Positions 1 to 64,000 of a stretch of DNA of 64,000 nt are shown one piece after another. The notes under the pieces are model-generated. The model saw nothing but the letters and a program-made list of their open reading frames with translations. It was not told the DNA's origin and ran no database searches. The first letter of the stretch is position 1, and the number at the start of each line of letters is the position of its first letter. The stretch spans positions 496,001 to 560,000 of the forward strand of contig NZ_SMFQ01000003.1 of NCBI RefSeq assembly GCF_004339015.1, written 5' to 3'. Made by a program: the position numbers and the translations under genes. The stretch comes from Cocleimonas flava. GTDB lineage: Bacteria > Pseudomonadota > Gammaproteobacteria > Thiotrichales > Thiotrichaceae.

Positions 1-169
1 CTAAGATTATAAGATAGTAGTGTACTTTTAATCGAACGACACTAAAAATCAAACATTTTCGTGAAATATTTTAGATTTTTTTCATTTTAAAATAATTTCT
101 CGCTGAAAATTTCATATCTAAACCTCCCTCGATAATTTTCAATATCGGCCTACATCCTGCATTTTCAAT

Positions 170-197
170 AAAAAAACGCCTGTAAGTGGGGGGGTGC
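170..197 (-). terminator. C-rich terminator-like element E1
   Basis: Member of the window-wide family with core CACCCCCC(T/C)ACTT, then GGC and a T-tract, here read on the minus strand just after the antiporter gene that ends at 255. It has seven C's in the run and no obvious strong stem. Confidence 0.6.
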
Positions 198-254
198 AAA
201 TAATCAATAAAAGAGCTAAGTCAGAGCATGAATATCAATTTACAGATAGTTACA

Positions 255-1484
255 TTAGATAAAATTACCAATAAACCACGTTGCCAGAAAACCAATACTG
301 TAGGCCAATAATAAATGCCCTGCAAAACGTGCATAACTAACAAAGCTTAATAACTCATGCCCTGCTTTACTCATGGCGATAATACCCGCAGCAGAACCTA
401 TTATGAGTAAAGAACCTCCAACACCCACGGCATATACCAGAGTAATCCATTCACCAATTTGCATCTCCACCCCTGAATGCAAAACAGCCGCTGTCAGTGG
501 CACGTTGTCTACCAACGCAGAAAACATTCCCAATGAATAATTCGCCAGTTGAACCGGTAATACGTCATACAGTTTAATTAAATGATCGAGTGTACCTAAT
601 TGTTTGAGCATGCCAACCATCAGCAGCACACCTAAGAAGAACAGCAAGGCATCAAACTCAATTTCTCGGATATTACGCATAATGTCTTCATCGTGATTGA
701 GGAATTGCATAATAATAAAGAGCAAACCCAGCGACACCAGGAAGGTCAAAACAGGTGGTACACCATAAAGTACGTTTAGTACCAGAATACTGATAATAGT
801 CAGCAAGAACTGCACACCAGCCAGTATATCCATACGCGGAATTGTAGATTCAACGCGCTGGACTTCGACTTCACCTTTTAGGTTATATCCCAGTATCAAC
901 GCTAATGACATCAAGCCGATAAATGCAGGCAATGCAAGAATGAGCAGATTAAGAATAGACACTTTACCTGCCATAAATATCATCAAGGTGGTTACATCAC
1001 CCGTAATCAAAGCGACTCCACCGGAGTTAACACCAAATACGATTACTGCAGCGAATCTTAAGAAGTCGGCTTTTGGCAGTTTAAGCGGCAACAGTAAACT
1101 CATACACACCAGAGTGGAAGTCACGTTATCGGCTAATGATGAGAAGATGAAAGCAAAGATCGCGGTAATCAAGAGTAATCGGCGCTTCCCCAATCGTTCT
1201 GGTAATAAGCGCATCACCAGTTTTGAAATCAAACCGCGATTATTCAGGTAAGCCACGAAGGTCATTGCCGATACCAGAAACAACCATAGCGAGGCTATTT
1301 CCAGCAGGTTTTCATCCAGCGCATGTCGTGCTTCTTCGATATCTGGATCGTGTGCTACAAAATACAAAAGCCAAACCAGACTCCCGAAAAACAAGGTGGT
1401 TTTCGCCTTATTGATGTGGGTTAAATCTTCGATAACGATGCTTATAAAGCCAAGCGCAATAAATACCAACAGCAAGGTATCCAT
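255..1484 (-). CDS. nhaD: NhaD-type Na+/H+ antiporter
   Basis: Inner-membrane ion transporter that would exchange Na+ for H+. The roughly 410-residue protein is almost entirely hydrophobic helices and carries the segment SSLADNVTSTLVCMS and a second LVDNVPLTAAV repeat, a pattern typical of the ion transporter superfamily (NhaD/ArsB) with two inverted halves. The frame extends upstream to a TTG at 1559, but the ATG at 1484 has a good ribosome site (GGAG, 8 bases upstream) and was chosen. It is a single gene followed by terminator-like element E1. Family assignment is firm; the transported ion is inferred. Confidence 0.8.
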   Translation of the reverse strand: MDTLLLVFIALGFISIVIEDLTHINKAKTTLFFGSLVWLLYFVAHDPDIEEARHALDENLLEIASLWLFLVSAMTFVAYLNNRGLISKLVMRLLPERLGKRRLLLITAIFAFIFSSLADNVTSTLVCMSLLLPLKLPKADFLRFAAVIVFGVNSGGVALITGDVTTLMIFMAGKVSILNLLILALPAFIGLMSLALILGYNLKGEVEVQRVESTIPRMDILAGVQFLLTIISILVLNVLYGVPPVLTFLVSLGLLFIIMQFLNHDEDIMRNIREIEFDALLFFLGVLLMVGMLKQLGTLDHLIKLYDVLPVQLANYSLGMFSALVDNVPLTAAVLHSGVEMQIGEWITLVYAVGVGGSLLIIGSAAGIIAMSKAGHELLSFVSYARFAGHLLLAYSIGFLATWFIGNFI

Positions 1485-1616
1485 TATTAAATCTCCAGCG
1501 CGAACGCGCTTACCTAAAGAAAGGTCGGCATTATTAATAATCTTAAGCGTAGAAATCAACCATTACTTGCATCTATTTATACTACTATCAACACTGTTTA
1601 TAAGACTCTTAAATAA

Positions 1617-2879
1617 CTATAATTGACCACTCGGGTATTGCGAGATTTCTTCCATCAATGTTGCATTTTCAAAACGATCAGGTGAAAAATATTTCAGGTA
1701 TTCGGGAGTTTGTTGATTGGTGATTATCTCCGCCATTAATTCACCCGAAGCACAGCCTGCCATGGTTCCATAACCTGCAAATGCGCCTGACACATAAAGC
1801 CCCTGTTCCAGTTCACCCATTACCGGCAAATTGTCATCGGTTCTGGTGTAGTAGCCGGCGAAATGCGTCACTGATGTTGGTATCTCATTGGCGTAAGCAC
1901 TGATGGCGGGAATAAAACGACTCGCGCCTTTTAGCACCACACTGACAAATTCATCATCCGCAAAAATATCCCATTGTGGTTGTTCTTGTTGCTGATTATA
2001 CGCCCAACCCATTTTGATCTGGTCTTGTCCTTCTGGTTTGATATGCAGTCCAGCGGGGAATTCTTCCAGCAGCCAATGATATTCTTCGTACTCATTCATC
2101 AACTTCTCTTCATCTGGATTCCATTGAAGATACTGGCTATCCGCATAAATAGTAAACGGCATATCACGCGGTATTATTTGTTTGGTATCTTTAAAAACAA
2201 ACTTTCGCTGCTTGATATTATAGATAGGAAGCTCGTAACCCAGGGATTTGGCGTGTTGTTGAATAAAGGGACCAGACGCCAGTAACAAATCTGTTGTTTC
2301 CAGTGAAGCACCCGATTCAAATGAAAGCTTGAATTGACTTGATGCCGTTCTATCGAGTTCAACAACCTCTTCTGTGAGCAATTTCACGCCATTCTGTCTG
2401 GCGAGTTTTAATAACATCGAGCCCAGTGCATACACTTCTATCGAGCCGGCTTTATTAATGTGTTCTACCGCTTTTACAGAATCATCCAGATAGGGTTTGG
2501 TTTTCTGGATTAGTTCGTGATCTTCTAATCGCTGGATATCTCCTATTTCACCAGAGTCCGTGTCGGTTAAAGGAAAGATCGAGTGATTGTCTTTATGTGT
2601 CACAAAGTCATACCCGCTGTATTTCATGTTGAAGCAGTTATCACAATCCTTACTAAAGGCTTTCATTAAATCAATACTGTGACCGATGAATCTATTCATC
2701 ATGGATTGAGGCCAGTATTCCCTGAAATTTTCACCCGAACAACTGGTGGTAAACGATAGCGGCTGAAGTTTATCGATCAGGATGATCTCATCAAATACGC
2801 CCAGTTTTGATAGATAGTAAGCACTTGATACACCACTGATTCCAGCACCTAATATGGCGATTGATCTATTCTTTCTCAT
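1617..2879 (-). CDS. FAD-dependent amino acid oxidase/dehydrogenase (DAO family)
   Basis: The N-terminus has a dinucleotide-binding motif (AILGAGISGVSSAYYLSKLG) followed by a DAO-type fold of about 420 residues ending with the family's C-terminal segment GLYVSGAFAGYGTMAGCASGE (shown in two parts: GLYVSGAFAG, YGTMAGCASGE). It probably oxidises an amino or imino acid and passes electrons to O2 or the respiratory chain. The frame reaches 2951, but the ATG at 2879 is preceded by AGGA at good spacing and sits directly before the FAD motif. It is divergent from tpa across a 311-bp control region, so a role in handling alanine or another amine from the taurine route is possible but unproven. Substrate unknown. 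Confidence 0.75.
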   Translation of the reverse strand: MRKNRSIAILGAGISGVSSAYYLSKLGVFDEIILIDKLQPLSFTTSCSGENFREYWPQSMMNRFIGHSIDLMKAFSKDCDNCFNMKYSGYDFVTHKDNHSIFPLTDTDSGEIGDIQRLEDHELIQKTKPYLDDSVKAVEHINKAGSIEVYALGSMLLKLARQNGVKLLTEEVVELDRTASSQFKLSFESGASLETTDLLLASGPFIQQHAKSLGYELPIYNIKQRKFVFKDTKQIIPRDMPFTIYADSQYLQWNPDEEKLMNEYEEYHWLLEEFPAGLHIKPEGQDQIKMGWAYNQQQEQPQWDIFADDEFVSVVLKGASRFIPAISAYANEIPTSVTHFAGYYTRTDDNLPVMGELEQGLYVSGAFAGYGTMAGCASGELMAEIITNQQTPEYLKYFSPDRFENATLMEEISQYPSGQL

Positions 2880-3022
2880 TAAGGGCATCCTAAAAATATA
2901 ATCATGAAAGCAATCGGAATATCTTTCGAAGTCAATTCGAAGACAGTTCAAAAACTATGAATACTAGTATTTTGCCATTTCAGTCTCTAGTACCAGATAG
3001 CTTTTATCCGGTTTGATCATGG

Positions 3023-3092
3023 TGCCAGTCAGCTCATTTTGGGTTAATTGGAGGGATAGTTTTATCCAGACTGGCACTATACAAAAATGAGC
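3023..3092. promoter_or_regulatory. paired inverted repeats upstream of tpa, candidate TauR operator
   Basis: TGCCAGTC (3023-3030) is inverted as GACTGGCA (3069-3076), and GCTCATTTT (3032-3040) is inverted as AAAATGAGC (3084-3092). The two blocks keep the same order, so the repeats interleave instead of forming one nested palindrome. They lie about 100-170 bp before the tpa start in the divergent region. Binding by the nearby MocR regulator is inferred. Confidence 0.5.
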
Positions 3093-3190
3093 CGTATAGA
3101 CTACAGTTAGGAAATACCGTACAGAATCAATAAAGAGTATTGATAAACTGTATCTATTTACTATCTCAGTTATCTCAGAGGGAGAAAATC

Positions 3191-4582
3191 ATGGGTAATA
3201 CCAACGTTAATACCACACCAGCTACCGAAATCGACGAACTAGCAGCAAAAGATCAAAAACACGTTTGGCATCATCTTACGCAACATAAAGGCTTTGAAAC
3301 AACCACGCCCATGATGATGGTTTCTGGAGAAGGTTTAAGAATAACCGACGATAAAGGCAATGAATATCTTGATGCTGTTGCTGGCGCTGTCTGGACTGTA
3401 AACGTTGGCTATGGCCGCGAGCGTATCGCCAAAGCAGTTTACGAGCAAATCAAAACCATGAACTTCTTTGCAGGTTCTATGGGTAGCGCACCTGGCGCAC
3501 AATTCGCAGAAATGCTGATTGATAAAATGCCTGGCATGAACCGCGTTTATTATTCGAACTCAGGTTCTGAAGCGAATGAAAAAGCCTTCAAAATGGTTCG
3601 TCAGATTTCACACAACAAATATGACGGCAAGAAACATAAGATTCTTTTCCGTGAGCGTGACTATCACGGTACTACTATCACCGCTTTGAGCGCTACGGGA
3701 CAACTTCAACGTAAAGACCAGTACGGTCCGTTTACACCGGGTTTTGTTGAATTCCCACACTGTTGTGAATACCGTTCGCAGTTTGAAGATACGACTGACT
3801 ACGGTGTAAAAGCAGCACTGGAAATGGAAAAAGTAATCCTCGCTGAAGGCCCAGATACAGTCGGTGCCGTTATTGTAGAGCCAATTACAGCAGGTGGCGG
3901 CGTAATTACACCACCAGCTGGATACTACGAAAAAATTCAGGAACTTTGCAAAAAATACAACCTACTATTAATTGTCGATGAAGTGGTTTGTGGTCTTGGA
4001 CGCACAGGAACATGGTTCGGTTACCAGCATTTCGGCATCAAGCCAGATATCGTAACAATGGCAAAAGGCGTTGCTTCTGGTTATGCAGCTATCTCTTGTA
4101 CCGTAACGACTGAAGAAGTCTTCAATATGTTTAAAGAAGACCCAAGCGATAATATGAGCTACTTCCGTGATATCTCTACCTTTGGTGGTTGTACTGCTGG
4201 TCCGGCAGCGGCTATCGAAAACATGAAGATCATCGAAGAAGAAAACCTACTTGAGAACGTAACCAAGATGGGTGAGTACGCGATGGATAGAATGCTTGCG
4301 CTGAAAGAAAAGCATGCAATGATCGGTGATGTACGTGGTAAAGGTTTGTTCTTAGGTATCGAGCTCGTAAAAGATCGCGAAACCAAAGAGCCTATGGATG
4401 AAAGCGTTTCAGTAGCAATCGCAGCTGATTGTATGAAAAATGGCGTTATTATCGGCAGAACAAATCGTAGCTTTGCAACATTGAATAACACGCTATGTCT
4501 TGCACCTGCTTTAATCGCGACAAAAGATGATATCGATGAAATTATGGATGCGATTGACGCTGCAATTACTCGATTAAGTTAA
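3191..4582 (+). CDS. tpa: taurine-pyruvate aminotransferase
   Basis: Class-III PLP aminotransferase of about 463 residues that transfers the amino group of taurine to pyruvate, giving sulfoacetaldehyde and L-alanine. The PLP lysine is in TMAKGVASGY (about residue 292), with the upstream DEVVCGLGRTG segment binding the cofactor. The frame is open from 3140, but the ATG at 3191 follows GAGGGAG at ideal spacing. The assignment as Tpa rather than another omega-transaminase rests on overall sequence style and on the neighbours: a MocR regulator just downstream and xsc, pta and other sulfonate genes within 25 kb. It is closed by terminator E2. No alanine dehydrogenase, which usually regenerates pyruvate, lies nearby. 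Confidence 0.88.
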   Translation: MGNTNVNTTPATEIDELAAKDQKHVWHHLTQHKGFETTTPMMMVSGEGLRITDDKGNEYLDAVAGAVWTVNVGYGRERIAKAVYEQIKTMNFFAGSMGSAPGAQFAEMLIDKMPGMNRVYYSNSGSEANEKAFKMVRQISHNKYDGKKHKILFRERDYHGTTITALSATGQLQRKDQYGPFTPGFVEFPHCCEYRSQFEDTTDYGVKAALEMEKVILAEGPDTVGAVIVEPITAGGGVITPPAGYYEKIQELCKKYNLLLIVDEVVCGLGRTGTWFGYQHFGIKPDIVTMAKGVASGYAAISCTVTTEEVFNMFKEDPSDNMSYFRDISTFGGCTAGPAAAIENMKIIEEENLLENVTKMGEYAMDRMLALKEKHAMIGDVRGKGLFLGIELVKDRETKEPMDESVSVAIAADCMKNGVIIGRTNRSFATLNNTLCLAPALIATKDDIDEIMDAIDAAITRLS

Positions 4583-4606
4583 CGCTAAGCGATTAATTTA
4601 TAACAA

Positions 4607-4651
4607 AATGCCTAAAATTGGGTCACCCCCCTACTTTTAGGCATTTTTTTT
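4607..4651 (+). terminator. terminator of tpa, C-rich element E2
   Basis: AATGCCTAAAA (4607-4617) pairs with TTTTAGGCATT (4635-4645), an 11-bp stem whose loop carries the family core CACCCCCCTAC, followed by a run of eight T's. This is the clearest member in which the core lies in the loop of a true intrinsic terminator. Confidence 0.85.
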
Positions 4652-4730
4652 GGCTACACTTATAGATGCAACCAAACGTTAAACTAATTTAGATTTCCCT
4701 CACAAATTAGACATTAACTAAGTTGTAAGA

Positions 4731-4790
4731 ATCTGCCATCACTCTCCTTAGGGAGTTAGTGGTGGTGGATTTTTATTTTTTTAAATTCCT
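4731..4790 (+). terminator. second hairpin, possible leader attenuator of tauR
   Basis: AATCTGCC...CTCC pairs imperfectly with GGAG...GGTGGATT around a TTAG loop, then a TTTTTATTTTTTT stretch. It lies after terminator E2 and before the MocR gene at 4832, so it either ends a short transcript or attenuates the regulator. An inverted repeat CTAATTT/AAATTAG (about 4684-4711) lies just before it. Confidence 0.5.
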
Positions 4791-4831
4791 TTTTCTAAAC
4801 TATACTGATTCTCATAGAATAAATATAAGAG

Positions 4832-6364
4832 ATGGATCTATCGCTGGGTCCGATATGGGATCAGAATAATCTATATAAAAAGAGACAATCGAGTTTGACT
4901 GAATATCTATTTCAACTATCAGAAACATCAACTGGGACGCTGCAATCCCGTATCCAGGAAATGATGGTGTCAGCGATCGTCAATCGTCATGTAAGGCCCG
5001 GCATGCCATTGCCTTCGGGACGAAAATTAGCGGATCAATTAAAAGTCTCTCGAAATACGGTAGTACTTGCCTATCAAAACCTAGTGGATGAGGGTTTTAT
5101 CGAAACGCGTCAACGCAGTGGCTATTACGTTTGTGAAGATGTGCTATCGGGTTATGCAAATACAAAACCACAAGACACAGAAACCAAAGGAAAATCCAGC
5201 TTAGACTGGAAACAGCTCTTCAGTATTCAACCGAGTAAATTTGTTACCGCAAGAAAAGAACAAGACTGGCAAAACTTTCCCTACGCTTTTTTATACGGTC
5301 AATACGACAAAGAAATATTTCCTATCTCAGACTGGCGCGAATGCTGCCGTGATGCCGCAAGTATCTCTGCTATTTACGACTGGGCTTCTGATCATATCGA
5401 TCAGGACAACTCAGAACTAATCGATCAAATCCATAACAAGCTATTACCTCGTCGTGGCATATTTGTTGAACCGGATGAAATACTGGTAACACTGGGCGCA
5501 CAAAACGCAATTTTTCTCGCAGCGCAGCTTTTACTCAACAAAGACAAAACCATCGGCATTGAAAACCCCGGTTATGTCGATGCAAGAAACACCTTTCTTA
5601 CCCAAACCGATAAGGTTGCCTGCCTTGATGTGGATGAAGATGGTTTAGTCATCGACAAAAAACTGGATAACTGTGATTGCGTGTATATTACGCCGAGCCA
5701 CCAATACCCAACCACGGTGACCATGCCGCAAAAACGTCGAACTCAGCTATTACAGAAAGCGAAAGATGAAAACTTCATTATCATTGAAGACGATTACGAA
5801 GCAGAACTGACCTACAATAAAAAACCACTCGCCGCCCTGAAAAGTCAGGATTCCGACGGGCGCGTGATCTACATCGGCAGTATTTCAAAAACACTGGCGC
5901 CAGGTATTCGTTTAGGTTTTATGGTGGCACCCAAGGAATTTATCGAAGAAGCCCGCGTGTTAAGGCGCTTGATGTTGAAACATCCGCCGAGTAATAATCA
6001 ATTTATCATCGCGCGTTTCTTACAACGCGGCTATCACGACTCCTTGATTCGTAAACTCAGCCTCACGCTATATAAGCGTTCCAACACGATGCGTGCTCAG
6101 ATAGATGAGAATTTCCCCGGAGAGGCATTAGAGTCACAACACGGCGGTTCTGCACTCTGGATAAAAGGCCCCAAAGGATTAGATTCTCGCAAGCTCGCTG
6201 AAGAGCTTTTAAATGAAGGCGTTCTGATTGAACCCGGTGATGTGTATTTCTACCCGAAAAAAGATAAGTGCGAATATTTCCGTTTAGGGTTCTCTTCATT
6301 ACCAGAAGAAAAAATTGCCACAGGTATCGAAAAGATCGTAGAAAAAATTAAGCAATTAACTTAA
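4832..6364 (+). CDS. tauR: MocR/PdxR-type regulator (TauR-like)
   Basis: A fusion of an N-terminal GntR winged helix (about residues 35-105, SGRKLADQLKVSRNTVVLAY) with a type-I aminotransferase-like domain. The PLP lysine is in SISKTLAPG, and DDYEAEL is also present. MocR proteins bind DNA through the N-domain and sense an amine bound to PLP. Position directly after tpa on the same strand makes it the likely taurine-responsive activator TauR. The ATG at 4832 has only a weak, very close AAGAG. A later start would cut into the winged helix, so the full frame is kept. Followed by element E3. Confidence 0.82.
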   Translation: MDLSLGPIWDQNNLYKKRQSSLTEYLFQLSETSTGTLQSRIQEMMVSAIVNRHVRPGMPLPSGRKLADQLKVSRNTVVLAYQNLVDEGFIETRQRSGYYVCEDVLSGYANTKPQDTETKGKSSLDWKQLFSIQPSKFVTARKEQDWQNFPYAFLYGQYDKEIFPISDWRECCRDAASISAIYDWASDHIDQDNSELIDQIHNKLLPRRGIFVEPDEILVTLGAQNAIFLAAQLLLNKDKTIGIENPGYVDARNTFLTQTDKVACLDVDEDGLVIDKKLDNCDCVYITPSHQYPTTVTMPQKRRTQLLQKAKDENFIIIEDDYEAELTYNKKPLAALKSQDSDGRVIYIGSISKTLAPGIRLGFMVAPKEFIEEARVLRRLMLKHPPSNNQFIIARFLQRGYHDSLIRKLSLTLYKRSNTMRAQIDENFPGEALESQHGGSALWIKGPKGLDSRKLAEELLNEGVLIEPGDVYFYPKKDKCEYFRLGFSSLPEEKIATGIEKIVEKIKQLT

Positions 6365-6376
6365 ATAATTGCTGTT

Positions 6377-6406
6377 GCCACCCCCCTACTTTGGAGGCTT
6401 TTTTTT
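6377..6406 (+). terminator. C-rich terminator-like element E3
   Basis: Core CACCCCCCTACTTT followed by GGAGGC and eight T's, 12 bases after the MocR stop. Only a short GCC/GGC pairing is available, so a conventional stem is weak. Confidence 0.6.
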
Positions 6407-6504
6407 CTTACATTTCAACTTTCTATTAAATGGTAGCTAAGTACAAATACCAAACTAAATAGGGTATTATGGCTAATCTTTGCTAGTAAATACAAAAAAC
6501 CTAT

Positions 6505-7302
6505 ATGGCCGATTCCGACGATAAAAACTCAACGACCAATTCAACCTTACTTCGTGGACTTTCGATACTTCAATCAGTATCGAATTCAAGCCGGCCACTT
6601 TCAATCACTGACTTAGTAGCAGAGCTCAATTTAGCAAAACCAACCGTTCACAGAATTGCAACGCAACTCGAAGCGAATGGTTATTTGCAAAGAGATCCGA
6701 TTGATAAACGCTTTATCATTGGAGACGAATTACAGAGTTTATCGCTGAAAATTATTTCAAATGCTTCTCTAGGTGCGCCCCGACATGCCATTCTTGAAGC
6801 CCTTTCAGAAGAAGTTGAAGAAACGTGTAATTGCACCATGCTGGATGGCAATCACATTGTTTATTTTGACCGTGTTGAATGCAATTGGCCGATTAAAATC
6901 AATTTGCGACCCGGTTCACGTTTACCACTTCACGCCACATCCAGTGGCAAACTATTTCTTGCTCACATGAAACCGAGAGAGAGAAAACGTCTGTTAAATG
7001 CAGCGCAACTGTCGCAAAATACAGAGCAGACAATGGTTTCGCCTGAAACGCTAGAAGTCGAATTAAAAAAGATTAAAGCGGAAGGTGTTTCTTATGACAA
7101 CGAAGAATTACTAAAAGGCATGGTTGCAATCGCTGTACCAGTGTTTAATAACGATAATAAAATCTGCTTTACCGTAGCGATTCATGCGCCTACAACCCGT
7201 CATTCTATAGACAGTCTGCGCCAATTCATTCCCGCATTGAAACGAGCGTCAGCGGCATTGGCATCTAGTTATTGTGATAGCCTTAGCGATAACAATGAAT
7301 AA
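6505..7302 (+). CDS. IclR-family transcriptional regulator (first copy)
   Basis: 265 residues: N-terminal winged helix (TNSTLLRGLSILQSV, then SITDLVAELNLAKPTVHRIA) followed by an IclR effector domain (DRVECNWPIKINLRPGSRLP, SGKLFLAHM). It is clearly a paralogue of the second IclR protein encoded at 14109-14888, which shares the DRxESNWPxxI and LPLHxTxxGKLFLA segments. It lies between the TauR-like gene and the isethionate-type TRAP operon, so it could be the IseR-like regulator. Which IclR protein controls which promoter cannot be told from sequence. The start has no clear ribosome site. Confidence 0.8.
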   Translation: MADSDDKNSTTNSTLLRGLSILQSVSNSSRPLSITDLVAELNLAKPTVHRIATQLEANGYLQRDPIDKRFIIGDELQSLSLKIISNASLGAPRHAILEALSEEVEETCNCTMLDGNHIVYFDRVECNWPIKINLRPGSRLPLHATSSGKLFLAHMKPRERKRLLNAAQLSQNTEQTMVSPETLEVELKKIKAEGVSYDNEELLKGMVAIAVPVFNNDNKICFTVAIHAPTTRHSIDSLRQFIPALKRASAALASSYCDSLSDNNE

Positions 7303-7339
7303 CAAAGTATAAATACGACAAGACTGAAAGCGAAATAAA

Positions 7340-7368
7340 GTCACCCCCCTACTTTGAGGCGTTTTTTT
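7340..7368 (+). terminator. C-rich terminator-like element E4
   Basis: AAAG-TCACCCCCCTA-CTTT followed by GAGGCG and seven T's, between the convergent IclR and DUF599 genes. The stem is only four base pairs. Confidence 0.6.
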
Positions 7369-7416
7369 ATTTACACCTAAACGAACTAATTATTAAACAA
7401 GGGTAACTATAGATAA

Positions 7417-8121
7417 CTACCGAGCTTTAAGAATAGCGAGTGCTTTAGAGTGATATTCACGACGGTATAGAATAATCACAACCCACGTTGACGATAATAT
7501 AAAAGCAAACGGATGGAAGAACCAACTTAACTCGGCCAACGCAAAATAATATGCGCGTAACCCGTCATTAAAATGATTCGCTGCAAGGCTACTCAATTGC
7601 GCAAGTTGTCTGGATTTTGCTTTAGCATTTTCTGTTTCGCACTCTTTGGCAGCTGGAATAGAACCCAGAAATGTTGAACAGTAAGAATGTTGCCTAATCG
7701 ACCAGGTAAACTTAAAGAAAGCGAACATAAAAATAACGATCAGCACCAATACTTTTAACTCCCACAATACTTTTGATGTGGTTTGAGAAAACGGAATATT
7801 CTGGAACACTTTTAATACGTCATCACCGGCACCAATCAACGCGAGCGAACTGGCTATAATCAACATAGTGGTTGATGCGAAGAAGCTTTCTTTACGAATT
7901 AAGCCATTGATTACCTGACTATCCATAATACGGTTATCGCGTTTAATCAGCTCCGAAGCCCATTCATTCCGGACAACGTTCATTTCAGCTAATAAGCCTA
8001 CTTTGTGTGTATAAAACTTATAACGGGTAAATCGAATATAGACTATCCATATTATGATAAACCACGACAATGCGATTAAATCGAGAGATGAAATCCCTAC
8101 ATTACTTAACGCTGCTAACAC
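7417..8121 (-). CDS. DUF599 family membrane protein
   Basis: 234 residues with four predicted membrane helices (near residues 10-30, 75-95, 110-130 and 195-220). The HKVGLLAEMNVVRNEWASEL and IKRDNRIMDSQVINGLIRKE segments match the DUF599 family. The start is a GTG at 8121. Function unknown for the family. It is convergent with the first IclR gene and shows no link to sulfonate genes except position. Confidence 0.75.
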   Translation of the reverse strand: MLAALSNVGISSLDLIALSWFIIIWIVYIRFTRYKFYTHKVGLLAEMNVVRNEWASELIKRDNRIMDSQVINGLIRKESFFASTTMLIIASSLALIGAGDDVLKVFQNIPFSQTTSKVLWELKVLVLIVIFMFAFFKFTWSIRQHSYCSTFLGSIPAAKECETENAKAKSRQLAQLSSLAANHFNDGLRAYYFALAELSWFFHPFAFILSSTWVVIILYRREYHSKALAILKAR

Positions 8122-8459
8122 GATAAATTGACCATAATGATGAAATCCGCTTTTTTACTCTATGTCTTGTGAGTGCTTGTTAAATAAATATATGAGTGCA
8201 ATCTCAAACGTTACAAATAAATACTGTTAAAACTACCTGTGAACTATACCCGATAAGTAATCATCATTCCCAATACCACGATAACTTTTTTAAACGTATT
8301 ATCTTATTACTATCAATAAGGTAAGCGTATTTTTGACAAACGTAACCCGTGGCGTGATGCTAAAAACATGGCGTGATACAAAGAGACGGGATGTTCATTA
8401 AAAATGCTAAAACCAATTCACTGATTTAAGTAAACACGCCTTGATACGATTTCTGTATA
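8122..8459. other. intergenic region upstream of the DUF599 gene
   Basis: No coding frame recognised. Two direct copies of TGGCGTGAT occur at 8350-8358 and 8369-8377. Nothing else stands out. Confidence 0.4.
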
Positions 8460-8494
8460 AAAAAAGGCCGCTAAAAATTAGCGGCCTTTTTTAT
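8460..8494 (-). terminator. terminator of the TRAP operon
   Basis: A perfect stem GGCCGCTAA/TTAGCGGCC flanked by an A-tract and a T-tract, so it can work on both strands. It lies just after the DctM gene end and does not carry the C-rich core. Confidence 0.9.
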
Positions 8495-8512
8495 CTATAA
8501 GCTAAATGCTAT

Positions 8513-9802
8513 TTAACTCAAACCTGCAAACTGTAACAGAACCAATGATAGTGGCGGCCAGAAGGCAATAATTATCCAGACAATAGTCAACGCTAATAAG
8601 TACGGAAGCACATGCTTAACGATTGAGAAGTATGGAATACCAGTGATACCACTCGCAACGTAAAGGTTTAATCCGTATGGAGGCGTAATAAAACCAATCG
8701 CATCACCCACTAGGAAAATAACCGCGAAGTGTATTGGATCAACCCCTGCGGTATAAGCAATAGGTGCCAAAATAGGCGCAAGAATAATGGTATTAGGTAA
8801 ACTTTCTAATACTGTTCCAGCGGCCAACACCAATAACATACAAGCAAGAAGTATTATCGTTGGATCACCCAAACCTGTGATAAGTGAACCGATCCACTCT
8901 CCGGCTCCTATCAAAGATAGAATCTGCTGCATCACAACCGATACCGCAATTAACGGTGCCAACATACCTGTGATATGACCTGATCTCATCAAGATTTTTG
9001 GAAGACTCTTGAATTTGATTTCTCGTGTAATAAACAGACCTGCTATCACACTAAAACCAACGGTCACACTTGCTGCTTCTGTCGGTGAAAACAATCCAGA
9101 ATAGATACCATAAACAACAATGAAAATCGCAACAAAACCAAGGTAGGCCCTAAGACCTGTTCTCATGATGCGTTTTGGTTCCCACTTTATGATATGTCCC
9201 CAACCATTCTTACGGCTAATGAGGTAACAGGTGAACATCATCGCAACCACCATCGCCAAACCTGGCAACATACCCGCGATGAACAATTCACTTATCGGTA
9301 AATTAAGTAAGAAACCGTAAACGATAAAAATAATACTTGGCGGGATGATGATTCCAACCGTACCACCTGCGGCAATGGTTGCTGCTGCAAAGGTTTTGTC
9401 ATATCCACCCTTAGTCATTTCTGGGTGCATAATGCTACCGATGGTTGCCGTCGTTCCCGAGTTTGACCCAGAAATTGCCGCAAACATCCCACAGGCACTA
9501 ATCGACGCCATGCCCAAACCACCTCGAATAAAACCTAGACATGAATATGCAAAGTCAGACAATCGTTTGGCGATACCTGCTGCATTAATCAGGTCACCCG
9601 TCATAATAAATAAAGGTAGCGCAAGAAGCCCAAAGAAACTCAATCCTTCAAATAAGGTTACACCTACGTTAGCCAGGGTAAAGTCGATAACTAGACTGAC
9701 ACCAACCACCCAAAAACCAATCACTAAAAATATCGGTACACCGATAATAAAGAAAAACGTAACTCCGAGGGAGATAAGCGTTATTAACATTCCATCTGTC
9801 AT
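8513..9802 (-). CDS. iseM: TRAP transporter large permease, isethionate-type candidate
   Basis: DctM-type membrane subunit of 429 residues with about 12 helices and the signature stretch ISACGMFAAISGSNSGTTAT plus GIIIPPSIIFIVYG and FITPPYGLNLYV. It forms the channel of a Na+-driven TRAP uptake system with the small subunit (13 bp upstream) and the solute-binding protein. Neighbouring GMC dehydrogenase, IclR and xsc genes match the described marine isethionate clusters (iseKLM with iseJ). The substrate is therefore inferred to be isethionate; taurine is the main alternative. Confidence 0.78.
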   Translation of the reverse strand: MTDGMLITLISLGVTFFFIIGVPIFLVIGFWVVGVSLVIDFTLANVGVTLFEGLSFFGLLALPLFIMTGDLINAAGIAKRLSDFAYSCLGFIRGGLGMASISACGMFAAISGSNSGTTATIGSIMHPEMTKGGYDKTFAAATIAAGGTVGIIIPPSIIFIVYGFLLNLPISELFIAGMLPGLAMVVAMMFTCYLISRKNGWGHIIKWEPKRIMRTGLRAYLGFVAIFIVVYGIYSGLFSPTEAASVTVGFSVIAGLFITREIKFKSLPKILMRSGHITGMLAPLIAVSVVMQQILSLIGAGEWIGSLITGLGDPTIILLACMLLVLAAGTVLESLPNTIILAPILAPIAYTAGVDPIHFAVIFLVGDAIGFITPPYGLNLYVASGITGIPYFSIVKHVLPYLLALTIVWIIIAFWPPLSLVLLQFAGLS

Positions 9803-9815
9803 TTTATATCTCCTA

Positions 9816-10343
9816 TTACTCGTTTAAGAGGCCTTGTAAAACAAAAGGCTCACCCGTTTTATAGACTCTAAGGTCTTCCAAGAATCGCTGAATCACACGG
9901 AAGATAATCAACGTCCATGAAAGCGGTGTCGCAAGATAGAACCACCATTGCATAACATCGTTAGTACCCCCGACAATCGCAAAGTTATCGTAAGAACTAT
10001 GCACTTGAAGAATGGTGTAATAGATGACCACACCTGCAAAAACGATCCACAAAATTCCGTCTAGTGCTAAAGCGGCAAATTGCAATTTATAAGGTAACCG
10101 AGCGCGCACCTCTGTTAATGCCAAATGTGTGCGTTTCTTGATGTTGTAAGAACAGCCAAACCATGTCAGCCATAAGAATAAAAGAATGGGTACAGTCGTA
10201 CTCCAAGGTGCTTGTAGATTGAAAAAGAATCTGCGAATAACTTCGACAAAGATAATGCCTGCCATGGCTGTATATGAAATTACAATGACGACTTTTTCTA
10301 TATTTTCATCTAGCCAATTAAAAAGTGAACGGAGTATTCCCAT
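9816..10343 (-). CDS. iseL: TRAP transporter small permease, isethionate-type candidate
   Basis: DctQ-like protein of 175 residues with four helices. Its WLTWFGCSYNIKKRTHLALT stretch follows the usual DctQ pattern, in which a charged segment (here KKRTH) follows a helix. It is directly upstream of the large permease and separated from the binding-protein gene by a hairpin at 10408-10440. Substrate as argued for the binding protein. Confidence 0.78.
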   Translation of the reverse strand: MGILRSLFNWLDENIEKVVIVISYTAMAGIIFVEVIRRFFFNLQAPWSTTVPILLFLWLTWFGCSYNIKKRTHLALTEVRARLPYKLQFAALALDGILWIVFAGVVIYYTILQVHSSYDNFAIVGGTNDVMQWWFYLATPLSWTLIIFRVIQRFLEDLRVYKTGEPFVLQGLLNE

Positions 10344-10407
10344 GTATATAACCCTGTAATTTGATGGATAATCAGATGATTTAATTTAAAAGTAACTGAA
10401 TAAAAGC

Positions 10408-10440
10408 ACTAGGAGCACCTTTGAAAAAGGTGCTCCTAGT
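10408..10440 (-). terminator. hairpin between binding protein and permease genes
   Basis: ACTAGGAGCACCTTT and AAAGGTGCTCCTAGT form a perfect 15-bp stem with a GAA loop. On the minus strand it is followed by a short T-rich stretch. It probably protects the binding-protein mRNA or partly stops transcription so that the binding protein is made in excess. Confidence 0.85.
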
Positions 10441-10467
10441 CATTTACAACGATAAAAAACTAAGAGA

Positions 10468-11691
10468 TTAAGCTCTCCACCATCTGTTAGGCTTGACGTT
10501 AACAGCGTGTGTATCTTTTGGAATTTCACGAGCGATATCATAAATTTCTTTATAGGTATCATGTCCGCCAGACCACTTATTCAAACGCTCACGCCACTGC
10601 TCCCAAGGCTCAGGAACATATTCAGGTGAACACATTTTTTCAGCTTTTAATAATTCTTCATCAGATAAAGTAATTACACGAGTCTTGTTTTTAGCAAACA
10701 GACTATTTGGGTTTTGCGGATTAGTCGCACCAGTGATTTCATACATGCCTGCTTCATTCATACCTTGAGTAAAGATTTGAGCAGTATATGCAGATTCCAT
10801 CACATCATCTTGTAAGTCAGATCCCAACTTATCAAATACAGGTACTGTTATTCCGGTAAACTCTGTTCCACAGAAGAACTTCAGATCTACTGATTGCGAA
10901 ACTACTGGTGACATACCCGCGTAAGCAACTGCAGATGCCCAGGTTTCAGCACCATCAATAAGACCCGTTTTTAATGCATCTAAGGTTTCAGACCAGGCAA
11001 CTGGTACTGGGTTAAGTTTCATTAAGTCCATGGCAATACGACCTAATTGAGTACCCGTTACACGATTTTTAGTACCTGCCAATTCATCAATACTAGTAAT
11101 GTCTGGCTTATCAGCGTATTTCAGACCCATTTGTAGGCCGCGTAACTCACAGTGTGTGAATAAGAAATGCAGTTTATGCTTGTCTCTTAATGGCTGGCGA
11201 AATAATTTTTCACTTTTGTTACTGTAGAAAAAGTGGAATTGCGCAGCTCTTGAAGGGAACATATAAGCATAATCAAGAACATTGAGATAAGGCGCTGCAC
11301 CTGCTGAGTTTTGTGTTGAAGCAGAAACCATATCAACGATGCCTTGTTGGGATTTCTTAACACAGCTAGTTTGACCACAAATTGCATTGTTGCCGATAAA
11401 TTCTACTCTGATTGCGCCATTTGTGCGTTCTTCAAGATCACGCGCGAAGAATAATTGTCCAGACTTTTGAATGTCTAATGCTGCCTCACTAAAACCTGAA
11501 GCACCAAATTTTAATTTAAACTTTGGTTCAACGGCGTAACGTTTTTTATCTGTTTCTTCAGCGGCCTGGGCTAATTGAGTCAGAGACGCAGTTGCAGCGA
11601 TACCACCAGCTGCCATCAATGTAGAACTCATACCATAACGACTGGCAACTTTCATAAAGTCGCGACGAGATACTCCTTTTTTACTATCCAT
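10468..11691 (-). CDS. iseK: TRAP solute-binding protein, isethionate-type candidate
   Basis: DctP-family periplasmic binding protein of 407 residues. The N-terminus has a twin-arginine signal (SRRDFMKVA, then a hydrophobic stretch ending near LAQAAEE), so it is exported folded. The family's ligand arginine region is in TGTQLGRIAMDLMKLNPVPV, followed by DALKTGLIDGAE. It is the first gene of a three-gene operon, divergent from the GMC dehydrogenase gene across a 642-bp control region. Assignment to isethionate uptake is by context with iseJ-like and xsc genes. Confidence 0.78.
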   Translation of the reverse strand: MDSKKGVSRRDFMKVASRYGMSSTLMAAGGIAATASLTQLAQAAEETDKKRYAVEPKFKLKFGASGFSEAALDIQKSGQLFFARDLEERTNGAIRVEFIGNNAICGQTSCVKKSQQGIVDMVSASTQNSAGAAPYLNVLDYAYMFPSRAAQFHFFYSNKSEKLFRQPLRDKHKLHFLFTHCELRGLQMGLKYADKPDITSIDELAGTKNRVTGTQLGRIAMDLMKLNPVPVAWSETLDALKTGLIDGAETWASAVAYAGMSPVVSQSVDLKFFCGTEFTGITVPVFDKLGSDLQDDVMESAYTAQIFTQGMNEAGMYEITGATNPQNPNSLFAKNKTRVITLSDEELLKAEKMCSPEYVPEPWEQWRERLNKWSGGHDTYKEIYDIAREIPKDTHAVNVKPNRWWRA

Positions 11692-12081
11692 ATTACATCT
11701 TCCTCCGGTTTAAATTTATCAGCATTATTTTTTGATATGCCTGATCTTTTTTTTAGATAAAAGAACATGACAAATATAAAAACTGCTCATTTTAATAAAG
11801 CTTTGTAGCTTATTTGCTTTCACATTTAGAAATGCCCCTTCATTACGGAAAGCAAATTAATGCGGGGTTTAAACAGTGACAGAGTTAATAAAACTATAGT
11901 CACCTTTTAAATATATTTCTGAGCTTTATTTATTATTGTTGTTGAAGTTAACACTTAGAACCAGTTCTTTGACGCTTAGATTTTGCCGAATATATATCCG
12001 TAAAAACCTGTGTATTAAGATCAAAAAACGCTATTCATATTTTTAAAATTGATGATGCGGAAGCACTACAAAAACAAGATT

Positions 12082-12099
12082 GAGTTTAAAATTAAACTC
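12082..12099. promoter_or_regulatory. palindrome, candidate operator
   Basis: GAGTTTAA-AA-TTAAACTC, eight-base arms around two bases, in the iseK/iseJ divergent region. Confidence 0.45.
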
Positions 12100-12114
12100 T
12101 CAAAAACCCCTGCT

Positions 12115-12128
12115 TGTAAGCGCTTACA
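12115..12128. promoter_or_regulatory. perfect palindrome resembling a LacI-family operator
   Basis: TGTAAGCGCTTACA is a perfect 14-bp palindrome with the central CG typical of LacI-family sites. No LacI-family gene is present in the window, so the regulator would be elsewhere. Confidence 0.5.
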
Positions 12129-12182
12129 TCAGTATAGTTCAAAATCTAATTATTACAATTGGAAAATTAAAACTATGTTTTG

Positions 12183-12197
12183 TTTCATCATATGAAA
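12183..12197. promoter_or_regulatory. inverted repeat, candidate operator
   Basis: TTTCAT-CAT-ATGAAA, 137 bp before the GMC dehydrogenase start. Six-base arms; could be an IclR-type site. Confidence 0.35.
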
Positions 12198-12259
12198 TCC
12201 CTAAGTTGGTCTAAATATATCCATACACATTACTAATATCAACCATTTTTTAAATAAAA

Positions 12260-12276
12260 TGAAACTAATTGTTCCA
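12260..12276. promoter_or_regulatory. inverted repeat, candidate IclR operator
   Basis: TGAAAC-TAATT-GTTCCA (one mismatch between arms) 58 bp before the GMC dehydrogenase start, at a position suited to overlap its promoter. Confidence 0.4.
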
Positions 12277-12333
12277 AAAAATGAAAATAATGATTAATAT
12301 AAGCCGAGATTTGTTAAATTCGGGAGATAAAAA

Positions 12334-13974
12334 ATGACATCAGCAGTAAATAGTGCGCATTCAAATGAACAAGAATTTGACTATATAGTTGTTGGTGCTG
12401 GCTCTGCCGGCTGTGTATTAGCCAATAGGCTTTCTGCCGATCCTGCAAATCGCGTATTATTGCTAGAAGCAGGCACTAAAGACTGGAACCCATGGATACA
12501 CGTACCAGTCGGTTACTTTAAAACCATGCACAACCCTGCCACAGACTGGTGCTATATGACCGAGCCAGATGAGGGTATTGCTGGACGACAACTACAATGG
12601 CCTCGCGGCAAAGTATTAGGCGGTTCGAGTTCTCTGAATGGCCTTTTATATGTTCGCGGTCAAAAAGAAGATTACGATCGCTGGGAAGAATTGGGTAATA
12701 AAGGCTGGTCATTTAGTGATGTTCTCCCCTATTTCAAAAAATCCGAAGATCAGGAACGCGGCGCTAATGATTATCATGGTGTTGGTGGTCCGCTAAAAGT
12801 GTCTGATTTACGTTTGCGCAGACCTATAGCAGATCTGTTTATCAAAGCCGCCAAACAAATCGGTATACCTTTTAATGAAGACTATAACGGTGAAAAACAG
12901 GAAGGCGTTGCCTACTTCCAGCAAACGGCTCACAAAGGCTTTCGCTGGAGCACAGCTAAAGGCTTTTTGAAGCCTGCACGTAGTCGCAGCAATTTGACCG
13001 TGATGACGCATGCACACACCTCGCGTATTTTATTTGACGAGTCTGGCGAGACACCTAGAGCTATAGGCATCGAGTTTTTACGCAAAGGTGACTTGCAAAC
13101 AGTAAAAGCCTCTAAAGAAGTCATATTGGCTGCAGGCGCTATTGGCTCACCACAGATATTACAACTCTCAGGGGTTGCTTCCTCAGAGCTATTGAGCAAA
13201 CATAATATTCCGGTTGTTAAAGAATTACCCGGCGTTGGACAAAACCTGCAAGACCATCTGCAAATACGCCTAGTCTATAAGACCAAACAAAATACTCTGA
13301 ATGACGAACTAAACAGCTATTTCAAACAATTTAAAGTGGGATTACAATACTTCTTTAAACGTACCGGTGCATTAACCCTGGCCGCAAGCCAAATCGTTAT
13401 CTTTACTAAAACAAAGCCCGAATTAGAACGTCCTGACATTCAATTTCATTTTCAACCACTGAGTGCTGATAAGCCTGGTGATGGCGTGCATCCTTTTTCT
13501 GCCTTTACTGCATCTGTTTGTCAGTTACGCCCTCATAGCAGTGGTCATTTAGAAATCACATCAACGGATCCACTAAAGTACCCCGCAATTCATCCCAACT
13601 ATTTATCGGATGACCGAGATGTTCAAGTGGCGATTGAAAGTATTAAAGTTGCCAGAAAAATAGCTGAAGCACCTGCGTTAGAAACCGAGATTCTTGATGA
13701 GTATGTTCCTGGACGTCAATTCCAGACCGATGAAGAATTACTGGATGCCGCACGCAAATATAGCCAAACCATATATCACCCAACCAGCACCTGCAAAATG
13801 GGTAATGATGAGATGGCGGTGGTAAATGATCGTTTACAAGTTCATGGTATACAAGGATTGCGCGTTATAGACGCATCTATCATGCCAGAAATAGTCTCTG
13901 GGAATACCAATGCTCCGACTATTATGATTGCAGAGAAAGGTGCGGATATGATTCTAGAAGACAATAAAAGCTAA
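12334..13974 (+). CDS. iseJ: GMC-family dehydrogenase, isethionate dehydrogenase candidate
   Basis: FAD enzyme of 546 residues in the choline/alcohol dehydrogenase (GMC) family. The N-terminal FAD motif is YIVVGAGSAGCVLANRLS, followed by GMC signature WPRGKVLGGSSSLNGLLYVR. The catalytic histidine is in YHPTSTCKMG and the final conserved region contains GNTNAPT. In marine bacteria, IseJ of this family oxidises isethionate to sulfoacetaldehyde, which Xsc then uses. Here the gene is divergent from a TRAP operon and followed by IclR and xsc, the same set of partners. A different alcohol substrate cannot be excluded. Confidence 0.78.
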   Translation: MTSAVNSAHSNEQEFDYIVVGAGSAGCVLANRLSADPANRVLLLEAGTKDWNPWIHVPVGYFKTMHNPATDWCYMTEPDEGIAGRQLQWPRGKVLGGSSSLNGLLYVRGQKEDYDRWEELGNKGWSFSDVLPYFKKSEDQERGANDYHGVGGPLKVSDLRLRRPIADLFIKAAKQIGIPFNEDYNGEKQEGVAYFQQTAHKGFRWSTAKGFLKPARSRSNLTVMTHAHTSRILFDESGETPRAIGIEFLRKGDLQTVKASKEVILAAGAIGSPQILQLSGVASSELLSKHNIPVVKELPGVGQNLQDHLQIRLVYKTKQNTLNDELNSYFKQFKVGLQYFFKRTGALTLAASQIVIFTKTKPELERPDIQFHFQPLSADKPGDGVHPFSAFTASVCQLRPHSSGHLEITSTDPLKYPAIHPNYLSDDRDVQVAIESIKVARKIAEAPALETEILDEYVPGRQFQTDEELLDAARKYSQTIYHPTSTCKMGNDEMAVVNDRLQVHGIQGLRVIDASIMPEIVSGNTNAPTIMIAEKGADMILEDNKS

Positions 13975-13990
13975 TACTCTTCAGCTTAAT

Positions 13991-14023
13991 CATAAGCCAC
14001 CCCCCTACTTATGAGGCCTTTTT
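13991..14023 (+). terminator. C-rich terminator-like element E5
   Basis: CATAAG-CCACCCCCCTA-CTTATG forms a six-pair stem with the C-rich core as loop, then AGGCC and five T's. It closes the GMC dehydrogenase gene. Confidence 0.75.
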
Positions 14024-14108
14024 GTTCATGTGATACTAAAAGGCGTGTAAGTTAGTCTAGATGCTTCTATAACAATAAAATTAAGAGCGAAAGTACAGGC
14101 AGGATAAT

Positions 14109-14888
14109 CTAAGCCTCATCATACTCCGCAGACTCAAGCTCTGAGATCTTGGTGGCCGCCTTATTAAGTTGAGGAATGTATTCTTTAAGGTCATCAAGAC
14201 TTATGCGCGCGCTAGGTGCATGAACCGCTATTGAATAGCACACATCACCCTGCTCATTTTTTACAGGTACCGCCAAAGCAATCATACCATCAAGATATTC
14301 ACCCTGATCAAAACCGACTTCTTCTTCAGCAATCTGTCTTAATTGTCCGCGGAGCTCTTTGACACTGGTGATTGTTTTATCGGTATGCTTTGAAAGACTC
14401 GCCGCTTTTAAATATCGTTGCTGCCATGCCGTATTCATATTCGCCAGAAATAACTTTCCTGCAGCGGTGCAATGTAATGGCAAATGCGAACCTACGGGTA
14501 AATGGATGCGATACGGCCAGTTACTTTCAATACGATCCAGATAGATGATTTCATTACCGTCTAATGCAGTCAGGTTCACCGTTTCATTAATGCTTTCAGA
14601 CAAGCTTTGCAAGATCAGGTGTCTACTGGCCGTCATGACAGAATTAGATAGCACAGCAGTTGCGAGTTTTCTTAAACGTAAGCCACCCACAAACCGTTTA
14701 CCGTTGGGCTCACGTTGCAATAAACCCTCTTCTTCCAGTTGTTGTGCAATTCTGTGAACCGTCGCTTTTGGCAAATCCAGATCTTCCGCAAGGTATGCGC
14801 TGGTCAGTGGTTTATCTGCCTTCATGATGGTTTCTAGCAACATAAATCCGCGTATTAATGTCGATTGGGTGGCGTTATCACTACTCAT
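14109..14888 (-). CDS. IclR-family transcriptional regulator (second copy, IseR-like)
   Basis: 259 residues with an N-terminal winged helix (DLDLPKATVHRIAQQLEEEG) and an IclR sensor domain (LDRIESNWPYRIHLPVGSHL). A paralogue of the IclR protein at 6505-7302. The gene is divergent from xsc and convergent with the GMC dehydrogenase gene. Two matching palindromes between it and xsc (14950-14972 and 14999-15019) make it the likely regulator of xsc and of its own gene. IclR regulators are known in isethionate clusters (IseR); the effector here is inferred to be isethionate or sulfoacetaldehyde. Confidence 0.8.
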   Translation of the reverse strand: MSSDNATQSTLIRGFMLLETIMKADKPLTSAYLAEDLDLPKATVHRIAQQLEEEGLLQREPNGKRFVGGLRLRKLATAVLSNSVMTASRHLILQSLSESINETVNLTALDGNEIIYLDRIESNWPYRIHLPVGSHLPLHCTAAGKLFLANMNTAWQQRYLKAASLSKHTDKTITSVKELRGQLRQIAEEEVGFDQGEYLDGMIALAVPVKNEQGDVCYSIAVHAPSARISLDDLKEYIPQLNKAATKISELESAEYDEA

Positions 14889-14949
14889 ATTGACCTTTTG
14901 TCCTATAGTTTAACTCTAAAATACACGTTTAAAATACCGATGTACACAA

Positions 14950-14972
14950 AAATGAGATTATTCATCTCATTT
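14950..14972. promoter_or_regulatory. IclR-type operator 1 before xsc
   Basis: AAATGAGAT (14950-14958) and ATCTCATTT (14964-14972) are perfect inverted arms; inner spacing TGAGA-N7-TCTCA. The second site has the same layout 48 bp away. Confidence 0.6.
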
Positions 14973-14998
14973 AGTGAAAATAATGATTGACTTAAATT

Positions 14999-15019
14999 AA
15001 TGAGACGATTAATCTCAAT
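14999..15019. promoter_or_regulatory. IclR-type operator 2 before xsc
   Basis: TGAGA (15001-15005) and TCTCA (15013-15017) again spaced by seven bases, about 70 bp before the xsc start. The repeat of both half-site and spacing supports a real two-site operator. Confidence 0.6.
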
Positions 15020-15088
15020 TTTCTTAACACAGCTACACATTACTGTTACACAATACTATGTAACAGCTTTACTACAGAGGAGATCGAA

Positions 15089-16846
15089 ATGGCTAAAATG
15101 ACGCCAAGTGAAGCATTCGTAGAGACTATGGTCGCGAATGACGTAGACACCATATTTGGAATTATGGGTTCTGCATTTATGGATGCGATGGATATCTTCG
15201 CACCAGCAGGAATTAGTTTGATTCCGGTTGTACATGAGCAAGGTGCAACGCACATGGCTGATGGTTACTCTCGCGCTACAGGTAAGCACGGTGTAAGTAT
15301 CGGACAAAATGGTCCTGGTATTTCTAACTCTGTAACAGCAGTTGCAGCAGCATACTGGGCACACACACCATTAGTAATGATTACTCCTGAAACAGGAACC
15401 ATGGGTCAAGGCCTTGGTGGTTTCCAGGAAGCTAACCAGCTACCTATGTTCGAAGAGTTCACTAAGTACCAGGGTCACGTATGTCACCCAGCTCGTATGG
15501 CAGAATTCACGGCACGTTGTTTTGACCGTGCAATGTCTGAAATGGGTCCTACACAATTAAATATTCCACGTGATTATTTCTATGGTGAAATAGACGTTAC
15601 GATTCCTAAGCCTATGCGTTTAGATCGTGGACCAGGTGGAACACACAGCCTTGATGAAGCAGCAGACTTGATTGCAGATGCTAAATTCCCAGTGATCATT
15701 TCTGGTGGTGGCGTTGTAATGGGTGATGCAGTTGAGCAATGTAAAGCGCTTGCAGAACGTTTGAATGCACCTGTTGTAAACAGCTACCTTCACAATGACT
15801 CATTCCCGGCAAGTCACCCACTATGGTGTGGTCCACTAGGATATCAAGGTTCTAAAGCTTCAATGAAGCTTATCGCACAGGCTGACGTTGTTATCGCTTT
15901 AGGTTCACGTCTTGGTCCATTCGGTACATTGCCACAACACGGCATGGATTACTGGCCAACTGAAGCAAAGATCATCCAGATCGATGCTGATCACAAAATG
16001 CTTGGTCTAGTTAAAGACATTTCTGTTGGTATTTGCGGCGACGCAGGTGAAGCAGCAACAGCACTTGTTGACCGTTTAGAAGGTCGTGATTTAGTAAGTG
16101 ACGCGAACAAAGATGAGCGTACTGCAACAATGAACGCAGAGAAGACAGCTTGGGAAAAAGAGCTAACTGAATGGGTTCATGAGAAAGATGATTTCTCTCA
16201 GGACATGGTTGAAGAAAACAAAGAGTTTGGTTACCCATCTCCACGTCAGGTATTACGCGCTCTTGAAAACGCAATGCCAGAAGACGTAATGGTTTCTACA
16301 GACATCGGTAACATCAACTCTGTAGCTAACAGCTACCTACGTTTTGAAAAGCCACGTTCTTTCTTCGCAGCAATGAGCTGGGGTAACTGTGGTTACGCTT
16401 TCCCAACAATCATCGGTGCTAAGAAGGCTGCTCCACACCGTCCTGCAATCTCATACGCAGGTGACGGCGCATGGGCAATGAGCATGATGGAAACTATGAC
16501 CTGTGTACGTCATGACATCCCTGTTACTGCTGTTGTATTCCACAACCGTCATTGGGGTGCAGAGAAGAAGAACCAGGTTGATTTCTACGGTCGTCGTTTC
16601 ACAGCGGCTGAGCTAACAGATCAGGACTTCTCAGCAATCGCTAAAGCAATGGGTGCAGAAGCAATCACTGTTACTAAGCTTGAAGAAGTTGGACCAGCAC
16701 TAGAAAAAGCTATCGACATGCAAATGAACGAAGGCAAGACGACTATCATCGAGATCTTCACAACTCGTGAATTAGGCGACCCATTCCGTAAAGATGCATT
16801 GAGCAAGCCAGTACGTTACCTTGAGAAGTACAAAGATTACGTATAA
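15089..16846 (+). CDS. xsc: sulfoacetaldehyde acetyltransferase
   Basis: Thiamine-diphosphate enzyme of 585 residues that splits sulfoacetaldehyde with phosphate into acetyl phosphate and sulfite. This is the desulfonation step shared by taurine, isethionate and sulfoacetate breakdown. The N-terminal domain has the catalytic glutamate in VVHEQGATHMADGYSRATG. The C-terminal ThDP motif starts at AGDGAWAMSMMETM and ends with VFHNRHWG. Length matches the family. The start has a strong AGAGGAG. Codon choice is strongly biased, as in highly expressed genes. It has its own terminator. Its two IclR-type upstream sites suggest induction. Confidence 0.93.
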   Translation: MAKMTPSEAFVETMVANDVDTIFGIMGSAFMDAMDIFAPAGISLIPVVHEQGATHMADGYSRATGKHGVSIGQNGPGISNSVTAVAAAYWAHTPLVMITPETGTMGQGLGGFQEANQLPMFEEFTKYQGHVCHPARMAEFTARCFDRAMSEMGPTQLNIPRDYFYGEIDVTIPKPMRLDRGPGGTHSLDEAADLIADAKFPVIISGGGVVMGDAVEQCKALAERLNAPVVNSYLHNDSFPASHPLWCGPLGYQGSKASMKLIAQADVVIALGSRLGPFGTLPQHGMDYWPTEAKIIQIDADHKMLGLVKDISVGICGDAGEAATALVDRLEGRDLVSDANKDERTATMNAEKTAWEKELTEWVHEKDDFSQDMVEENKEFGYPSPRQVLRALENAMPEDVMVSTDIGNINSVANSYLRFEKPRSFFAAMSWGNCGYAFPTIIGAKKAAPHRPAISYAGDGAWAMSMMETMTCVRHDIPVTAVVFHNRHWGAEKKNQVDFYGRRFTAAELTDQDFSAIAKAMGAEAITVTKLEEVGPALEKAIDMQMNEGKTTIIEIFTTRELGDPFRKDALSKPVRYLEKYKDYV

Positions 16847-16876
16847 TCGTTAGATCGCTTAATGATTTAGGCTAAT

Positions 16877-16918
16877 AAAAAGCCCGTTCAACGTTTGTTG
16901 GACGGGCTTTTTTTTATG
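16877..16918 (+). terminator. terminator of xsc
   Basis: GCCCGTTCAAC and GTTGGACGGGC form a strong stem around GTTT, flanked by A's and followed by eight T's. Confidence 0.92.
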
Positions 16919-16937
16919 AGTAGAATATTCCTTGAAT

Positions 16938-16966
16938 AAAAAAAGCCCTCAAAGGTGGGGGGTGCC
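16938..16966 (-). terminator. C-rich terminator-like element E6
   Basis: Minus-strand member (core CACCCCCCACCTTTGAGGGC, then T's) after the EamA transporter gene, back to back with the xsc terminator. Confidence 0.6.
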
Positions 16967-17013
16967 ATTTTAATAGATAGCACTGAAGAAATGAGATTAA
17001 AGAGAGAACATTG

Positions 17014-17061
17014 TTCGCTTGATAATGTATTCGCTTGATAATGTATTCGTTTGATAATATC
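17014..17061. repeat. 16-bp tandem repeat, three copies
   Basis: TTCGCTTGATAATGTA twice exactly, then a variant TTCGTTTGATAATATC. The last copy overlaps the stop codon of the EamA gene. Confidence 0.9.
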
Positions 17062-17935
17062 AGCTAACCACTTTTGCCCTATTCTCTCCCCAAATATTTA
17101 ACAGGTTCGAACTGAAAACAATAATCGCACCAACAATCACCCAAGCATTGATAGCTTCGTTATAAAAGCTAGCGCCAATCAACGCGATAATGGGTAAACG
17201 CAAAAAATCTATCGGGGACACAAACATGACTGGAGCCAGTTTCAGTGCTGATGTTATACAGAAATGGGCAAATAAACCCGCACAGGCAACCAGCACAATC
17301 AAAGGTAAGGTCGCGAGACTAGGCATCGCCACATCGCCATCGTAAGCTGCACAGACGATTCCAAGGGCCAGTTGAATCGCCGTTAACCAAAACATGATGC
17401 AGGTAATACTTTCCGTTTTAGAAAGTAATTTGGTGCCAATATACGCACCTGCAAAGGCTACCGCGCACAATGCAGCGGCTATTACTCCTGAACTTATTAC
17501 GATAGTTCCCGGCTGTGCAACGATGAGAATACCTACGAAACCGATAACAACGGTAAGTAAACGAATTTTGGTTAATCGTTCGGCGAGAAAAATGGGGGCT
17601 AATAAAGCAACCCATATTGGTGTACTAAATTCAAACGCGAAAACCTGTGCGAACGGAATGATGGCTACCGCATAAAACCAAAGATTCTGACCAATGAAAT
17701 GACTCACGTTTCGAATAAAATGCAACCGAAAGCGTTTTCTTGTGATGGTCGATAGCGTGCCGGTAAATCTCGCAATAATAAATACGATGATTAAACCAAT
17801 CATTGAGCGATACATCATGATTTCGAAGGTATCTAACTCAACGGCCATTTCCCTGCCAGCAATTGCCATTGAGGTAAACGACATAACTGCACCCAGCATC
17901 CACAGCATAGCTTTAACAGAATTTGTTAATTTCAT
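17060..17935 (-). CDS. EamA/DMT-family transporter
   Basis: 291 residues with ten predicted membrane helices in two EamA halves, for example SFTSMAIAGREMAVELDTFE with YRSMIGLIIVFIIAR in the first half. The family exports or exchanges small metabolites. The gene is convergent with xsc, so a role in moving a sulfonate or sulfite across the membrane is conceivable, but the fold alone does not show this and it is unlike the known sulfite exporter family TauE. Stop codon lies in a tandem repeat. Confidence 0.8.
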   Translation of the reverse strand: MKLTNSVKAMLWMLGAVMSFTSMAIAGREMAVELDTFEIMMYRSMIGLIIVFIIARFTGTLSTITRKRFRLHFIRNVSHFIGQNLWFYAVAIIPFAQVFAFEFSTPIWVALLAPIFLAERLTKIRLLTVVIGFVGILIVAQPGTIVISSGVIAAALCAVAFAGAYIGTKLLSKTESITCIMFWLTAIQLALGIVCAAYDGDVAMPSLATLPLIVLVACAGLFAHFCITSALKLAPVMFVSPIDFLRLPIIALIGASFYNEAINAWVIVGAIIVFSSNLLNIWGENRAKVVS

Positions 17936-18014
17936 ATTGGATTCACCAATACCAAACTTTGTGAATATCTAGATAAACTTATCGCGCCTAGTTTATAAAT
18001 ACCTGGCTTGAAAA

Positions 18015-18590
18015 TTACCAAGAGAAGTTTTGGATTTTGAGGTCTTGATTATTGATCGTCACAACGCGTATAACTGCGTTTTTAACATCGATATGCCAGC
18101 TAGAACCAACACCAACACTGACTACCTTTTGTAATTCTGACCCATCTTTTTTAGATACCCAGAGGTCTGTTACCCGTTTTTCATTGTCTTTCAAACCAAT
18201 CAGTAACTTATCTTTAGGTTGGCGCTCAGGGACTGAAGCATTGTTTTTAATCACGGGATTATAAGCGACTTCTGCACCGTTGAATTGAATGCTATTACCC
18301 TGATAAGCCGATTCAAAATAAACAAACGAAATCATCCTGTCACTGCTCTTATCAAACAGTAATTTATGTGTTTCAGAACGAGGGTCATAAATGGCTAAAT
18401 TAGTCATTTTTCCTGATGATTTATTACTGCTTAAAATCCCCTTGCCTTCACCCACTGACACGATTGCCTTGTAGTAATAACCTGATACTGGGTCATAAGT
18501 ATTTATTTCGTTATTAGCGTAATAATTTGCCTCTGCGGAGAATACGGTTAACAACAATAAGAGTGGGAGGAGAGAGATTAAACGTTTCAA
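18015..18590 (-). CDS. exported protein of unknown function
   Basis: 191 residues with a clear signal peptide (MKRLISLLPLLLLLTVFSAEA). The mature part is beta-rich and polar, with no motif recognised. The start is a TTG at 18590, backed by AAGGA seven bases before it. It lies between the EamA and GntR genes and is separated from the latter by two facing C-rich elements, so it is probably transcribed alone. Confidence 0.6.
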   Translation of the reverse strand: MKRLISLLPLLLLLTVFSAEANYYANNEINTYDPVSGYYYKAIVSVGEGKGILSSNKSSGKMTNLAIYDPRSETHKLLFDKSSDRMISFVYFESAYQGNSIQFNGAEVAYNPVIKNNASVPERQPKDKLLIGLKDNEKRVTDLWVSKKDGSELQKVVSVGVGSSWHIDVKNAVIRVVTINNQDLKIQNFSW

Positions 18591-18660
18591 TGAAATATCC
18601 TTATTTTGACTGACTCAAAGCAACTGTTGAATAACATTATAGTCAAATAATACTGCTTGA

Positions 18661-18689
18661 GGCACCCCCCTACTTTGAGGCGCTTTTTT
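18661..18689 (+). repeat. C-rich element E7, orientation exception
   Basis: Core GGCACCCCCCTACTTTGAGG then GCG and six T's on the plus strand. No plus-strand gene precedes it; it lies upstream of the exported-protein gene and faces element E8 across about 80 bp. Confidence 0.7.
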
Positions 18690-18766
18690 CTTTTTATTGT
18701 TTAAAAAAGTAAATAGAATTTATACAGCGCTATCCAGTTATTAGGCTGTCTTTTAGTAAGACGACT

Positions 18767-18795
18767 AAAAAAAGCCCTGTAAGTAGGGGGGTGCC
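18767..18795 (-). terminator. C-rich terminator-like element E8
   Basis: Minus-strand copy (GGCACCCCCCTACTTACAGG then GC and T's) after the GntR gene that ends at 18872. Confidence 0.65.
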
Positions 18796-18871
18796 ATTTT
18801 GAAATTTAAGCAATCAGTTTTAAGCTTATTCGCCACAATAACTACTCTTTACTAGCCAGCTGACATAGAGA

Positions 18872-19621
18872 CTAGCGTATTTCACGTTTATAACTAAATT
18901 GATCTGCGCGACCTCGTGTTGTTCTTACCTCAACTATTTTACTCCCGCTTGTAAATGTAGATCGATTCAAAACCACCACAGGAGAATCTATCTTCATATT
19001 CAGCTTCTCAGCGGTGTGTTTATCACAAGCTTCAGCGGTTAATGTTTCTTCCGCACGTACAATGGGAATTTTATAATGATCAACGATTAACGCGTAAAAC
19101 AGGTCCGGGATGTGTGTTTCTTCTTTTTCCAGATCGGGCACCAACTCGGCAATCCACCAGGAATTTTCGATAAACGTGGGGGTGTTATCAATGGAGCCAA
19201 TTCGTTCTATGAAGAGTAATTCGGTACCCTCTGCTACTTCTAGTTTCTCGCAAATTTCTTTGGGGCCTTTGCCCAACCAGCGATCGGTTGTCGATTTTCT
19301 GATTCTTACTTCGTGACCTGCAGCATCAGCGTAAGAGAAAAACCGAAACAAGCTATTGTTAAAATCGATACTCGATACAAAAGTCCCTTTACCTTGATGT
19401 CGATACAGCAAACCTTGCCAGACTAGGTTATCCAGAGCTTTTTTAACGGTGCCAATACTCACATCTAATTCCTTAGACAGACGCGGTTCGGACAGGATTA
19501 GATCACCAGGCGTGAGTTCACCCTGTTCTATTTGATGCTTAATATGTTCTTCTACTTTTTGATAAAGAGGCTGCACTTGTCTGTGATTAGCGCTTTCATC
19601 GATGTTTGGATTTTTAGTCAT
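18872..19621 (-). CDS. GntR-family regulator with UTRA domain (HutC type)
   Basis: 249 residues: N-terminal winged helix (about 15-80, EPRLSKELDVSIGTVKKALD) and C-terminal UTRA effector domain (IERIGSIDNTPTFIENSWW, TAEKLNMKIDSPVVVLNRST). It is divergent from the tctABC-sauST genes with a perfect palindrome at 19695-19712 between them, so it is the likely repressor of that operon. The inducer would be sulfoacetate or sulfoacetyl-CoA if the pathway call is right. Confidence 0.82.
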   Translation of the reverse strand: MTKNPNIDESANHRQVQPLYQKVEEHIKHQIEQGELTPGDLILSEPRLSKELDVSIGTVKKALDNLVWQGLLYRHQGKGTFVSSIDFNNSLFRFFSYADAAGHEVRIRKSTTDRWLGKGPKEICEKLEVAEGTELLFIERIGSIDNTPTFIENSWWIAELVPDLEKEETHIPDLFYALIVDHYKIPIVRAEETLTAEACDKHTAEKLNMKIDSPVVVLNRSTFTSGSKIVEVRTTRGRADQFSYKREIR

Positions 19622-19694
19622 TTGTATGTGTATTTTGGTTTTTTAATAATAAATATTTGACAGTTAAAGAGAGTACTACTATCTTAATACCACT

Positions 19695-19712
19695 AACTCA
19701 TATATATGAGTT
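19695..19712. promoter_or_regulatory. perfect palindrome, candidate GntR operator
   Basis: AACTCATATATATGAGTT is an 18-bp perfect palindrome midway between the GntR gene and tctA, 99 bp before the latter's start. Confidence 0.6.
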
Positions 19713-19810
19713 GTATGACCTTCAGATTACATTAACTATAGTTCAAGTCATCTGATATTTCTACTTACAACAATAATACAAAAAAAGATAAAAGCTTTAA
19801 GAGGAGCAAA

Positions 19811-21373
19811 GTGGAATTCTTAAATTATTTCGGTAATGTATTTACCGTATACCATATGTCTTTACTGATAGGTGGCACCCTTGCAGGTTTAATTCTTGGT
19901 GCCTTACCCGGTTTAAGCCCTACCATGGCTGTCGCTTTGATGATTCCATTTACTTTCCATATGGAACCGGCGGCAGGTCTTATTCTATTAGGTGCAATGT
20001 ATACCGCAACCGTCGCTGGTGGAGCCATTAGTGCGATCTTAGTAAATGTGCCCGGAGCACCCGCTAATATTGCCACCGCTCTAGATGGACATAAACTGGC
20101 GGGGCAAGGACGGGCTGCTGAAGCACTCTTCTATTGTTTTACCAGTTCATTTGTTGGTGGAATAATTGGCATTATCATCCTGATCTTCTTCACCCCCCCA
20201 CTTGCAAAACTTGCGCTTAAATTTGGACCTACAGAGTTATTCTGGATTGCAATTCTGGGGATAACAATCATCGGCACAATTGGTAGTAAATCAGTCGTCA
20301 TGGGGTTGCTCTCAGGCATTATAGGTATTGCGCTTTCTACCATTGGTGCGAATCCAATGCTCGGTGAAGATCGTTTCGTATACAACGAACACCTTGAAAG
20401 TGGCATTCATATTGTCGCTGCGTTGATTGGTTTATTTGCCATTCCTCAAGTATTAAATCTTATTGAGAAATCTCGAGACGCCAAAGATGCCGCCATCCAC
20501 GATTTGGGTGAATCCAATGTATTAAAGGCTGTTCTATACAACCTCACTCGCATTAAAGCGCTGTCTATTGGTTCAATTATTGGGGTGATTGTCGGCGTTA
20601 TACCCGGAGCTGGTGGACAAATTGCGGGCCTAGTTGCTTATGATCAGGCGAAGAAACTCAGTAAAAATCCTGACAAATTCGGCAAAGGTGAACCCGATGG
20701 TGTTATCGCGGCAGAATCTGCAAACAATGCGATGGTAGGCCCTTCACTCGTGCCTTTACTGACGCTTAGTATTCCTGGTAGCCCAACCGCCGCGGTGTTA
20801 CTCGGTGGATTATTGATACATGGTTTATTTCCTGGCCCGACCTTATTCACAGAACACGCTGAAGTCACCTGGACTTTTATTAACTCGTTACTTGTTGCAC
20901 AAGTCTTCATGTTAATCATTGGTCTAATACTCAGCAGGCACAGTGGCTGGATTATGAAAGTCCCTGCTCACTTTATGGCGGCGACCATATTTATCTTAGC
21001 GGTATTTGGTACTTACAGTATTCAATCGAGTTATTCAGATGTATTGATAATGGCTACTCTGGGTGTGTTTATGTACTTTGGTAGCAAGCTTGGTTTTAGT
21101 CCTGCACCTGTTGTTTTAGGCATTATTCTTGGGCCGATTGCAGAGGACAATTTCTTACAAGGAAAATTGATTGGAGAAGCCAGTGATGGTGTCTTCAATT
21201 ACTTCACTTCTGGTGTGTTGAATATCACGATGATCACGCTTGTGGTTCTATCAATTGGATACAGCGCTTATTCAGAAGCAAAAATGAACAAATTAAAGCA
21301 GAAGATATTGGCCGATAAAGAACGAAATAACAGTAACACGCAGAAAGACAATAACACTCAAGGAGCAGTTTGA
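19811..21373 (+). CDS. tripartite tricarboxylate-type transporter, TctA subunit
   Basis: Large membrane subunit of 520 residues. Signatures are LILGALPGLSPTMAVALMIPF and the second-half repeat GVIPGAGGQIAGLVAYDQAK, each given here to 20 or fewer residues in part: GALPGLSPTMAVALMIPF, VIPGAGGQIAGLVAYD. It starts with GTG behind AAGAGGAG. TctA with TctB and a binding protein TctC imports organic anions using the ion gradient. Co-transcription with sauS- and sauT-like genes points to sulfoacetate as substrate, which is an inference. Confidence 0.85.
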   Translation: MEFLNYFGNVFTVYHMSLLIGGTLAGLILGALPGLSPTMAVALMIPFTFHMEPAAGLILLGAMYTATVAGGAISAILVNVPGAPANIATALDGHKLAGQGRAAEALFYCFTSSFVGGIIGIIILIFFTPPLAKLALKFGPTELFWIAILGITIIGTIGSKSVVMGLLSGIIGIALSTIGANPMLGEDRFVYNEHLESGIHIVAALIGLFAIPQVLNLIEKSRDAKDAAIHDLGESNVLKAVLYNLTRIKALSIGSIIGVIVGVIPGAGGQIAGLVAYDQAKKLSKNPDKFGKGEPDGVIAAESANNAMVGPSLVPLLTLSIPGSPTAAVLLGGLLIHGLFPGPTLFTEHAEVTWTFINSLLVAQVFMLIIGLILSRHSGWIMKVPAHFMAATIFILAVFGTYSIQSSYSDVLIMATLGVFMYFGSKLGFSPAPVVLGIILGPIAEDNFLQGKLIGEASDGVFNYFTSGVLNITMITLVVLSIGYSAYSEAKMNKLKQKILADKERNNSNTQKDNNTQGAV

Positions 21374-21843
21374 TGATTTGGTTTAAATCTAAAGAACACA
21401 TAGCCGCACTTGTAACAGCTGGTATCGCTACACTTGCCCTTATTACCTCTTTTTATAAAACAGATGCTGAAGTCTATTTATTTCCTAGAATTGCAGCAGT
21501 CATTATTACTTTATTAGCCGTTACGCTGATTATTAAAGTCATTAAGAATACGGCAAAAACGGTCAATTTCTCTGACAGTTTACCTAAGCTTATCAAGTGG
21601 AAAACACTACTACCTGGCTTGGCTGTGGGTTTTATCTATCTATTTTTATTAGAAGTTGTCGGCTTCTATGTCACCTCATTTTTCGCTTATTTCTCAATCT
21701 GCGTGATTTACGGCAGATGCGATATGACAAATCGTAAGCGAGGAATTTTTAAACTTGTTGTTTCAACAATTTTCATGATAGTGCTGTTTTTACTGTTCTG
21801 GAATCTCTTGCATGTACGAACACCAACAGGATGGTTGATATAA
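21370..21843 (+). CDS. tripartite tricarboxylate-type transporter, TctB subunit
   Basis: Small membrane subunit of 157 residues with four helices, the DUF1468/TctB pattern (PRIAAVIITLLAVTLIIKVI). Its start overlaps the TctA stop by four bases (ATGA), which implies translational coupling. Partner and substrate as for TctA. Confidence 0.8.
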   Translation: MMIWFKSKEHIAALVTAGIATLALITSFYKTDAEVYLFPRIAAVIITLLAVTLIIKVIKNTAKTVNFSDSLPKLIKWKTLLPGLAVGFIYLFLLEVVGFYVTSFFAYFSICVIYGRCDMTNRKRGIFKLVVSTIFMIVLFLLFWNLLHVRTPTGWLI

Positions 21844-21915
21844 CTATTCCAAGAAAAAAATAAAAAGACATGGAGTCATTTTACACATGCGCAAATATCC
21901 TAAGGAGGAATTACG

Positions 21916-22983
21916 ATGTATCAACGAACAAAGACGTGCCAACTAACAAAGATGTGCCAACGAATAAAAGTGTACCAACGAACTAAAAAATACCAAAGAA
22001 AAAGTAAATTTACCAAGCTAGGCATCATGCTAGGCACCAGCCTGTTAACCATAGCCGCTACCACAAATAGCTATGCAGAAGGTTACCCAGAACGCCCGAT
22101 TGGGGTGATGGTGGCTTATAACCCGGGGGGTGCTACTGACTTTCAGGCACGTATTGCCACGTTAGCATCCGCCAAGATGAAAGACGACAAGCCTATTTCA
22201 ATAGGCCAACCGATCTATGTCACTAATAAACCAGGCGCTGGTGGCCGAAAAGGCTGGAACTGGTTTGCAGATAAAGCGCCCAAAGATGGTTATATGATGG
22301 CGGCGTATAACGTGCCTCATTTCATTGCTCAATCGATAGTCTATGACACTAAATACAACATCAACAATCTGGAACCGGTAGGAAACTGGGGTGCTGACCC
22401 AGCAGTGCTTATCGTGGGCAAAGACAGCCCATTCAATACTGTTGCAGATTTAGTTGCTTTCGCAAAAGAAAATCCCGGAAAAATCACCGTAAGTGGTGCG
22501 GGTAAATTTGTAGGACATCATATCGCGCATTTACAACTCGCAAAAGCAGCCGGAATAGATATTAAATACGTACCGGGTAAAGGCGGTGTTGGCGCGATGA
22601 AACTGGTAAAAGGTGGACAGGTTAAAGCCGGATTTAATAACCTATCGGATGCCGCACGCGCTTCTGAAGACATCAAAATCCTCGCGGTAGCTGATCTTGA
22701 AAGACATTCATTCTTACCCGATGTTCCTACGCTTAAAGAGTCTGGTATTGATGTTGATAATTCGAGTGTAAACTTCCGTGGTTTGATGGTTCCTAAAGGA
22801 ACACCTCAGGATGTTATCGATTATTTAGCAAAATCAGTCCCTGTCATGTTTGAAGACTCAAAAACTATCGGGAAAATGAAGCAAACTAATTCTCCTGTAA
22901 AAATAATGAGCCGAGATGAAGTCGTCGCCATGTGGGCAGAAAGACAGACTGCACTCTCTGCATTACTGGAAGGTTTGAAATAA
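21916..22983 (+). CDS. tripartite tricarboxylate-type solute-binding protein, TctC
   Basis: Bug/TctC-family periplasmic binding protein: YPERPIGVMVAYNPGGATDF, NKPGAGGRKGWNW, FAKENPGKITVSGAGKFVGHH. The ATG at 21916 has a very strong site (AAGGAGG), so the unusual N-terminus is real: about 30 basic residues made of hexapeptide repeats (YQRTKT, CQLTKM, CQRIKV, YQRTKK) before the hydrophobic signal LGIMLGTSLLTIAATTNSYA. Binding specificity is inferred from the downstream sauS/sauT-like genes. Confidence 0.82.
   Translation: MYQRTKTCQLTKMCQRIKVYQRTKKYQRKSKFTKLGIMLGTSLLTIAATTNSYAEGYPERPIGVMVAYNPGGATDFQARIATLASAKMKDDKPISIGQPIYVTNKPGAGGRKGWNWFADKAPKDGYMMAAYNVPHFIAQSIVYDTKYNINNLEPVGNWGADPAVLIVGKDSPFNTVADLVAFAKENPGKITVSGAGKFVGHHIAHLQLAKAAGIDIKYVPGKGGVGAMKLVKGGQVKAGFNNLSDAARASEDIKILAVADLERHSFLPDVPTLKESGIDVDNSSVNFRGLMVPKGTPQDVIDYLAKSVPVMFEDSKTIGKMKQTNSPVKIMSRDEVVAMWAERQTALSALLEGLK
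21919..21993 (+). repeat. 18-bp tandem repeats in the tctC 5' coding end
   Basis: Four to five imperfect 18-bp units (around TACCAACGAACTAAAA) encode repeated six-residue blocks at the protein N-terminus. Confidence 0.75.
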
Positions 22984-22999
22984 CCTTTATTACACGTTA

Positions 23000-23038
23000 G
23001 GCCGATGGATACACAGTATTCATCGGTCACCATTTTTT
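23000..23038 (+). terminator. hairpin between tctC and the aldehyde dehydrogenase gene
   Basis: GGCCGATG pairs with CATCGGTC (one G-T pair) and is followed by ACCATTTTTT. A partial terminator inside the operon, or an mRNA-stabilising stem behind the binding-protein gene. Confidence 0.6.
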
Positions 23039-23066
23039 AAAATTCATTGAAAGAACGACATAGTCT

Positions 23067-24500
23067 ATGGACACTGAAAGACAACACTCGACATCGAATA
23101 ACGTTACAGAACTCGTTAACAGAGCCCGCAAAGCTCAACTTATCTATGAGCAGTATACTCAGGAACAAGTTGACGAAGTTGTTACAGCCTTGGGCTGGAG
23201 CATTATGAATCCAGAAAATAATAAGACGCTGGCGATGATGTCAGTTGCTGATACTGGGCTTGGAAATGTCGAAGATAAAATCATTAAAAATCATCGTAAA
23301 ACACTCGGGCTATTACGTGATTTACAAGGCGTTAAAACAGTCGGTGTCGTCTCTGAAAATATCGAAAAGGGTATTGTTAAAATAGCTCGCCCTGTGGGCG
23401 CAGTAGGAGCCATTGTGCCCTCAACAAATCCTGCTGCGACACCTGCCAATAAAACCATTAATGCACTAAAGTGTCGAAATGCGATGATACTTGCGCCTTC
23501 TCCCAAAGGTGCCAGTAGCTGTGCCAAATTAGTTGAATTCATGCATGCTGAACTGGAACGTATCGGCGCACCAAAAGATTTGGTTCAGCACTTACCCTTT
23601 CCAATCAACAAAGCAGATACTCAACAACTAATGAAAGAAGTTGATCTGGTGGTTGCTACCGGATCACAAAACAATATGCGCGATGCTTATGCCAGTGGTA
23701 CCCCAGCCTTTGGTGTTGGTGCGGGAAATGTCGTTTCCATAGTCGATGAAACAGCCGACCTGGATTCAGCCGCGCAAAAAATTGTCGCATCGAAAGCATT
23801 TGATAATGCCACCAGTTGTTCATCTGAAAATCAACTCGTTATCGTAGATGCTGTTTACGACCAAATGATTGAAGCATTAGCCAAACAACATGCCATCATG
23901 CTGAGTGACAGTGAACGAGATAAAGTATGCGAAAAATTATGGCAAAACGGCTATTTGAATCAGGCAGTAATCGCCAAAAAAGCCAACGAAATAGCCCAGA
24001 TGTGTGAGCTCGATTCACCTAATCAAGAAAATGCAAAAGTACTGTGCGTCGCTGCAACCGGAATTGGAAAAGATCACCCTCTATCAGGGGAAAAACTTTC
24101 CCCCGTTCTAACGGTTTACCGTGCCAGTGATTTTAACGACGCCAAAAACATTACCAATCACATTCTGGATTTTCAGGGTAAAGGGCATTCAATTAGCATT
24201 CATTCGAACAATGATGAACGTATATTAGACCTTGGTCTAAACATGCCAGCCTGTCGAATTATCGTTAATCAGGCACATTGTTTTGCCACCGGCGGAAGTT
24301 TTGACAATGGCATGCCCTTTTCTCTCTCGATGGGTTGCGGCACATGGGGCAATAACAATATGTCAGACAATATGAATTATAAATACTATTTAAATACGAC
24401 GCGTATTGTCCGGACTATTCCTGTTAATCAACCGTCTCTTGATAGTGTATTCGGTGATTACTGGAAGGCGCATAACATCTCACCTTTGGCTGCAAAGTAG
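23067..24500 (+). CDS. sauS: acylating aldehyde dehydrogenase, sulfoacetaldehyde dehydrogenase candidate
   Basis: 477 residues of the CoA-acylating aldehyde dehydrogenase family, related to the N-terminal half of AdhE. The catalytic cysteine is about residue 251 in NATSCSSENQ, with VGAIVPSTNPAATPANKTIN binding the cofactor. SauS reduces sulfoacetyl-CoA to sulfoacetaldehyde using NAD(P)H. Followed after 11 bp by the CoA-ligase gene, an order that matches sauS-sauT in known sulfoacetate degraders. Other short acyl-CoA substrates are possible on sequence alone; the nearby xsc and pta make the sulfonate role likely. Confidence 0.8.
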   Translation: MDTERQHSTSNNVTELVNRARKAQLIYEQYTQEQVDEVVTALGWSIMNPENNKTLAMMSVADTGLGNVEDKIIKNHRKTLGLLRDLQGVKTVGVVSENIEKGIVKIARPVGAVGAIVPSTNPAATPANKTINALKCRNAMILAPSPKGASSCAKLVEFMHAELERIGAPKDLVQHLPFPINKADTQQLMKEVDLVVATGSQNNMRDAYASGTPAFGVGAGNVVSIVDETADLDSAAQKIVASKAFDNATSCSSENQLVIVDAVYDQMIEALAKQHAIMLSDSERDKVCEKLWQNGYLNQAVIAKKANEIAQMCELDSPNQENAKVLCVAATGIGKDHPLSGEKLSPVLTVYRASDFNDAKNITNHILDFQGKGHSISIHSNNDERILDLGLNMPACRIIVNQAHCFATGGSFDNGMPFSLSMGCGTWGNNNMSDNMNYKYYLNTTRIVRTIPVNQPSLDSVFGDYWKAHNISPLAAK

Positions 24501-24511
24501 AGGTTTAATTT

Positions 24512-26044
24512 ATGCCAACCAGATTACAGACCGTTAAAAAAATCATTGACCAAGGTGCGAAACAACATCCTGATAGACCTTTTCTTATCGCTACTGAAGG
24601 AGTAGATGAATACCTGACCTGGTCACAGTTACAAACTCACGCCCAGGAAATTGATGCCCTTCTGGATGATGAAGGCATCGAATTGGGTGAGACCGTAGCT
24701 TTCCTACTTGATAATGGTTACTGGACGACGATTTTATTCCTGGGGGTAATGTATAGCGGCCGCGTCATTCTTGCACTAAATGCACTAAGTGGCCCAGATG
24801 CATTGGCCTATGTAACTGAACATTCTGACGCGAAGTTAATTTTCACCAATGAAAAGTTTACGAGCAAGTTTAGTGATGTTTTTTTACAAATACCCGATTC
24901 AACCAAAATTATAGATACCGATGAAACCACAGGCCCTGCTGTCGAATTTCCTGAGATAAATACTTCCAAAACTGAAAATAAAATCTGCCCTGATAGCATA
25001 GCCATTTTGATGTATACATCAGGCACGACAGGCAAGCCCAAAGGCGTCTTGCTCTCACACAAAAATGTTATTGCAGGTGGGCGTAATACCGCCGTTGCAC
25101 ATCAATTGACGGCTGAAGATATCAGTCTCTGTGTTTTACCCTTGTACCACATCAATGCACAAATGGTTTCTGTGATGGGGACCTTAGTCAGCGACAGCAA
25201 ATTAGTGATTTCAGATAAATTCAGTACTCGACGATTCTGGCAAGACATTCACCATCATCGGTGTACCTGGTTCAGTATAGTGCCGACCATTATCTCCTAT
25301 CTTATTGATCATGATGGAGAAGGCACCAGCGATAAAATGATGCTGGATATAAAACGTCAGGTACGCTTTGGGCGATCCGCATCAGCTGCGCTTTCACCGT
25401 CCAAACACCAGCAATTCGAAAAGCGTTTTGGCATTCATATCATCGAAACCATGGGACTCACCGAAACAGCCGCACAGATTTTATCAAACCCTATGCCTCC
25501 TAAGAGCATTAAATACGGCTCACCGGGCACTGCGTTTGGTAATCAGGCAAAAATAATCAAAGACGATGGTAGTGAAGCACCTACTGGCACCATCGGGGAA
25601 CTGATGATTAAAGGTGATAATGTGATGCAGGGTTATTACAAAAACCCCGAAGTCACCAAAGAAACAATCACTGAAGATGGATGGCTACACACTGGGGATC
25701 TTGCCTATGAAGATGAAGATGGTTTTTTCTTCATCACAGGACGTCTCAAAGAGCTCATCATTAAAGGAGGCGAGAATATAGCGCCTCGGGAAATTGATGA
25801 TATTTTATATGGTCATCCTGCTGTGCTGGAAGCCGCCGCATTCGGTATCGAAGACGAACACTATGGTCAGGAAGTAATGGCATCTGTGGCGTTATGTCCG
25901 GGCATGACAGTGAATCAGGAAGAGCTTTTAGAACTTTGTATAGAAAAACTGGGAAAATACAAATCCCCCAAACAGATCACGATTATGGATGAATTACCCA
26001 AGGGGCCTTCTGGAAAAATTCAACGATTAAAGTTAAGTGCATAG
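24512..26044 (+). CDS. sauT: AMP-forming acyl-CoA synthetase, sulfoacetate-CoA ligase candidate
   Basis: 510 residues of the ANL superfamily. Motifs: AMP/P-loop MYTSGTTGKPKGVLLSH, acceptor region TMGLTETAAQILSN, hinge GWLHTGDLAYEDEDGFFFIT, and the C-terminal catalytic lysine in GPSGKIQRLKL. It would activate sulfoacetate to sulfoacetyl-CoA for the SauS-like enzyme. The gene is tightly linked to sauS and to a TctABC transporter and closed by element E9. Confidence 0.8.
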   Translation: MPTRLQTVKKIIDQGAKQHPDRPFLIATEGVDEYLTWSQLQTHAQEIDALLDDEGIELGETVAFLLDNGYWTTILFLGVMYSGRVILALNALSGPDALAYVTEHSDAKLIFTNEKFTSKFSDVFLQIPDSTKIIDTDETTGPAVEFPEINTSKTENKICPDSIAILMYTSGTTGKPKGVLLSHKNVIAGGRNTAVAHQLTAEDISLCVLPLYHINAQMVSVMGTLVSDSKLVISDKFSTRRFWQDIHHHRCTWFSIVPTIISYLIDHDGEGTSDKMMLDIKRQVRFGRSASAALSPSKHQQFEKRFGIHIIETMGLTETAAQILSNPMPPKSIKYGSPGTAFGNQAKIIKDDGSEAPTGTIGELMIKGDNVMQGYYKNPEVTKETITEDGWLHTGDLAYEDEDGFFFITGRLKELIIKGGENIAPREIDDILYGHPAVLEAAAFGIEDEHYGQEVMASVALCPGMTVNQEELLELCIEKLGKYKSPKQITIMDELPKGPSGKIQRLKLSA

Positions 26045-26086
26045 CGGTGTCTAATTTCAGGAATTATTCGTATTAAAAAATAAAAT

Positions 26087-26116
26087 GGCACCCCCCTACT
26101 TCTAGGCCTTTTTTTT
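26087..26116 (+). terminator. C-rich terminator-like element E9
   Basis: GGCACCCCCCTACTTCTAGG then CC and eight T's, after the CoA-ligase gene. Stem is weak. Confidence 0.6.
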
Positions 26117-26193
26117 GATTAAAATACTAAAAATAAACCATTCAAAGAACACAAAGCATCTAAACCGGCTAACTAATAAGCGATAAAAATCCC

Positions 26194-27165
26194 ATGAATC
26201 CTGACTTTATAGCACTTGCACAACAATCACCTAAACGCATTGTCCTTCCTGAAAGTAGTGACGATCGTATTCTTCAGGCAGCTGTAGCAGCTGACCAAAA
26301 AGGTATCGCCAAGATCACTTTACTCGGTGACCCTGCGGTAATAAACACTCAACTAGAAAAATTGAACTTGAGTTTAGGGAATATATCTATCGTTCATCCC
26401 GAGACCAGTAACAATAATTACGCTACGAATCTGTTTAAGCTACGTGAAAAGAAAGGCATGACTCAGGCACAAGCCGATAAAATAAGCCTTCAGCCTTTGT
26501 ATTTTGGAGACTTAATGGTGCAAGCTGGCGATGCCGACGCCTGTGTTGCTGGTGTGATAAATTCAACCGGAAATGTAATTCGTGCAGCACTGCATGTTTT
26601 GGGTACTGAAACACCAACCACACGTTTATCCAGCTTTTTTATTATGTTGTTAGAAGCGCCATTAGAAAGCCCGGTATTATTTGCCGATTGCGCGATTAAT
26701 ATAGACCCGGACGCAGAAATACTGGCAGACATCGCCATTCAAAGCGCTAAGAATGCAAAAAAATTACTTGGCATGGACCCTAAAATTGCAATGCTGTCTT
26801 TCTCAACAAATGGCAGTGCAAAACATATCTCAGTGGATAAAGTCCGAGAAGCGACCGATCTAGTCAAAGAACAGGCTCCAGAGCTGTATATCATTGGAGA
26901 AATTCAGCTAGATGCTGCTATGTCTAAACGAGTATTGGCAACGAAATGGCCCGATTCTGATTTTCAGGCACCTGCCAATATTTTTGTCTTCCCGTCTTTA
27001 GAAGCGGGCAATATCGGCTATAAAATTGCAGAACGCTTTGGCAACGCCACAGCGGTTGGACCTATCCTCCAAGGCTTGGCAAAACCAGTGAATGATTTAT
27101 CTCGTGGAGCCGATGTAGAAGCGATCATTAATACGATTGCGGTAACCTGTTTGCAGTGCGAATAA
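26194..27165 (+). CDS. pta: phosphate acetyltransferase
   Basis: 323 residues, the single-domain Pta type (no N-terminal regulatory domain). It converts acetyl phosphate from Xsc into acetyl-CoA. Motifs include KRIVLPESSDDRILQAAVAA at the start, VAGVINSTGNVIRAALHVLG in the middle and the C-terminal VFPSLEAGNIGYKIAERFGN, which are typical of this family. Standalone pta next to xsc is the usual arrangement in taurine degraders. It has its own start about 150 bp after the ligase gene and beyond element E9, so it may have its own promoter. Confidence 0.88.
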   Translation: MNPDFIALAQQSPKRIVLPESSDDRILQAAVAADQKGIAKITLLGDPAVINTQLEKLNLSLGNISIVHPETSNNNYATNLFKLREKKGMTQAQADKISLQPLYFGDLMVQAGDADACVAGVINSTGNVIRAALHVLGTETPTTRLSSFFIMLLEAPLESPVLFADCAINIDPDAEILADIAIQSAKNAKKLLGMDPKIAMLSFSTNGSAKHISVDKVREATDLVKEQAPELYIIGEIQLDAAMSKRVLATKWPDSDFQAPANIFVFPSLEAGNIGYKIAERFGNATAVGPILQGLAKPVNDLSRGADVEAIINTIAVTCLQCE

Positions 27166-27227
27166 ATAACCTAAACGCACTTAGGCTAAATCAAACACGT
27201 AAGTACATTTAATCGTTAACTACTCAT

Positions 27228-27271
27228 AAAAACACATCGAAGATTCCATGCAGAGCCTTCGATGTGTTTTT
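27228..27271 (+). terminator. terminator of pta
   Basis: AAAAACACATCGAAG pairs perfectly with CTTCGATGTGTTTTT around a 14-base loop. Can act on both strands. Confidence 0.9.
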
Positions 27272-27289
27272 AGACCTTAGAAAAATGAA

Positions 27290-27323
27290 CAAAGCCACCC
27301 CCCTACTTTGGGGCACTTTTTTT
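27290..27323 (+). terminator. C-rich terminator-like element E10
   Basis: CAAAG-CCACCCCCCTA-CTTTG gives a five-pair stem, then GGGCAC and seven T's. It lies directly after the strong pta hairpin, before the convergent gene. Confidence 0.7.
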
Positions 27324-27345
27324 ATACGTAATAAAAAGAAAGCTA

Positions 27346-28386
27346 TCAAATCACGACTTTTCTCAGCAGAAATAAAAGCAGACTAATTACTCCTGAAACG
27401 ATGCTACTAATAACACTTAGCAATAATTCAGTTGTTCTTTTTAAAACCTTGACCGTTCTTAACGCCCCTTTTCCAAAGAGTTTCATCATCCCTTTGGTTT
27501 GACTGCCATATTTCAGTGTGACTTTTTCCAAATGACGCAGATCATCGGTAGTCTCAACGTATTTAAGTAAATGCAGCGTATCTACTGCGGAACTGGATTT
27601 ACGAATCGTATTTACCTGTACCGCAACTTTTTTAAGTGGCTGGATCGCATCTGGATGATAAGCGCGTTTGGCAGCGCGTTGTATATTATTTAAATTGTTA
27701 TCTTGTTTGACTAAACGGGTAAACGCAGGCCAATCGAATATCTTTCTGCCAAGTTTCAGCAGTTGCTTCTGAAAGCCTTTACTAATTCTTTGTGTTTTAA
27801 CAGCCAGCTTCATCATGGAAGCACCCGTTTTAGCGGGAGCAGCAGTCCCCATAGAACCAATAGTTAAAGCGGTTAAACCAATTCCGGTACCCGACAAAAT
27901 AACAATCAGCTCATTCACGTCTTTTCCTGCCAGATACTTATTTGTTTCTTTCTTCAAATCCCTGACGTCACCCACGACTGTAAAATCTGCACTGACAGCT
28001 CCAGCAATGCCTGCAATATTAGAACCATCACCCTTAAGGAACCCATCAATGAAGTTTGAGGTGTTATTAACGATGCGTTTAACCTGAGTGTCTTGCTCTA
28101 CTAATTGTTGTTCATACTTAGAAAAAGCTAGTGGATAATTATGTTTTTTAGCAATTTCAAGGTACATGCGTACATCATCAAAGTCTGAACGAATAAATGC
28201 CGCGTCAATTTCAGATTCTATTGCTTCCTGACTTACCGATTTTTTTAATTGCTTAGAAATATCGACTAAAACGTCTTGATAATTCCAGTATTGAGTGACT
28301 TGATACAAACTAAATGCGAATGCACTGAGAGATAGAATAAATAAACCAAGTCTAAATTTTGTTTTAAAGGTGTGCCACTTAAGCAT
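27346..28386 (-). CDS. membrane-anchored protein of unknown function
   Basis: 346 residues. An N-terminal helix (LGLFILSLSAFAFSLYQVTQ) is followed by a charged region, a glycine-rich hydrophobic segment near residues 165-190 (ELIVILSGTGIGLTALTIGS), a basic stretch, and a hydrophobic C-terminus. No family recognised. Its start overlaps the end of bpt by eight bases, so the two are translationally coupled. The bpt link suggests a housekeeping rather than mobile gene, but function cannot be assigned. Confidence 0.6.
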   Translation of the reverse strand: MLKWHTFKTKFRLGLFILSLSAFAFSLYQVTQYWNYQDVLVDISKQLKKSVSQEAIESEIDAAFIRSDFDDVRMYLEIAKKHNYPLAFSKYEQQLVEQDTQVKRIVNNTSNFIDGFLKGDGSNIAGIAGAVSADFTVVGDVRDLKKETNKYLAGKDVNELIVILSGTGIGLTALTIGSMGTAAPAKTGASMMKLAVKTQRISKGFQKQLLKLGRKIFDWPAFTRLVKQDNNLNNIQRAAKRAYHPDAIQPLKKVAVQVNTIRKSSSAVDTLHLLKYVETTDDLRHLEKVTLKYGSQTKGMMKLFGKGALRTVKVLKRTTELLLSVISSIVSGVISLLLFLLRKVVI

Positions 28387-29098
28387 CTTTTTCTAGCGCT
28401 ATCCATTTCCCTTTGATTAAACCTTCGATAGGCTGGTAACGCGTTTTATAATTCATTTTACGGCAATCTTTTATCCAGAAACCAGGATAAACATATTCAA
28501 GCTGTTGCTGTTTAGCATATTCAATTTGCCATAACACGGCGTAAACACCTAAACCGCGCTTATTCCCTTCTTCAGGATCGAAAAACGTATACACCGCAGA
28601 TAAACCCGATTTAACGACATCTGTAACGGCCACACCAATAAGATTTTTATTGCCCGACTCATCTTCAGAGTAAAACTCATAAAAATCGATATCACACCAA
28701 TCAGCCAACAGGAATTTTTCAACCCCTTCGTAATCCTGACTTTCGTGACGACTTTCCAGATAGCGTTGGTATAGCGCTAAGTATTCCTCGCGAAATCCAG
28801 CCGTGTTTATTTCAACACTAAGATCGCTGTTTAACTTCCAGTTACGTCTCTGACTTTTACTTCTAGTAAAGTCAGCGACTGGTATTCTGGTTGTTACACA
28901 CTCTTCGCAAGTATGACAATACGGACGGTAGACTTGTTCGCCACTGCGTCTAAAGCCATTTTGAATTAAGTAATCGTAGACATGCGGTGTCATTTCGTAA
29001 TCGGGGTCGACTACTGCGTTTCTTGCAATAAGACCTGGTAGATATGAACAAGGGTGCATACCTGTAGGAAATATTTTGAGTGGTTGATCAAGTTTCAT
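28379..29098 (-). CDS. bpt: aspartate/glutamate leucyltransferase
   Basis: 239-residue Bpt protein of the bacterial N-degron pathway: it adds leucine from Leu-tRNA to proteins beginning with Asp or Glu, marking them for ClpS/ClpAP. Recognised by HPCSYLPGLIARNAVVDPDY at the N-terminus with CHTCEECVTTRIPV, and by GLGVYAVLWQIEYAKQQQ and WIKDCRKMNYKTRYQPIE at the C-terminal acetyltransferase-like half. Length is normal. The usual partner aat is not adjacent; instead it is followed by a coupled unknown membrane gene. Confidence 0.93.
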   Translation of the reverse strand: MKLDQPLKIFPTGMHPCSYLPGLIARNAVVDPDYEMTPHVYDYLIQNGFRRSGEQVYRPYCHTCEECVTTRIPVADFTRSKSQRRNWKLNSDLSVEINTAGFREEYLALYQRYLESRHESQDYEGVEKFLLADWCDIDFYEFYSEDESGNKNLIGVAVTDVVKSGLSAVYTFFDPEEGNKRGLGVYAVLWQIEYAKQQQLEYVYPGFWIKDCRKMNYKTRYQPIEGLIKGKWIALEKDA

Positions 29099-29144
29099 TG
29101 TGAAAGATTATTAACCCATCTAAAGAAAAACATTATAAATGACT

Positions 29145-29900
29145 TTAATTGCAAGCCCCCTGAGTACATGCTGCATTCTTCAATGCTGTCGCATCAAGTA
29201 TCTGAATACTACCCTTTTCCTCCTTAATGAAACCTTTACGTTTCCAGTCGGAAAAGAATCGACTCACCGTTTCGATAGTTAATCCTAACAGAGAACCAAT
29301 TTCACTTCGAGACAAGTGTAGCTTAGACCATTCAGAAGCGGGTGCGCTATCTAAAGCATCAACAGAAAAGGACAAATTTTGATCAGAAAGACTCAAGCGC
29401 ATAATAAAACTGGCTAATTTTTCAGAAGCTTTTTTAGCGCCAAGCTCTAACAACATATCTTCGGACTGACGAATATTTTTGATTAAACGCGCAACCATGG
29501 ATTGATCAATTTCAGGCGTAGATTTTCGCAACACAGCTAATTCAGCCATGGGCAAGCGACATACTTCGCAATCTGTGAGCGCTATCGCAGTATTGTTATA
29601 ACTTTCATTGGCAAAACCATCAAAGCCAAACAAATCACCGGCAACAAGAATACGCACGATTTGTGTACGTCCATCCGGCAAACTCTTAGTGACTTTGATC
29701 AAGCCTTTTCTCAACGTGTATGCGCTCTCCGAGCTATCATCAAATTGGCGAAACAATGTTTCTCCAGATTCGAACGTCAAAACAGAAGTATGAAAGTCCT
29801 GAATGGTGGCTTCTAAAGACTCTTCCGGTAACTCAGAGAAGATACTTTGGTGACGAACTGGACACGTATAACAATGACCTTTGCATTTAACATGTGACAC
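29145..29900 (-). CDS. FNR-like Crp-family regulator
   Basis: 251 residues: cyclic-nucleotide-binding fold (about 25-145), dimer helix and helix-turn-helix (SRSEIGSLLGLTIETVSRFF). The ETVSR recognition residues match FNR, so a TTGAT-N4-ATCAA target is expected. Cysteines C6, C10 and C13 lie at the N-terminus and C114 matches the position of the fourth FNR cluster ligand. The N-terminal spacing (C-x3-C-x2-C) differs from E. coli FNR (C-x2-C-x5-C). An oxygen-sensing [4Fe-4S] cluster is likely but not certain. Start is GTG at 29900. Confidence 0.8.
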   Translation of the reverse strand: MSHVKCKGHCYTCPVRHQSIFSELPEESLEATIQDFHTSVLTFESGETLFRQFDDSSESAYTLRKGLIKVTKSLPDGRTQIVRILVAGDLFGFDGFANESYNNTAIALTDCEVCRLPMAELAVLRKSTPEIDQSMVARLIKNIRQSEDMLLELGAKKASEKLASFIMRLSLSDQNLSFSVDALDSAPASEWSKLHLSRSEIGSLLGLTIETVSRFFSDWKRKGFIKEEKGSIQILDATALKNAACTQGACN

Positions 29901-30081
29901 TAATTATTACCTTATTTATATCACCACAGACAAACTTAAATCTGTTAGACAGTGAGTTGATTTTTTGATTATTGGTTTCATTTTACTGAAAAAAATATAA
30001 TTTCGATATATTATTGCTATTCTCAAACGATGGGGCTCGTTTGACAAATATCCAGACAATATAATTATAAGGGCTAAGCCG

Positions 30082-30717
30082 ATGAAATTAGGGGCAAAAT
30101 TTTTAGCATTAGTTGCGTGCTATTTCCTTACAACCAGTAATGGTTTTTCTCAAGGTAGTTCGACTGTACACGATATTAAGCGTGTCGCATTCTCTTTAAA
30201 TTTAGTCGATGCCGCACTTGAACGTCTAAAACACAGAGTTAGATACGACGGACGTTATGTTGCAATACCTTTTCCCTGGGGTGATGTGCCTAAAAATATT
30301 GGCGTGTGTACCGATGTCGTGGTTCGTGCATATAGAAAGTTAGGTATCGATTTACAAGAACGCGTTTTTCACGATATGCGTCAAAGCTTCTCTCAATATC
30401 CTAACTTACCAAAATGGAATCGAGTACAAGCCGATCCGAATATCGATCACCGCAGAGTGCTTAACTTACGTGTTTTCTTTGCGCGTAACGGCTCGGCATT
30501 ACCGATTACAAATAGAGCTAACGATTACTTACCCGGCGATTTAGTCACATGGGACATTATGCCTGGTATGCCGCATATCGGTATCGTCACCAATAAAGTG
30601 AGCTACGATAAAAAAAGACCCTTAATTGTTCACAACATAGGTAAAGGTCCAAAACTCGAAGATGTGCTGTTTACTATGAAGATTACCGGTCACTATCGCT
30701 ACCAGCCTGATTTATAA
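30082..30717 (+). CDS. DUF1287 exported protein
   Basis: 211 residues with a signal peptide (KFLALVACYFLTTSNGFSQG). The VCTDVVVRAYRKLGIDLQ and NDYLPGDLVTWDI...PHIGIV...IVHNIG pattern matches DUF1287, which looks like an NlpC/P60-type fold with a cysteine and histidine pair. Biological role unknown; a cell-wall hydrolase is possible. A hairpin lies behind it. Confidence 0.8.
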   Translation: MKLGAKFLALVACYFLTTSNGFSQGSSTVHDIKRVAFSLNLVDAALERLKHRVRYDGRYVAIPFPWGDVPKNIGVCTDVVVRAYRKLGIDLQERVFHDMRQSFSQYPNLPKWNRVQADPNIDHRRVLNLRVFFARNGSALPITNRANDYLPGDLVTWDIMPGMPHIGIVTNKVSYDKKRPLIVHNIGKGPKLEDVLFTMKITGHYRYQPDL

Positions 30718-30733
30718 GTTTTTTTCCCTCTTA

Positions 30734-30772
30734 TCAATTTAACTGAACATCTGTTCAGCTTTGGTTAATTGA
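30734..30772 (+). terminator. inverted repeat after the DUF1287 gene
   Basis: TCAATT-t-AACTGAAC pairs with GTTCAG and GTTAATTGA; the inner part CTGAACATCTGTTCAG is a near palindrome. No T-tract follows, so it may be a binding site for the operon downstream rather than a terminator. Confidence 0.45.
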
Positions 30773-30824
30773 TTAAATGATATATAGACTCTATACCAAT
30801 AAATAACTAAATTCCGGGGTCATT

Positions 30825-31151
30825 ATGAGGATAACGTTGCGTAAGCATCCTCTTATAAAATCATTACTTTTCATTTTTATAATGGGAATGTGTAGCCTTA
30901 CATCAATTTCGGCTCAGGCTGAAGTTATTAGTATTCCGATCAAAAGGACTATTCCTACTCAACCCATCACAAAGCTAGAGGTTATAGCGATGGTTAAAAC
31001 TATTTTAAATGGTCGTGTGCTTTCTATTAAGAAGCAATCCAGTTACACCAACCCTGATTGTCATCATGTGAAATTTCTTGAAGATCAGGGTGAATTCCAG
31101 ATGATTAAACTCGGTTGTTACGTAGAAACCATTGCACAGACAGAAAAATAA
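30825..31151 (+). CDS. PepSY-like exported protein
   Basis: 108 residues with a signal peptide ending at AQA (LTSISAQAEV). The mature part (VIAMVKTILNGRVLSIKKQS...CHHVKFLE) resembles the small PepSY proteins often encoded beside PhoP/PhoQ-type systems, and here it precedes such a pair by 149 bp. Role unknown; possibly a periplasmic modulator of the sensor. Confidence 0.6.
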   Translation: MRITLRKHPLIKSLLFIFIMGMCSLTSISAQAEVISIPIKRTIPTQPITKLEVIAMVKTILNGRVLSIKKQSSYTNPDCHHVKFLEDQGEFQMIKLGCYVETIAQTEK

Positions 31152-31299
31152 ATATTAAGCCTATAAAAATAATTATGTGCTGTAATTTACTGTGTATAAT
31201 GACCCTCAAAGTTATTTTTTTTCGTTGCTAATTACTTGATAATTAGACAAAAGAATAACTATCAGAAGATCATAAAATACAGAAACAAATGGGGTTATT

Positions 31300-31983
31300 A
31301 TGAGAGTACTGGTTGTCGAAGATGATGCAGATATTCGTGAACAACTCATCGACACATTGCAAGGGGAAGGCTATGTGGTTGATGCAGCAGCGGAAGGTTC
31401 TCAAGGTTTATATTACGCACTAGAATACCCAATTGATATCGCGATCGTAGACTTGGGTCTTCCTGAAGTTAGTGGATTGGATATCATCAAACAATTACGT
31501 GATGCCGGAAAAGATTATCCGGTAATTATTCTTACCGCACGTACACGCTGGCAAAACCGCGTTGAAGGCTTAGAGGCCGGCGCCGATGATTATGTCGATA
31601 AGCCATTTCATCACGAAGAATTATTAGCACGCATGCGCGCCCTACTTCGCCGCACTGGCAGATGGTCTCAGGCTGAATTTTCTTGCGGTCCAATTCGTTT
31701 AAATACTTCTGAGCAACGCGTTTTAGTTCATGATGAAGAAATTTCTCTGACTGCTTATGAATACAAAGTCATAGAGCACCTGATGATGCATGCAGGTGAA
31801 GTCATCTCAAAAACTGATTTAACAGAAAGCATGTATGATGACGAATCAGACAGAGACAGTAATGTTATTGAAGTATTTATTCGTCGCTTAAGAATGAAAC
31901 TTGACCCTGATGGATCAATCAATCCAATCGAGACATTACGTGGTCGCGGCTACCGCTTCACACTCACTCGCAACAATAACTAA
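31300..31983 (+). CDS. OmpR/PhoP-type response regulator
   Basis: 227 residues: receiver domain (phospho-acceptor about D51 in IAIVDLGLPE, lysine in DDYVDKPFH) and OmpR winged helix (about 130-225, LTAYEYKVIEHLM and VIEVFIRRLRMKL). Followed after 21 bp by the sensor kinase gene, a standard pair. PhoP-like by sequence style; the regulon is unknown. Confidence 0.85.
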   Translation: MRVLVVEDDADIREQLIDTLQGEGYVVDAAAEGSQGLYYALEYPIDIAIVDLGLPEVSGLDIIKQLRDAGKDYPVIILTARTRWQNRVEGLEAGADDYVDKPFHHEELLARMRALLRRTGRWSQAEFSCGPIRLNTSEQRVLVHDEEISLTAYEYKVIEHLMMHAGEVISKTDLTESMYDDESDRDSNVIEVFIRRLRMKLDPDGSINPIETLRGRGYRFTLTRNNN

Positions 31984-32004
31984 TACACAACAAGACAGAC
32001 TTAC

Positions 32005-33417
32005 ATGAGTTCTCTTCGTAGCCGGCAATTCCTAAGTGCCCTAGCCATTATATTCCTGGGCATTCTGCTTTTAGGAAGTGTTTTATATTATGTCACACAA
32101 CATAAGATGCTTAAGGACGAAGAGTCTTCATTAAGTGAAGCTGGCCTTGAATTAATGGGCTTCATGGATTTCCATGACGGTAAATTCGTTATTGATAACA
32201 GCTCTAAAAACGATTTCCTTGCTTTCTTGACTAGAAATAATTTCAGCAAATTAAGCTCGGAAAAGTTTGCCTATATACAACACACTGAGACCGGAAATAT
32301 TGTCTGGCACAGCCAATACCCTTTCAATGACATCAGCGCAGGCCGTTTCGCCAAAGATAAACGAAAAGTTTTCACCACTTTCTTATTGAATATGCCTGCA
32401 GAAGTTGAAGGGGTTGATATTCTCAACCCAGAAGATACGCAAGGCAGAAACGTCTCCAAGCTTGACGGCGCAGAAAACTACATTGTTTATGCACGTGGAT
32501 TCAATTACAAACCAAACGGGGCCTATCAGCTTATTTTAGCCAAATCTGCTGAAACCTTACAAAAAGGTCACGATGAGATTATTCGTAATATTTTATTGCT
32601 CTTCCTTATAACTACTATTCTGGTTTTAATCTCGCAGCTTGTCAGTAGCTATCTGGTAATCACACCAATTAGAAAGTTTGAACAAGAGATCAACAAGATT
32701 GAGTCTGGTGAACAGCAACTTATCAGCAAAGAATACCCTACTGAGCTTTCGGCAGTAAAAAGTGCGGTAAACGCATTAATAAACGCAGAAAAAGGCCAGA
32801 AACAACGCTACCGCGACGCACTTGATGATCTTGCCCACAGCCTTAAAACACCACTCTCAGTTCTTCAAAGCTCCGCAGAGAAAAGTCACAATGACACTAT
32901 TCGTACCCAGGTTGAACGCATGGATGACATTATTGCCTATCAACTTAGGCGTGCAGTTGTTAATGAGCACGGTGGTACCATCATCAAACAACAAGCTGTC
33001 AGACCAGTGCTCTACCGATTAAAAGAGTCTTTAATCAAGGTATACCGAGACAAACCTTTTGAATTTGTTATCAATGTAGATGATTTCTCAAAATGCCGCA
33101 TGGAAGAAGACGACATGATGGAGGTTTTTGGCAACCTCGCGAATAACGCCTGCCGCTTCTGTGAAAAAATTGTTGAGATAACGGGCACACAGAACGGTGA
33201 CACATTGATTATTGATATCGATGATGATGGCCTTGGCTTTCCCGACAAAAACCCTTCTGAGCTATTACAGCGCGGAATTCGAGCAGATAGCCAATCAGAA
33301 GGACAAGGCATTGGCTTAGCTGTAAGTACTGAAATAGTCGAAGCCATTGGCGGTAAGATAGAATTACTGATATCGCCCTATGTAGGCGCCAGAGTCAGAT
33401 TACATTTACCCATGTAA
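32005..33417 (+). CDS. PhoQ-like sensor histidine kinase
   Basis: 470 residues: first helix near 10-30, a periplasmic sensor of about 150 residues, second helix near 195-215, HAMP-like linker, then a kinase core with the phospho-histidine about H278 in DDLAHSLKTPLSVLQ and ATP-binding N-box (EVFGNLANNACRFC) and G-boxes (DIDDDGLGFP, GQGIGLAVS). The short H-box style is that of PhoQ relatives. Signal not visible from sequence. Confidence 0.85.
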   Translation: MSSLRSRQFLSALAIIFLGILLLGSVLYYVTQHKMLKDEESSLSEAGLELMGFMDFHDGKFVIDNSSKNDFLAFLTRNNFSKLSSEKFAYIQHTETGNIVWHSQYPFNDISAGRFAKDKRKVFTTFLLNMPAEVEGVDILNPEDTQGRNVSKLDGAENYIVYARGFNYKPNGAYQLILAKSAETLQKGHDEIIRNILLLFLITTILVLISQLVSSYLVITPIRKFEQEINKIESGEQQLISKEYPTELSAVKSAVNALINAEKGQKQRYRDALDDLAHSLKTPLSVLQSSAEKSHNDTIRTQVERMDDIIAYQLRRAVVNEHGGTIIKQQAVRPVLYRLKESLIKVYRDKPFEFVINVDDFSKCRMEEDDMMEVFGNLANNACRFCEKIVEITGTQNGDTLIIDIDDDGLGFPDKNPSELLQRGIRADSQSEGQGIGLAVSTEIVEAIGGKIELLISPYVGARVRLHLPM

Positions 33418-33572
33418 AGCAAATGCAGTATATTCAATGCTGCATCAGATCAGTCCTGAATCTATCATTCCTTCAACTTTATTATCACTCTAATCTAATC
33501 GTGATTAGAGTTTCATAAGTCCACCTTAAAGCTATTACTAACGATATTGAGTAGGTCTGTTATTGTCAGACT

Positions 33573-33662
33573 TTAATTCATAACCCTTACTCATAGTCTT
33601 TAATTTATAGTTCTTAATTCATAGTTCTTAATTCATAGTTCTTAATTCATAGTTCTTAATTG
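33573..33662. repeat. 14-bp tandem repeat array
   Basis: Four near-identical units: TTAATTTATAGTTC at 33600 and TTAATTCATAGTTC at 33614, 33628 and 33642, preceded by degraded units from 33573. It lies in the 474-bp gap after the sensor kinase gene; apart from this array and element E11 the gap shows nothing. Confidence 0.92.
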
Positions 33663-33796
33663 CTATATCTAAATTTCAGCTGTAGCCGACTTCTATATAA
33701 GTACAATGCCTTAAAATCAGAGCATATTTATATTAGAAGATGAAACACTAGAACGCAAAGACATGCGCACAGCATCAAAAAATACATGAGGAAAGT

Positions 33797-33824
33797 AAAA
33801 AAAGTGCCCGTAAGTGGGGAGGTG
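33797..33824 (-). terminator. C-rich terminator-like element E11
   Basis: Variant core CACCTCCCCACTTACGGGCA followed by CT and T's on the minus strand, downstream of the tRNA-Glu genes. Likely ends the tRNA transcript. Confidence 0.6.
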
Positions 33825-33891
33825 TGTTTTTGCTAATAGATGTAAAACATTGATAACTGCCAGAATGACAGTTAGTAAATAAAGCCTTGAA

Positions 33892-33967
33892 TGGCGTCCC
33901 CACGGGGACTCGAACCCCGGTTACCGCCGTGAAAGGGCGGTGTCCTAGGCCACTAGACGATGGGGAC
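33892..33967 (-). tRNA. tRNA-Glu (TTC)
   Basis: 76-base cloverleaf on the minus strand with encoded CCA, acceptor stem GTCCCCA and anticodon loop CTTTCAC. The D-loop reads GTGGCCTAGG, one of two differences from the second copy. Confidence 0.95.
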
Positions 33968-34034
33968 CTTGGATCTATTCAATTTGTAATTCTGTAACAT
34001 TCCTAAAAAGAACCCTACAAAATAGTGTAAAAAA

Positions 34035-34109
34035 TGGCGTCCCCACGGGGACTCGAACCCCGGTTACCGCCGTGAAAGGGCGGTGTCCTAACCACTAGAC
34101 GATGGGGAC
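34035..34109 (-). tRNA. tRNA-Glu (TTC), second copy
   Basis: 75-base minus-strand tRNA with encoded CCA, identical to the neighbouring tRNA-Glu except for the D-loop (GTGGTTAGG), one base shorter. Confidence 0.95.
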
Positions 34110-34165
34110 ACATATTTTCATGTGCTTAATCTAAAATAGACAAGAGCTAATTCAGATTAAAGACG

Positions 34166-34438
34166 CTACTTTTTTACATTTGGATCTAACACATCTTCGT
34201 GTAAATCCTGCAATGACCTTTTCTTATTAAGTTCAGAATCATCACGGGGCGAGAACATAACAGAAGTTGCCAGACCAGTAAATAAAAAAACGAAACCAGT
34301 TGGTACAGCCATCAAAAATCTCATTGCCCATTTATCATTCCCCTGAAACATAAAGGTAAAACCTACTATGAGTCCGACGACGGCTAATACTAAACCGATG
34401 ATAAATACTACTTGGCCAATGCGTGCAAGTGTTTTCAT
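34166..34438 (-). CDS. small membrane protein of unknown function
   Basis: 90 residues with two hydrophobic helices (VVFIIGLVLAVVGLIVGF and MAVPTGFVFLFTGLATSV) and a charged C-terminus. No family recognised. It sits between tRNA-Ala and tRNA-Glu genes on the same strand. Confidence 0.55.
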   Translation of the reverse strand: MKTLARIGQVVFIIGLVLAVVGLIVGFTFMFQGNDKWAMRFLMAVPTGFVFLFTGLATSVMFSPRDDSELNKKRSLQDLHEDVLDPNVKK

Positions 34439-34522
34439 GATCTAAGTTACTCTCATCTCAATCGACTCTTACTATACATCGAAACTATTACTCTTATGAG
34501 CGACCATTACAAATAAATATAA

Positions 34523-34598
34523 TGGTGGAGCTAGGCGGGATCGAACCGCCGACCTCTGCAATGCCATTGCAGCGCTCTCCCAGCTGAGCTATAGCCCC
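34523..34598 (-). tRNA. tRNA-Ala (GGC)
   Basis: 76-base minus-strand cloverleaf with encoded CCA; acceptor GGGGCTA, anticodon stem-loop CTGCA-ATGGCAT-TGCAG, T-loop GTTCGATCC. Confidence 0.95.
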
Positions 34599-34902
34599 AC
34601 TGCCAAAAGAGCGCGAATTGTGAGGCAAATATTAAAAGCTGTCAAGCATATTATGTTGATTATTTTCGACAATTTTAGAGTTTTTATTACTATTGTTTTT
34701 TATACCTTTAGTCAGCGTGTATTAAGCCAATGCCATGTACTCTTGAGAACAATAAAAATCGTAATCTCAGATATTTGTCTCTTGGGCATGAGAACTTACT
34801 GCTAGAATGCTAATCATTATTATTCACTAAAGGGGATTTAAGTGAATAGAAAAATAATGAAGCATAGTTTGCTAATTAACATGGATTGCTAAAACAATAA
34901 TA
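34599..34902 (+). other. leader region of the first glycosidase-like gene
   Basis: No convincing gene. An inverted repeat TATTCACT (34821-34828) and AGTGAATA (34841-34848) forms a stem whose 12-base loop holds AGGGGA, 54 bases before the start codon; outer ATTATT/AATAAT extends it. Confidence 0.5.
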
Positions 34903-37584
34903 ATGAATTACCTATCAAAGAAACTGAAACCTAAAAAACTTCAGAGAGCAGGAATAATCGGGCTATTATTTATTCTACAATGCACTATTTTTACGCATTA
35001 TAGTTACGCTGGTCCCAATACACGTTCACCTTTAGGGGTGAATAGTAATGAGGTCATGGATGATGACGCCAGTATTCCGTTTATAGACGTCTTTAAAACA
35101 TCCATTCCCTTTGAAGAAGCACGCCCCTGGCTCACAAAAGGAAAAGTAGAATACGACGAACATGGCTGGCCAAAAAATCTAAATGGCGGTAAGGCAGGCA
35201 CTCGCTTCTTATATAAACTACCTAAAGAAACCGTACCAGAAGGAAATTATACCGTCCTATATGATGGAGAAGGCATTCTTAGTTACAGTGACGATGCCAA
35301 ACTCGTTAGCCGTGAACCCGGAAAAGACATTATTTCTATTCATGCGGGTAAAGACAAAGAATTCCGCGTTAAGTTAATCATCGAAAATAGTAACGCAAAA
35401 AACTATCTACGAAATATTCGTGTACTTATGCCGGGCGGCGTATGTTCGAACAATCCATTCAAACACGTGAAAGATAAACGCTACTGTAAAGGCTCTCGTT
35501 ACCTTGCATTCGAAAACTATCATGAAAGCTTAATCTTTAACCCTGCATACCTTGATTATATGAAGGACTTTAAAGTTGTGCGCTTTATGAATATGTCTGG
35601 TATTACACGTAATCCAATTAGCTCATGGGATGAACGTCCTAAGTTAAAAGATGCGACCTGGGCTGGTAAACAAGGTGTGCGTGGTGCTCCTTTAGAAATC
35701 ATGGTGGCACTGGCAAATCGACTTAATGCAGATCCATGGTTTACACTGCCACACAAGGCCGATAATAATTTCGTTAGACAATATGCGAAATACGTAAAAG
35801 ATAACTTAAAACCAGGCCTCAAAGCCTATGTTGAATATACCAACGAAGCCTGGAACTCTATTTTCACCCAAGCACATTACGTAAAAGATATGGGTGAACG
35901 CATGCAACTTGATGAAGATAGAGATAAAGCGGGTTATAAATACTTCTCGTTACGCTCAGTACAGATTTTCGATATGTGGGAACAAACCTTCGGTGGAACA
36001 GATCGTATTGTTCGCGTTATGGGTAGCTGGACTGGTTGGACTCGACTTTCTGAAATGCTGTTATCTTACAGAAATGCCTATAAAAAGACGGATGCTATAG
36101 CAATAGCGCCCTATTTCTTCCCTAGCTTTAAAAGTGCTCAAAAAGCGCGATCGGTCAGTCAATTATTCAAGTTAATGTATGACCCAAAAGAAAAGTACTC
36201 CATTCCAAAAGTACTAGGATACATTCATAAAAATGCAGAGACAGCCAAGAAATTTGGCGTCGATCTAATCGCCTATGAAGGTGGTCAACATCTTGTGGAC
36301 TGGAAGAGCCGTAATGTAACGTCGCACCCAACCAAATTGATGATTGAAGCCAATAAAGACTGGCGTATGGCAAAGGCATACAGTGTCTTTATGCAGGGCT
36401 GGAGAGATAACGGTGGAAAATTATTCGTCAATTTCTCTGCACCTAGAACTTATCAGTGGTTTGGCAGCTGGGGAACAAAAGAATACATTACACAACCGAT
36501 TAATAAAGCACCTAAGCATCGCGCACTCATGCAATACGCCCGCAAGAACCCTTGTTGGTGGAGAGGTTGTACAAGCCAAACGGTTGCAAGGCTGGATAAA
36601 CCCGCTAATAACCCAGTTGGCGATGTGTATGCACTAGTACCATCCAAGAAAAAGAAAAACGTACCGGGGAAAACACTGGCTAACCCAGCGATGGTAGCAA
36701 AAGCTAAAGCACAAGCGAAACCAGCAGCAAAACCAAAAGTGGTTGCTAAAGCAACTCCGCCTAAAGCAAATACAAATACACCAGCTATTGCCAAAGCTGC
36801 AGTAAAAACAGTTACCACTGCAGCTAAAACAGCCGCATCTGTCAGTAACCCAGCAACAAAAACAACTGCGACCGCTGCGGTGGCTGCCAGTGTAGCAAAA
36901 CCGATTTGGGAGACAGCTACAGCTGCTGCCAAACCAGCGCAAAAAATAGTTACGCCTAAAGCACAAAAGCCAACACCAAAGCTGGCAACAGCAAAACAAG
37001 ATCATGATGCTGTTGTGCATCGTGTAAAGGGACGTGGGCGTTTTTGGAGCAATAAAGCCGCCCTGCACTTAAGAAACATAGTCGATGGACGTATTAATGG
37101 CGGAAGCGATCTCTCCGGCGTATGGCAGACTCATTGGGATAATCAATATCTACATGTTCGTGTAGATGCGCTTGATGATAAATTCATGCGTGATTCACAA
37201 GCACCCTGGGGAGATGATTCCATTGAAATATTCGTCGATGCCGATGGCAGCCGCAATAATAAATTTGATGGAAAAAATGATTTCCACTTTATCTATCGCT
37301 GGAAAGACAGAAACGTAAACCTAAGCAAGAGTTCGCCCAGAAAAAGAACGCTAGGCATCAAGCAAACCATGACTAGAACAGACAAAGGTTACACGCTAGA
37401 AACGTCTATTCCCTGGACAACCTTGGGTGTACGCCCTGTAGCAGGTAGAAACATCGGTATTGATGTACAAATCAATGATGATGACAGTGGCAATGGTCGT
37501 GATGGTAAGCTCGCATGGCACGCTACAAACGATCAGGCATGGAAAAACCCACAAACATTTGGCAAGTTGGTATTAGGCATATAA
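34903..37584 (+). CDS. exported glycosidase-like protein with CBM9-like domain
   Basis: 893 residues. Signal peptide near 16-37; large catalytic-like region (about 40-575) with EYTNEAWN (E311, E315) and YEGGQHLVDW (E459), which look like the acid/base and nucleophile glutamates of a TIM-barrel glycoside hydrolase; a low-complexity Ala/Lys/Pro/Thr linker (about 580-705); and a C-terminal CBM9-like domain (WGDDSIEIFVDADGS, ETSIPWTTLGV). No named family recognised. Followed 52 bp later by a paralogue, so the two probably act on the same polysaccharide. Activity is inferred. Confidence 0.65.
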   Translation: MNYLSKKLKPKKLQRAGIIGLLFILQCTIFTHYSYAGPNTRSPLGVNSNEVMDDDASIPFIDVFKTSIPFEEARPWLTKGKVEYDEHGWPKNLNGGKAGTRFLYKLPKETVPEGNYTVLYDGEGILSYSDDAKLVSREPGKDIISIHAGKDKEFRVKLIIENSNAKNYLRNIRVLMPGGVCSNNPFKHVKDKRYCKGSRYLAFENYHESLIFNPAYLDYMKDFKVVRFMNMSGITRNPISSWDERPKLKDATWAGKQGVRGAPLEIMVALANRLNADPWFTLPHKADNNFVRQYAKYVKDNLKPGLKAYVEYTNEAWNSIFTQAHYVKDMGERMQLDEDRDKAGYKYFSLRSVQIFDMWEQTFGGTDRIVRVMGSWTGWTRLSEMLLSYRNAYKKTDAIAIAPYFFPSFKSAQKARSVSQLFKLMYDPKEKYSIPKVLGYIHKNAETAKKFGVDLIAYEGGQHLVDWKSRNVTSHPTKLMIEANKDWRMAKAYSVFMQGWRDNGGKLFVNFSAPRTYQWFGSWGTKEYITQPINKAPKHRALMQYARKNPCWWRGCTSQTVARLDKPANNPVGDVYALVPSKKKKNVPGKTLANPAMVAKAKAQAKPAAKPKVVAKATPPKANTNTPAIAKAAVKTVTTAAKTAASVSNPATKTTATAAVAASVAKPIWETATAAAKPAQKIVTPKAQKPTPKLATAKQDHDAVVHRVKGRGRFWSNKAALHLRNIVDGRINGGSDLSGVWQTHWDNQYLHVRVDALDDKFMRDSQAPWGDDSIEIFVDADGSRNNKFDGKNDFHFIYRWKDRNVNLSKSSPRKRTLGIKQTMTRTDKGYTLETSIPWTTLGVRPVAGRNIGIDVQINDDDSGNGRDGKLAWHATNDQAWKNPQTFGKLVLGI

Positions 37585-37636
37585 AATGCCTAATACTTAA
37601 AAAGTACCAATCACTTTAACTTCCACTCAAGGCTAA

Positions 37637-40057
37637 ATGCAGAAACTCATCAAGGGCGTATTCCTCCTTGCAATTGTTCTATTAACACTTGCAGCCGGAG
37701 CTTATCTTAATCAGCGCTACCAAAATTATAAGAACTTCAATATGCCCGCCGCAAAACCACCTTCTGCGGAGCAATTAAAATCAGTTCTTAATGCAAAACG
37801 CACTGCAAACGATCTGGATAACAAAACCCAGAAACAACAAGATGTATTTTTGGGAATCAATACAGCAGATGTTAGAGAAGATACTTCCAGCGTTCAGTTT
37901 TTAAATTTATTTAAACCCGCAATCCCTTTTGCAGAAACGGTGCCTTGGGGCAGCAGCAAAGACGTAGAGTATGATAAAAATGGTTACCCGACTGACTTAA
38001 AAGGCGGTAAAGCTGGTACTAAATTTTTAAATAGATTACCTGCCGATACTATTGAAGATGGCTTTTATACCGTCTTATATGACGGAGAAGGAGAAATATT
38101 TTACGGCAATGATGCGCGTTTAGTCGTACACCGCCCCGGCAAAGACGTCATAGAAATCAAAGCTGGCGCTGATAAAACACTCAATGCATCGCTATTCATT
38201 AAAAAAACAACCAAAGACAACTATATTAAAAAAATACGCATTCTACCCGAAGGTGGCATTTGTGATGGCTATCCACATATAAAAGTAAAAATAGAGTCTG
38301 ATTGCAAAAAAGGCGAATTCCTCTCTTTTGAAGAAAATCACGATAAAATATTATTTAACCCTGATTACTTAAACTTCATGAAAGACTTTCAAGTAGTCCG
38401 CTTCATGAATATGTCAGGAATGACACGTAATCCCGTTGAAAAATGGAGTACCAGAAACACATTAGAAAAGGCTACATGGGGTGGTCGTGCTGGACTTTAT
38501 TCTCGCGGTGCGCCTGTTGAAATCATGGTTGCTTTAGCCAATCAAATCAATGCTCATCCCTGGTTTTCAATGCCTTATAAAGCTGATGATGACTACGTTC
38601 GTAAGTTTGGCGAATATGTAAAAGCCAACCTAAATCCAAATTTAAAAGCTTATATCGAATATAGCAATGAAGTATGGAACCCAATCTTCATCCATCACGA
38701 TTATGCTATTGAGAAAGGACTTGAAGAAAAACTGGATACCAGCAAATCACCCGCCGGTTACAAATGGTACTCCAAGAGAAGCGTTGAAGTATTTAAAATA
38801 TGGGAAGATGCTTTTGGTGGTTCACAACAATTGGTACGTGTTTTAGGAAGCTGGGCAAGTAATCAAAACATGTCGAGCCAGATTCTTGCTTATAAAGACG
38901 CCTATAAACACACTGACGCGATTGCAATCGGCCCTTATGTCTCTGCTCACCCAAAAGTATTGCGCAAAGCCAATAACGTGGATGACGTATTTAAAGCAAT
39001 GATGAACAAAACCTCTAAATGGGGTATGAAAACCATTGTTTCCTATATACAGAAACAACAAAAAGTAGCCTCTTCTTTTGGCGTGGATTTGATCGCTTAT
39101 GAGGGCGGACAGCACCTGGTTGATTGGGACACACGCAAAGTAGATCAGCACCCTAACCCATTACTTTATGCCGCCAATCGCGACCCACGTATGGGCATTG
39201 TTTACGATGAATTAATGAGAGAATGGAAGCAGGCAGGAGGAAAGCTATTTGTTGCCTTTAGTGCGCCTAGAATATACAGCTGGTATGGTAGCTGGGGAGT
39301 GAAAGAACACATCAGACAAGCACGTGCTGATGCCCCTAAGTATGATTCTTTATTACGTTATCTGGATAGCAACCTTCATCCAGAAGAAAACCAAAATACC
39401 ACTATTCAAAATGTGATTGACGCAGAACAAACCGAACTGCCTGTTCCGTATGCAAAAAAGCCAGAGTTAATCTGGAATATGCAACAGAGTATGACCATTC
39501 CATCAAAATTATCAGGTGTATCTGCCAGCAACCTGAGCGCTAAATGGCAATCAAACTGGGATACAAAACACTTGTATTTTAGCTTCTCAGTCACTGACAA
39601 TGATATTCAAAAAGGCGACGAAATAATATTAACGCTTGATAACAATGTTGCTAATGAAGAGGTTCAGGCTCCTTCCAAACAGTCTAAATCAAACAAGAAA
39701 ACTGCCGAAGGTGATAAATCTGACGCCGTTTCAAAGTCAGAGTCAAACTCTGAGTCAGAGCCTGTTCCAGAGGAAGAAAAAGCAAAAACATTTACATTCA
39801 CACCATTTGATTCATTAGGTTCTCAAACGCACCTCATACGAACGGATACTGGCTATCAATTAAATGCGGCAATACCCTGGAGTGAAGTCTTTGGCAAGTC
39901 ATCAAAAAAACATGCAAGCAATGGCACCAAAATAGGCGTTAATATTAAAATAGTCGATGTTGACGAGGATATTAAAGGCAGTAAGTCATTACACTGGGCT
40001 GATACCAGCAAAGCATTGCCAAATTTAGTATTAAAAAACACTCCTGTTTCTCAATAG
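37637..40057 (+). CDS. second glycosidase-like protein with CBM9-like domain
   Basis: 806 residues, a paralogue of the preceding protein: same core with EYSNEVWN (E341, E345) and YEGGQHLVDW (E489). It differs by an uncleaved-looking N-terminal membrane anchor (GVFLLAIVLLTLAAGAYL), by lacking the Ala/Lys linker, and by an acidic Ser/Glu insert (SESNSESEPVPEEE) inside the C-terminal CBM9-like domain, which has diverged. Probably membrane-held with the first protein free or periplasmic. Substrate unknown. Confidence 0.65.
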   Translation: MQKLIKGVFLLAIVLLTLAAGAYLNQRYQNYKNFNMPAAKPPSAEQLKSVLNAKRTANDLDNKTQKQQDVFLGINTADVREDTSSVQFLNLFKPAIPFAETVPWGSSKDVEYDKNGYPTDLKGGKAGTKFLNRLPADTIEDGFYTVLYDGEGEIFYGNDARLVVHRPGKDVIEIKAGADKTLNASLFIKKTTKDNYIKKIRILPEGGICDGYPHIKVKIESDCKKGEFLSFEENHDKILFNPDYLNFMKDFQVVRFMNMSGMTRNPVEKWSTRNTLEKATWGGRAGLYSRGAPVEIMVALANQINAHPWFSMPYKADDDYVRKFGEYVKANLNPNLKAYIEYSNEVWNPIFIHHDYAIEKGLEEKLDTSKSPAGYKWYSKRSVEVFKIWEDAFGGSQQLVRVLGSWASNQNMSSQILAYKDAYKHTDAIAIGPYVSAHPKVLRKANNVDDVFKAMMNKTSKWGMKTIVSYIQKQQKVASSFGVDLIAYEGGQHLVDWDTRKVDQHPNPLLYAANRDPRMGIVYDELMREWKQAGGKLFVAFSAPRIYSWYGSWGVKEHIRQARADAPKYDSLLRYLDSNLHPEENQNTTIQNVIDAEQTELPVPYAKKPELIWNMQQSMTIPSKLSGVSASNLSAKWQSNWDTKHLYFSFSVTDNDIQKGDEIILTLDNNVANEEVQAPSKQSKSNKKTAEGDKSDAVSKSESNSESEPVPEEEKAKTFTFTPFDSLGSQTHLIRTDTGYQLNAAIPWSEVFGKSSKKHASNGTKIGVNIKIVDVDEDIKGSKSLHWADTSKALPNLVLKNTPVSQ

Positions 40058-40270
40058 AATATATTTAAGTTTTTTAATTGTGCATTTTTACACAGAATAT
40101 AAGCCACATTTTAGTATCAATATTACTCATATTAAATCTTGCAAATATAAGATAATTTGATAGGTATCTCCCTTTCAAGTCGTTTCTCTATATGAAAACA
40201 ATCAAAATGCTCGATATTATCCGTCATCCATATAAACAGTACTTATCAAGCTGCTAAAGTTTTACTTGTC

Positions 40271-40291
40271 ACTATTCATGAGATGAATAGT
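40271..40291. promoter_or_regulatory. perfect inverted repeat before aceA
   Basis: ACTATTCAT-GAG-ATGAATAGT, nine-base arms. Lies in the 406-bp gap between the second glycosidase-like gene and aceA; operator or hairpin. Confidence 0.5.
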
Positions 40292-40348
40292 AAAAATTTA
40301 AATAAGTTACTTGTTTAATAATGCAGTTCTAATACTCTTACCCACCAC

Positions 40349-40364
40349 GTTGCTGCACAGCAAC
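40349..40364. promoter_or_regulatory. second inverted repeat before aceA
   Basis: GTTGCTG-CA-CAGCAAC, seven-base arms, 100 bp before the aceA start, at a position suited to an operator. The rest of this gap shows no gene. Confidence 0.5.
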
Positions 40365-40463
40365 ATATAGCGGAAAGTCATTACTTACGCCTTCCCGGGC
40401 CAATATGACTTAATTTATTTTTTTTAACTCTGTATAAACATACAGTTAAAAGGAGGAGAACAC

Positions 40464-42062
40464 ATGTCACAGTATCAAGATGATATACAGGCTGCATCAG
40501 CACTAAAAGAAACCAACGGATCTTCATGGGATGCCATAAATCCAGAATCAGTAGCGCGTATGCGTGCTCAAAACAGATTCAAGAATGGTCTAGACATCGC
40601 TCAATACACAGCAGATATTATGCGCGCTGATATGGAAGCGTACGACAAAGATTCATCTTTATACACTCAGTCATTGGGTTGTTGGCATGGATTTATTGGT
40701 CAGCAAAAAATGATTTCTATTAAGAAGCATTTTGAAGGCAAAACTGACCGTCGTTACCTATACCTTTCTGGTTGGATGGTAGCTGCACTACGTTCTGAGT
40801 TTGGTCCATTACCTGATCAGTCAATGCACGAAAAAACGTCTGTTGCCGCTTTAATCAAAGAATTATATACATTCCTACGTCAAGCAGACGCTCGTGAATT
40901 AGGTGGCCTTTTCCGTGAACTAGACGCTGCACGTGATGCAGACGACATGGCAAAAGCTTCTGAAATACAAGACCAGATTGATAACCACGTAACACACGTA
41001 GTGCCAATAATTGCAGATATCGATGCTGGTTTCGGTAACGCTGAAGCAACTTACCTAATGGCTAAGCAGATGATCGAAGCAGGTGCATGTTGTATCCAGA
41101 TCGAAAATCAGGTTTCTGATGAGAAGCAATGTGGTCACCAGGACGGTAAAGTAACTGTTCCACACGAAGACTTCCTAGCGAAGATCCGTGCTGTACGTTA
41201 CGCATTCCTTGAGCTTGGTATCGACAACGGTGTTATCGTTGCACGTACTGACTCACTAGGTGCTGGCCTAACTAAGCAAATCGCTGTATCTAACGAGCCA
41301 GGCGATCTAGGCGACCAATACAATGCATTCCTTGATTGTGAAGAAATATCTCCAGAAGATATGAAAAACGGCGATGTTGTAATCAACCAGGGTGGCAAGC
41401 TTGTACGTCCTAAGCGTTTACCATCTAACCTATTCCAGTTTAAAGCTGGCACAGGTGAAGCACGTTGTGTACTTGACTGTATTACTTCATTAAACAACGG
41501 CGCAGACATGATCTGGATCGAAACTGAGAAGCCACACGTTGCTCAAATCGGCGGCATGGTTAATGCAGTACGTGAAGTTATCCCGAATGCGAAGCTTGTT
41601 TACAACAACAGCCCATCATTCAACTGGACATTAAACTTCCGTCAGCAAGTATTCGATGCGATGGCTGAAGCTGGACAAGATGTATCTGCATACAACCGCG
41701 ACGAACTAATGGATGTTAAATACGATGGAACTGAGTTAGCAAATACTGCTGATGAAAAGATCCGCACATTCCAGGCTGACGGCGCACGTGAAGCAGGTAT
41801 CTTCCATCACCTAATCACACTACCGACTTACCACACTGCAGCATTGTCTACTGACAATCTTGCGAAAGAGTACTTCGGCGAGCAAGGTATGCTTGGATAC
41901 GTACTAGGTGTTCAGCGTAAAGAAATCCGTGAAGGTATCGCATGTGTTAAGCATCAGAACATGTCTGGTTCAGATATGGGTGATGATCACAAAGAATACT
42001 TCTCTGGCGATGCAGCACTGAAAGCTGCTGGTGAAGATAACACCATGAACCAGTTCTCATAA
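40464..42062 (+). CDS. aceA: isocitrate lyase
   Basis: 532 residues, the longer isocitrate lyase type known from Pseudomonas. Catalytic cysteine about C223 in EKQCGHQDGK, metal-binding ADIDAGFGNA. It splits isocitrate to succinate and glyoxylate, allowing growth on acetyl-CoA, which fits the acetyl-CoA from the Xsc-Pta route. Strong ribosome site (AAAGGAGG) and codon use like xsc suggest high expression. Two palindromes lie upstream; a strong terminator follows. Malate synthase is not in the window. Confidence 0.93.
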   Translation: MSQYQDDIQAASALKETNGSSWDAINPESVARMRAQNRFKNGLDIAQYTADIMRADMEAYDKDSSLYTQSLGCWHGFIGQQKMISIKKHFEGKTDRRYLYLSGWMVAALRSEFGPLPDQSMHEKTSVAALIKELYTFLRQADARELGGLFRELDAARDADDMAKASEIQDQIDNHVTHVVPIIADIDAGFGNAEATYLMAKQMIEAGACCIQIENQVSDEKQCGHQDGKVTVPHEDFLAKIRAVRYAFLELGIDNGVIVARTDSLGAGLTKQIAVSNEPGDLGDQYNAFLDCEEISPEDMKNGDVVINQGGKLVRPKRLPSNLFQFKAGTGEARCVLDCITSLNNGADMIWIETEKPHVAQIGGMVNAVREVIPNAKLVYNNSPSFNWTLNFRQQVFDAMAEAGQDVSAYNRDELMDVKYDGTELANTADEKIRTFQADGAREAGIFHHLITLPTYHTAALSTDNLAKEYFGEQGMLGYVLGVQRKEIREGIACVKHQNMSGSDMGDDHKEYFSGDAALKAAGEDNTMNQFS

Positions 42063-42105
42063 TTGAGAATTGCTAATTATCTATTTATAGATGATTAAAT
42101 TGTTT

Positions 42106-42141
42106 AACAACACGGCACACCATTTGGTGTGCCGTGTTGTT
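42106..42141 (+). terminator. terminator of aceA
   Basis: AACAACACGGCACACCA pairs perfectly with TGGTGTGCCGTGTTGTT, a 17-bp stem with a two-base loop; only a short T-stretch follows. Confidence 0.88.
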
Positions 42142-42216
42142 TCCGGGATTTAACTATTGAAAGTAATAGATTGTAAACCTTACAATCGAACCATTAATTA
42201 AAAAGGAGTAATACCC

Positions 42217-42723
42217 ATGCCATTTTTGACCGCTGATTTATGTGATGAGTTTTGTGGAGATAATTGTGATGACGTTCAAGTTGTAGGCTCTTGCTTAAAC
42301 AACTATGGCGGACGTCCACGTATCCATGGTGAAGTTGTTACTTTGAAACTGTTTGAAGATAACCAGCTCGTTCGTGATCAGGTTAATTCAAGCGGAGTAG
42401 ATGCAAATGGTAACGGCAAAGTATTAGTGATCGATGCAGGCGCATCGATGCGACGTGCAGTATTAGGCGACATGCTCGCAGCTAAAGCAGCTGAAAATGG
42501 CTGGAACGGTGTAATTATTAATGGTTGTGTCCGTGATTCAGTTGAAATGTCGACGATGGAATTAGGCGTTAAAGCACTAGGAACTCATCCTTTAAAAACC
42601 GTTAAAAATGGCGTTGGACAAACCAATGTTAAAGTGAGTTTTTTAGGACTACACATCAATGCGGGTGATTTTATCTACGCCGATGAAGATGGCATCATTG
42701 TTTCACCAAAAGCATTAGTTTAG
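42217..42723 (+). CDS. rraA: ribonuclease E activity regulator RraA
   Basis: 168 residues with the RraA pattern: TADLCDEFCGD, VLVIDAGASMRRAVLGDMLA, NGWNGVIINGCVRDSVEM. RraA binds RNase E and slows mRNA decay. The same fold includes HMG-aldolases that keep the GDxxA...NGWxGxxxxxCVRD region, so an aldolase cannot be fully excluded, but length and N-terminus fit RraA. Good ribosome site (AAAGGAG). Closed by E12. Confidence 0.85.
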   Translation: MPFLTADLCDEFCGDNCDDVQVVGSCLNNYGGRPRIHGEVVTLKLFEDNQLVRDQVNSSGVDANGNGKVLVIDAGASMRRAVLGDMLAAKAAENGWNGVIINGCVRDSVEMSTMELGVKALGTHPLKTVKNGVGQTNVKVSFLGLHINAGDFIYADEDGIIVSPKALV

Positions 42724-42779
42724 ATAGCTTTGTAAATAAGCTGGCAAGATTAATATTTTGACAATTAATTCGTAAAAAA

Positions 42780-42830
42780 GGGTGTCATTTAATAATTATA
42801 ATGACACCCCCCTACTTTGAGGCCTTTTTT
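42780..42830 (+). terminator. terminator of rraA, C-rich element E12
   Basis: GGGTGTCATT (42780-42789) pairs with AATGACACCC (42800-42809); the second arm runs into the core CACCCCCCTACTTTGAGGCC and six T's. Here the conserved run forms part of the stem. Confidence 0.75.
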
Positions 42831-42872
42831 CTGTAGCTTTATTTCTGTGGCTTTATTTCTGTGACCTTTTTT
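42831..42872. repeat. 14-bp tandem repeat, three copies
   Basis: CTGTAGCTTTATTT, CTGTGGCTTTATTT and CTGTGACCTTTTTT follow one another directly after the E12 T-tract, close to the end of the convergent TRAP gene. Confidence 0.88.
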
Positions 42873-42901
42873 ACAGTCGCCTTTTACAAAAGAAGCGGGT
42901 A

Positions 42902-45085
42902 TTAAGTAACAACCTTTTCAAAAGTCGCTTGCCTGGCATTACGTTTACTCAGCATCACAGTCAGAACGACAAATATCGCACCAGCAATATTCGCTGCCCA
43001 ATTTAATGGCCAGAACGCACCAATAATACCAATCACCAACAAAGGCACATGCCATAATTGAAGCGGCCCTTCGGCGTAATACTGCATCAAGGCATTCAAC
43101 GCATATATTCCGAACAGCGCGAAGAAACCTAATTGCAACACCTCTTGCAGATTCCCACTAATCAACGGCGTATAGGCAAACATCAACGGAACGATGTACA
43201 GACCTTTGGCAATTTTCCACGCTTGAAACCCTGTAGCCATGGGCGGTGATTTAGCTATTCCTGCTGCAGTAAATGCGGCCAAACACACAGGCGGTGTCAC
43301 ATTACTGTCTTGACTTAACCAAAAGATAATCAAATGGGCAATCAACAAATAAGTGGTCAATTGCTCTGTATCGATTAATGCTGGTCGAAGCGTCACAGCA
43401 ATTTCGAAAGGAATCGATGACATCAAAGCCTGAGCATTTTCTAAGCTCATCCCTTCGGTTATTTTGGCGACATGCGGACTATCCACCAGCAAGAATAACG
43501 CGCTATGTGCAGGATTCGTTATCCCCTCCACTAACTGCGCCACAATCAATTTGTCCGCCATAATACCCGCCAGCGCAGGCGCACATAAAATCGCCAGAAT
43601 GATATAAGCGGCAGTAACAGGCAAGCCCATTCCCAAAAACAGTGACGCTAAGCCAATCAGTACAATCGCTAAAACCACAGAACCTTGTGACCATTGAGCA
43701 ATCATCAATGAGAAACCATTGCCTATCCCACTGGTGACTATTGCATTATTCATAATGCCGATAGCGACAAGCAACACACCTGTTAAAATCGATGCACGAA
43801 TACCCATCATGAATGCTTCCGCAACTCTTTTTGGATTCATCACCTGCGGCTTGAAATCATCTCGATTAAGTACTTTTGCAGCAAGAAAATTTAACCAGGA
43901 TACGATCACCAATGACGCAATTGCCCATGATGCGGCGTAACTTGGCGTAACACCACTCATCAATAACCAGATCATGACGCCTAATGGAATGACAAACGTA
44001 GAACCACCTGAAATGATCTTTCCCTTATCGATGCTTAAATCCTGATCACTACCCACATCGTATTTCATGGCTTCGATACGAACGATAAAAGCAACCGACA
44101 AAAAATACAGTATCGCAGGGACTACAGAAACAGCCACAATGGTCGAATATGGAATTGACGTATAACTTGCCATTACAAATGCACCTGCACCCATAATTGG
44201 CGGCATCAACTGCCCTCCTGTTGAAGCGGCAGCCTCAACACCACCGGCAAAGCGTCCGCGAAATCCATTTGATTTCATTAGTGGGATAGTAATAACTCCG
44301 GTAGAGGCCGTATTAGCAATTGCCGAACCACTGATCGTACCGGTGAGCGCAGAAGATAAAACTGCGACAAAAGCAGCGCCACCTTTAATTCGACCGGCGA
44401 CCATTTTCGACATTTCAATAACAAAATCACTAGCGCCTGATACCACCAGAAATCCACCAAAAATCATGAATAACGTGATATTAGTTGATGAGATGCTCGC
44501 CAGTATTCCAAACATACCCTCATCGTTATAGAGCGTACGAAACATAACATCATTCAAAGGCAAACTGGCTGTTCTGAAGACACCTGGCAGGTGTTCACCT
44601 AAAGCCAGAATATACGCCAGCGATGTAATAATCAGAATCGGAATGACCCAACCAGATACACGTCTGGATAAATCCACCGCGGCAAACAGCAAAACACCAC
44701 CGGCAAACCAGTCAACAGCATTGAATTGCCATGACTGCCCCGTAACAGCTAAGGTGTCTTCATAAATTCTGGATTCAGAACCAGCTACCCATAAAGCAGC
44801 AAATGCCACCAGTAAGCCGTAACACACATCAAGATGAATTGCCCAACGCTTGCCAGAGTGAGTACCAAATGCGCTATAAACCGTAGCTGCGAGAAACGCA
44901 AAACCAGCAAAATGAATCGCGTTTTGCCATAAGCCAGGCTCATTAAGCACCAGATTAGTCAATATATGCCAAACACCGAAAACGACTGAAAACGCCGCAA
45001 TAATCCATTGCAGAGAAGATTTCTTTTCAGCATTCAATAAGAGCCATGAATCACGAAGATGAGACTCACTAGTTTGTTCAGACAT
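42902..45085 (-). CDS. fused TRAP permease, TAXI type
   Basis: About 727 residues containing the small and large TRAP membrane parts in one chain (4TM/12TM type), with AVLSSALTGTISGSAIANTA and EAAASTGGQLMPPIMGAGAF as landmarks. The frame opens at 45166, but the ATG at 45085 has a GG-containing site and begins the conserved protein. The TAXI binding-protein gene lies upstream with a terminator (E13) between, and a two-component pair is divergent from it. Substrate unknown; C4-type acids or glutamate are typical for the family. Confidence 0.82.
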   Translation of the reverse strand: MSEQTSESHLRDSWLLLNAEKKSSLQWIIAAFSVVFGVWHILTNLVLNEPGLWQNAIHFAGFAFLAATVYSAFGTHSGKRWAIHLDVCYGLLVAFAALWVAGSESRIYEDTLAVTGQSWQFNAVDWFAGGVLLFAAVDLSRRVSGWVIPILIITSLAYILALGEHLPGVFRTASLPLNDVMFRTLYNDEGMFGILASISSTNITLFMIFGGFLVVSGASDFVIEMSKMVAGRIKGGAAFVAVLSSALTGTISGSAIANTASTGVITIPLMKSNGFRGRFAGGVEAAASTGGQLMPPIMGAGAFVMASYTSIPYSTIVAVSVVPAILYFLSVAFIVRIEAMKYDVGSDQDLSIDKGKIISGGSTFVIPLGVMIWLLMSGVTPSYAASWAIASLVIVSWLNFLAAKVLNRDDFKPQVMNPKRVAEAFMMGIRASILTGVLLVAIGIMNNAIVTSGIGNGFSLMIAQWSQGSVVLAIVLIGLASLFLGMGLPVTAAYIILAILCAPALAGIMADKLIVAQLVEGITNPAHSALFLLVDSPHVAKITEGMSLENAQALMSSIPFEIAVTLRPALIDTEQLTTYLLIAHLIIFWLSQDSNVTPPVCLAAFTAAGIAKSPPMATGFQAWKIAKGLYIVPLMFAYTPLISGNLQEVLQLGFFALFGIYALNALMQYYAEGPLQLWHVPLLVIGIIGAFWPLNWAANIAGAIFVVLTVMLSKRNARQATFEKVVT

Positions 45086-45277
45086 TGCGGTACCTCTACC
45101 AATAATGTTTACATTTAGATCAAAACCTAACGTTCTTAACAAAGACCAACTGATCTTAGTTAACATCTTCTACGGGACTGAATCGTGACGTACTTGTGCT
45201 AAGCAGAAAGCTTCATGCACAGAAATACAAATACTTACAACGAAGTAGTCATAGATAGAGAGAAAGGATTTATTTAG

Positions 45278-45307
45278 AAAAAACACCCCCAAAGTCGGGG
45301 GGTGTCT
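45278..45307 (-). terminator. terminator of the TAXI gene, C-rich element E13
   Basis: ACACCCCC and GGGGGTGT make an eight-pair stem, so the conserved run is itself a stem arm; T-tract follows on the minus strand. Placed between the binding protein and permease genes. Confidence 0.8.
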
Positions 45308-45310
45308 ATT

Positions 45311-45344
45311 TTATAGCGGTGTTATAACGGTGTTATAGCGGTTA
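45311..45344. repeat. 11-bp tandem repeat, three copies
   Basis: TTATAGCGGTG, TTATAACGGTG and TTATAGCGGTT lie between element E13 and the TAXI gene stop codon at 45342. Confidence 0.85.
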
Positions 45345-46343
45345 TTTTGCTATAAGACGATCCGGAACAGTCAAACCGATTTCTTTGTAGTACTTAACTG
45401 CACCCGGGTGAAGTGGTACAGGTAAACCTGCCATTGCCGCGTCTTTATTCATCGCTTTAGTCGCTTTATGAATCGCTTGTAAGAATGGCAGGTTTTCATA
45501 CAGTGCTTTGGTTAGCAAGTAAACGTGATTCTCATCAACGCTTGCATTAACCGCCAGGAAGTTAGGCTGTGCGATCGTGGTTACATCAGCATCTTGTCCT
45601 GGGTAAGTACCTGCTTTGATTGTGAACGGAGTCCATAATTCACGTCCGCCATCCATCTTTTTCATTTCTTCAGGGGTTGTATTTAGCAGTGTGAATTTGC
45701 CCGTATTTGCTGCCATCAGCTTAGTGATTGCACCCGTTGGTGTTCCAGAAGGGATACCAACACCAGATACTTGACCATTCGCTAATGCATCTGCTGTTGG
45801 GCCGTAACCTGAATAAACCAGCGTGTAGTCTTTCTCGATATCAACACCAAGACCCTGCATCAATACTTTGTTAGAACCAAGTGTTCCTGAATTTTGCTTA
45901 CCAAAACCCATCGACTTGCCTTTTAATGCAACCATATCAGCCATAGTGCCGGTTTTTGCATCATCTTTACTTACGATGAACTGCTCAACATTTTGCCAAA
46001 GCATGGTAACCGAACGCATATTGGTTTGTTTTGCCGTTACCGGACCTGTGCCCGTTGCTGCATAAGAACCGTAAAGTCCCTGAAGGATTGCGAAATCTGC
46101 AGTGCCAGCACCTAATGCCTGTACGTTAGCACCAGAACCTGCCGAGTTAACTGCTGTAAGGCTGAAACCTTCTTTAGGTAATAATTTAACTTTAGATAAT
46201 GTAGAAATAGCCGTTCCAACCGGGTGATATGTTCCACCTGTTGACGCTGTATTTAGAACGTAATCTTTAGTGTCTGCAGTTGCTGAACTCACACTTATTG
46301 TAAGCAACGAGGTAACCGCGATTGATAATAATCGTTTTTTCAT
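45342..46343 (-). CDS. TAXI-family solute-binding protein
   Basis: 333 residues with a signal peptide (SIAVTSLLTISVSSATA). The opening TASTGGTYHPVGTAIS and the VQALGAGTADFAILQG segment are the family hallmarks. It delivers its ligand to the fused TRAP permease downstream. Next to a divergent DctB-like sensor, which may respond to the same ligand. Confidence 0.85.
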   Translation of the reverse strand: MKKRLLSIAVTSLLTISVSSATADTKDYVLNTASTGGTYHPVGTAISTLSKVKLLPKEGFSLTAVNSAGSGANVQALGAGTADFAILQGLYGSYAATGTGPVTAKQTNMRSVTMLWQNVEQFIVSKDDAKTGTMADMVALKGKSMGFGKQNSGTLGSNKVLMQGLGVDIEKDYTLVYSGYGPTADALANGQVSGVGIPSGTPTGAITKLMAANTGKFTLLNTTPEEMKKMDGGRELWTPFTIKAGTYPGQDADVTTIAQPNFLAVNASVDENHVYLLTKALYENLPFLQAIHKATKAMNKDAAMAGLPVPLHPGAVKYYKEIGLTVPDRLIAK

Positions 46344-46506
46344 GCTTTCCTCCTAAGGAATATAATATCCACCGGTGTGTTGTAAACTTTGTGTTCACCG
46401 ATTTGCCATAGGCTATCAAAATACATCGATAGACCGTTAGGCGGATTTCCGCTTAACAAAACGGTTACAAAATCCGTATACTGTTTTAATGAGGAAATTC
46501 GTCTAA

Positions 46507-48345
46507 ATGAAACAAAAGAACATTCTAATATTGATAGGATTTTTCGTTCTATCAGCATTAACTGCTTCCCTTCATTACTGGTTGAAAAACGCCTATCAAG
46601 ATCAACTCATCAACAATCAACAGATTGGCGTAGACACTTATCGTAACGCGCTTGAAGCTGCACTAGCCCGCTTCGATTACTTACCACATGTACTCAGTCA
46701 AAATAACGATCTGTTTGAGCTCGCATTCAACCAACCAGAACTCGCGAATAAATCTTTGTTGGCATTTAAAGAGTCCTCCAAAGTAGATGCGATTTATATT
46801 ATGCAACGTGATGGCGAAACCATTGCGTCGAGCAACTGGGATCAGAAAGATAGCTTTGTAGGAAAAAATTATGGCTACCGTCCCTATTTCAAACAGGCAT
46901 TAAATCAACAAAAAGGTCAATTTTTTGGTGTTGGCGCCACAACCAATATTCCAGGCTATTTTGTATCCGCCCCTTATCGAGAAAAAGGCAATGTAAAGGC
47001 AGTTATTGTTGCCAAAGTTTTACTTTCATCGATTGTAGATAACTGGAACACCCGTACGCAAGACGGTGAAACTGTATTTGTCGCCGATGAGAACAACGTC
47101 ATTATTCTCACGAGTAAAGAGGACTGGCTATATAACACCTTAAGCCCGTTAAACAGCGAGCAAAACATCGCCATAAAAGAACAGAAACAATTTGGTAATA
47201 ACCCACTCCCCTTACTCGACATTACAAGTAATCCCCAGAAACCTCATTTCATCAGGATTCGACAACAGCAATATATTCAGTCAATTGCCTCACCCAATGT
47301 GATGAACTGGAAAATTCATTATTTAATACCCAGTAGCCAGATTTCTGAAAAGCTCTTTGCTTTCTGGTCTCGCGTAATAATTCTACTGCTTCTTGGTTTG
47401 GCAGCTATTTTGATCATTAGAGGGATTAACAATAGAACGGCATTGCGTAGATCACAGGGCGAATCATCTGCGTTACGCAAACTCAATCTGACACTAGAAC
47501 GGGAAATCGAAGAACGTAAACAGATAGAACAAAAGCTTAGAAAAGCCCAAGTAGAACTCCGAAGAACCAGTAAGCTCGCCGCTATGGGCCAATTATCGGC
47601 ATCCATCACGCACGAAATAGGACAGCCATTGGCGGCCATGCGCACCTATATTGCTAATTTGACCATGGACCAACAACAAGCCACGGAGAGTAATTTTGAT
47701 CCTTCTCGATCCATATCTACCCTTAGCAAGCTCGATCAATTAGTCAATCGGCTCACTACGATTACCCAACAGTTACGCTATTTCGCACGCAGTGGCGACA
47801 AAGAAACCTTGTCGGTGGATTTGCGTAAAGCCATTAATGGCGCCATCACCACGACACAACCTTCCATTGAAGAAGCCGGTATTCGTCTTGACGTGCTAAA
47901 AGGCAAAGACCCTGTAATGGTTCAGGCAGGCAGAGTGAGATTAGAGCAAGTCATCGTCAATCTTTTGAAAAACTCCATGGAAGCGATTCTGGAGACTTCA
48001 ACAACTGGCGACGCTAAAAATGATCAAGAATGGATCACACTCTCACTAGAAAGTACTGAAAAAAATGCGATTATAAAAATTCAAGATTCTGGCCCGGGAG
48101 TGAGCGAAGAAATTCGCAAGGAACTGTTCGAACCGTTTTTCACAACAAAGCCTTCAGGAGTTGGCATGGGATTAGGACTGGCAATCTCTTTGAATATCAT
48201 TCACGAATTGAACGGCACTTTACATGTTGAAAACAGGACGACAGGAGGCGCTTGTTTTATAATTACACTACCCATACAGAATAGTAATGATAATGAAGCA
48301 ATCGAGAGCCTGAGAGACGATAGGGACAACAATGACAATGAGTAA
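46507..48345 (+). CDS. DctB-like sensor histidine kinase
   Basis: 612 residues: two membrane helices (near 7-24 and 293-312) bracket a periplasmic double-Cache sensor; a coiled-coil region (about 325-355) precedes the kinase core with H369 in ASITHEIGQPLAAM, N-box QVIVNLLKNSMEAI and GMGLGLAISLNII. This is the layout of DctB. It is divergent from the TAXI-TRAP transporter and overlaps the response regulator gene by 14 bases. Confidence 0.85.
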   Translation: MKQKNILILIGFFVLSALTASLHYWLKNAYQDQLINNQQIGVDTYRNALEAALARFDYLPHVLSQNNDLFELAFNQPELANKSLLAFKESSKVDAIYIMQRDGETIASSNWDQKDSFVGKNYGYRPYFKQALNQQKGQFFGVGATTNIPGYFVSAPYREKGNVKAVIVAKVLLSSIVDNWNTRTQDGETVFVADENNVIILTSKEDWLYNTLSPLNSEQNIAIKEQKQFGNNPLPLLDITSNPQKPHFIRIRQQQYIQSIASPNVMNWKIHYLIPSSQISEKLFAFWSRVIILLLLGLAAILIIRGINNRTALRRSQGESSALRKLNLTLEREIEERKQIEQKLRKAQVELRRTSKLAAMGQLSASITHEIGQPLAAMRTYIANLTMDQQQATESNFDPSRSISTLSKLDQLVNRLTTITQQLRYFARSGDKETLSVDLRKAINGAITTTQPSIEEAGIRLDVLKGKDPVMVQAGRVRLEQVIVNLLKNSMEAILETSTTGDAKNDQEWITLSLESTEKNAIIKIQDSGPGVSEEIRKELFEPFFTTKPSGVGMGLGLAISLNIIHELNGTLHVENRTTGGACFIITLPIQNSNDNEAIESLRDDRDNNDNE

Positions 48346-48964
48346 TGACACGCCATCCCCAAAGAAAGAATCGGTAAATGATTCTACTAAAGAGGTAAAA
48401 AACCAGTTATTCATTATCGAAGATGACTATGCCTTACGTGATGCCTTAGAAGATTATTATTCCCGCGTAGGTTATCAGGTATCCGTTTTCGATAATGGCG
48501 TCTCCTTTCTTGAAAACTACCCAACGCCATTCTCCGGGGTCATTATCTGTGACTTACGCATGCCCAAAATGACTGGTTTGGAAGTGCTCAAATCGCTTCG
48601 AGACAATAGGCTATTACCACCATTTATTCTGATGACGGCGTACGGTGATATTCCCTCAGCGGTTGAAGCGATGAATTTAGGCGCTTATGACTTTGTTGAA
48701 AAACCTTTCGACCCGAAGATGCTCGAACTGAAAATACTGGAGGCTTTCAACCATAAAAAAATGGTTTCAGAAACCGTCACTTTAGATGAAAAGAAACGCC
48801 TCAGAGAATACGTAGCGAACTTTGAAAAATCACTGTTGATTCAGGCGTTGCAAGAAAGTAATGGCAATATTGGTAAGGTCTGCGAGTTATTAAATGTGCC
48901 TCGCAGAACCTTAAATGAAAAACTGGTTAAATATGATCTGAACCGGAATGAATTTATTAATTAG
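48332..48964 (+). CDS. response regulator with Fis-type helix (RegA/ActR type)
   Basis: 210 residues: receiver domain (D74 in GVIICDLRMPKM, EKPFDPK) and a short C-terminal Fis-like helix-turn-helix (GNIGKVCELLNVPRRTLNEK). It lacks the sigma-54-activating ATPase that normally pairs with DctB-type kinases. It probably controls the divergent TAXI-TRAP genes directly. Confidence 0.83.
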   Translation: MTMSNDTPSPKKESVNDSTKEVKNQLFIIEDDYALRDALEDYYSRVGYQVSVFDNGVSFLENYPTPFSGVIICDLRMPKMTGLEVLKSLRDNRLLPPFILMTAYGDIPSAVEAMNLGAYDFVEKPFDPKMLELKILEAFNHKKMVSETVTLDEKKRLREYVANFEKSLLIQALQESNGNIGKVCELLNVPRRTLNEKLVKYDLNRNEFIN

Positions 48965-48997
48965 GCGTTTTAACCAAACACGCTTTGTTCATTCTGA

Positions 48998-49336
48998 TCA
49001 GTGATTGATATTTTTAGAGAAAACATGAATCACAACAACCCCTGAAATTATCAAGCCCATACCCAGAATACTCGGTAAGTCAGGAATTTCTTTGTATTTC
49101 CACGCGCCAACAATCGTTACCAACACAATACCCACACCCGACCAGATTGCGTAAGTAATCCCTAATGGGATGAATTTTAGTACCAGCGTCATAAAATAGA
49201 ATGACACCAGATAAGCCACGATCATCACAATGGTCGGTACAATTTTAGTAAATTCTTCAGTAGCTTTTAAACTTGATGTTGCAATGACTTCAGCAATGAC
49301 TGCCAACGCCAGAAATAAATAGGTAAATTCTTTCAT
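48998..49336 (-). CDS. SMR-family small multidrug/osmolyte transporter
   Basis: 112 residues with four helices and the key glutamate in LALAVIAEVIATSSLKAT, as in EmrE/QacE. It exchanges H+ for cationic or quaternary compounds. Substrate unknown. Convergent with the response regulator gene, with no clear terminator between them. Confidence 0.85.
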   Translation of the reverse strand: MKEFTYLFLALAVIAEVIATSSLKATEEFTKIVPTIVMIVAYLVSFYFMTLVLKFIPLGITYAIWSGVGIVLVTIVGAWKYKEIPDLPSILGMGLIISGVVVIHVFSKNINH

Positions 49337-49345
49337 GTAGTTTCT

Positions 49346-49400
49346 CTTTTAGTTATACATATTTTTTTAGTTATACACATTCTTTTAGTTATAAACATTC
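49346..49400. repeat. 18-bp tandem repeat upstream of the SMR gene
   Basis: Three units around CTTTTAGTTATACACATT, the first somewhat altered, directly before the SMR start codon. Confidence 0.85.
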
Positions 49401-49431
49401 TTGTATGAATCAGTAGGTTTTACAAATAACA

Positions 49432-49464
49432 CAAAGCCACCCCCCTACTTTGGGGCCTTTTTTT
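49432..49464 (+). repeat. C-rich element E14, orientation exception
   Basis: CAAAG-CCACCCCCCTA-CTTTG five-pair stem, then GGGCC and seven T's on the plus strand. Both neighbours read on the minus strand, so it is not in place to end either in this orientation. Confidence 0.7.
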
Positions 49465-49524
49465 ATTGGGTTCGAAAGTCGTAAGTCGCCGGATTGTAAA
49501 TTGATGGATTAAACTTAATTAAGC

Positions 49525-50454
49525 TTAATTAACCCTAAATAACTTCAGTGCATTTTCACGTTTAATTTTAATCGCCACATCATCAGGAAGTTGCGCCAAC
49601 CAACTGCGATGAAATCCCCAGAACCTTCCCAATTGTTCCCAGCCGGTATCAGGCTCGCTCCAACCATCTAGTTGATCTACTGGCCAGACGGTATCTGATC
49701 CGACCAGAAAGCGATCGGCGTATTTAATCATAAGTGCCTTCCACGCGGGTAATAGTTTTCCAGTTTCATCGGTATGCTGATTGCTCACATACCGCCACGG
49801 ATCACGGGCCCCCATACCGCTCCATACATTGGGACATTTATTCATAACCTGATCAACGTGTTCTGGCGTTAATACAGCACCTGCATGCGCCCAGATGATT
49901 TTGCTCTTTGGGTGCTTTTCGCAAATCGCCAACATGTAATTTGGTTTCGAAAATTCCGTATGAATCATAATCGGCACATCGTATTCAACCACAAGTTTAA
50001 GCAAACCACTTAACACATTAGATGAATCCAGTTTTCGTGCAAAACCGCCACCCAAAATATGAAGCTCTCCTATGCCATGATAATCACCAGAAGCGAGTGC
50101 TTTTCGTGCCTCAACCAATACTTTCTCATTACGTTGCCAGCGATACCAGTCTTGCGAATCTCGATAAGGACTATAAATAGCGATGACTTTTTCAGGCGCT
50201 AGCTTTTGTAACAATAGTGCATTTTTAGCGGGTTTACCGATGACCACAGCATGAGAAATATTATGCTGATTTAAAGACTGTACGGCCTGTTCCGGTGACG
50301 TGACTTCTTTTTGGCTCCATTTGTAATGCATGTGCATATCAAAAACAGAATCTTTATATTGGCTCTTATCCGTATCCTGTTGCGCAGCGTTAACAGCAGC
50401 TACCATCAGTAAGTTGCTAATAAAAAATACAATAAGAAACTGACTTAATTTCAT
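49525..50454 (-). CDS. secreted amidohydrolase-family protein
   Basis: 309 residues with a signal peptide (FLIVFFISNLLMVAAVNAAQ). TIM-barrel metal-hydrolase features: DMHMHYKW near the N-terminus, IHTEFS, KIIWAHAG and LVGSDTVWP at the C-terminus, the order of metal ligands in amidohydrolase-2 proteins. Two bases after the HyuA-like gene stop, so it is co-transcribed. Substrate unknown. Confidence 0.75.
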   Translation of the reverse strand: MKLSQFLIVFFISNLLMVAAVNAAQQDTDKSQYKDSVFDMHMHYKWSQKEVTSPEQAVQSLNQHNISHAVVIGKPAKNALLLQKLAPEKVIAIYSPYRDSQDWYRWQRNEKVLVEARKALASGDYHGIGELHILGGGFARKLDSSNVLSGLLKLVVEYDVPIMIHTEFSKPNYMLAICEKHPKSKIIWAHAGAVLTPEHVDQVMNKCPNVWSGMGARDPWRYVSNQHTDETGKLLPAWKALMIKYADRFLVGSDTVWPVDQLDGWSEPDTGWEQLGRFWGFHRSWLAQLPDDVAIKIKRENALKLFRVN

Positions 50455-50456
50455 GG

Positions 50457-52475
50457 CTAACTCGCGTGACTTTCACATTCAGCCGTAATTTTAGCACTAA
50501 TCAAACCCGCATCACCCTCCATCCCTGGTATTTCAATGCGGTCGATGTTTACCGTAATATCTTCTTTATTCTGGACTTCACCACCTTTGGTGATCAAATC
50601 ATGAGAGACCGCAGTGATAGCCATTTCTTTGGCAATATCCAAAGCCCTGGTGGCAGATTCGACATGAATCACTTCATCTGGTGCATGAATCTGAAACCCC
50701 TGCTTCTCGTGCAAAGTGACTTCTATGATGCAGCTGGATTTCACATGGCCAACAGCCGCACCAATCGCATTAGCCACTGCACTATATCTGGGGATTAATA
50801 CTGGCTGACCTAGACGCTCGCCCACGTTTGGATAGAAGATTTCAGCAGGTCCCCCAACAGCAACCAGAGGAATGCGAGATTCAAATGTAATGTTTAAATC
50901 TTTGATCAGTGGATTGCCAGAAGCGACTGCATTGACCAACAAATCATTCTCAGAAAATGACAGAGCAGCCAGTTGATCGATCATCAAACGCGTACTCTTT
51001 GTTACCACGGCGTCATGTATTTTTTGTGCCAGAGCCTGAATTTTTTCTGCGGTATTGTTATTGCTCACATACCCCGTAGCACGACCTAATAATTCACACG
51101 CTGAAAAAGCGGCTTTGGTATTCCATTGTGATTGCATTCCCAATACGTGCGCAGCATCACTGGGAGTAAAGCCAGACATTCTTACCACCCCCCTACTTAT
51201 AAGCCTTTTTAAGGTACTGCGATCTTTAGCCGAAACAATCGCTTCACGAAATAGAATCGGTTTCTCGGTATTTAATACGCTTAATAGCTCTTGTTCACGC
51301 TCGCTAAAATCAGATGACTCAATGGATGATTGCAACAACAAGTACTGTAGTGCCGAATGCATACCGCTATTCGCAGTGAGTGCAGTGGCCAATTCTTCTT
51401 CGATATGTGGAAAACGCATCGCCAACATCGATAACGGCAATGCACGATTAGGTAATAATTGAATATGTTGTAATCCATCGATTTCAACTTCACTGTCTCC
51501 ACCCAGACCTAAAGTTTTCATATCGATCGCCTTTACCAATGTGCGGTAACCACCAACGTCTGCACCCGCTTCATTCAATGCTGGCCAACCATCAACAACC
51601 GTTGCTACGTCAGTTGTGGTTCCCCCCATATCAGAAATCAGGAAATCCTTTTCACCAGTTAAGTATCGTGCGCCAATAACACTCGCAGCAGGACCTGACA
51701 AGATCGTTTCTATCGGCGTATACATCACTGAATCTGCGCGGGCAATTGAACCATCACCCTTCACAATCATAATCGGCGCATCAATACCCAGTGTGTGCAA
51801 AGCCTCACGAACGGCAGATTCTAGCTGTACGATTAACGATACAATCTGCGCATTAAACCCAGCCGTCAAGGCACGCTTTGGACCATTCAAAGAATCAGAT
51901 AGATCACAAGATGCTGTCACTGGCGCACTGGTGATTGATTTGATTAATTCTGCAGCTTCACGTTCGTGAGCTTGATTACGCACCGAATAATGACCTGCGA
52001 CAGCGTAGGCATCTGCTTTTCCTTTATCACTGGCTAAAACTTCGCGGATGGCATCAGTATCGAGTGCTTGTTGTTCTTTACCGGTATACACATGGCCACC
52101 ATCAATGCGGATTATTTTCGCATCAGGAATCGCCTTGGCAATTTCAGTACGTTCTACCATTGCGTCGTTAAAGCCCAACAAGAACACAACAAGCGATGAG
52201 CCTTGCCCTTCCACTAATGCATTCGTCGCCAAGGTCGTAGAAAGTGACACTAGCGCGATTTCAGAAACATCAAATTTTCTATTTTTTTCTTTTTGAGTCC
52301 TAATATCTGACGCGCCGAGTGCTTGTTGTAAGGCATCGATCACACCCAAAGATAAATTGCCATGTGTGGTGAGTGATTTCGCACTGGCTAAAATCTCACG
52401 TTTTGCTGCATCAACGACTACCGCATCGGTGTAGGTTCCGCCGGTATCAATTCCTATTGTAAAGTGTTCTTTCAT
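50457..52475 (-). CDS. hydantoinase/oxoprolinase family protein (HyuA-like)
   Basis: 672 residues of the HyuA family: GIDTGGTYTDAVVVD at the start, SLSTTLATNALVEGQG, then SGPAASVIGARYLTG and ISDMGGTTTDVA. ATP-dependent hydantoin or oxoproline hydrolysis needs a HyuB partner in most systems, and no hyuB is in the window. Codons for residues about 422-432 contain a copy of the C-rich element (E15) without breaking the frame. It is divergent from purU and heads an operon with the secreted amidohydrolase. Confidence 0.8.
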   Translation of the reverse strand: MKEHFTIGIDTGGTYTDAVVVDAAKREILASAKSLTTHGNLSLGVIDALQQALGASDIRTQKEKNRKFDVSEIALVSLSTTLATNALVEGQGSSLVVFLLGFNDAMVERTEIAKAIPDAKIIRIDGGHVYTGKEQQALDTDAIREVLASDKGKADAYAVAGHYSVRNQAHEREAAELIKSITSAPVTASCDLSDSLNGPKRALTAGFNAQIVSLIVQLESAVREALHTLGIDAPIMIVKGDGSIARADSVMYTPIETILSGPAASVIGARYLTGEKDFLISDMGGTTTDVATVVDGWPALNEAGADVGGYRTLVKAIDMKTLGLGGDSEVEIDGLQHIQLLPNRALPLSMLAMRFPHIEEELATALTANSGMHSALQYLLLQSSIESSDFSEREQELLSVLNTEKPILFREAIVSAKDRSTLKRLISRGVVRMSGFTPSDAAHVLGMQSQWNTKAAFSACELLGRATGYVSNNNTAEKIQALAQKIHDAVVTKSTRLMIDQLAALSFSENDLLVNAVASGNPLIKDLNITFESRIPLVAVGGPAEIFYPNVGERLGQPVLIPRYSAVANAIGAAVGHVKSSCIIEVTLHEKQGFQIHAPDEVIHVESATRALDIAKEMAITAVSHDLITKGGEVQNKEDITVNIDRIEIPGMEGDAGLISAKITAECESHAS
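51181..51210 (+). repeat. C-rich element E15 inside a coding region
   Basis: CACCCCCCTACTTATAAGCC and five T's lie on the plus strand within the minus-strand HyuA-like gene; the protein there reads LKRLISRGVVRM. The only family member within a gene. Confidence 0.75.
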
Positions 52476-52606
52476 AAACTAATTATTGCCTGATATTTCA
52501 ATTGTCACTGTTCTCTACTGACCGCTATTTAATCTTATCCCGACATCTTATAAATGCTTTAGGACTATTTTTTATAGATGCTTAAAAGATGATTACAGGT
52601 ACAAAT

Positions 52607-52632
52607 TTTCATTTTTCATCATTAAAATGAAA
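52607..52632. promoter_or_regulatory. inverted repeat in the hyuA/purU divergent region
   Basis: TTTCATTTT-N8-AAAATGAAA, nine-base arms, about 90 bp before purU. Candidate operator for both divergent transcripts. Confidence 0.5.
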
Positions 52633-52720
52633 TTTCTCTGGTTTTTTTCATTTGTTGTTCTACAATCGCTTTAACGTTAGCTATTAAACCGATTTAAACT
52701 CTTTAACGAAGGACACAGCC

Positions 52721-53569
52721 ATGCACACTTATCGACTCACATTCGATTGCCCAGATTCAATTGGTATCGTCAATCAAGTTAGTACTTTGATTACCGAACA
52801 CAAAGGCTGGATATCAGACGCATCTCAACATTCTGATGATGAAACAAAATGGTTTTTCTCGCGTATCGAAATCCTCGCCGATTCAATCGATGTAGATCTG
52901 GAAGGACTTCGGGAATTACTCACGCCCCTCGCTGAATCACTAAACTTTAACTGGAAACTAGAAGATAGCACTGTTCCAAAAAAAGTCATTATGATGGCGA
53001 GTAAAGCCACTCATTGTTTATCAGATTTACTAGATCGTTGGCATAGCGGCGAACTTAACTGTGAGATTCCTTGTGTTATTTCAAATCATGATGATATGCG
53101 CGGTTTGGTCGAGCACTATGGTATTCCCTATCACAAAGTAGTGATCGAAAAAGACAATAAGCAACCGGGTTTTGATGAAGTAGAAAGACTCATTAAAGAG
53201 TATCAGGGCGATACAATCGTACTCGCACGCTATATGCAAATTCTACCGCCGACCTTATGTGCTTTATATCCTCACAAAGTGATCAACATTCATCACAGTT
53301 TCCTACCATCATTTATTGGTGCTAAGCCTTATCATCAGGCATCGATTCGTGGCGTGAAATTGATTGGAGCAACCTGTCATTACGTCACTGAAGATCTGGA
53401 CCAAGGTCCAATTATCGAACAGGATGTATCGCGTGTTAATCACCGTAATAAAGTCGAAGATTTAGTCCGTTTAGGTAAAGACACGGAAAAATTGGTTCTA
53501 GCCCGTGGCCTGAGAGCGCATCTTGAAGATCGTATTCTGGTTCATGGAAATAAGACCATCGTATTCTAA
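52721..53569 (+). CDS. purU: formyltetrahydrofolate deformylase
   Basis: 282 residues: N-terminal ACT domain (CPDSIGIVNQVSTLITEHKG) and formyl-transferase fold with the N-H-D active site (VINIHHSFLPSFIGAKPY, HYVTEDLDQGPIIEQD). It releases formate from 10-formyl-THF, clearing one-carbon units. Followed by a THF-linked demethylating dehydrogenase 60 bp downstream, which fits removal of the methyl carbon. Good ribosome site (AAGGA). Confidence 0.92.
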   Translation: MHTYRLTFDCPDSIGIVNQVSTLITEHKGWISDASQHSDDETKWFFSRIEILADSIDVDLEGLRELLTPLAESLNFNWKLEDSTVPKKVIMMASKATHCLSDLLDRWHSGELNCEIPCVISNHDDMRGLVEHYGIPYHKVVIEKDNKQPGFDEVERLIKEYQGDTIVLARYMQILPPTLCALYPHKVINIHHSFLPSFIGAKPYHQASIRGVKLIGATCHYVTEDLDQGPIIEQDVSRVNHRNKVEDLVRLGKDTEKLVLARGLRAHLEDRILVHGNKTIVF

Positions 53570-53629
53570 AAAAATATACGCATAGATTAATAAGTTAACA
53601 TCACATCAACCCCTTTTGGGAGCAACACC

Positions 53630-56080
53630 ATGAGTAAAGCATTACCTTCTTCAGCACAAGTCGTCATTGTCGGCGGCGGCGTTATCGGTTGTAGTCTTGC
53701 CTATCACCTAACAAAATTAGGTATCACCGATGTGATGTTACTCGAACGCAAAACACTAACCTGTGGCACAACCTGGCACGCAGCTGGTCTTGTACCTACA
53801 CTGCGCGCTAATTACAGCATGTCGATGCTGGCGAAATATAGTGCAGAACTTTACGGCAAGCTGGAAGAAGAAACCGGACAGGCAACAGGCTATGTTCGCA
53901 ATGGTTCATTAACCATTGCAACCAATAAGGAACGCCTTGCCGAGCTCAAGCGTGGTGCTTCGATGGCGAAAGTTGCAGGTTTTCCATGCGATGTTATCGA
54001 CCCTGATCAAGCTAAAGAAATCTGGCCATTATTAAATATCGAAGACGTTGTCGGCGCGATTCATTTACCCGATGATGGCATGGCGAGTCCGGTTGACCTG
54101 ACCAATGCATTAGCACGTGGTGCGAAGAATGGTGGCGCTCAAATTTTTGAGAATACAAAAGTCATCGACATGATTGTTAAAGATGGTAAAGCCGCAGGTG
54201 TTGTAACCGAACACGGCGATATTGAAGCTGAAATCGTGGTCAACTGTGCCGGCATGTGGGCGCGTGAATTCGGTAAAAAAGCTGGCGTGAACGTTCCGTT
54301 ACACGCGGCAGAACATTTCTATGTCGTTACTGAAAAAATGCCTAATCTGCAAGACCATTTGCCAACAATGCGCGATATGGATGGCTACTGTTACTACAAA
54401 CCTGAAGGTGGTCAATTACTAGTAGGCATGTTTGAGCCTGGCGCTAAACCATGGGGCATGAACGGCATCTCGGAAGATTTTAGTTTTGACCAGATTCCGG
54501 ATGACTTTGATCATTTAGAGCCTTATCTCGAAGCAGCGATGCACCGTATTCCAGAACTACAGGAAACCGGTTTACAACTCTTCTTCAATGGTCCTGAATC
54601 ATTCACGCCAGATGACCGTTACCAGTTAGGTGAATCACCAGAATGTCGCAATTACTTTGTCGCTGCAGGTTTCAACTCCGTTGGTATTCAATCTGCTGGC
54701 GGTGCGGGTAAAGTGTTGGCAGAGTGGATTCAGAAAGACCACCCACCCCAAGATTTATGGCCAGTGGATATCCGCCGAAACAATCCATTTCAGGGGACTC
54801 AGCGCTACCTGTTTGAGCGCACTACCGAAACGCTTGGGTTGTTGTATGAAACACACTTCCCATTTAAACAATTCAGAACAGCGCGTGGTGTAAGACGCTC
54901 AGTCCTACACGCTCAATTAGAAAAACTAGGTGCTGTATTTGGTTGTGAAAACGGTTGGGAACGCCCTAACTGGTTTGCTGACGAAGGTCAGGAACGCAAG
55001 TACGAATACTCTTTTGGCAGACAAAACTGGTTCGATAACAATAAACGTGAACACGAAAACGTACGTAATGGCGTAGGTGTGATTGATCAAAGTTCATTCT
55101 CTAAATATCAGGTTGAAGGACCGGATGTGGTCAAGTTTATGAATCGTATCTGTTCGAATAATATCGATGTAGCCGTGGGCAAAATGGTTTACACCCAATG
55201 GTTGAATGATCGTGGTGGTATCGAAGCAGATGTGACACTTACCCGTACCAGTGAAGATGCCTATCTGATAGTTTCGGGCGTTGCGTGTCAAACACGTGAT
55301 ATGGCTTGGTTACACCGTAATAAACAAGACGATGAATATGTTGTGATCAACGACATGACATCTGCTTATGCCGTAATAACCGTGATGGGGCCAAAGTCGC
55401 GCGACACACTCAGCAAACTTACAGAAGCTGATATGTCACACGAAGCTTTCCCTTTCGCAAACTCTAAAGAAATTGATATGCAATACGCGCTGGTTCGTGC
55501 CTCACGTATTACCTATGTCGGCGAATTAGGTTGGGAGCTTTACGTACCAACAGAATTCGCGCCAAGTGTGTTTGATGCAATCATGGATGCAGGTGAAGAG
55601 TTTGCCATCAAACCTTATGGTTATCACACCATGAACTCACTGCGTATGGAAAAATGCTACCGTCACTGGGGTCATGACATCACTGACGAAGACACGGCAT
55701 TAGAAGCAGGCTTGAGTTTTGCTTCTGACTTCAACAAAGAAGGTGGATTCATTGGTAAGGAAGCCCTACTCGCGCAAAAAGAGAAAGGTTTACTCACCAA
55801 ACGCTTTGTTGCCTTCCTGTTTGAAGACGACCAACCCATGTGTTATCACGAAGAACCTATTTACGCGAATGGCAAAATTGCCGGCCGTGTGACATCCGGT
55901 ATGTTTGGTCATACAATGGGGGCGACAATCGCAATGGGTTATGTAGAATATGACGGTGGTATTGATAAAGCATGGCTAGAAGCGAGTGAGTTTGAAATTG
56001 AAGTAGAATGTGTTCGTTACAAAGTAAAACCTTCATTTTCTTCATTCTACGACCCAAAAATGGAAAAGATTAAGTGTTAA
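53630..56080 (+). CDS. dimethylglycine/sarcosine dehydrogenase-like protein
   Basis: 816 residues: N-terminal DAO domain with FAD motif VIVGGGVIGCSLAYHLTKLG and the TWHAAGL histidine that carries covalent FAD in this family, and a C-terminal GcvT-like folate-binding part (about 430-816, YTQWLNDRGGIEADVTLTR, GELGWELYVP). It demethylates N-methylated glycines and passes the carbon to THF. Operon with purU. Exact substrate (dimethylglycine, sarcosine or another methylated amine) unresolved. Confidence 0.85.
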   Translation: MSKALPSSAQVVIVGGGVIGCSLAYHLTKLGITDVMLLERKTLTCGTTWHAAGLVPTLRANYSMSMLAKYSAELYGKLEEETGQATGYVRNGSLTIATNKERLAELKRGASMAKVAGFPCDVIDPDQAKEIWPLLNIEDVVGAIHLPDDGMASPVDLTNALARGAKNGGAQIFENTKVIDMIVKDGKAAGVVTEHGDIEAEIVVNCAGMWAREFGKKAGVNVPLHAAEHFYVVTEKMPNLQDHLPTMRDMDGYCYYKPEGGQLLVGMFEPGAKPWGMNGISEDFSFDQIPDDFDHLEPYLEAAMHRIPELQETGLQLFFNGPESFTPDDRYQLGESPECRNYFVAAGFNSVGIQSAGGAGKVLAEWIQKDHPPQDLWPVDIRRNNPFQGTQRYLFERTTETLGLLYETHFPFKQFRTARGVRRSVLHAQLEKLGAVFGCENGWERPNWFADEGQERKYEYSFGRQNWFDNNKREHENVRNGVGVIDQSSFSKYQVEGPDVVKFMNRICSNNIDVAVGKMVYTQWLNDRGGIEADVTLTRTSEDAYLIVSGVACQTRDMAWLHRNKQDDEYVVINDMTSAYAVITVMGPKSRDTLSKLTEADMSHEAFPFANSKEIDMQYALVRASRITYVGELGWELYVPTEFAPSVFDAIMDAGEEFAIKPYGYHTMNSLRMEKCYRHWGHDITDEDTALEAGLSFASDFNKEGGFIGKEALLAQKEKGLLTKRFVAFLFEDDQPMCYHEEPIYANGKIAGRVTSGMFGHTMGATIAMGYVEYDGGIDKAWLEASEFEIEVECVRYKVKPSFSSFYDPKMEKIKC

Positions 56081-56090
56081 TCATTAGCAA

Positions 56091-56121
56091 AAAGGCACCC
56101 CCCACCTTTGGGGCCTTTTTT
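56091..56121 (+). terminator. C-rich terminator-like element E16
   Basis: AAAGG-CACCCCCCA-CCTTT stem then GGGGCC and six T's, closing the purU operon. Confidence 0.75.
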
Positions 56122-56188
56122 AGCTCACTTTTTTGATAAAAGCACAATAAACTATTTCGCAGTCATTGATAGAGAGAGCACCAACTGA

Positions 56189-56818
56189 ATGTCTAAAACC
56201 TTTACAGACAGATTAAACGAGACAGAAGCTGCTAATGCTGAAGCTAACCAGGGCAATTTACGCCTTGGTCAGCAAATCCGTGACCTGCGTAAATCCAAAG
56301 GCATGACGATTAGTTATCTCGCCCACCAGATTAATAAATCGGTGGGTTATCTCAGCCAAGTTGAACGCGGCGTTTCATCATTACCGATTCCTGTATTACA
56401 GGCGATTAGCGATACACTGGAAGTTCAGATCACCTGGTTTTTCCACACCGACACACCGCAAAAAGAAGATGAAGTCGACTATATTGTGCGACGTAACACG
56501 CGCCGTCATCTTGAGTTTTCAGGTACAGGCGTTAGCGAAGAATTACTCTCACCACGACTCAGTGGTGAAATCATGATGTTACAAACCACTCTGGAACCAG
56601 GCACTGTAAGCGACCCAGAGCCACGCCAACGCAAAGGTGGTGAAGATGCCGGCGTGGTACTTTCCGGCACCTTAGAACTCACCATAGACAGCAAGCAATT
56701 CACTCTGGAAGAAGGTGATAGCTTTTCCATCTACGATGACAAACAACATTTCTACAAAAACCCGTCAAAGACAGAAAAAACCGTCATCATCTGGGTGCTC
56801 ACTTCACAGAACTACTAA
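56189..56818 (+). CDS. XRE-family regulator with cupin domain
   Basis: 209 residues: helix-turn-helix (about 27-80, MTISYLAHQINKSVGYLSQV) and C-terminal cupin (about 140-205, GVVLSGTLELTIDSKQFTLE). Such proteins often control methylated-glycine, polyamine or amino-acid genes, so it probably regulates the purU-dehydrogenase genes just upstream, though it has its own start after element E16. Confidence 0.83.
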   Translation: MSKTFTDRLNETEAANAEANQGNLRLGQQIRDLRKSKGMTISYLAHQINKSVGYLSQVERGVSSLPIPVLQAISDTLEVQITWFFHTDTPQKEDEVDYIVRRNTRRHLEFSGTGVSEELLSPRLSGEIMMLQTTLEPGTVSDPEPRQRKGGEDAGVVLSGTLELTIDSKQFTLEEGDSFSIYDDKQHFYKNPSKTEKTVIIWVLTSQNY

Positions 56819-56961
56819 ATCATCTAGTCATAAACACGCATAAGCTTGCTATCTAATCCGTAGATAATTACCACTATAGTGAGTTTGATGATTTCGTTAA
56901 CTATGCTATTTTCTTTGAAGGTTCTGCATTCTGCAATTCTCTCACACTAAAGATAAATACT

Positions 56962-58089
56962 ATGACGTCACTCAATCATTTCTCTTTACTCAAACTCTCA
57001 GTAAAAGCACTGTTAGTTCTGACTTTATCTAGTATCGCAATAAGCCCTTCAGTATTTGCTGATAACACTGCTACAACAACGAACAAGACAACGGATACAA
57101 CTGCTGACAATAATGCGGACCAAACCTTAGTCGGGCAGATTATCGGCGCATCTGATGTTGAATTTCCGGATTGGTTTAAAGAGAGCTTTTTAGATTTCAG
57201 GGAAGATGCTGAAGAAGCGGCAGAAGAAGGCAAACACATGCTGGTTTTTGCCGATTTAAAAGGCTGCCCTTACTGTGCAAAAATGCTGGAAGATAATTTT
57301 AAGACCGCAGAAAAAGATGGCGGCAATCTGGAATTCATCAAAGAAAACTTCGATAGCATCCACATCAATATCAAAGGCAGTCGAGAGATAGCCTTCAATG
57401 AGCAAATGGAAGTGACTGAAAGCGAACTCGCTAAAGCCCTTAAAGTCCTCTATACACCTACCTTGTTATTCATGAATGCCGATAATAAAGTCGTAGCAAG
57501 ATTGAACGGCTACCGCACGCCACGCGAATTTAAAACTGTTTTGAATTACGTCAAAGATAAAGCGTATGAAACAACCGATCTTGCCAGTTACCGTAGCGAA
57601 AACCTCAACGATGTGGTGTATGAATTGCTCCCTAACAAACACTTTACTGACATCACCGACTTTCAAAAAGCCAGCGAAAAAGACAAGCCCATTGCTATTC
57701 TCTTTGAGGATAACACCTGTGGCGAATGTGAAGCTTTCCATAAAGATATTCTCACTAACCCAGATATAGATAACTTAATGAAAGCCTATAATTTTGCGCG
57801 TTTAGACGCCCTATCAGATAAAGAAATTATCGATATAGACGGCAATAAAACCACCGCCAAAGACTGGATTAAGAAGCTTGGTATCAGCTATCGTCCTGCT
57901 TTGGTGTTATATGCCGAAGGTGAAGAAAAAGCCCGCGTTACAGGCTTATTAAAAACATTCCATATGACTGAATTACTCACCTATGTTGCCGACAAAGAAT
58001 ATGAGACCTATGCCACCTGGCTAGAATTTGGCAAAGTCTACCAGGAGAACATACTCAAATCCGGTAAAGACATCGATATCTGGAAGTAA
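56962..58089 (+). CDS. exported protein with two thioredoxin-like domains
   Basis: 375 residues with a signal peptide (about 1-33) and a Thr/Asn-rich spacer (TTTNKTTDTTADNNADQ). Domain 1 has CPYC (C102, C105); domain 2 has CGEC (C253, C256). Both look like thioredoxin-fold redox sites for the periplasm, similar in style to SoxW-type proteins. Probably reduces or isomerises disulfides. Separate transcription from the XRE gene is likely. Confidence 0.78.
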   Translation: MTSLNHFSLLKLSVKALLVLTLSSIAISPSVFADNTATTTNKTTDTTADNNADQTLVGQIIGASDVEFPDWFKESFLDFREDAEEAAEEGKHMLVFADLKGCPYCAKMLEDNFKTAEKDGGNLEFIKENFDSIHINIKGSREIAFNEQMEVTESELAKALKVLYTPTLLFMNADNKVVARLNGYRTPREFKTVLNYVKDKAYETTDLASYRSENLNDVVYELLPNKHFTDITDFQKASEKDKPIAILFEDNTCGECEAFHKDILTNPDIDNLMKAYNFARLDALSDKEIIDIDGNKTTAKDWIKKLGISYRPALVLYAEGEEKARVTGLLKTFHMTELLTYVADKEYETYATWLEFGKVYQENILKSGKDIDIWK

Positions 58090-58209
58090 CGCTCAGCCGT
58101 TTTAAAACTATGCATTAGACAAATATGTAACAATCTATCTTCATTTTATAGATACATTCATTGACACGTATTCAATGCGCTTTAATCAATAATAACAATC
58201 ACTTCCATT

Positions 58210-58229
58210 ACGCTTCTATAGCGTTTTTA
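58210..58229 (+). terminator. weak terminator-like hairpin
   Basis: ACGCT-TCTAT-AGCGT followed by TTTTATT, 120 bp after the thioredoxin-like gene. Confidence 0.4.
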
Positions 58230-58383
58230 TTACTCTCTTTATCGCACTTTTATTCTGCAAACCACTCATCCGAAAAAGTAGTATTTAATGGCCATAAAAC
58301 TTAGTATGGCGTTAATGCGGCAAAATGTTTGCTAGCAAATATATATATTAATAATTATAAAAGCAGATAAACCATAAACTAAC

Positions 58384-59532
58384 GTGATACTGACCTCTAA
58401 ACCAACCAAAGAAGAAACCGCATCTTTCAATCAAAGTGTATTAGAAGAAAAAGTTAATTCGACCCGGGTTATCGTGATACTTGGGGCATTGCTGTTTATT
58501 GTTTATACAATAATGGACAAATTCGGCTTGCCCGAAGAAACGTTAGAAACGATTTTTCTTGCGCGTGGAACACTTCTGGTGGTTCTTGCTTATATCTATT
58601 ACCTGACTTACCAAAACATATTCCAAAAATATTACATACCCATTGTGATGGCTGGTTATTTTGCCTGTGGCATCGCCATCTCAATTGGTGTCTATGTTTC
58701 TCAAGCAGGTGAATATTCATACGATTTGTACTTTGCAGCGCTGATAATTCTGGTGGCTACCTCTTTTTCTTGGAGTTATCTACCTATAAAAGTTTCAATA
58801 TTCATCAGTGCGCTTTTTATCATCACATACATCTGTATGAGAGTGTTTGCCCACAAAGACATAGAAGGTGCGCGCTTATTAACATTAATGTCTCAAGTAT
58901 TTTATCTATTATCAATCGGGGTAGTCGCAGCGACCGCACAATACATTAGAGATACCTTAATCTATAAAAATATCCGATTACAAAAAAACTTAATCAAAGA
59001 AGCCGAAGAACAAACAAAAGAAGCCGAAAAACAAGAAATGCTGGCAAACCTCGATGCACTGACAGGTATACCGAATAGACGCTATATCACAGAGTGTTTA
59101 GAACTGGCGTTAAAAGATGCGCAACACACAAACACACTATTGGTTCTGATATTTTTGGACCTCAACGGATTTAAAGAAATCAATGATACCTATGGGCATG
59201 ACTCGGGAGATCGAGTGCTGGAAGTCACCGCCAAACGCCTCAAACATACGATTCGAGAAGACGATTATCTGGCACGTATCGGCGGAGATGAATTTCTCAT
59301 TGGATTTAAAACCGATCAATTCTCAGCCAAGTTTATCGACAGCCTCTGTGCAAAACTAAAAAAGAATATTTCAGATCCTATTGCATTTAACAAACACAAA
59401 TTAAAGGTAGGCGTGAGTATAGGCTGCGCCTCATACCCGGGAGATGGGGATACCATTGATGAATTAATAAAAATTTCAGACAAACACATGTATCTGGATA
59501 AACAGGAAGGAAGACGAAGCAAAACAATGTGA
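58384..59532 (+). CDS. membrane diguanylate cyclase
   Basis: 382 residues: about six N-terminal helices (residues 25-200), a short coiled coil, then a GGDEF domain with intact GGDEF motif (300-304) and an inhibitory I-site RxxD (REDD) five residues before it. It makes c-di-GMP from GTP. Start is GTG. Paralogue of the next gene; the helix region does not match a named sensor module with certainty. Confidence 0.85.
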   Translation: MILTSKPTKEETASFNQSVLEEKVNSTRVIVILGALLFIVYTIMDKFGLPEETLETIFLARGTLLVVLAYIYYLTYQNIFQKYYIPIVMAGYFACGIAISIGVYVSQAGEYSYDLYFAALIILVATSFSWSYLPIKVSIFISALFIITYICMRVFAHKDIEGARLLTLMSQVFYLLSIGVVAATAQYIRDTLIYKNIRLQKNLIKEAEEQTKEAEKQEMLANLDALTGIPNRRYITECLELALKDAQHTNTLLVLIFLDLNGFKEINDTYGHDSGDRVLEVTAKRLKHTIREDDYLARIGGDEFLIGFKTDQFSAKFIDSLCAKLKKNISDPIAFNKHKLKVGVSIGCASYPGDGDTIDELIKISDKHMYLDKQEGRRSKTM

Positions 59533-59539
59533 ACTGATG

Positions 59540-59587
59540 CATCGGAAAATTTAAACATCGGAAATTTTAAACATCGGAAATTTTAAA
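59540..59587. repeat. 16-bp tandem repeat, three copies
   Basis: CATCGGAAAATTTAAA followed by two copies of CATCGGAAATTTTAAA, starting eight bases after the first cyclase gene's stop codon. Confidence 0.92.
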
Positions 59588-59714
59588 CAAAGACAATTAC
59601 AGAACGACTAAATAACTACGAATAAGCAAATACTCAAAATAAAAGGATAATTCTGAGAATGGCTGTTTATATGACTTTTTAATAAATATAAGAAACCACT
59701 AAAAACTAAAAAAC

Positions 59715-60887
59715 GTGAACATAAACACTTTCAAATCAAAATACAAATCCATATCTTTTGGAGATAATCTGGCGGATGAAAAGGTCAATTCTACCCGAGT
59801 GATCGTGATACTCGGGAGTCTCCTTTATATATTGTATTCAGTAATGGATTATTTTGGGTTTACGAAAGATGTCTTAATGCAGCTCTATATCCCACGCGTA
59901 GCCAACCTTGCCTTATACGCCTTTATCTATTACCTGACCTACAAACGAGAATTCTTCCTCAAGCATTACAACAATATCCTCATGTCCGGTTATGTCGTAT
60001 CCGGCATAGCGATCTGTTTTGCCATCTTCATAGCCAGAGATGGAGATTACTCACATGGTATGTATTTCGCGGCACTCATGGTTCTTGTCTATAATTCCTT
60101 TACCTGGAGTTATCTACCCATGCACTATTCAGTTATTCTGGGTGCATTGCTTCTCGTCAGTTACGCAATGATAAAAATATACATCCACCAGGATGCATCG
60201 GGTACACACTTTTTGTTATTCATTGGTCAGGTTTTTTATCTGATATCTCTCATCACCGTCGCTGCAACATCAAAAATAATCAGAGATAACCTGATCAAGA
60301 AAAACCTGTTACTTCAGAAAAAACTGACAAAAATTGCCAAGGCAAAAACTCAGGAAGCAGAAAGACACGCAAAGCTCGCAAACCTAGATGTACTCACAGG
60401 ATTACCTAATCGTCGCTCCATGAGAAGCCGTATGCGCCAGGCATTGGCAGAAGCAAAACAATCGAATACCAAGCTCACCCTGATCTTCATAGACTTGAAT
60501 GGATTTAAAATAATTAACGATAACTTCGGACACGACTCTGGAGATAGAGTCCTGGAAATCACCGCAAAACGTTTATTGCAAACCACACGAAAAGAAGACT
60601 ATGTCGCACGCTTAGGTGGCGATGAGTTTTTAATCGGGCTTAAAACCAATTGTTTTAGCGATCAATTCGTCAAAACACTCTGCGAAAAAGTAAAAAATAG
60701 CGTATCAGCACCGATTGCATTCAAAGGTCAAAAACTACAAGTAGACGCCAGCATCGGCATCGCACAATACCCTGAAGATGGCGATAGCATCGAACAACTC
60801 ATTAAAGTTGCCGACCAACGCATGTACATCAATAAGCAAAACTGCAAGATAAAAAGAACAAGTGCGATAAGTGAATTACTCAGCTAA
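59715..60887 (+). CDS. membrane diguanylate cyclase, paralogue
   Basis: 390 residues with the same layout as the previous cyclase, including DEKVNSTRVIVILG at the N-terminus, about six helices, intact GGDEF (301-305) and I-site RKED. The pair arose by tandem duplication. GTG start. Closed by E17. Confidence 0.85.
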   Translation: MNINTFKSKYKSISFGDNLADEKVNSTRVIVILGSLLYILYSVMDYFGFTKDVLMQLYIPRVANLALYAFIYYLTYKREFFLKHYNNILMSGYVVSGIAICFAIFIARDGDYSHGMYFAALMVLVYNSFTWSYLPMHYSVILGALLLVSYAMIKIYIHQDASGTHFLLFIGQVFYLISLITVAATSKIIRDNLIKKNLLLQKKLTKIAKAKTQEAERHAKLANLDVLTGLPNRRSMRSRMRQALAEAKQSNTKLTLIFIDLNGFKIINDNFGHDSGDRVLEITAKRLLQTTRKEDYVARLGGDEFLIGLKTNCFSDQFVKTLCEKVKNSVSAPIAFKGQKLQVDASIGIAQYPEDGDSIEQLIKVADQRMYINKQNCKIKRTSAISELLS

Positions 60888-60916
60888 ACATAAGCTGATA
60901 TCACTTTCACGACTAA

Positions 60917-60952
60917 TTAAAAGCCACCCCCTACCTTTAAGGCACTTTTTTA
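60917..60952 (+). terminator. C-rich terminator-like element E17
   Basis: TTAAAAG and CTTTAA can pair around a five-C core (CCACCCCCTAC), then GGCAC and six T's, between the convergent cyclase and LysE genes. Confidence 0.65.
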
Positions 60953-60962
60953 AATGCTTAGC

Positions 60963-61598
60963 TTAAGTCGTAATCAACCAGATACCTACGCCAATCATCA
61001 AAGTACCCGCAATACGATTCATAATGCGCACATTACTGCGCTCTCGTAATAGATGCGCCAGCGATTGTCCACCGATTGCATACAAGGTCAGCGAGAAAAA
61101 TTCGATAGTTAAAATGATCAATAACAACACCGACAACTGTGGCAACAACGGCAAAGACTGATCAATAAAAGGCGGCAACAACGCCACGAAAAACGCCCAC
61201 CCCTTAGGGTTAGCAATAGCCGTTACAAAGCCCTGAGTCGCCAGTGACAAACGCGAAACCTGTACGCCTTCCTCAGACACTTCCTGAATCGCCAAACGCC
61301 CACGAGAACGCCACATCTGAATCCCGATATAACCCAAATACAAACCACCCGCCCACTTAAAAACGGTAAAGAAATCCGGGTACTTCAGCATAATCGCAGC
61401 CACTCCGATCATGGATAACACCACCACCGAACCAACCCCAATCAACTCGCCCGCCATCATCCAGAATGTCTTGCGCACACCAATCGTCATGCCCAATGTC
61501 ATCGACAACGTCATACACATACCCGGCGTCGTAGAAACAAACAAAAACGTGGGAATAAACACTGCCAACATCGCGGCATTAATAATTAGAAAAGTCAT
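60963..61598 (-). CDS. LysE/RhtB-family exporter
   Basis: About 211 residues with six helices and the family's FVSTTPGMCMTLSMTLGMTI and ANPKGWAFFVALLPPF motifs. Exports amino acids or derivatives. The frame extends to a TTG at 61634, but the ATG at 61598 begins with MTFLIINAAMLAVFIPTFLF, the normal LysE start, and is preferred. Confidence 0.82.
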   Translation of the reverse strand: MTFLIINAAMLAVFIPTFLFVSTTPGMCMTLSMTLGMTIGVRKTFWMMAGELIGVGSVVVLSMIGVAAIMLKYPDFFTVFKWAGGLYLGYIGIQMWRSRGRLAIQEVSEEGVQVSRLSLATQGFVTAIANPKGWAFFVALLPPFIDQSLPLLPQLSVLLLIILTIEFFSLTLYAIGGQSLAHLLRERSNVRIMNRIAGTLMIGVGIWLITT

Positions 61599-61662
61599 GG
61601 AGCGGAGATTAGGATAGAAATGCAGAGGATTCAATTTATTGTTGTAAGGAAAAGTAAAATAA

Positions 61663-61691
61663 AGGCACCCCCCTACTTATGGGCAGTTTTT
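61663..61691 (+). repeat. C-rich element E18, orientation exception
   Basis: GGCACCCCCCTACTTATGGG then CAG and five T's on the plus strand, in a divergent gap with no plus-strand gene before it. Confidence 0.7.
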
Positions 61692-61833
61692 CTGGTTTTA
61701 AAAATAGCTGGCAGTCTATAATAATTGAGTTAGATGGAATCTGTACTAACAGGTAAAATACAGAATCTGTTTAATAAACTGTTAGGTATCTGTTACGCAA
61801 AGTCAGTAATATCTTAGTTTCAAAATTATATTT

Positions 61834-62523
61834 ATGAATCAACATAGTGTTCAAAAAGCTTACCTAAAAAACTTTGAAGTAAACGGAAGAATATGTGTTT
61901 ATGATAAAGACCTAGGTAAATATTTTAAAAGATCAGCTAATCATTGTGCCTCTGAAACAGATTATCAATCAGAGGAATTTGAGAGTTTTCAAAATAAAAA
62001 AATAGAAAGCCCCGGAATATTAAAACTAAGAGCATTAGCTGAAGACATTCCTCTTAAAGAAGGTGATTTAGAGGTGATACTAAAGTGGACAGCTCTTCAT
62101 GGCTTAAGAAGTAAGCTCTTCCGAAAAAGCTCAGGTGTTGACTATCAAGCTGAGTTTAAGGAAAGACTTGAAATTGATTCATTATTTGCAAATTATTTTC
62201 AGTACGCTTTTGTCTACAAGAGTCCTAAAGATAAATACTTCATTACTTCGGATCATCCTGTCATAGACTTTACAGTCCAAAATAAAATTAGCAGAATTTT
62301 AGTTTGGTCACCAACTCTTGCCTTTGGTTTCTCTTCCATTGATGATTTTCCTATACACGAAGTAGAAACTACAGAAATAATAAACTCTATGATTTACAGT
62401 TCATGCAATAATGAAATTTTTACTAATCAAAGTACTTTACCCATTGAAACATATGAAGCTCATATTAAAAAGTGGGAACTGGAATATGAATTTAAAGATA
62501 GAAAGTTTAGTGTGAAATATTAG
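61834..62523 (+). CDS. DUF4238 family protein
   Basis: 229 residues beginning MNQHSVQKAYLKNFEVNGRI, the DUF4238 opening, with DHPVIDF and SPTLAFGFSSIDDFP later. Somewhat shorter than usual members. DUF4238 proteins are of unknown function and patchy distribution, so it may be an accessory gene. Confidence 0.7.
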   Translation: MNQHSVQKAYLKNFEVNGRICVYDKDLGKYFKRSANHCASETDYQSEEFESFQNKKIESPGILKLRALAEDIPLKEGDLEVILKWTALHGLRSKLFRKSSGVDYQAEFKERLEIDSLFANYFQYAFVYKSPKDKYFITSDHPVIDFTVQNKISRILVWSPTLAFGFSSIDDFPIHEVETTEIINSMIYSSCNNEIFTNQSTLPIETYEAHIKKWELEYEFKDRKFSVKY

Positions 62524-62599
62524 ATATATACCAAACAAATTGCTTCATCGGAAAAACTACTCGCTGAGTAAGGCGTTAGACTAATTCAGAGATTTAACA

Positions 62600-63133
62600 A
62601 TGGGATATAATTTATACATCACTAGGAAAGAGAATCATTGGGATGAATCAGGCAGCAAGATTTCAAAGAAAGAATGGTTAGAATATGTCTCGAAAGATTC
62701 AGAACTTATTATCGATAGTAAATCTAAAGACTATGTAATATTAAAGAATTCAGGCGACTCAGCACCTTGGTTGTTTTGGAGTGAAACTGGTGTCATTGAC
62801 AGTAAAAACCCACCGCATTTCTTTATTGAAAAAATGATTTCCATAGCAACTGATATGGATGCAAAGGTTCAGGGAGATGATCTAGAAATTTATACCTCTA
62901 TTCCAAATGGTTACAAGTTAATCACAGATGCGCAGCCACCAGTTATGATTGAATATCATAGAAAGGCTATGAACGGCAAAGTTGAATATACTGAGATACT
63001 AACTTCAAATAATAAACCTACAGCAACCCTGCAAAATAAAGAAAAGGCTTCAGTAAATACATTTTCACTACTGTTATTATTACTTGTTGTATTGGCTGTG
63101 GGTTATTTTGTTATAAGTCGATTAATTAAATGA
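62600..63133 (+). CDS. tail-anchored protein of unknown function
   Basis: 177 residues: polar, acidic/aromatic N-terminal part (GYNLYITRKENHWDESGSKI) and one C-terminal membrane helix (TFSLLLLLLVVLAVGYFVIS). No family recognised. Same strand and style as the DUF4238 gene, 77 bp downstream. Confidence 0.6.
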   Translation: MGYNLYITRKENHWDESGSKISKKEWLEYVSKDSELIIDSKSKDYVILKNSGDSAPWLFWSETGVIDSKNPPHFFIEKMISIATDMDAKVQGDDLEIYTSIPNGYKLITDAQPPVMIEYHRKAMNGKVEYTEILTSNNKPTATLQNKEKASVNTFSLLLLLLVVLAVGYFVISRLIK

Positions 63134-63266
63134 GTCAAAAGTCTAACGAGTACATGCATTCAACCAACAAAAGCAAGGTTACTGCGTCACCCTACTATTT
63201 CATTCATCTGATGTAGGCGTCACGAATCAAACCGAGGTTAAACAGTTGTTTTCATTAAATAGATCC

Positions 63267-63586
63267 ATGATGTATTCCTTTGTTGACTCAATCTGGTTTG
63301 CTTTTATGGTTTTTAATCCGATTATGTCTCTGGTTATACTTTTTAATACTGTAAAAATCACAACAACATTTAATAAACTGATGCTGTTATCTACCCAGGT
63401 GGGTTCTGGTTAATCGTTATAGCCGTATTAGTGATGTCATTATTATCTGTTTATTTTGTTTATCTGAGTAAAACTATAACGACTAAACTTGGTATATTGT
63501 TTTTTTCAACGATTGCGCCATTATTTATGCTGTGCTTTGGCTTATATCAAATGTATGAAAATATAGGTTGGGGTTTTGTTACTTAA
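63267..63586 (+). pseudogene. small membrane protein broken by a frameshift
   Basis: The ATG at 63267 opens 48 codons (SFVDSIWFAFMVFNPIMSLV) that stop at 63411. A second frame, open from 63377 to 63586, continues as hydrophobic sequence (YPGGFWLIVIAVLVMSLLSV ... FMLCFGLYQMYENIGWGFVT). Joined, they make a membrane protein of about 105 residues with three or four helices. One indel near 63365-63390, real or a sequencing error, would account for this. Confidence 0.55.
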
Positions 63587-63682
63587 ACTGTCTGCTGCAA
63601 AAAACATTAAATTTTTCATCTAATATAAATATGTATAACAATTTTTTGCAACGGTAAACCACTAACTAGAATCGTATACATT

Positions 63683-64000
63683 ATGAATATCGAGATATGG
63701 ATAACATTCGTCGCCTCATCCGTTATATTACTAATCATACCTGGGCCTACGATTCTCACAGTAATAAGTTATTCTATTTCTCACGGGTATAAGGCCAAGA
63801 TACCATTAATTTTAGCGGTAGCACTTGGCGATTCCACAGCACTTGCTCTTTCTTTACTCGGTTTGGGGGCTCTGTTAACTGAATCTGCTTTTTGGTTTCA
63901 GACCGTAAAATGGGCTGGTGGACTGTATTTAATATATTTAGGGTTTAAACTCTTTATGTCTGGAGTTAGCCCACTAACTATAAGTAAAGGCAAAAAAGAA
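63683..64000 (+). CDS. LysE/RhtB-family transporter, cut by the window end
   Basis: First 106 residues of a membrane protein starting MNIEIWITFVASSVILLIIP, with GPTILTVISYSISHGYK and WAGGLYLIYLGFKLF, the LysE/RhtB pattern. It runs past the window end. ATG at 63683; 96 bp after the broken membrane gene. Confidence 0.8.
   Translation, partial: MNIEIWITFVASSVILLIIPGPTILTVISYSISHGYKAKIPLILAVALGDSTALALSLLGLGALLTESAFWFQTVKWAGGLYLIYLGFKLFMSGVSPLTISKGKKE

Follow-up and report, generated by a model that had tools for sequence, protein, structure and literature searches.

Two adjacent genes in the genome of Cocleimonas flava raise the question of what a sulfur bacterium does with large, related proteins that look like glycosidases and belong to no named family. 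They lie in a window of 64,000 nucleotides, the whole stretch of DNA analysed here, whose positions are used below (plus strand unless stated otherwise). P1 (34903..37584, 893 aa; ORF list, alignment and model) and P2 (37637..40057, 806 aa; ORF list and alignment) are intact, on the same strand and 52 bp apart, and their cores are about 49% identical across the common stretch of about 520 residues; the two paralogues of more than 800 residues reported in an earlier note on this DNA are hence real open reading frames. On balance, the probable answer is that P1 and P2 are retaining glycosidases of an unnamed clan GH-A-type family, trimming matrix polysaccharide made by the producer itself.

P1 is a predicted secreted protein. 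Sequence reading and hydropathy place a signal peptide at residues 1-36, ending SYA/GP (34903..35010), followed by the core (35014..36582), an Ala/Lys/Pro-rich linker recognised by sequence reading (36670..37041) and a C-terminal CBM9 domain (37042..37575). P2 starts with a more hydrophobic segment (37646..37702; mean Kyte-Doolittle-type hydropathy, KD, 2.36 over 19 residues) that has no obvious cleavage site and is predicted to be a membrane anchor; the distinction between a secreted and a membrane-held protein, drawn in the earlier note, is therefore plausible. Compared with close relatives, both cores evolve under strongly purifying selection (dN/dS 0.017-0.037, dS being almost saturated), and the nearest public record to the P1 core among the matches listed is from an uncultured Cocleimonas (97% identity).

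Structure prediction, which the earlier note had proposed as a check, yields a high-confidence barrel closest to clan GH-A. The AlphaFold2 model of the P1 core, built with 57 homologues (pLDDT 93, pTM 0.92), has eight barrel strands, at residues 14-17, 195-197, 247-252, 278-282, 339-344, 368-371, 424-427 and 476-480 in model numbering. Between strands 1 and 2 a many-stranded beta-sandwich of about 120 residues is inserted (model residues ~50-168; P1 residues 79-198, 35137..35496), itself modelled alone with a pLDDT of 94, and R197 of the model ends strand 2. Directly after strand 4 stands the pair N284-E285, and directly after strand 7 stands E429 (model numbering), so that the model combines a (beta/alpha)8 barrel with an Asn-preceded Glu ending strand 4 and a Glu ending strand 7; the assignment of these residues to the clan GH-A arrangement is well supported by the model. 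In a structure comparison of the predicted model, 957 of 998 chains reach Z 8 and clan GH-A enzymes fill the top rows. The closest neighbour is GH51 (Z 25.3, rmsd 3.2, 298 residues, 9% identity), followed by GH79 (Z 23.4), GH5 (21.0), GH39 (20.8) and a GH30-type glucocerebrosidase (20.3). Foldseek E-values for the core are weaker (best 1.3e-07) and its TM-scores modest, as expected from an insert that breaks the alignment. The isolated beta-sandwich resembles no family convincingly, its best Z of 5.3, to a mixture of CBM and other sandwiches, being below the level that the tool treats as meaningful.

The predicted active site is carried by two motifs. In P1 these are EYTNEAWN (35833..35856; E311, N314, E315 as predicted acid/base, W317 and N318, from alignment and model) and YEGGQH (36274..36291), whose E459, directly after strand 7, is the predicted nucleophile; in P2 they are EYSNEVWN (38657..38680; E341 and E345, the latter the predicted acid/base) and YEGGQH (39098..39115; E489, predicted nucleophile), these glutamates standing in invariant alignment columns. 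E311, N314-E315, W317-N318 and E459 do not vary across the ten paralogues of the genome (see below) or among the 57 homologues, and the two glutamates predicted to be catalytic are equally invariant in the 19 alphaproteobacterial proteins, as they are in copies from phages and cyanobacteria. The residues singled out in the earlier note (E311, E315 and E459) were exactly placed, with E341, E345 and E489 as their P2 counterparts, and the glycosidase-like glutamates it had recognised do come to lie where strands 4 and 7 end. Its inclusion of E311 among them is the part to be revised: E311 lies within strand 4, four positions ahead of the predicted acid/base, where other clan GH-A families also have a Glu, and in the light of the model it is more plausibly a structural residue of that strand than a member of the catalytic pair. 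The barrel fold and the catalytic glutamate pair are well supported; a glycosidase activity, and a polysaccharide as its substrate, would be in keeping with them.

Does the family have a name elsewhere? The P1/P2 core has no Pfam match even at E up to 10, the 57-member set has none in Pfam, NCBIfam or PDB sequences, and no PHROGs family matches the core. Searching PDB sequences with a profile returned no relative, the reach of that search being confined to families of solved structure. An NCBIfam methyltransferase match to one member (E 0.0005 to 0.001, cut-off 243 bits) was dismissed as noise. The Pfam model of the arabinofuranosidase C-terminal domain associated with GH51 hits none of the 57 members at E up to 1 and neither full-length P1 nor P2 at E up to 10; likewise, Pfam Glyco_hydro_39 matches none of the 57 members nor the two full-length proteins. 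With GH51 alpha-L-arabinofuranosidases (e.g. PDB 1pz3) the P1/P2 family has in common the barrel topology, the strand-4 Asn-Glu and the strand-7 Glu; unlike them, it has no sequence-profile match, carries a sandwich inserted after strand 1, and continues into a linker and a CBM9. A literature search found no paper naming the family and no activity of any member. Consistent with the earlier note, which had recognised no hydrolase family, none was found in Pfam, NCBIfam or PHROGs, nor any solved relative by sequence; a match to a known non-enzymatic family and a loss of the barrel in the model were both looked for, and neither was seen. The family, of which at least 572 members were confirmed, is likely a new glycoside hydrolase family as judged against Pfam, NCBIfam, PHROGs and PDB, CAZy holding also families that have no Pfam model.

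The CBM9-like C-terminus that had been noted on each protein is strong in P1 and diverged in P2. In P1, Pfam CBM9_1 (PF06452) covers residues 714-891 with E 2.5e-41 (142 bits, cut-off 23.4), and the domain can be aligned across 176 residues with the CBM9 of Thermotoga maritima Xyn10A (PDB 1i82), both sugar-sandwiching Trp positions of which are retained, as an alignment that included orthologues also indicated. The P2 domain (residues 612-791, 39470..40009; E 3e-10, 40.8 bits) is above the Pfam cut-off and yet diverged: relative to 1i82 it has lost both Trp positions, as have all five P2 orthologues checked, and has gained a charged insert. The P1 tail is therefore predicted to bind glycan and the P2 tail not to. 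The insert that interrupts the degenerate CBM9 of P2 is of low complexity (39641-39781), and such charged inserts are hugely expanded in a 1190-residue paralogue (L013:5399-8968, minus strand), where one is found also within the core domain.

P1 and P2 had been described as a pair; they are not an isolated one but two of ten paralogues, spread over four contigs of the Cocleimonas genome, in a widespread family. The anchors of the ten differ, comprising signal peptides, N-terminal hydrophobic segments and one apparent lipoprotein. In the family tree P1 and P2 belong to separate, well-supported orthologous clades, and the closest paralogue of P2 is not P1 but the 1190-residue protein just mentioned (C2:206865). 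In seven of the loci that were fetched, copies stand side by side in tandem, separated by 40-248 bp, and the tandem pairs covered by the tree fall into the same two clades as P1 and P2, which makes the arrangement old rather than a fresh duplication. The most diverged paralogue (L017:4991-8191, 1066 aa) still has the motifs, but with insertions totalling several hundred residues between elements of the core, and lies upstream of AprB/AprA-like sulfur-metabolism genes.

All 63 sampled genomes of the order Thiotrichales, from eight genera, encode the family, with 3-15 matches each. Outside the order its occurrence is patchy: it is found in 10 of 274 genomes of Gammaproteobacteria overall and in 13 of 398 sampled across the phylum, where most of the carriers belong to one family, the alphaproteobacterial f214 described below. 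CBM9 is present in 37 of 49 full-length Thiotrichaceae members. A contig labelled as an Aquificaceae MAG (L046) falls firmly within the Thiotrichaceae part of the tree and is probably mis-binned. Among the Alphaproteobacteria, one family (f214) encodes it in 55 of 149 genomes (37%), usually as a single copy; since its members cluster with a copy from a Sulfitobacter plasmid, the sequences suggest that f214 corresponds to Rhodobacteraceae sensu lato. Further copies reside on plasmids from Roseobacter, Paracoccus, Thioclava, Shinella, Rhizobium and a cyanobacterium.

It is in the Alphaproteobacteria that the genomic context is most telling. With a query set of 31 exopolysaccharide proteins, taken from annotated plasmid neighbourhoods of the same gene family, the ORFs around 20 f214 members were compared with those of a 20-kb control stretch of the same contig, at a distance of about 90-100 kb, the set being the same for both. 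Near the members, 70 of 237 ORFs are exopolysaccharide-like, with at least one in 18 of 20 regions, against 2 of 320 far from them, in one region of 20 (Fisher p 1e-26); the matching classes are glycosyltransferases, flippases, sugar transferases, Wzz and CpsD. The plasmid copies, too, adjoin in most cases glycosyltransferases, flippases, Wzz, CpsD, Wza and nucleotide-sugar dehydrogenases, Paracoccus liaowanqingii and Pseudoalteromonas being the exceptions. Location in an exopolysaccharide cluster is thus a feature of the alphaproteobacterial homologues and not of the P1/P2 locus or its paralogues: by the same test, 7 of 390 neighbouring ORFs are exopolysaccharide-like in Thiotrichaceae, and 1 of 78 around the paralogues of the Cocleimonas genome. 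In Thiotrichaceae the genes are scattered outside such clusters, so that the substrate proposed here is carried over from the alphaproteobacterial context. The Cocleimonas genome has two Wza-like export genes; it has no BcsB match, which makes a Bcs-type cellulose system, and with it cellulose as the substrate, unlikely.

Domain fusions differ between lineages. RTX repeats are present in 10 of 19 alphaproteobacterial members, and a plasmid protein of Paracoccus marcusii (L096:5471-12379, 2302 residues) combines a GH16 domain, 14 RTX stretches and the family barrel domain; its start, with a GHSL motif, is SGNH-like in look. Several other alphaproteobacterial members (L190-L205) have an N-terminal domain of about 300 residues with GNSL and DxxH motifs that resembles an SGNH esterase and possibly deacylates the same polysaccharide, a motif-based reading for which Pfam and PDB searches gave no confirming match.

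The immediate surroundings of the pair are less informative. Upstream lie genes for an OmpR-type response regulator (31300..31983; Pfam Response_reg and Trans_reg_C) and a sensor histidine kinase (32005..33417; Pfam HATPase_c), which precede the pair in most close relatives with enough upstream DNA; farther upstream, a DUF1287 protein (30082-30717) is syntenic in several of them. Three tRNA genes (Glu, Glu, Ala; 33892..34598, minus strand), a block found also in relatives, separate the two-component genes from P1. A common operon was rejected on this ground, for with opposite-strand tRNA genes in between the two-component genes and P1 are unlikely to be co-transcribed, and the conserved gene order is weak evidence for two-component regulation of the pair. 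A promoter scan was uninformative (20 sites, 19.9 expected).

Could P1 and P2 instead serve feeding, by breaking down external polysaccharides such as the glycans of algae or of animal mucus? Algae and invertebrates are habitats of Cocleimonas relatives, and xylanases that degrade plant polysaccharides also carry CBM9 domains; a secretion signal together with a functional-looking CBM9 similar to that of the Thermotoga xylanase, and the many family copies per genome, would suit such a role. Against it, neither sugar-uptake nor SusCD-like genes stand beside P1 and P2 within the window, no uptake system, sulfatase or degradation genes adjoin the pair there or in a partial survey of relatives, P2 is membrane-held and its CBM9 degenerate, members in other bacteria are embedded in biosynthesis clusters, and the family is in every sampled genome of the order. 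Foraging is accordingly regarded as unlikely. The universal, multi-copy presence in the order and the homologues within slime-building clusters argue that the target is probably the cell's own coat and not food.

Two further explanations concern what the barrel does. Retaining clan GH-A enzymes are capable of transglycosylation, and the same fold and residues might cut matrix chains and re-join them, building or cross-linking a sheath or coat with no hydrolysis; a multi-copy family universal in an order that includes the sheathed filamentous Thiothrix would be apt for it, but sequence and model read the same for hydrolysis, and this option is considered rather improbable. Least probable is that P1 and P2 are lectin-like or structural matrix proteins with the barrel as a mere scaffold: the family has no characterised enzyme, and the beta-sandwich insert and CBM9 do suggest contact with carbohydrate, but the two glutamates predicted to be catalytic, the Asn just ahead of the acid/base and a set of residues at the barrel mouth are invariant across lineages, unlike in decayed barrels.

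Hydrolytic trimming of a self-made polysaccharide, the reading preferred here, has parallels elsewhere. ExoK and ExsH are GH16 enzymes with a beta-jelly-roll fold, unlike the barrel of the P1/P2 family. These glycanases of Sinorhizobium meliloti cut the producer's own exopolysaccharide (PMC4916376), and the RTX-fused alphaproteobacterial members, including the one GH16 and RTX fusion, resemble them. PslG of Pseudomonas aeruginosa, whose gene lies in the psl biosynthesis cluster and which is a retaining endo-beta-glucosidase (PMC11912335), is a working analogue, as a glycosidase within an exopolysaccharide gene cluster, GH39 being among the structural neighbours of the family; unlike PslG, the P1/P2 family has no Glyco_hydro_39 match, bears other accessory domains, and in Cocleimonas is present in ten copies away from polysaccharide clusters.

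Members of the family are also carried by viral metagenome contigs, while searches of INPHARED phages and of the PHROGs model library gave none. One such member (L104:5908-7461) has a lipoprotein-type signal (LASC), which makes a surface-anchored enzyme likely, and lies between genes for a head-tail adaptor (phrog_332) and a major head protein (phrog_212). In another set of viral contigs (L106:5968-7461 and its equivalents in L112 and L113) a secreted-looking member of 497 residues, with intact catalytic motifs, stands beside SbcC/SbcD-like genes.

In the mechanism that these data suggest, P1 and P2 would act outside the cytoplasm on a self-made polysaccharide, be it slime, coat, sheath or adhesive, and would cleave it by two-step retaining (double-displacement) catalysis, with E459 or E489 as the nucleophile and E315 or E345 as the acid/base. 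Chains would be trimmed while they are exported, as filaments grow, or when cells leave a surface. P1, once secreted, would be kept on its polymer by a CBM9 presumed functional; P2 would stay at the inner membrane, facing the periplasm, its CBM9 having degenerated and being probably non-binding. A division of labour of this sort may apply more generally, the ten paralogues probably serving different places or different matrix bonds. The family, its fold, its invariant residues, its distribution and its exopolysaccharide setting in Alphaproteobacteria are computed results, from which catalysis, retention of configuration, a self-made substrate and the division of labour are inferred. The same holds for the polysaccharide-processing role that the earlier note had surmised, and the context favours a matrix of the cell's own making over polysaccharides taken as food from the sea.

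A broader reading, more tentative than the one above and somewhat short of an even chance, is that a new clan GH-A family constitutes a Thiotrichales-wide toolkit for remodelling the polysaccharide of the cell's own sheath, coat or holdfast, members of which phages have taken up as secreted or lipoprotein enzymes that cut the matrix. Its weakest step is the tie to the sheaths or holdfasts of Thiotrichales. The sheath of Thiothrix has been described as multilayered, its structure being then unknown (PMC3368414); a literature search on sheath chemistry in the order found nothing.

To sum up, a family that every sampled genome of one sulfur-bacterial order contains, and that is common in the exopolysaccharide loci of marine Alphaproteobacteria, carries no name in any library searched here. 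It may offer a direct handle on how sulfur bacteria shape their sheaths, rosettes and biofilms, as well as candidate enzymes for cutting bacterial matrix polysaccharides.
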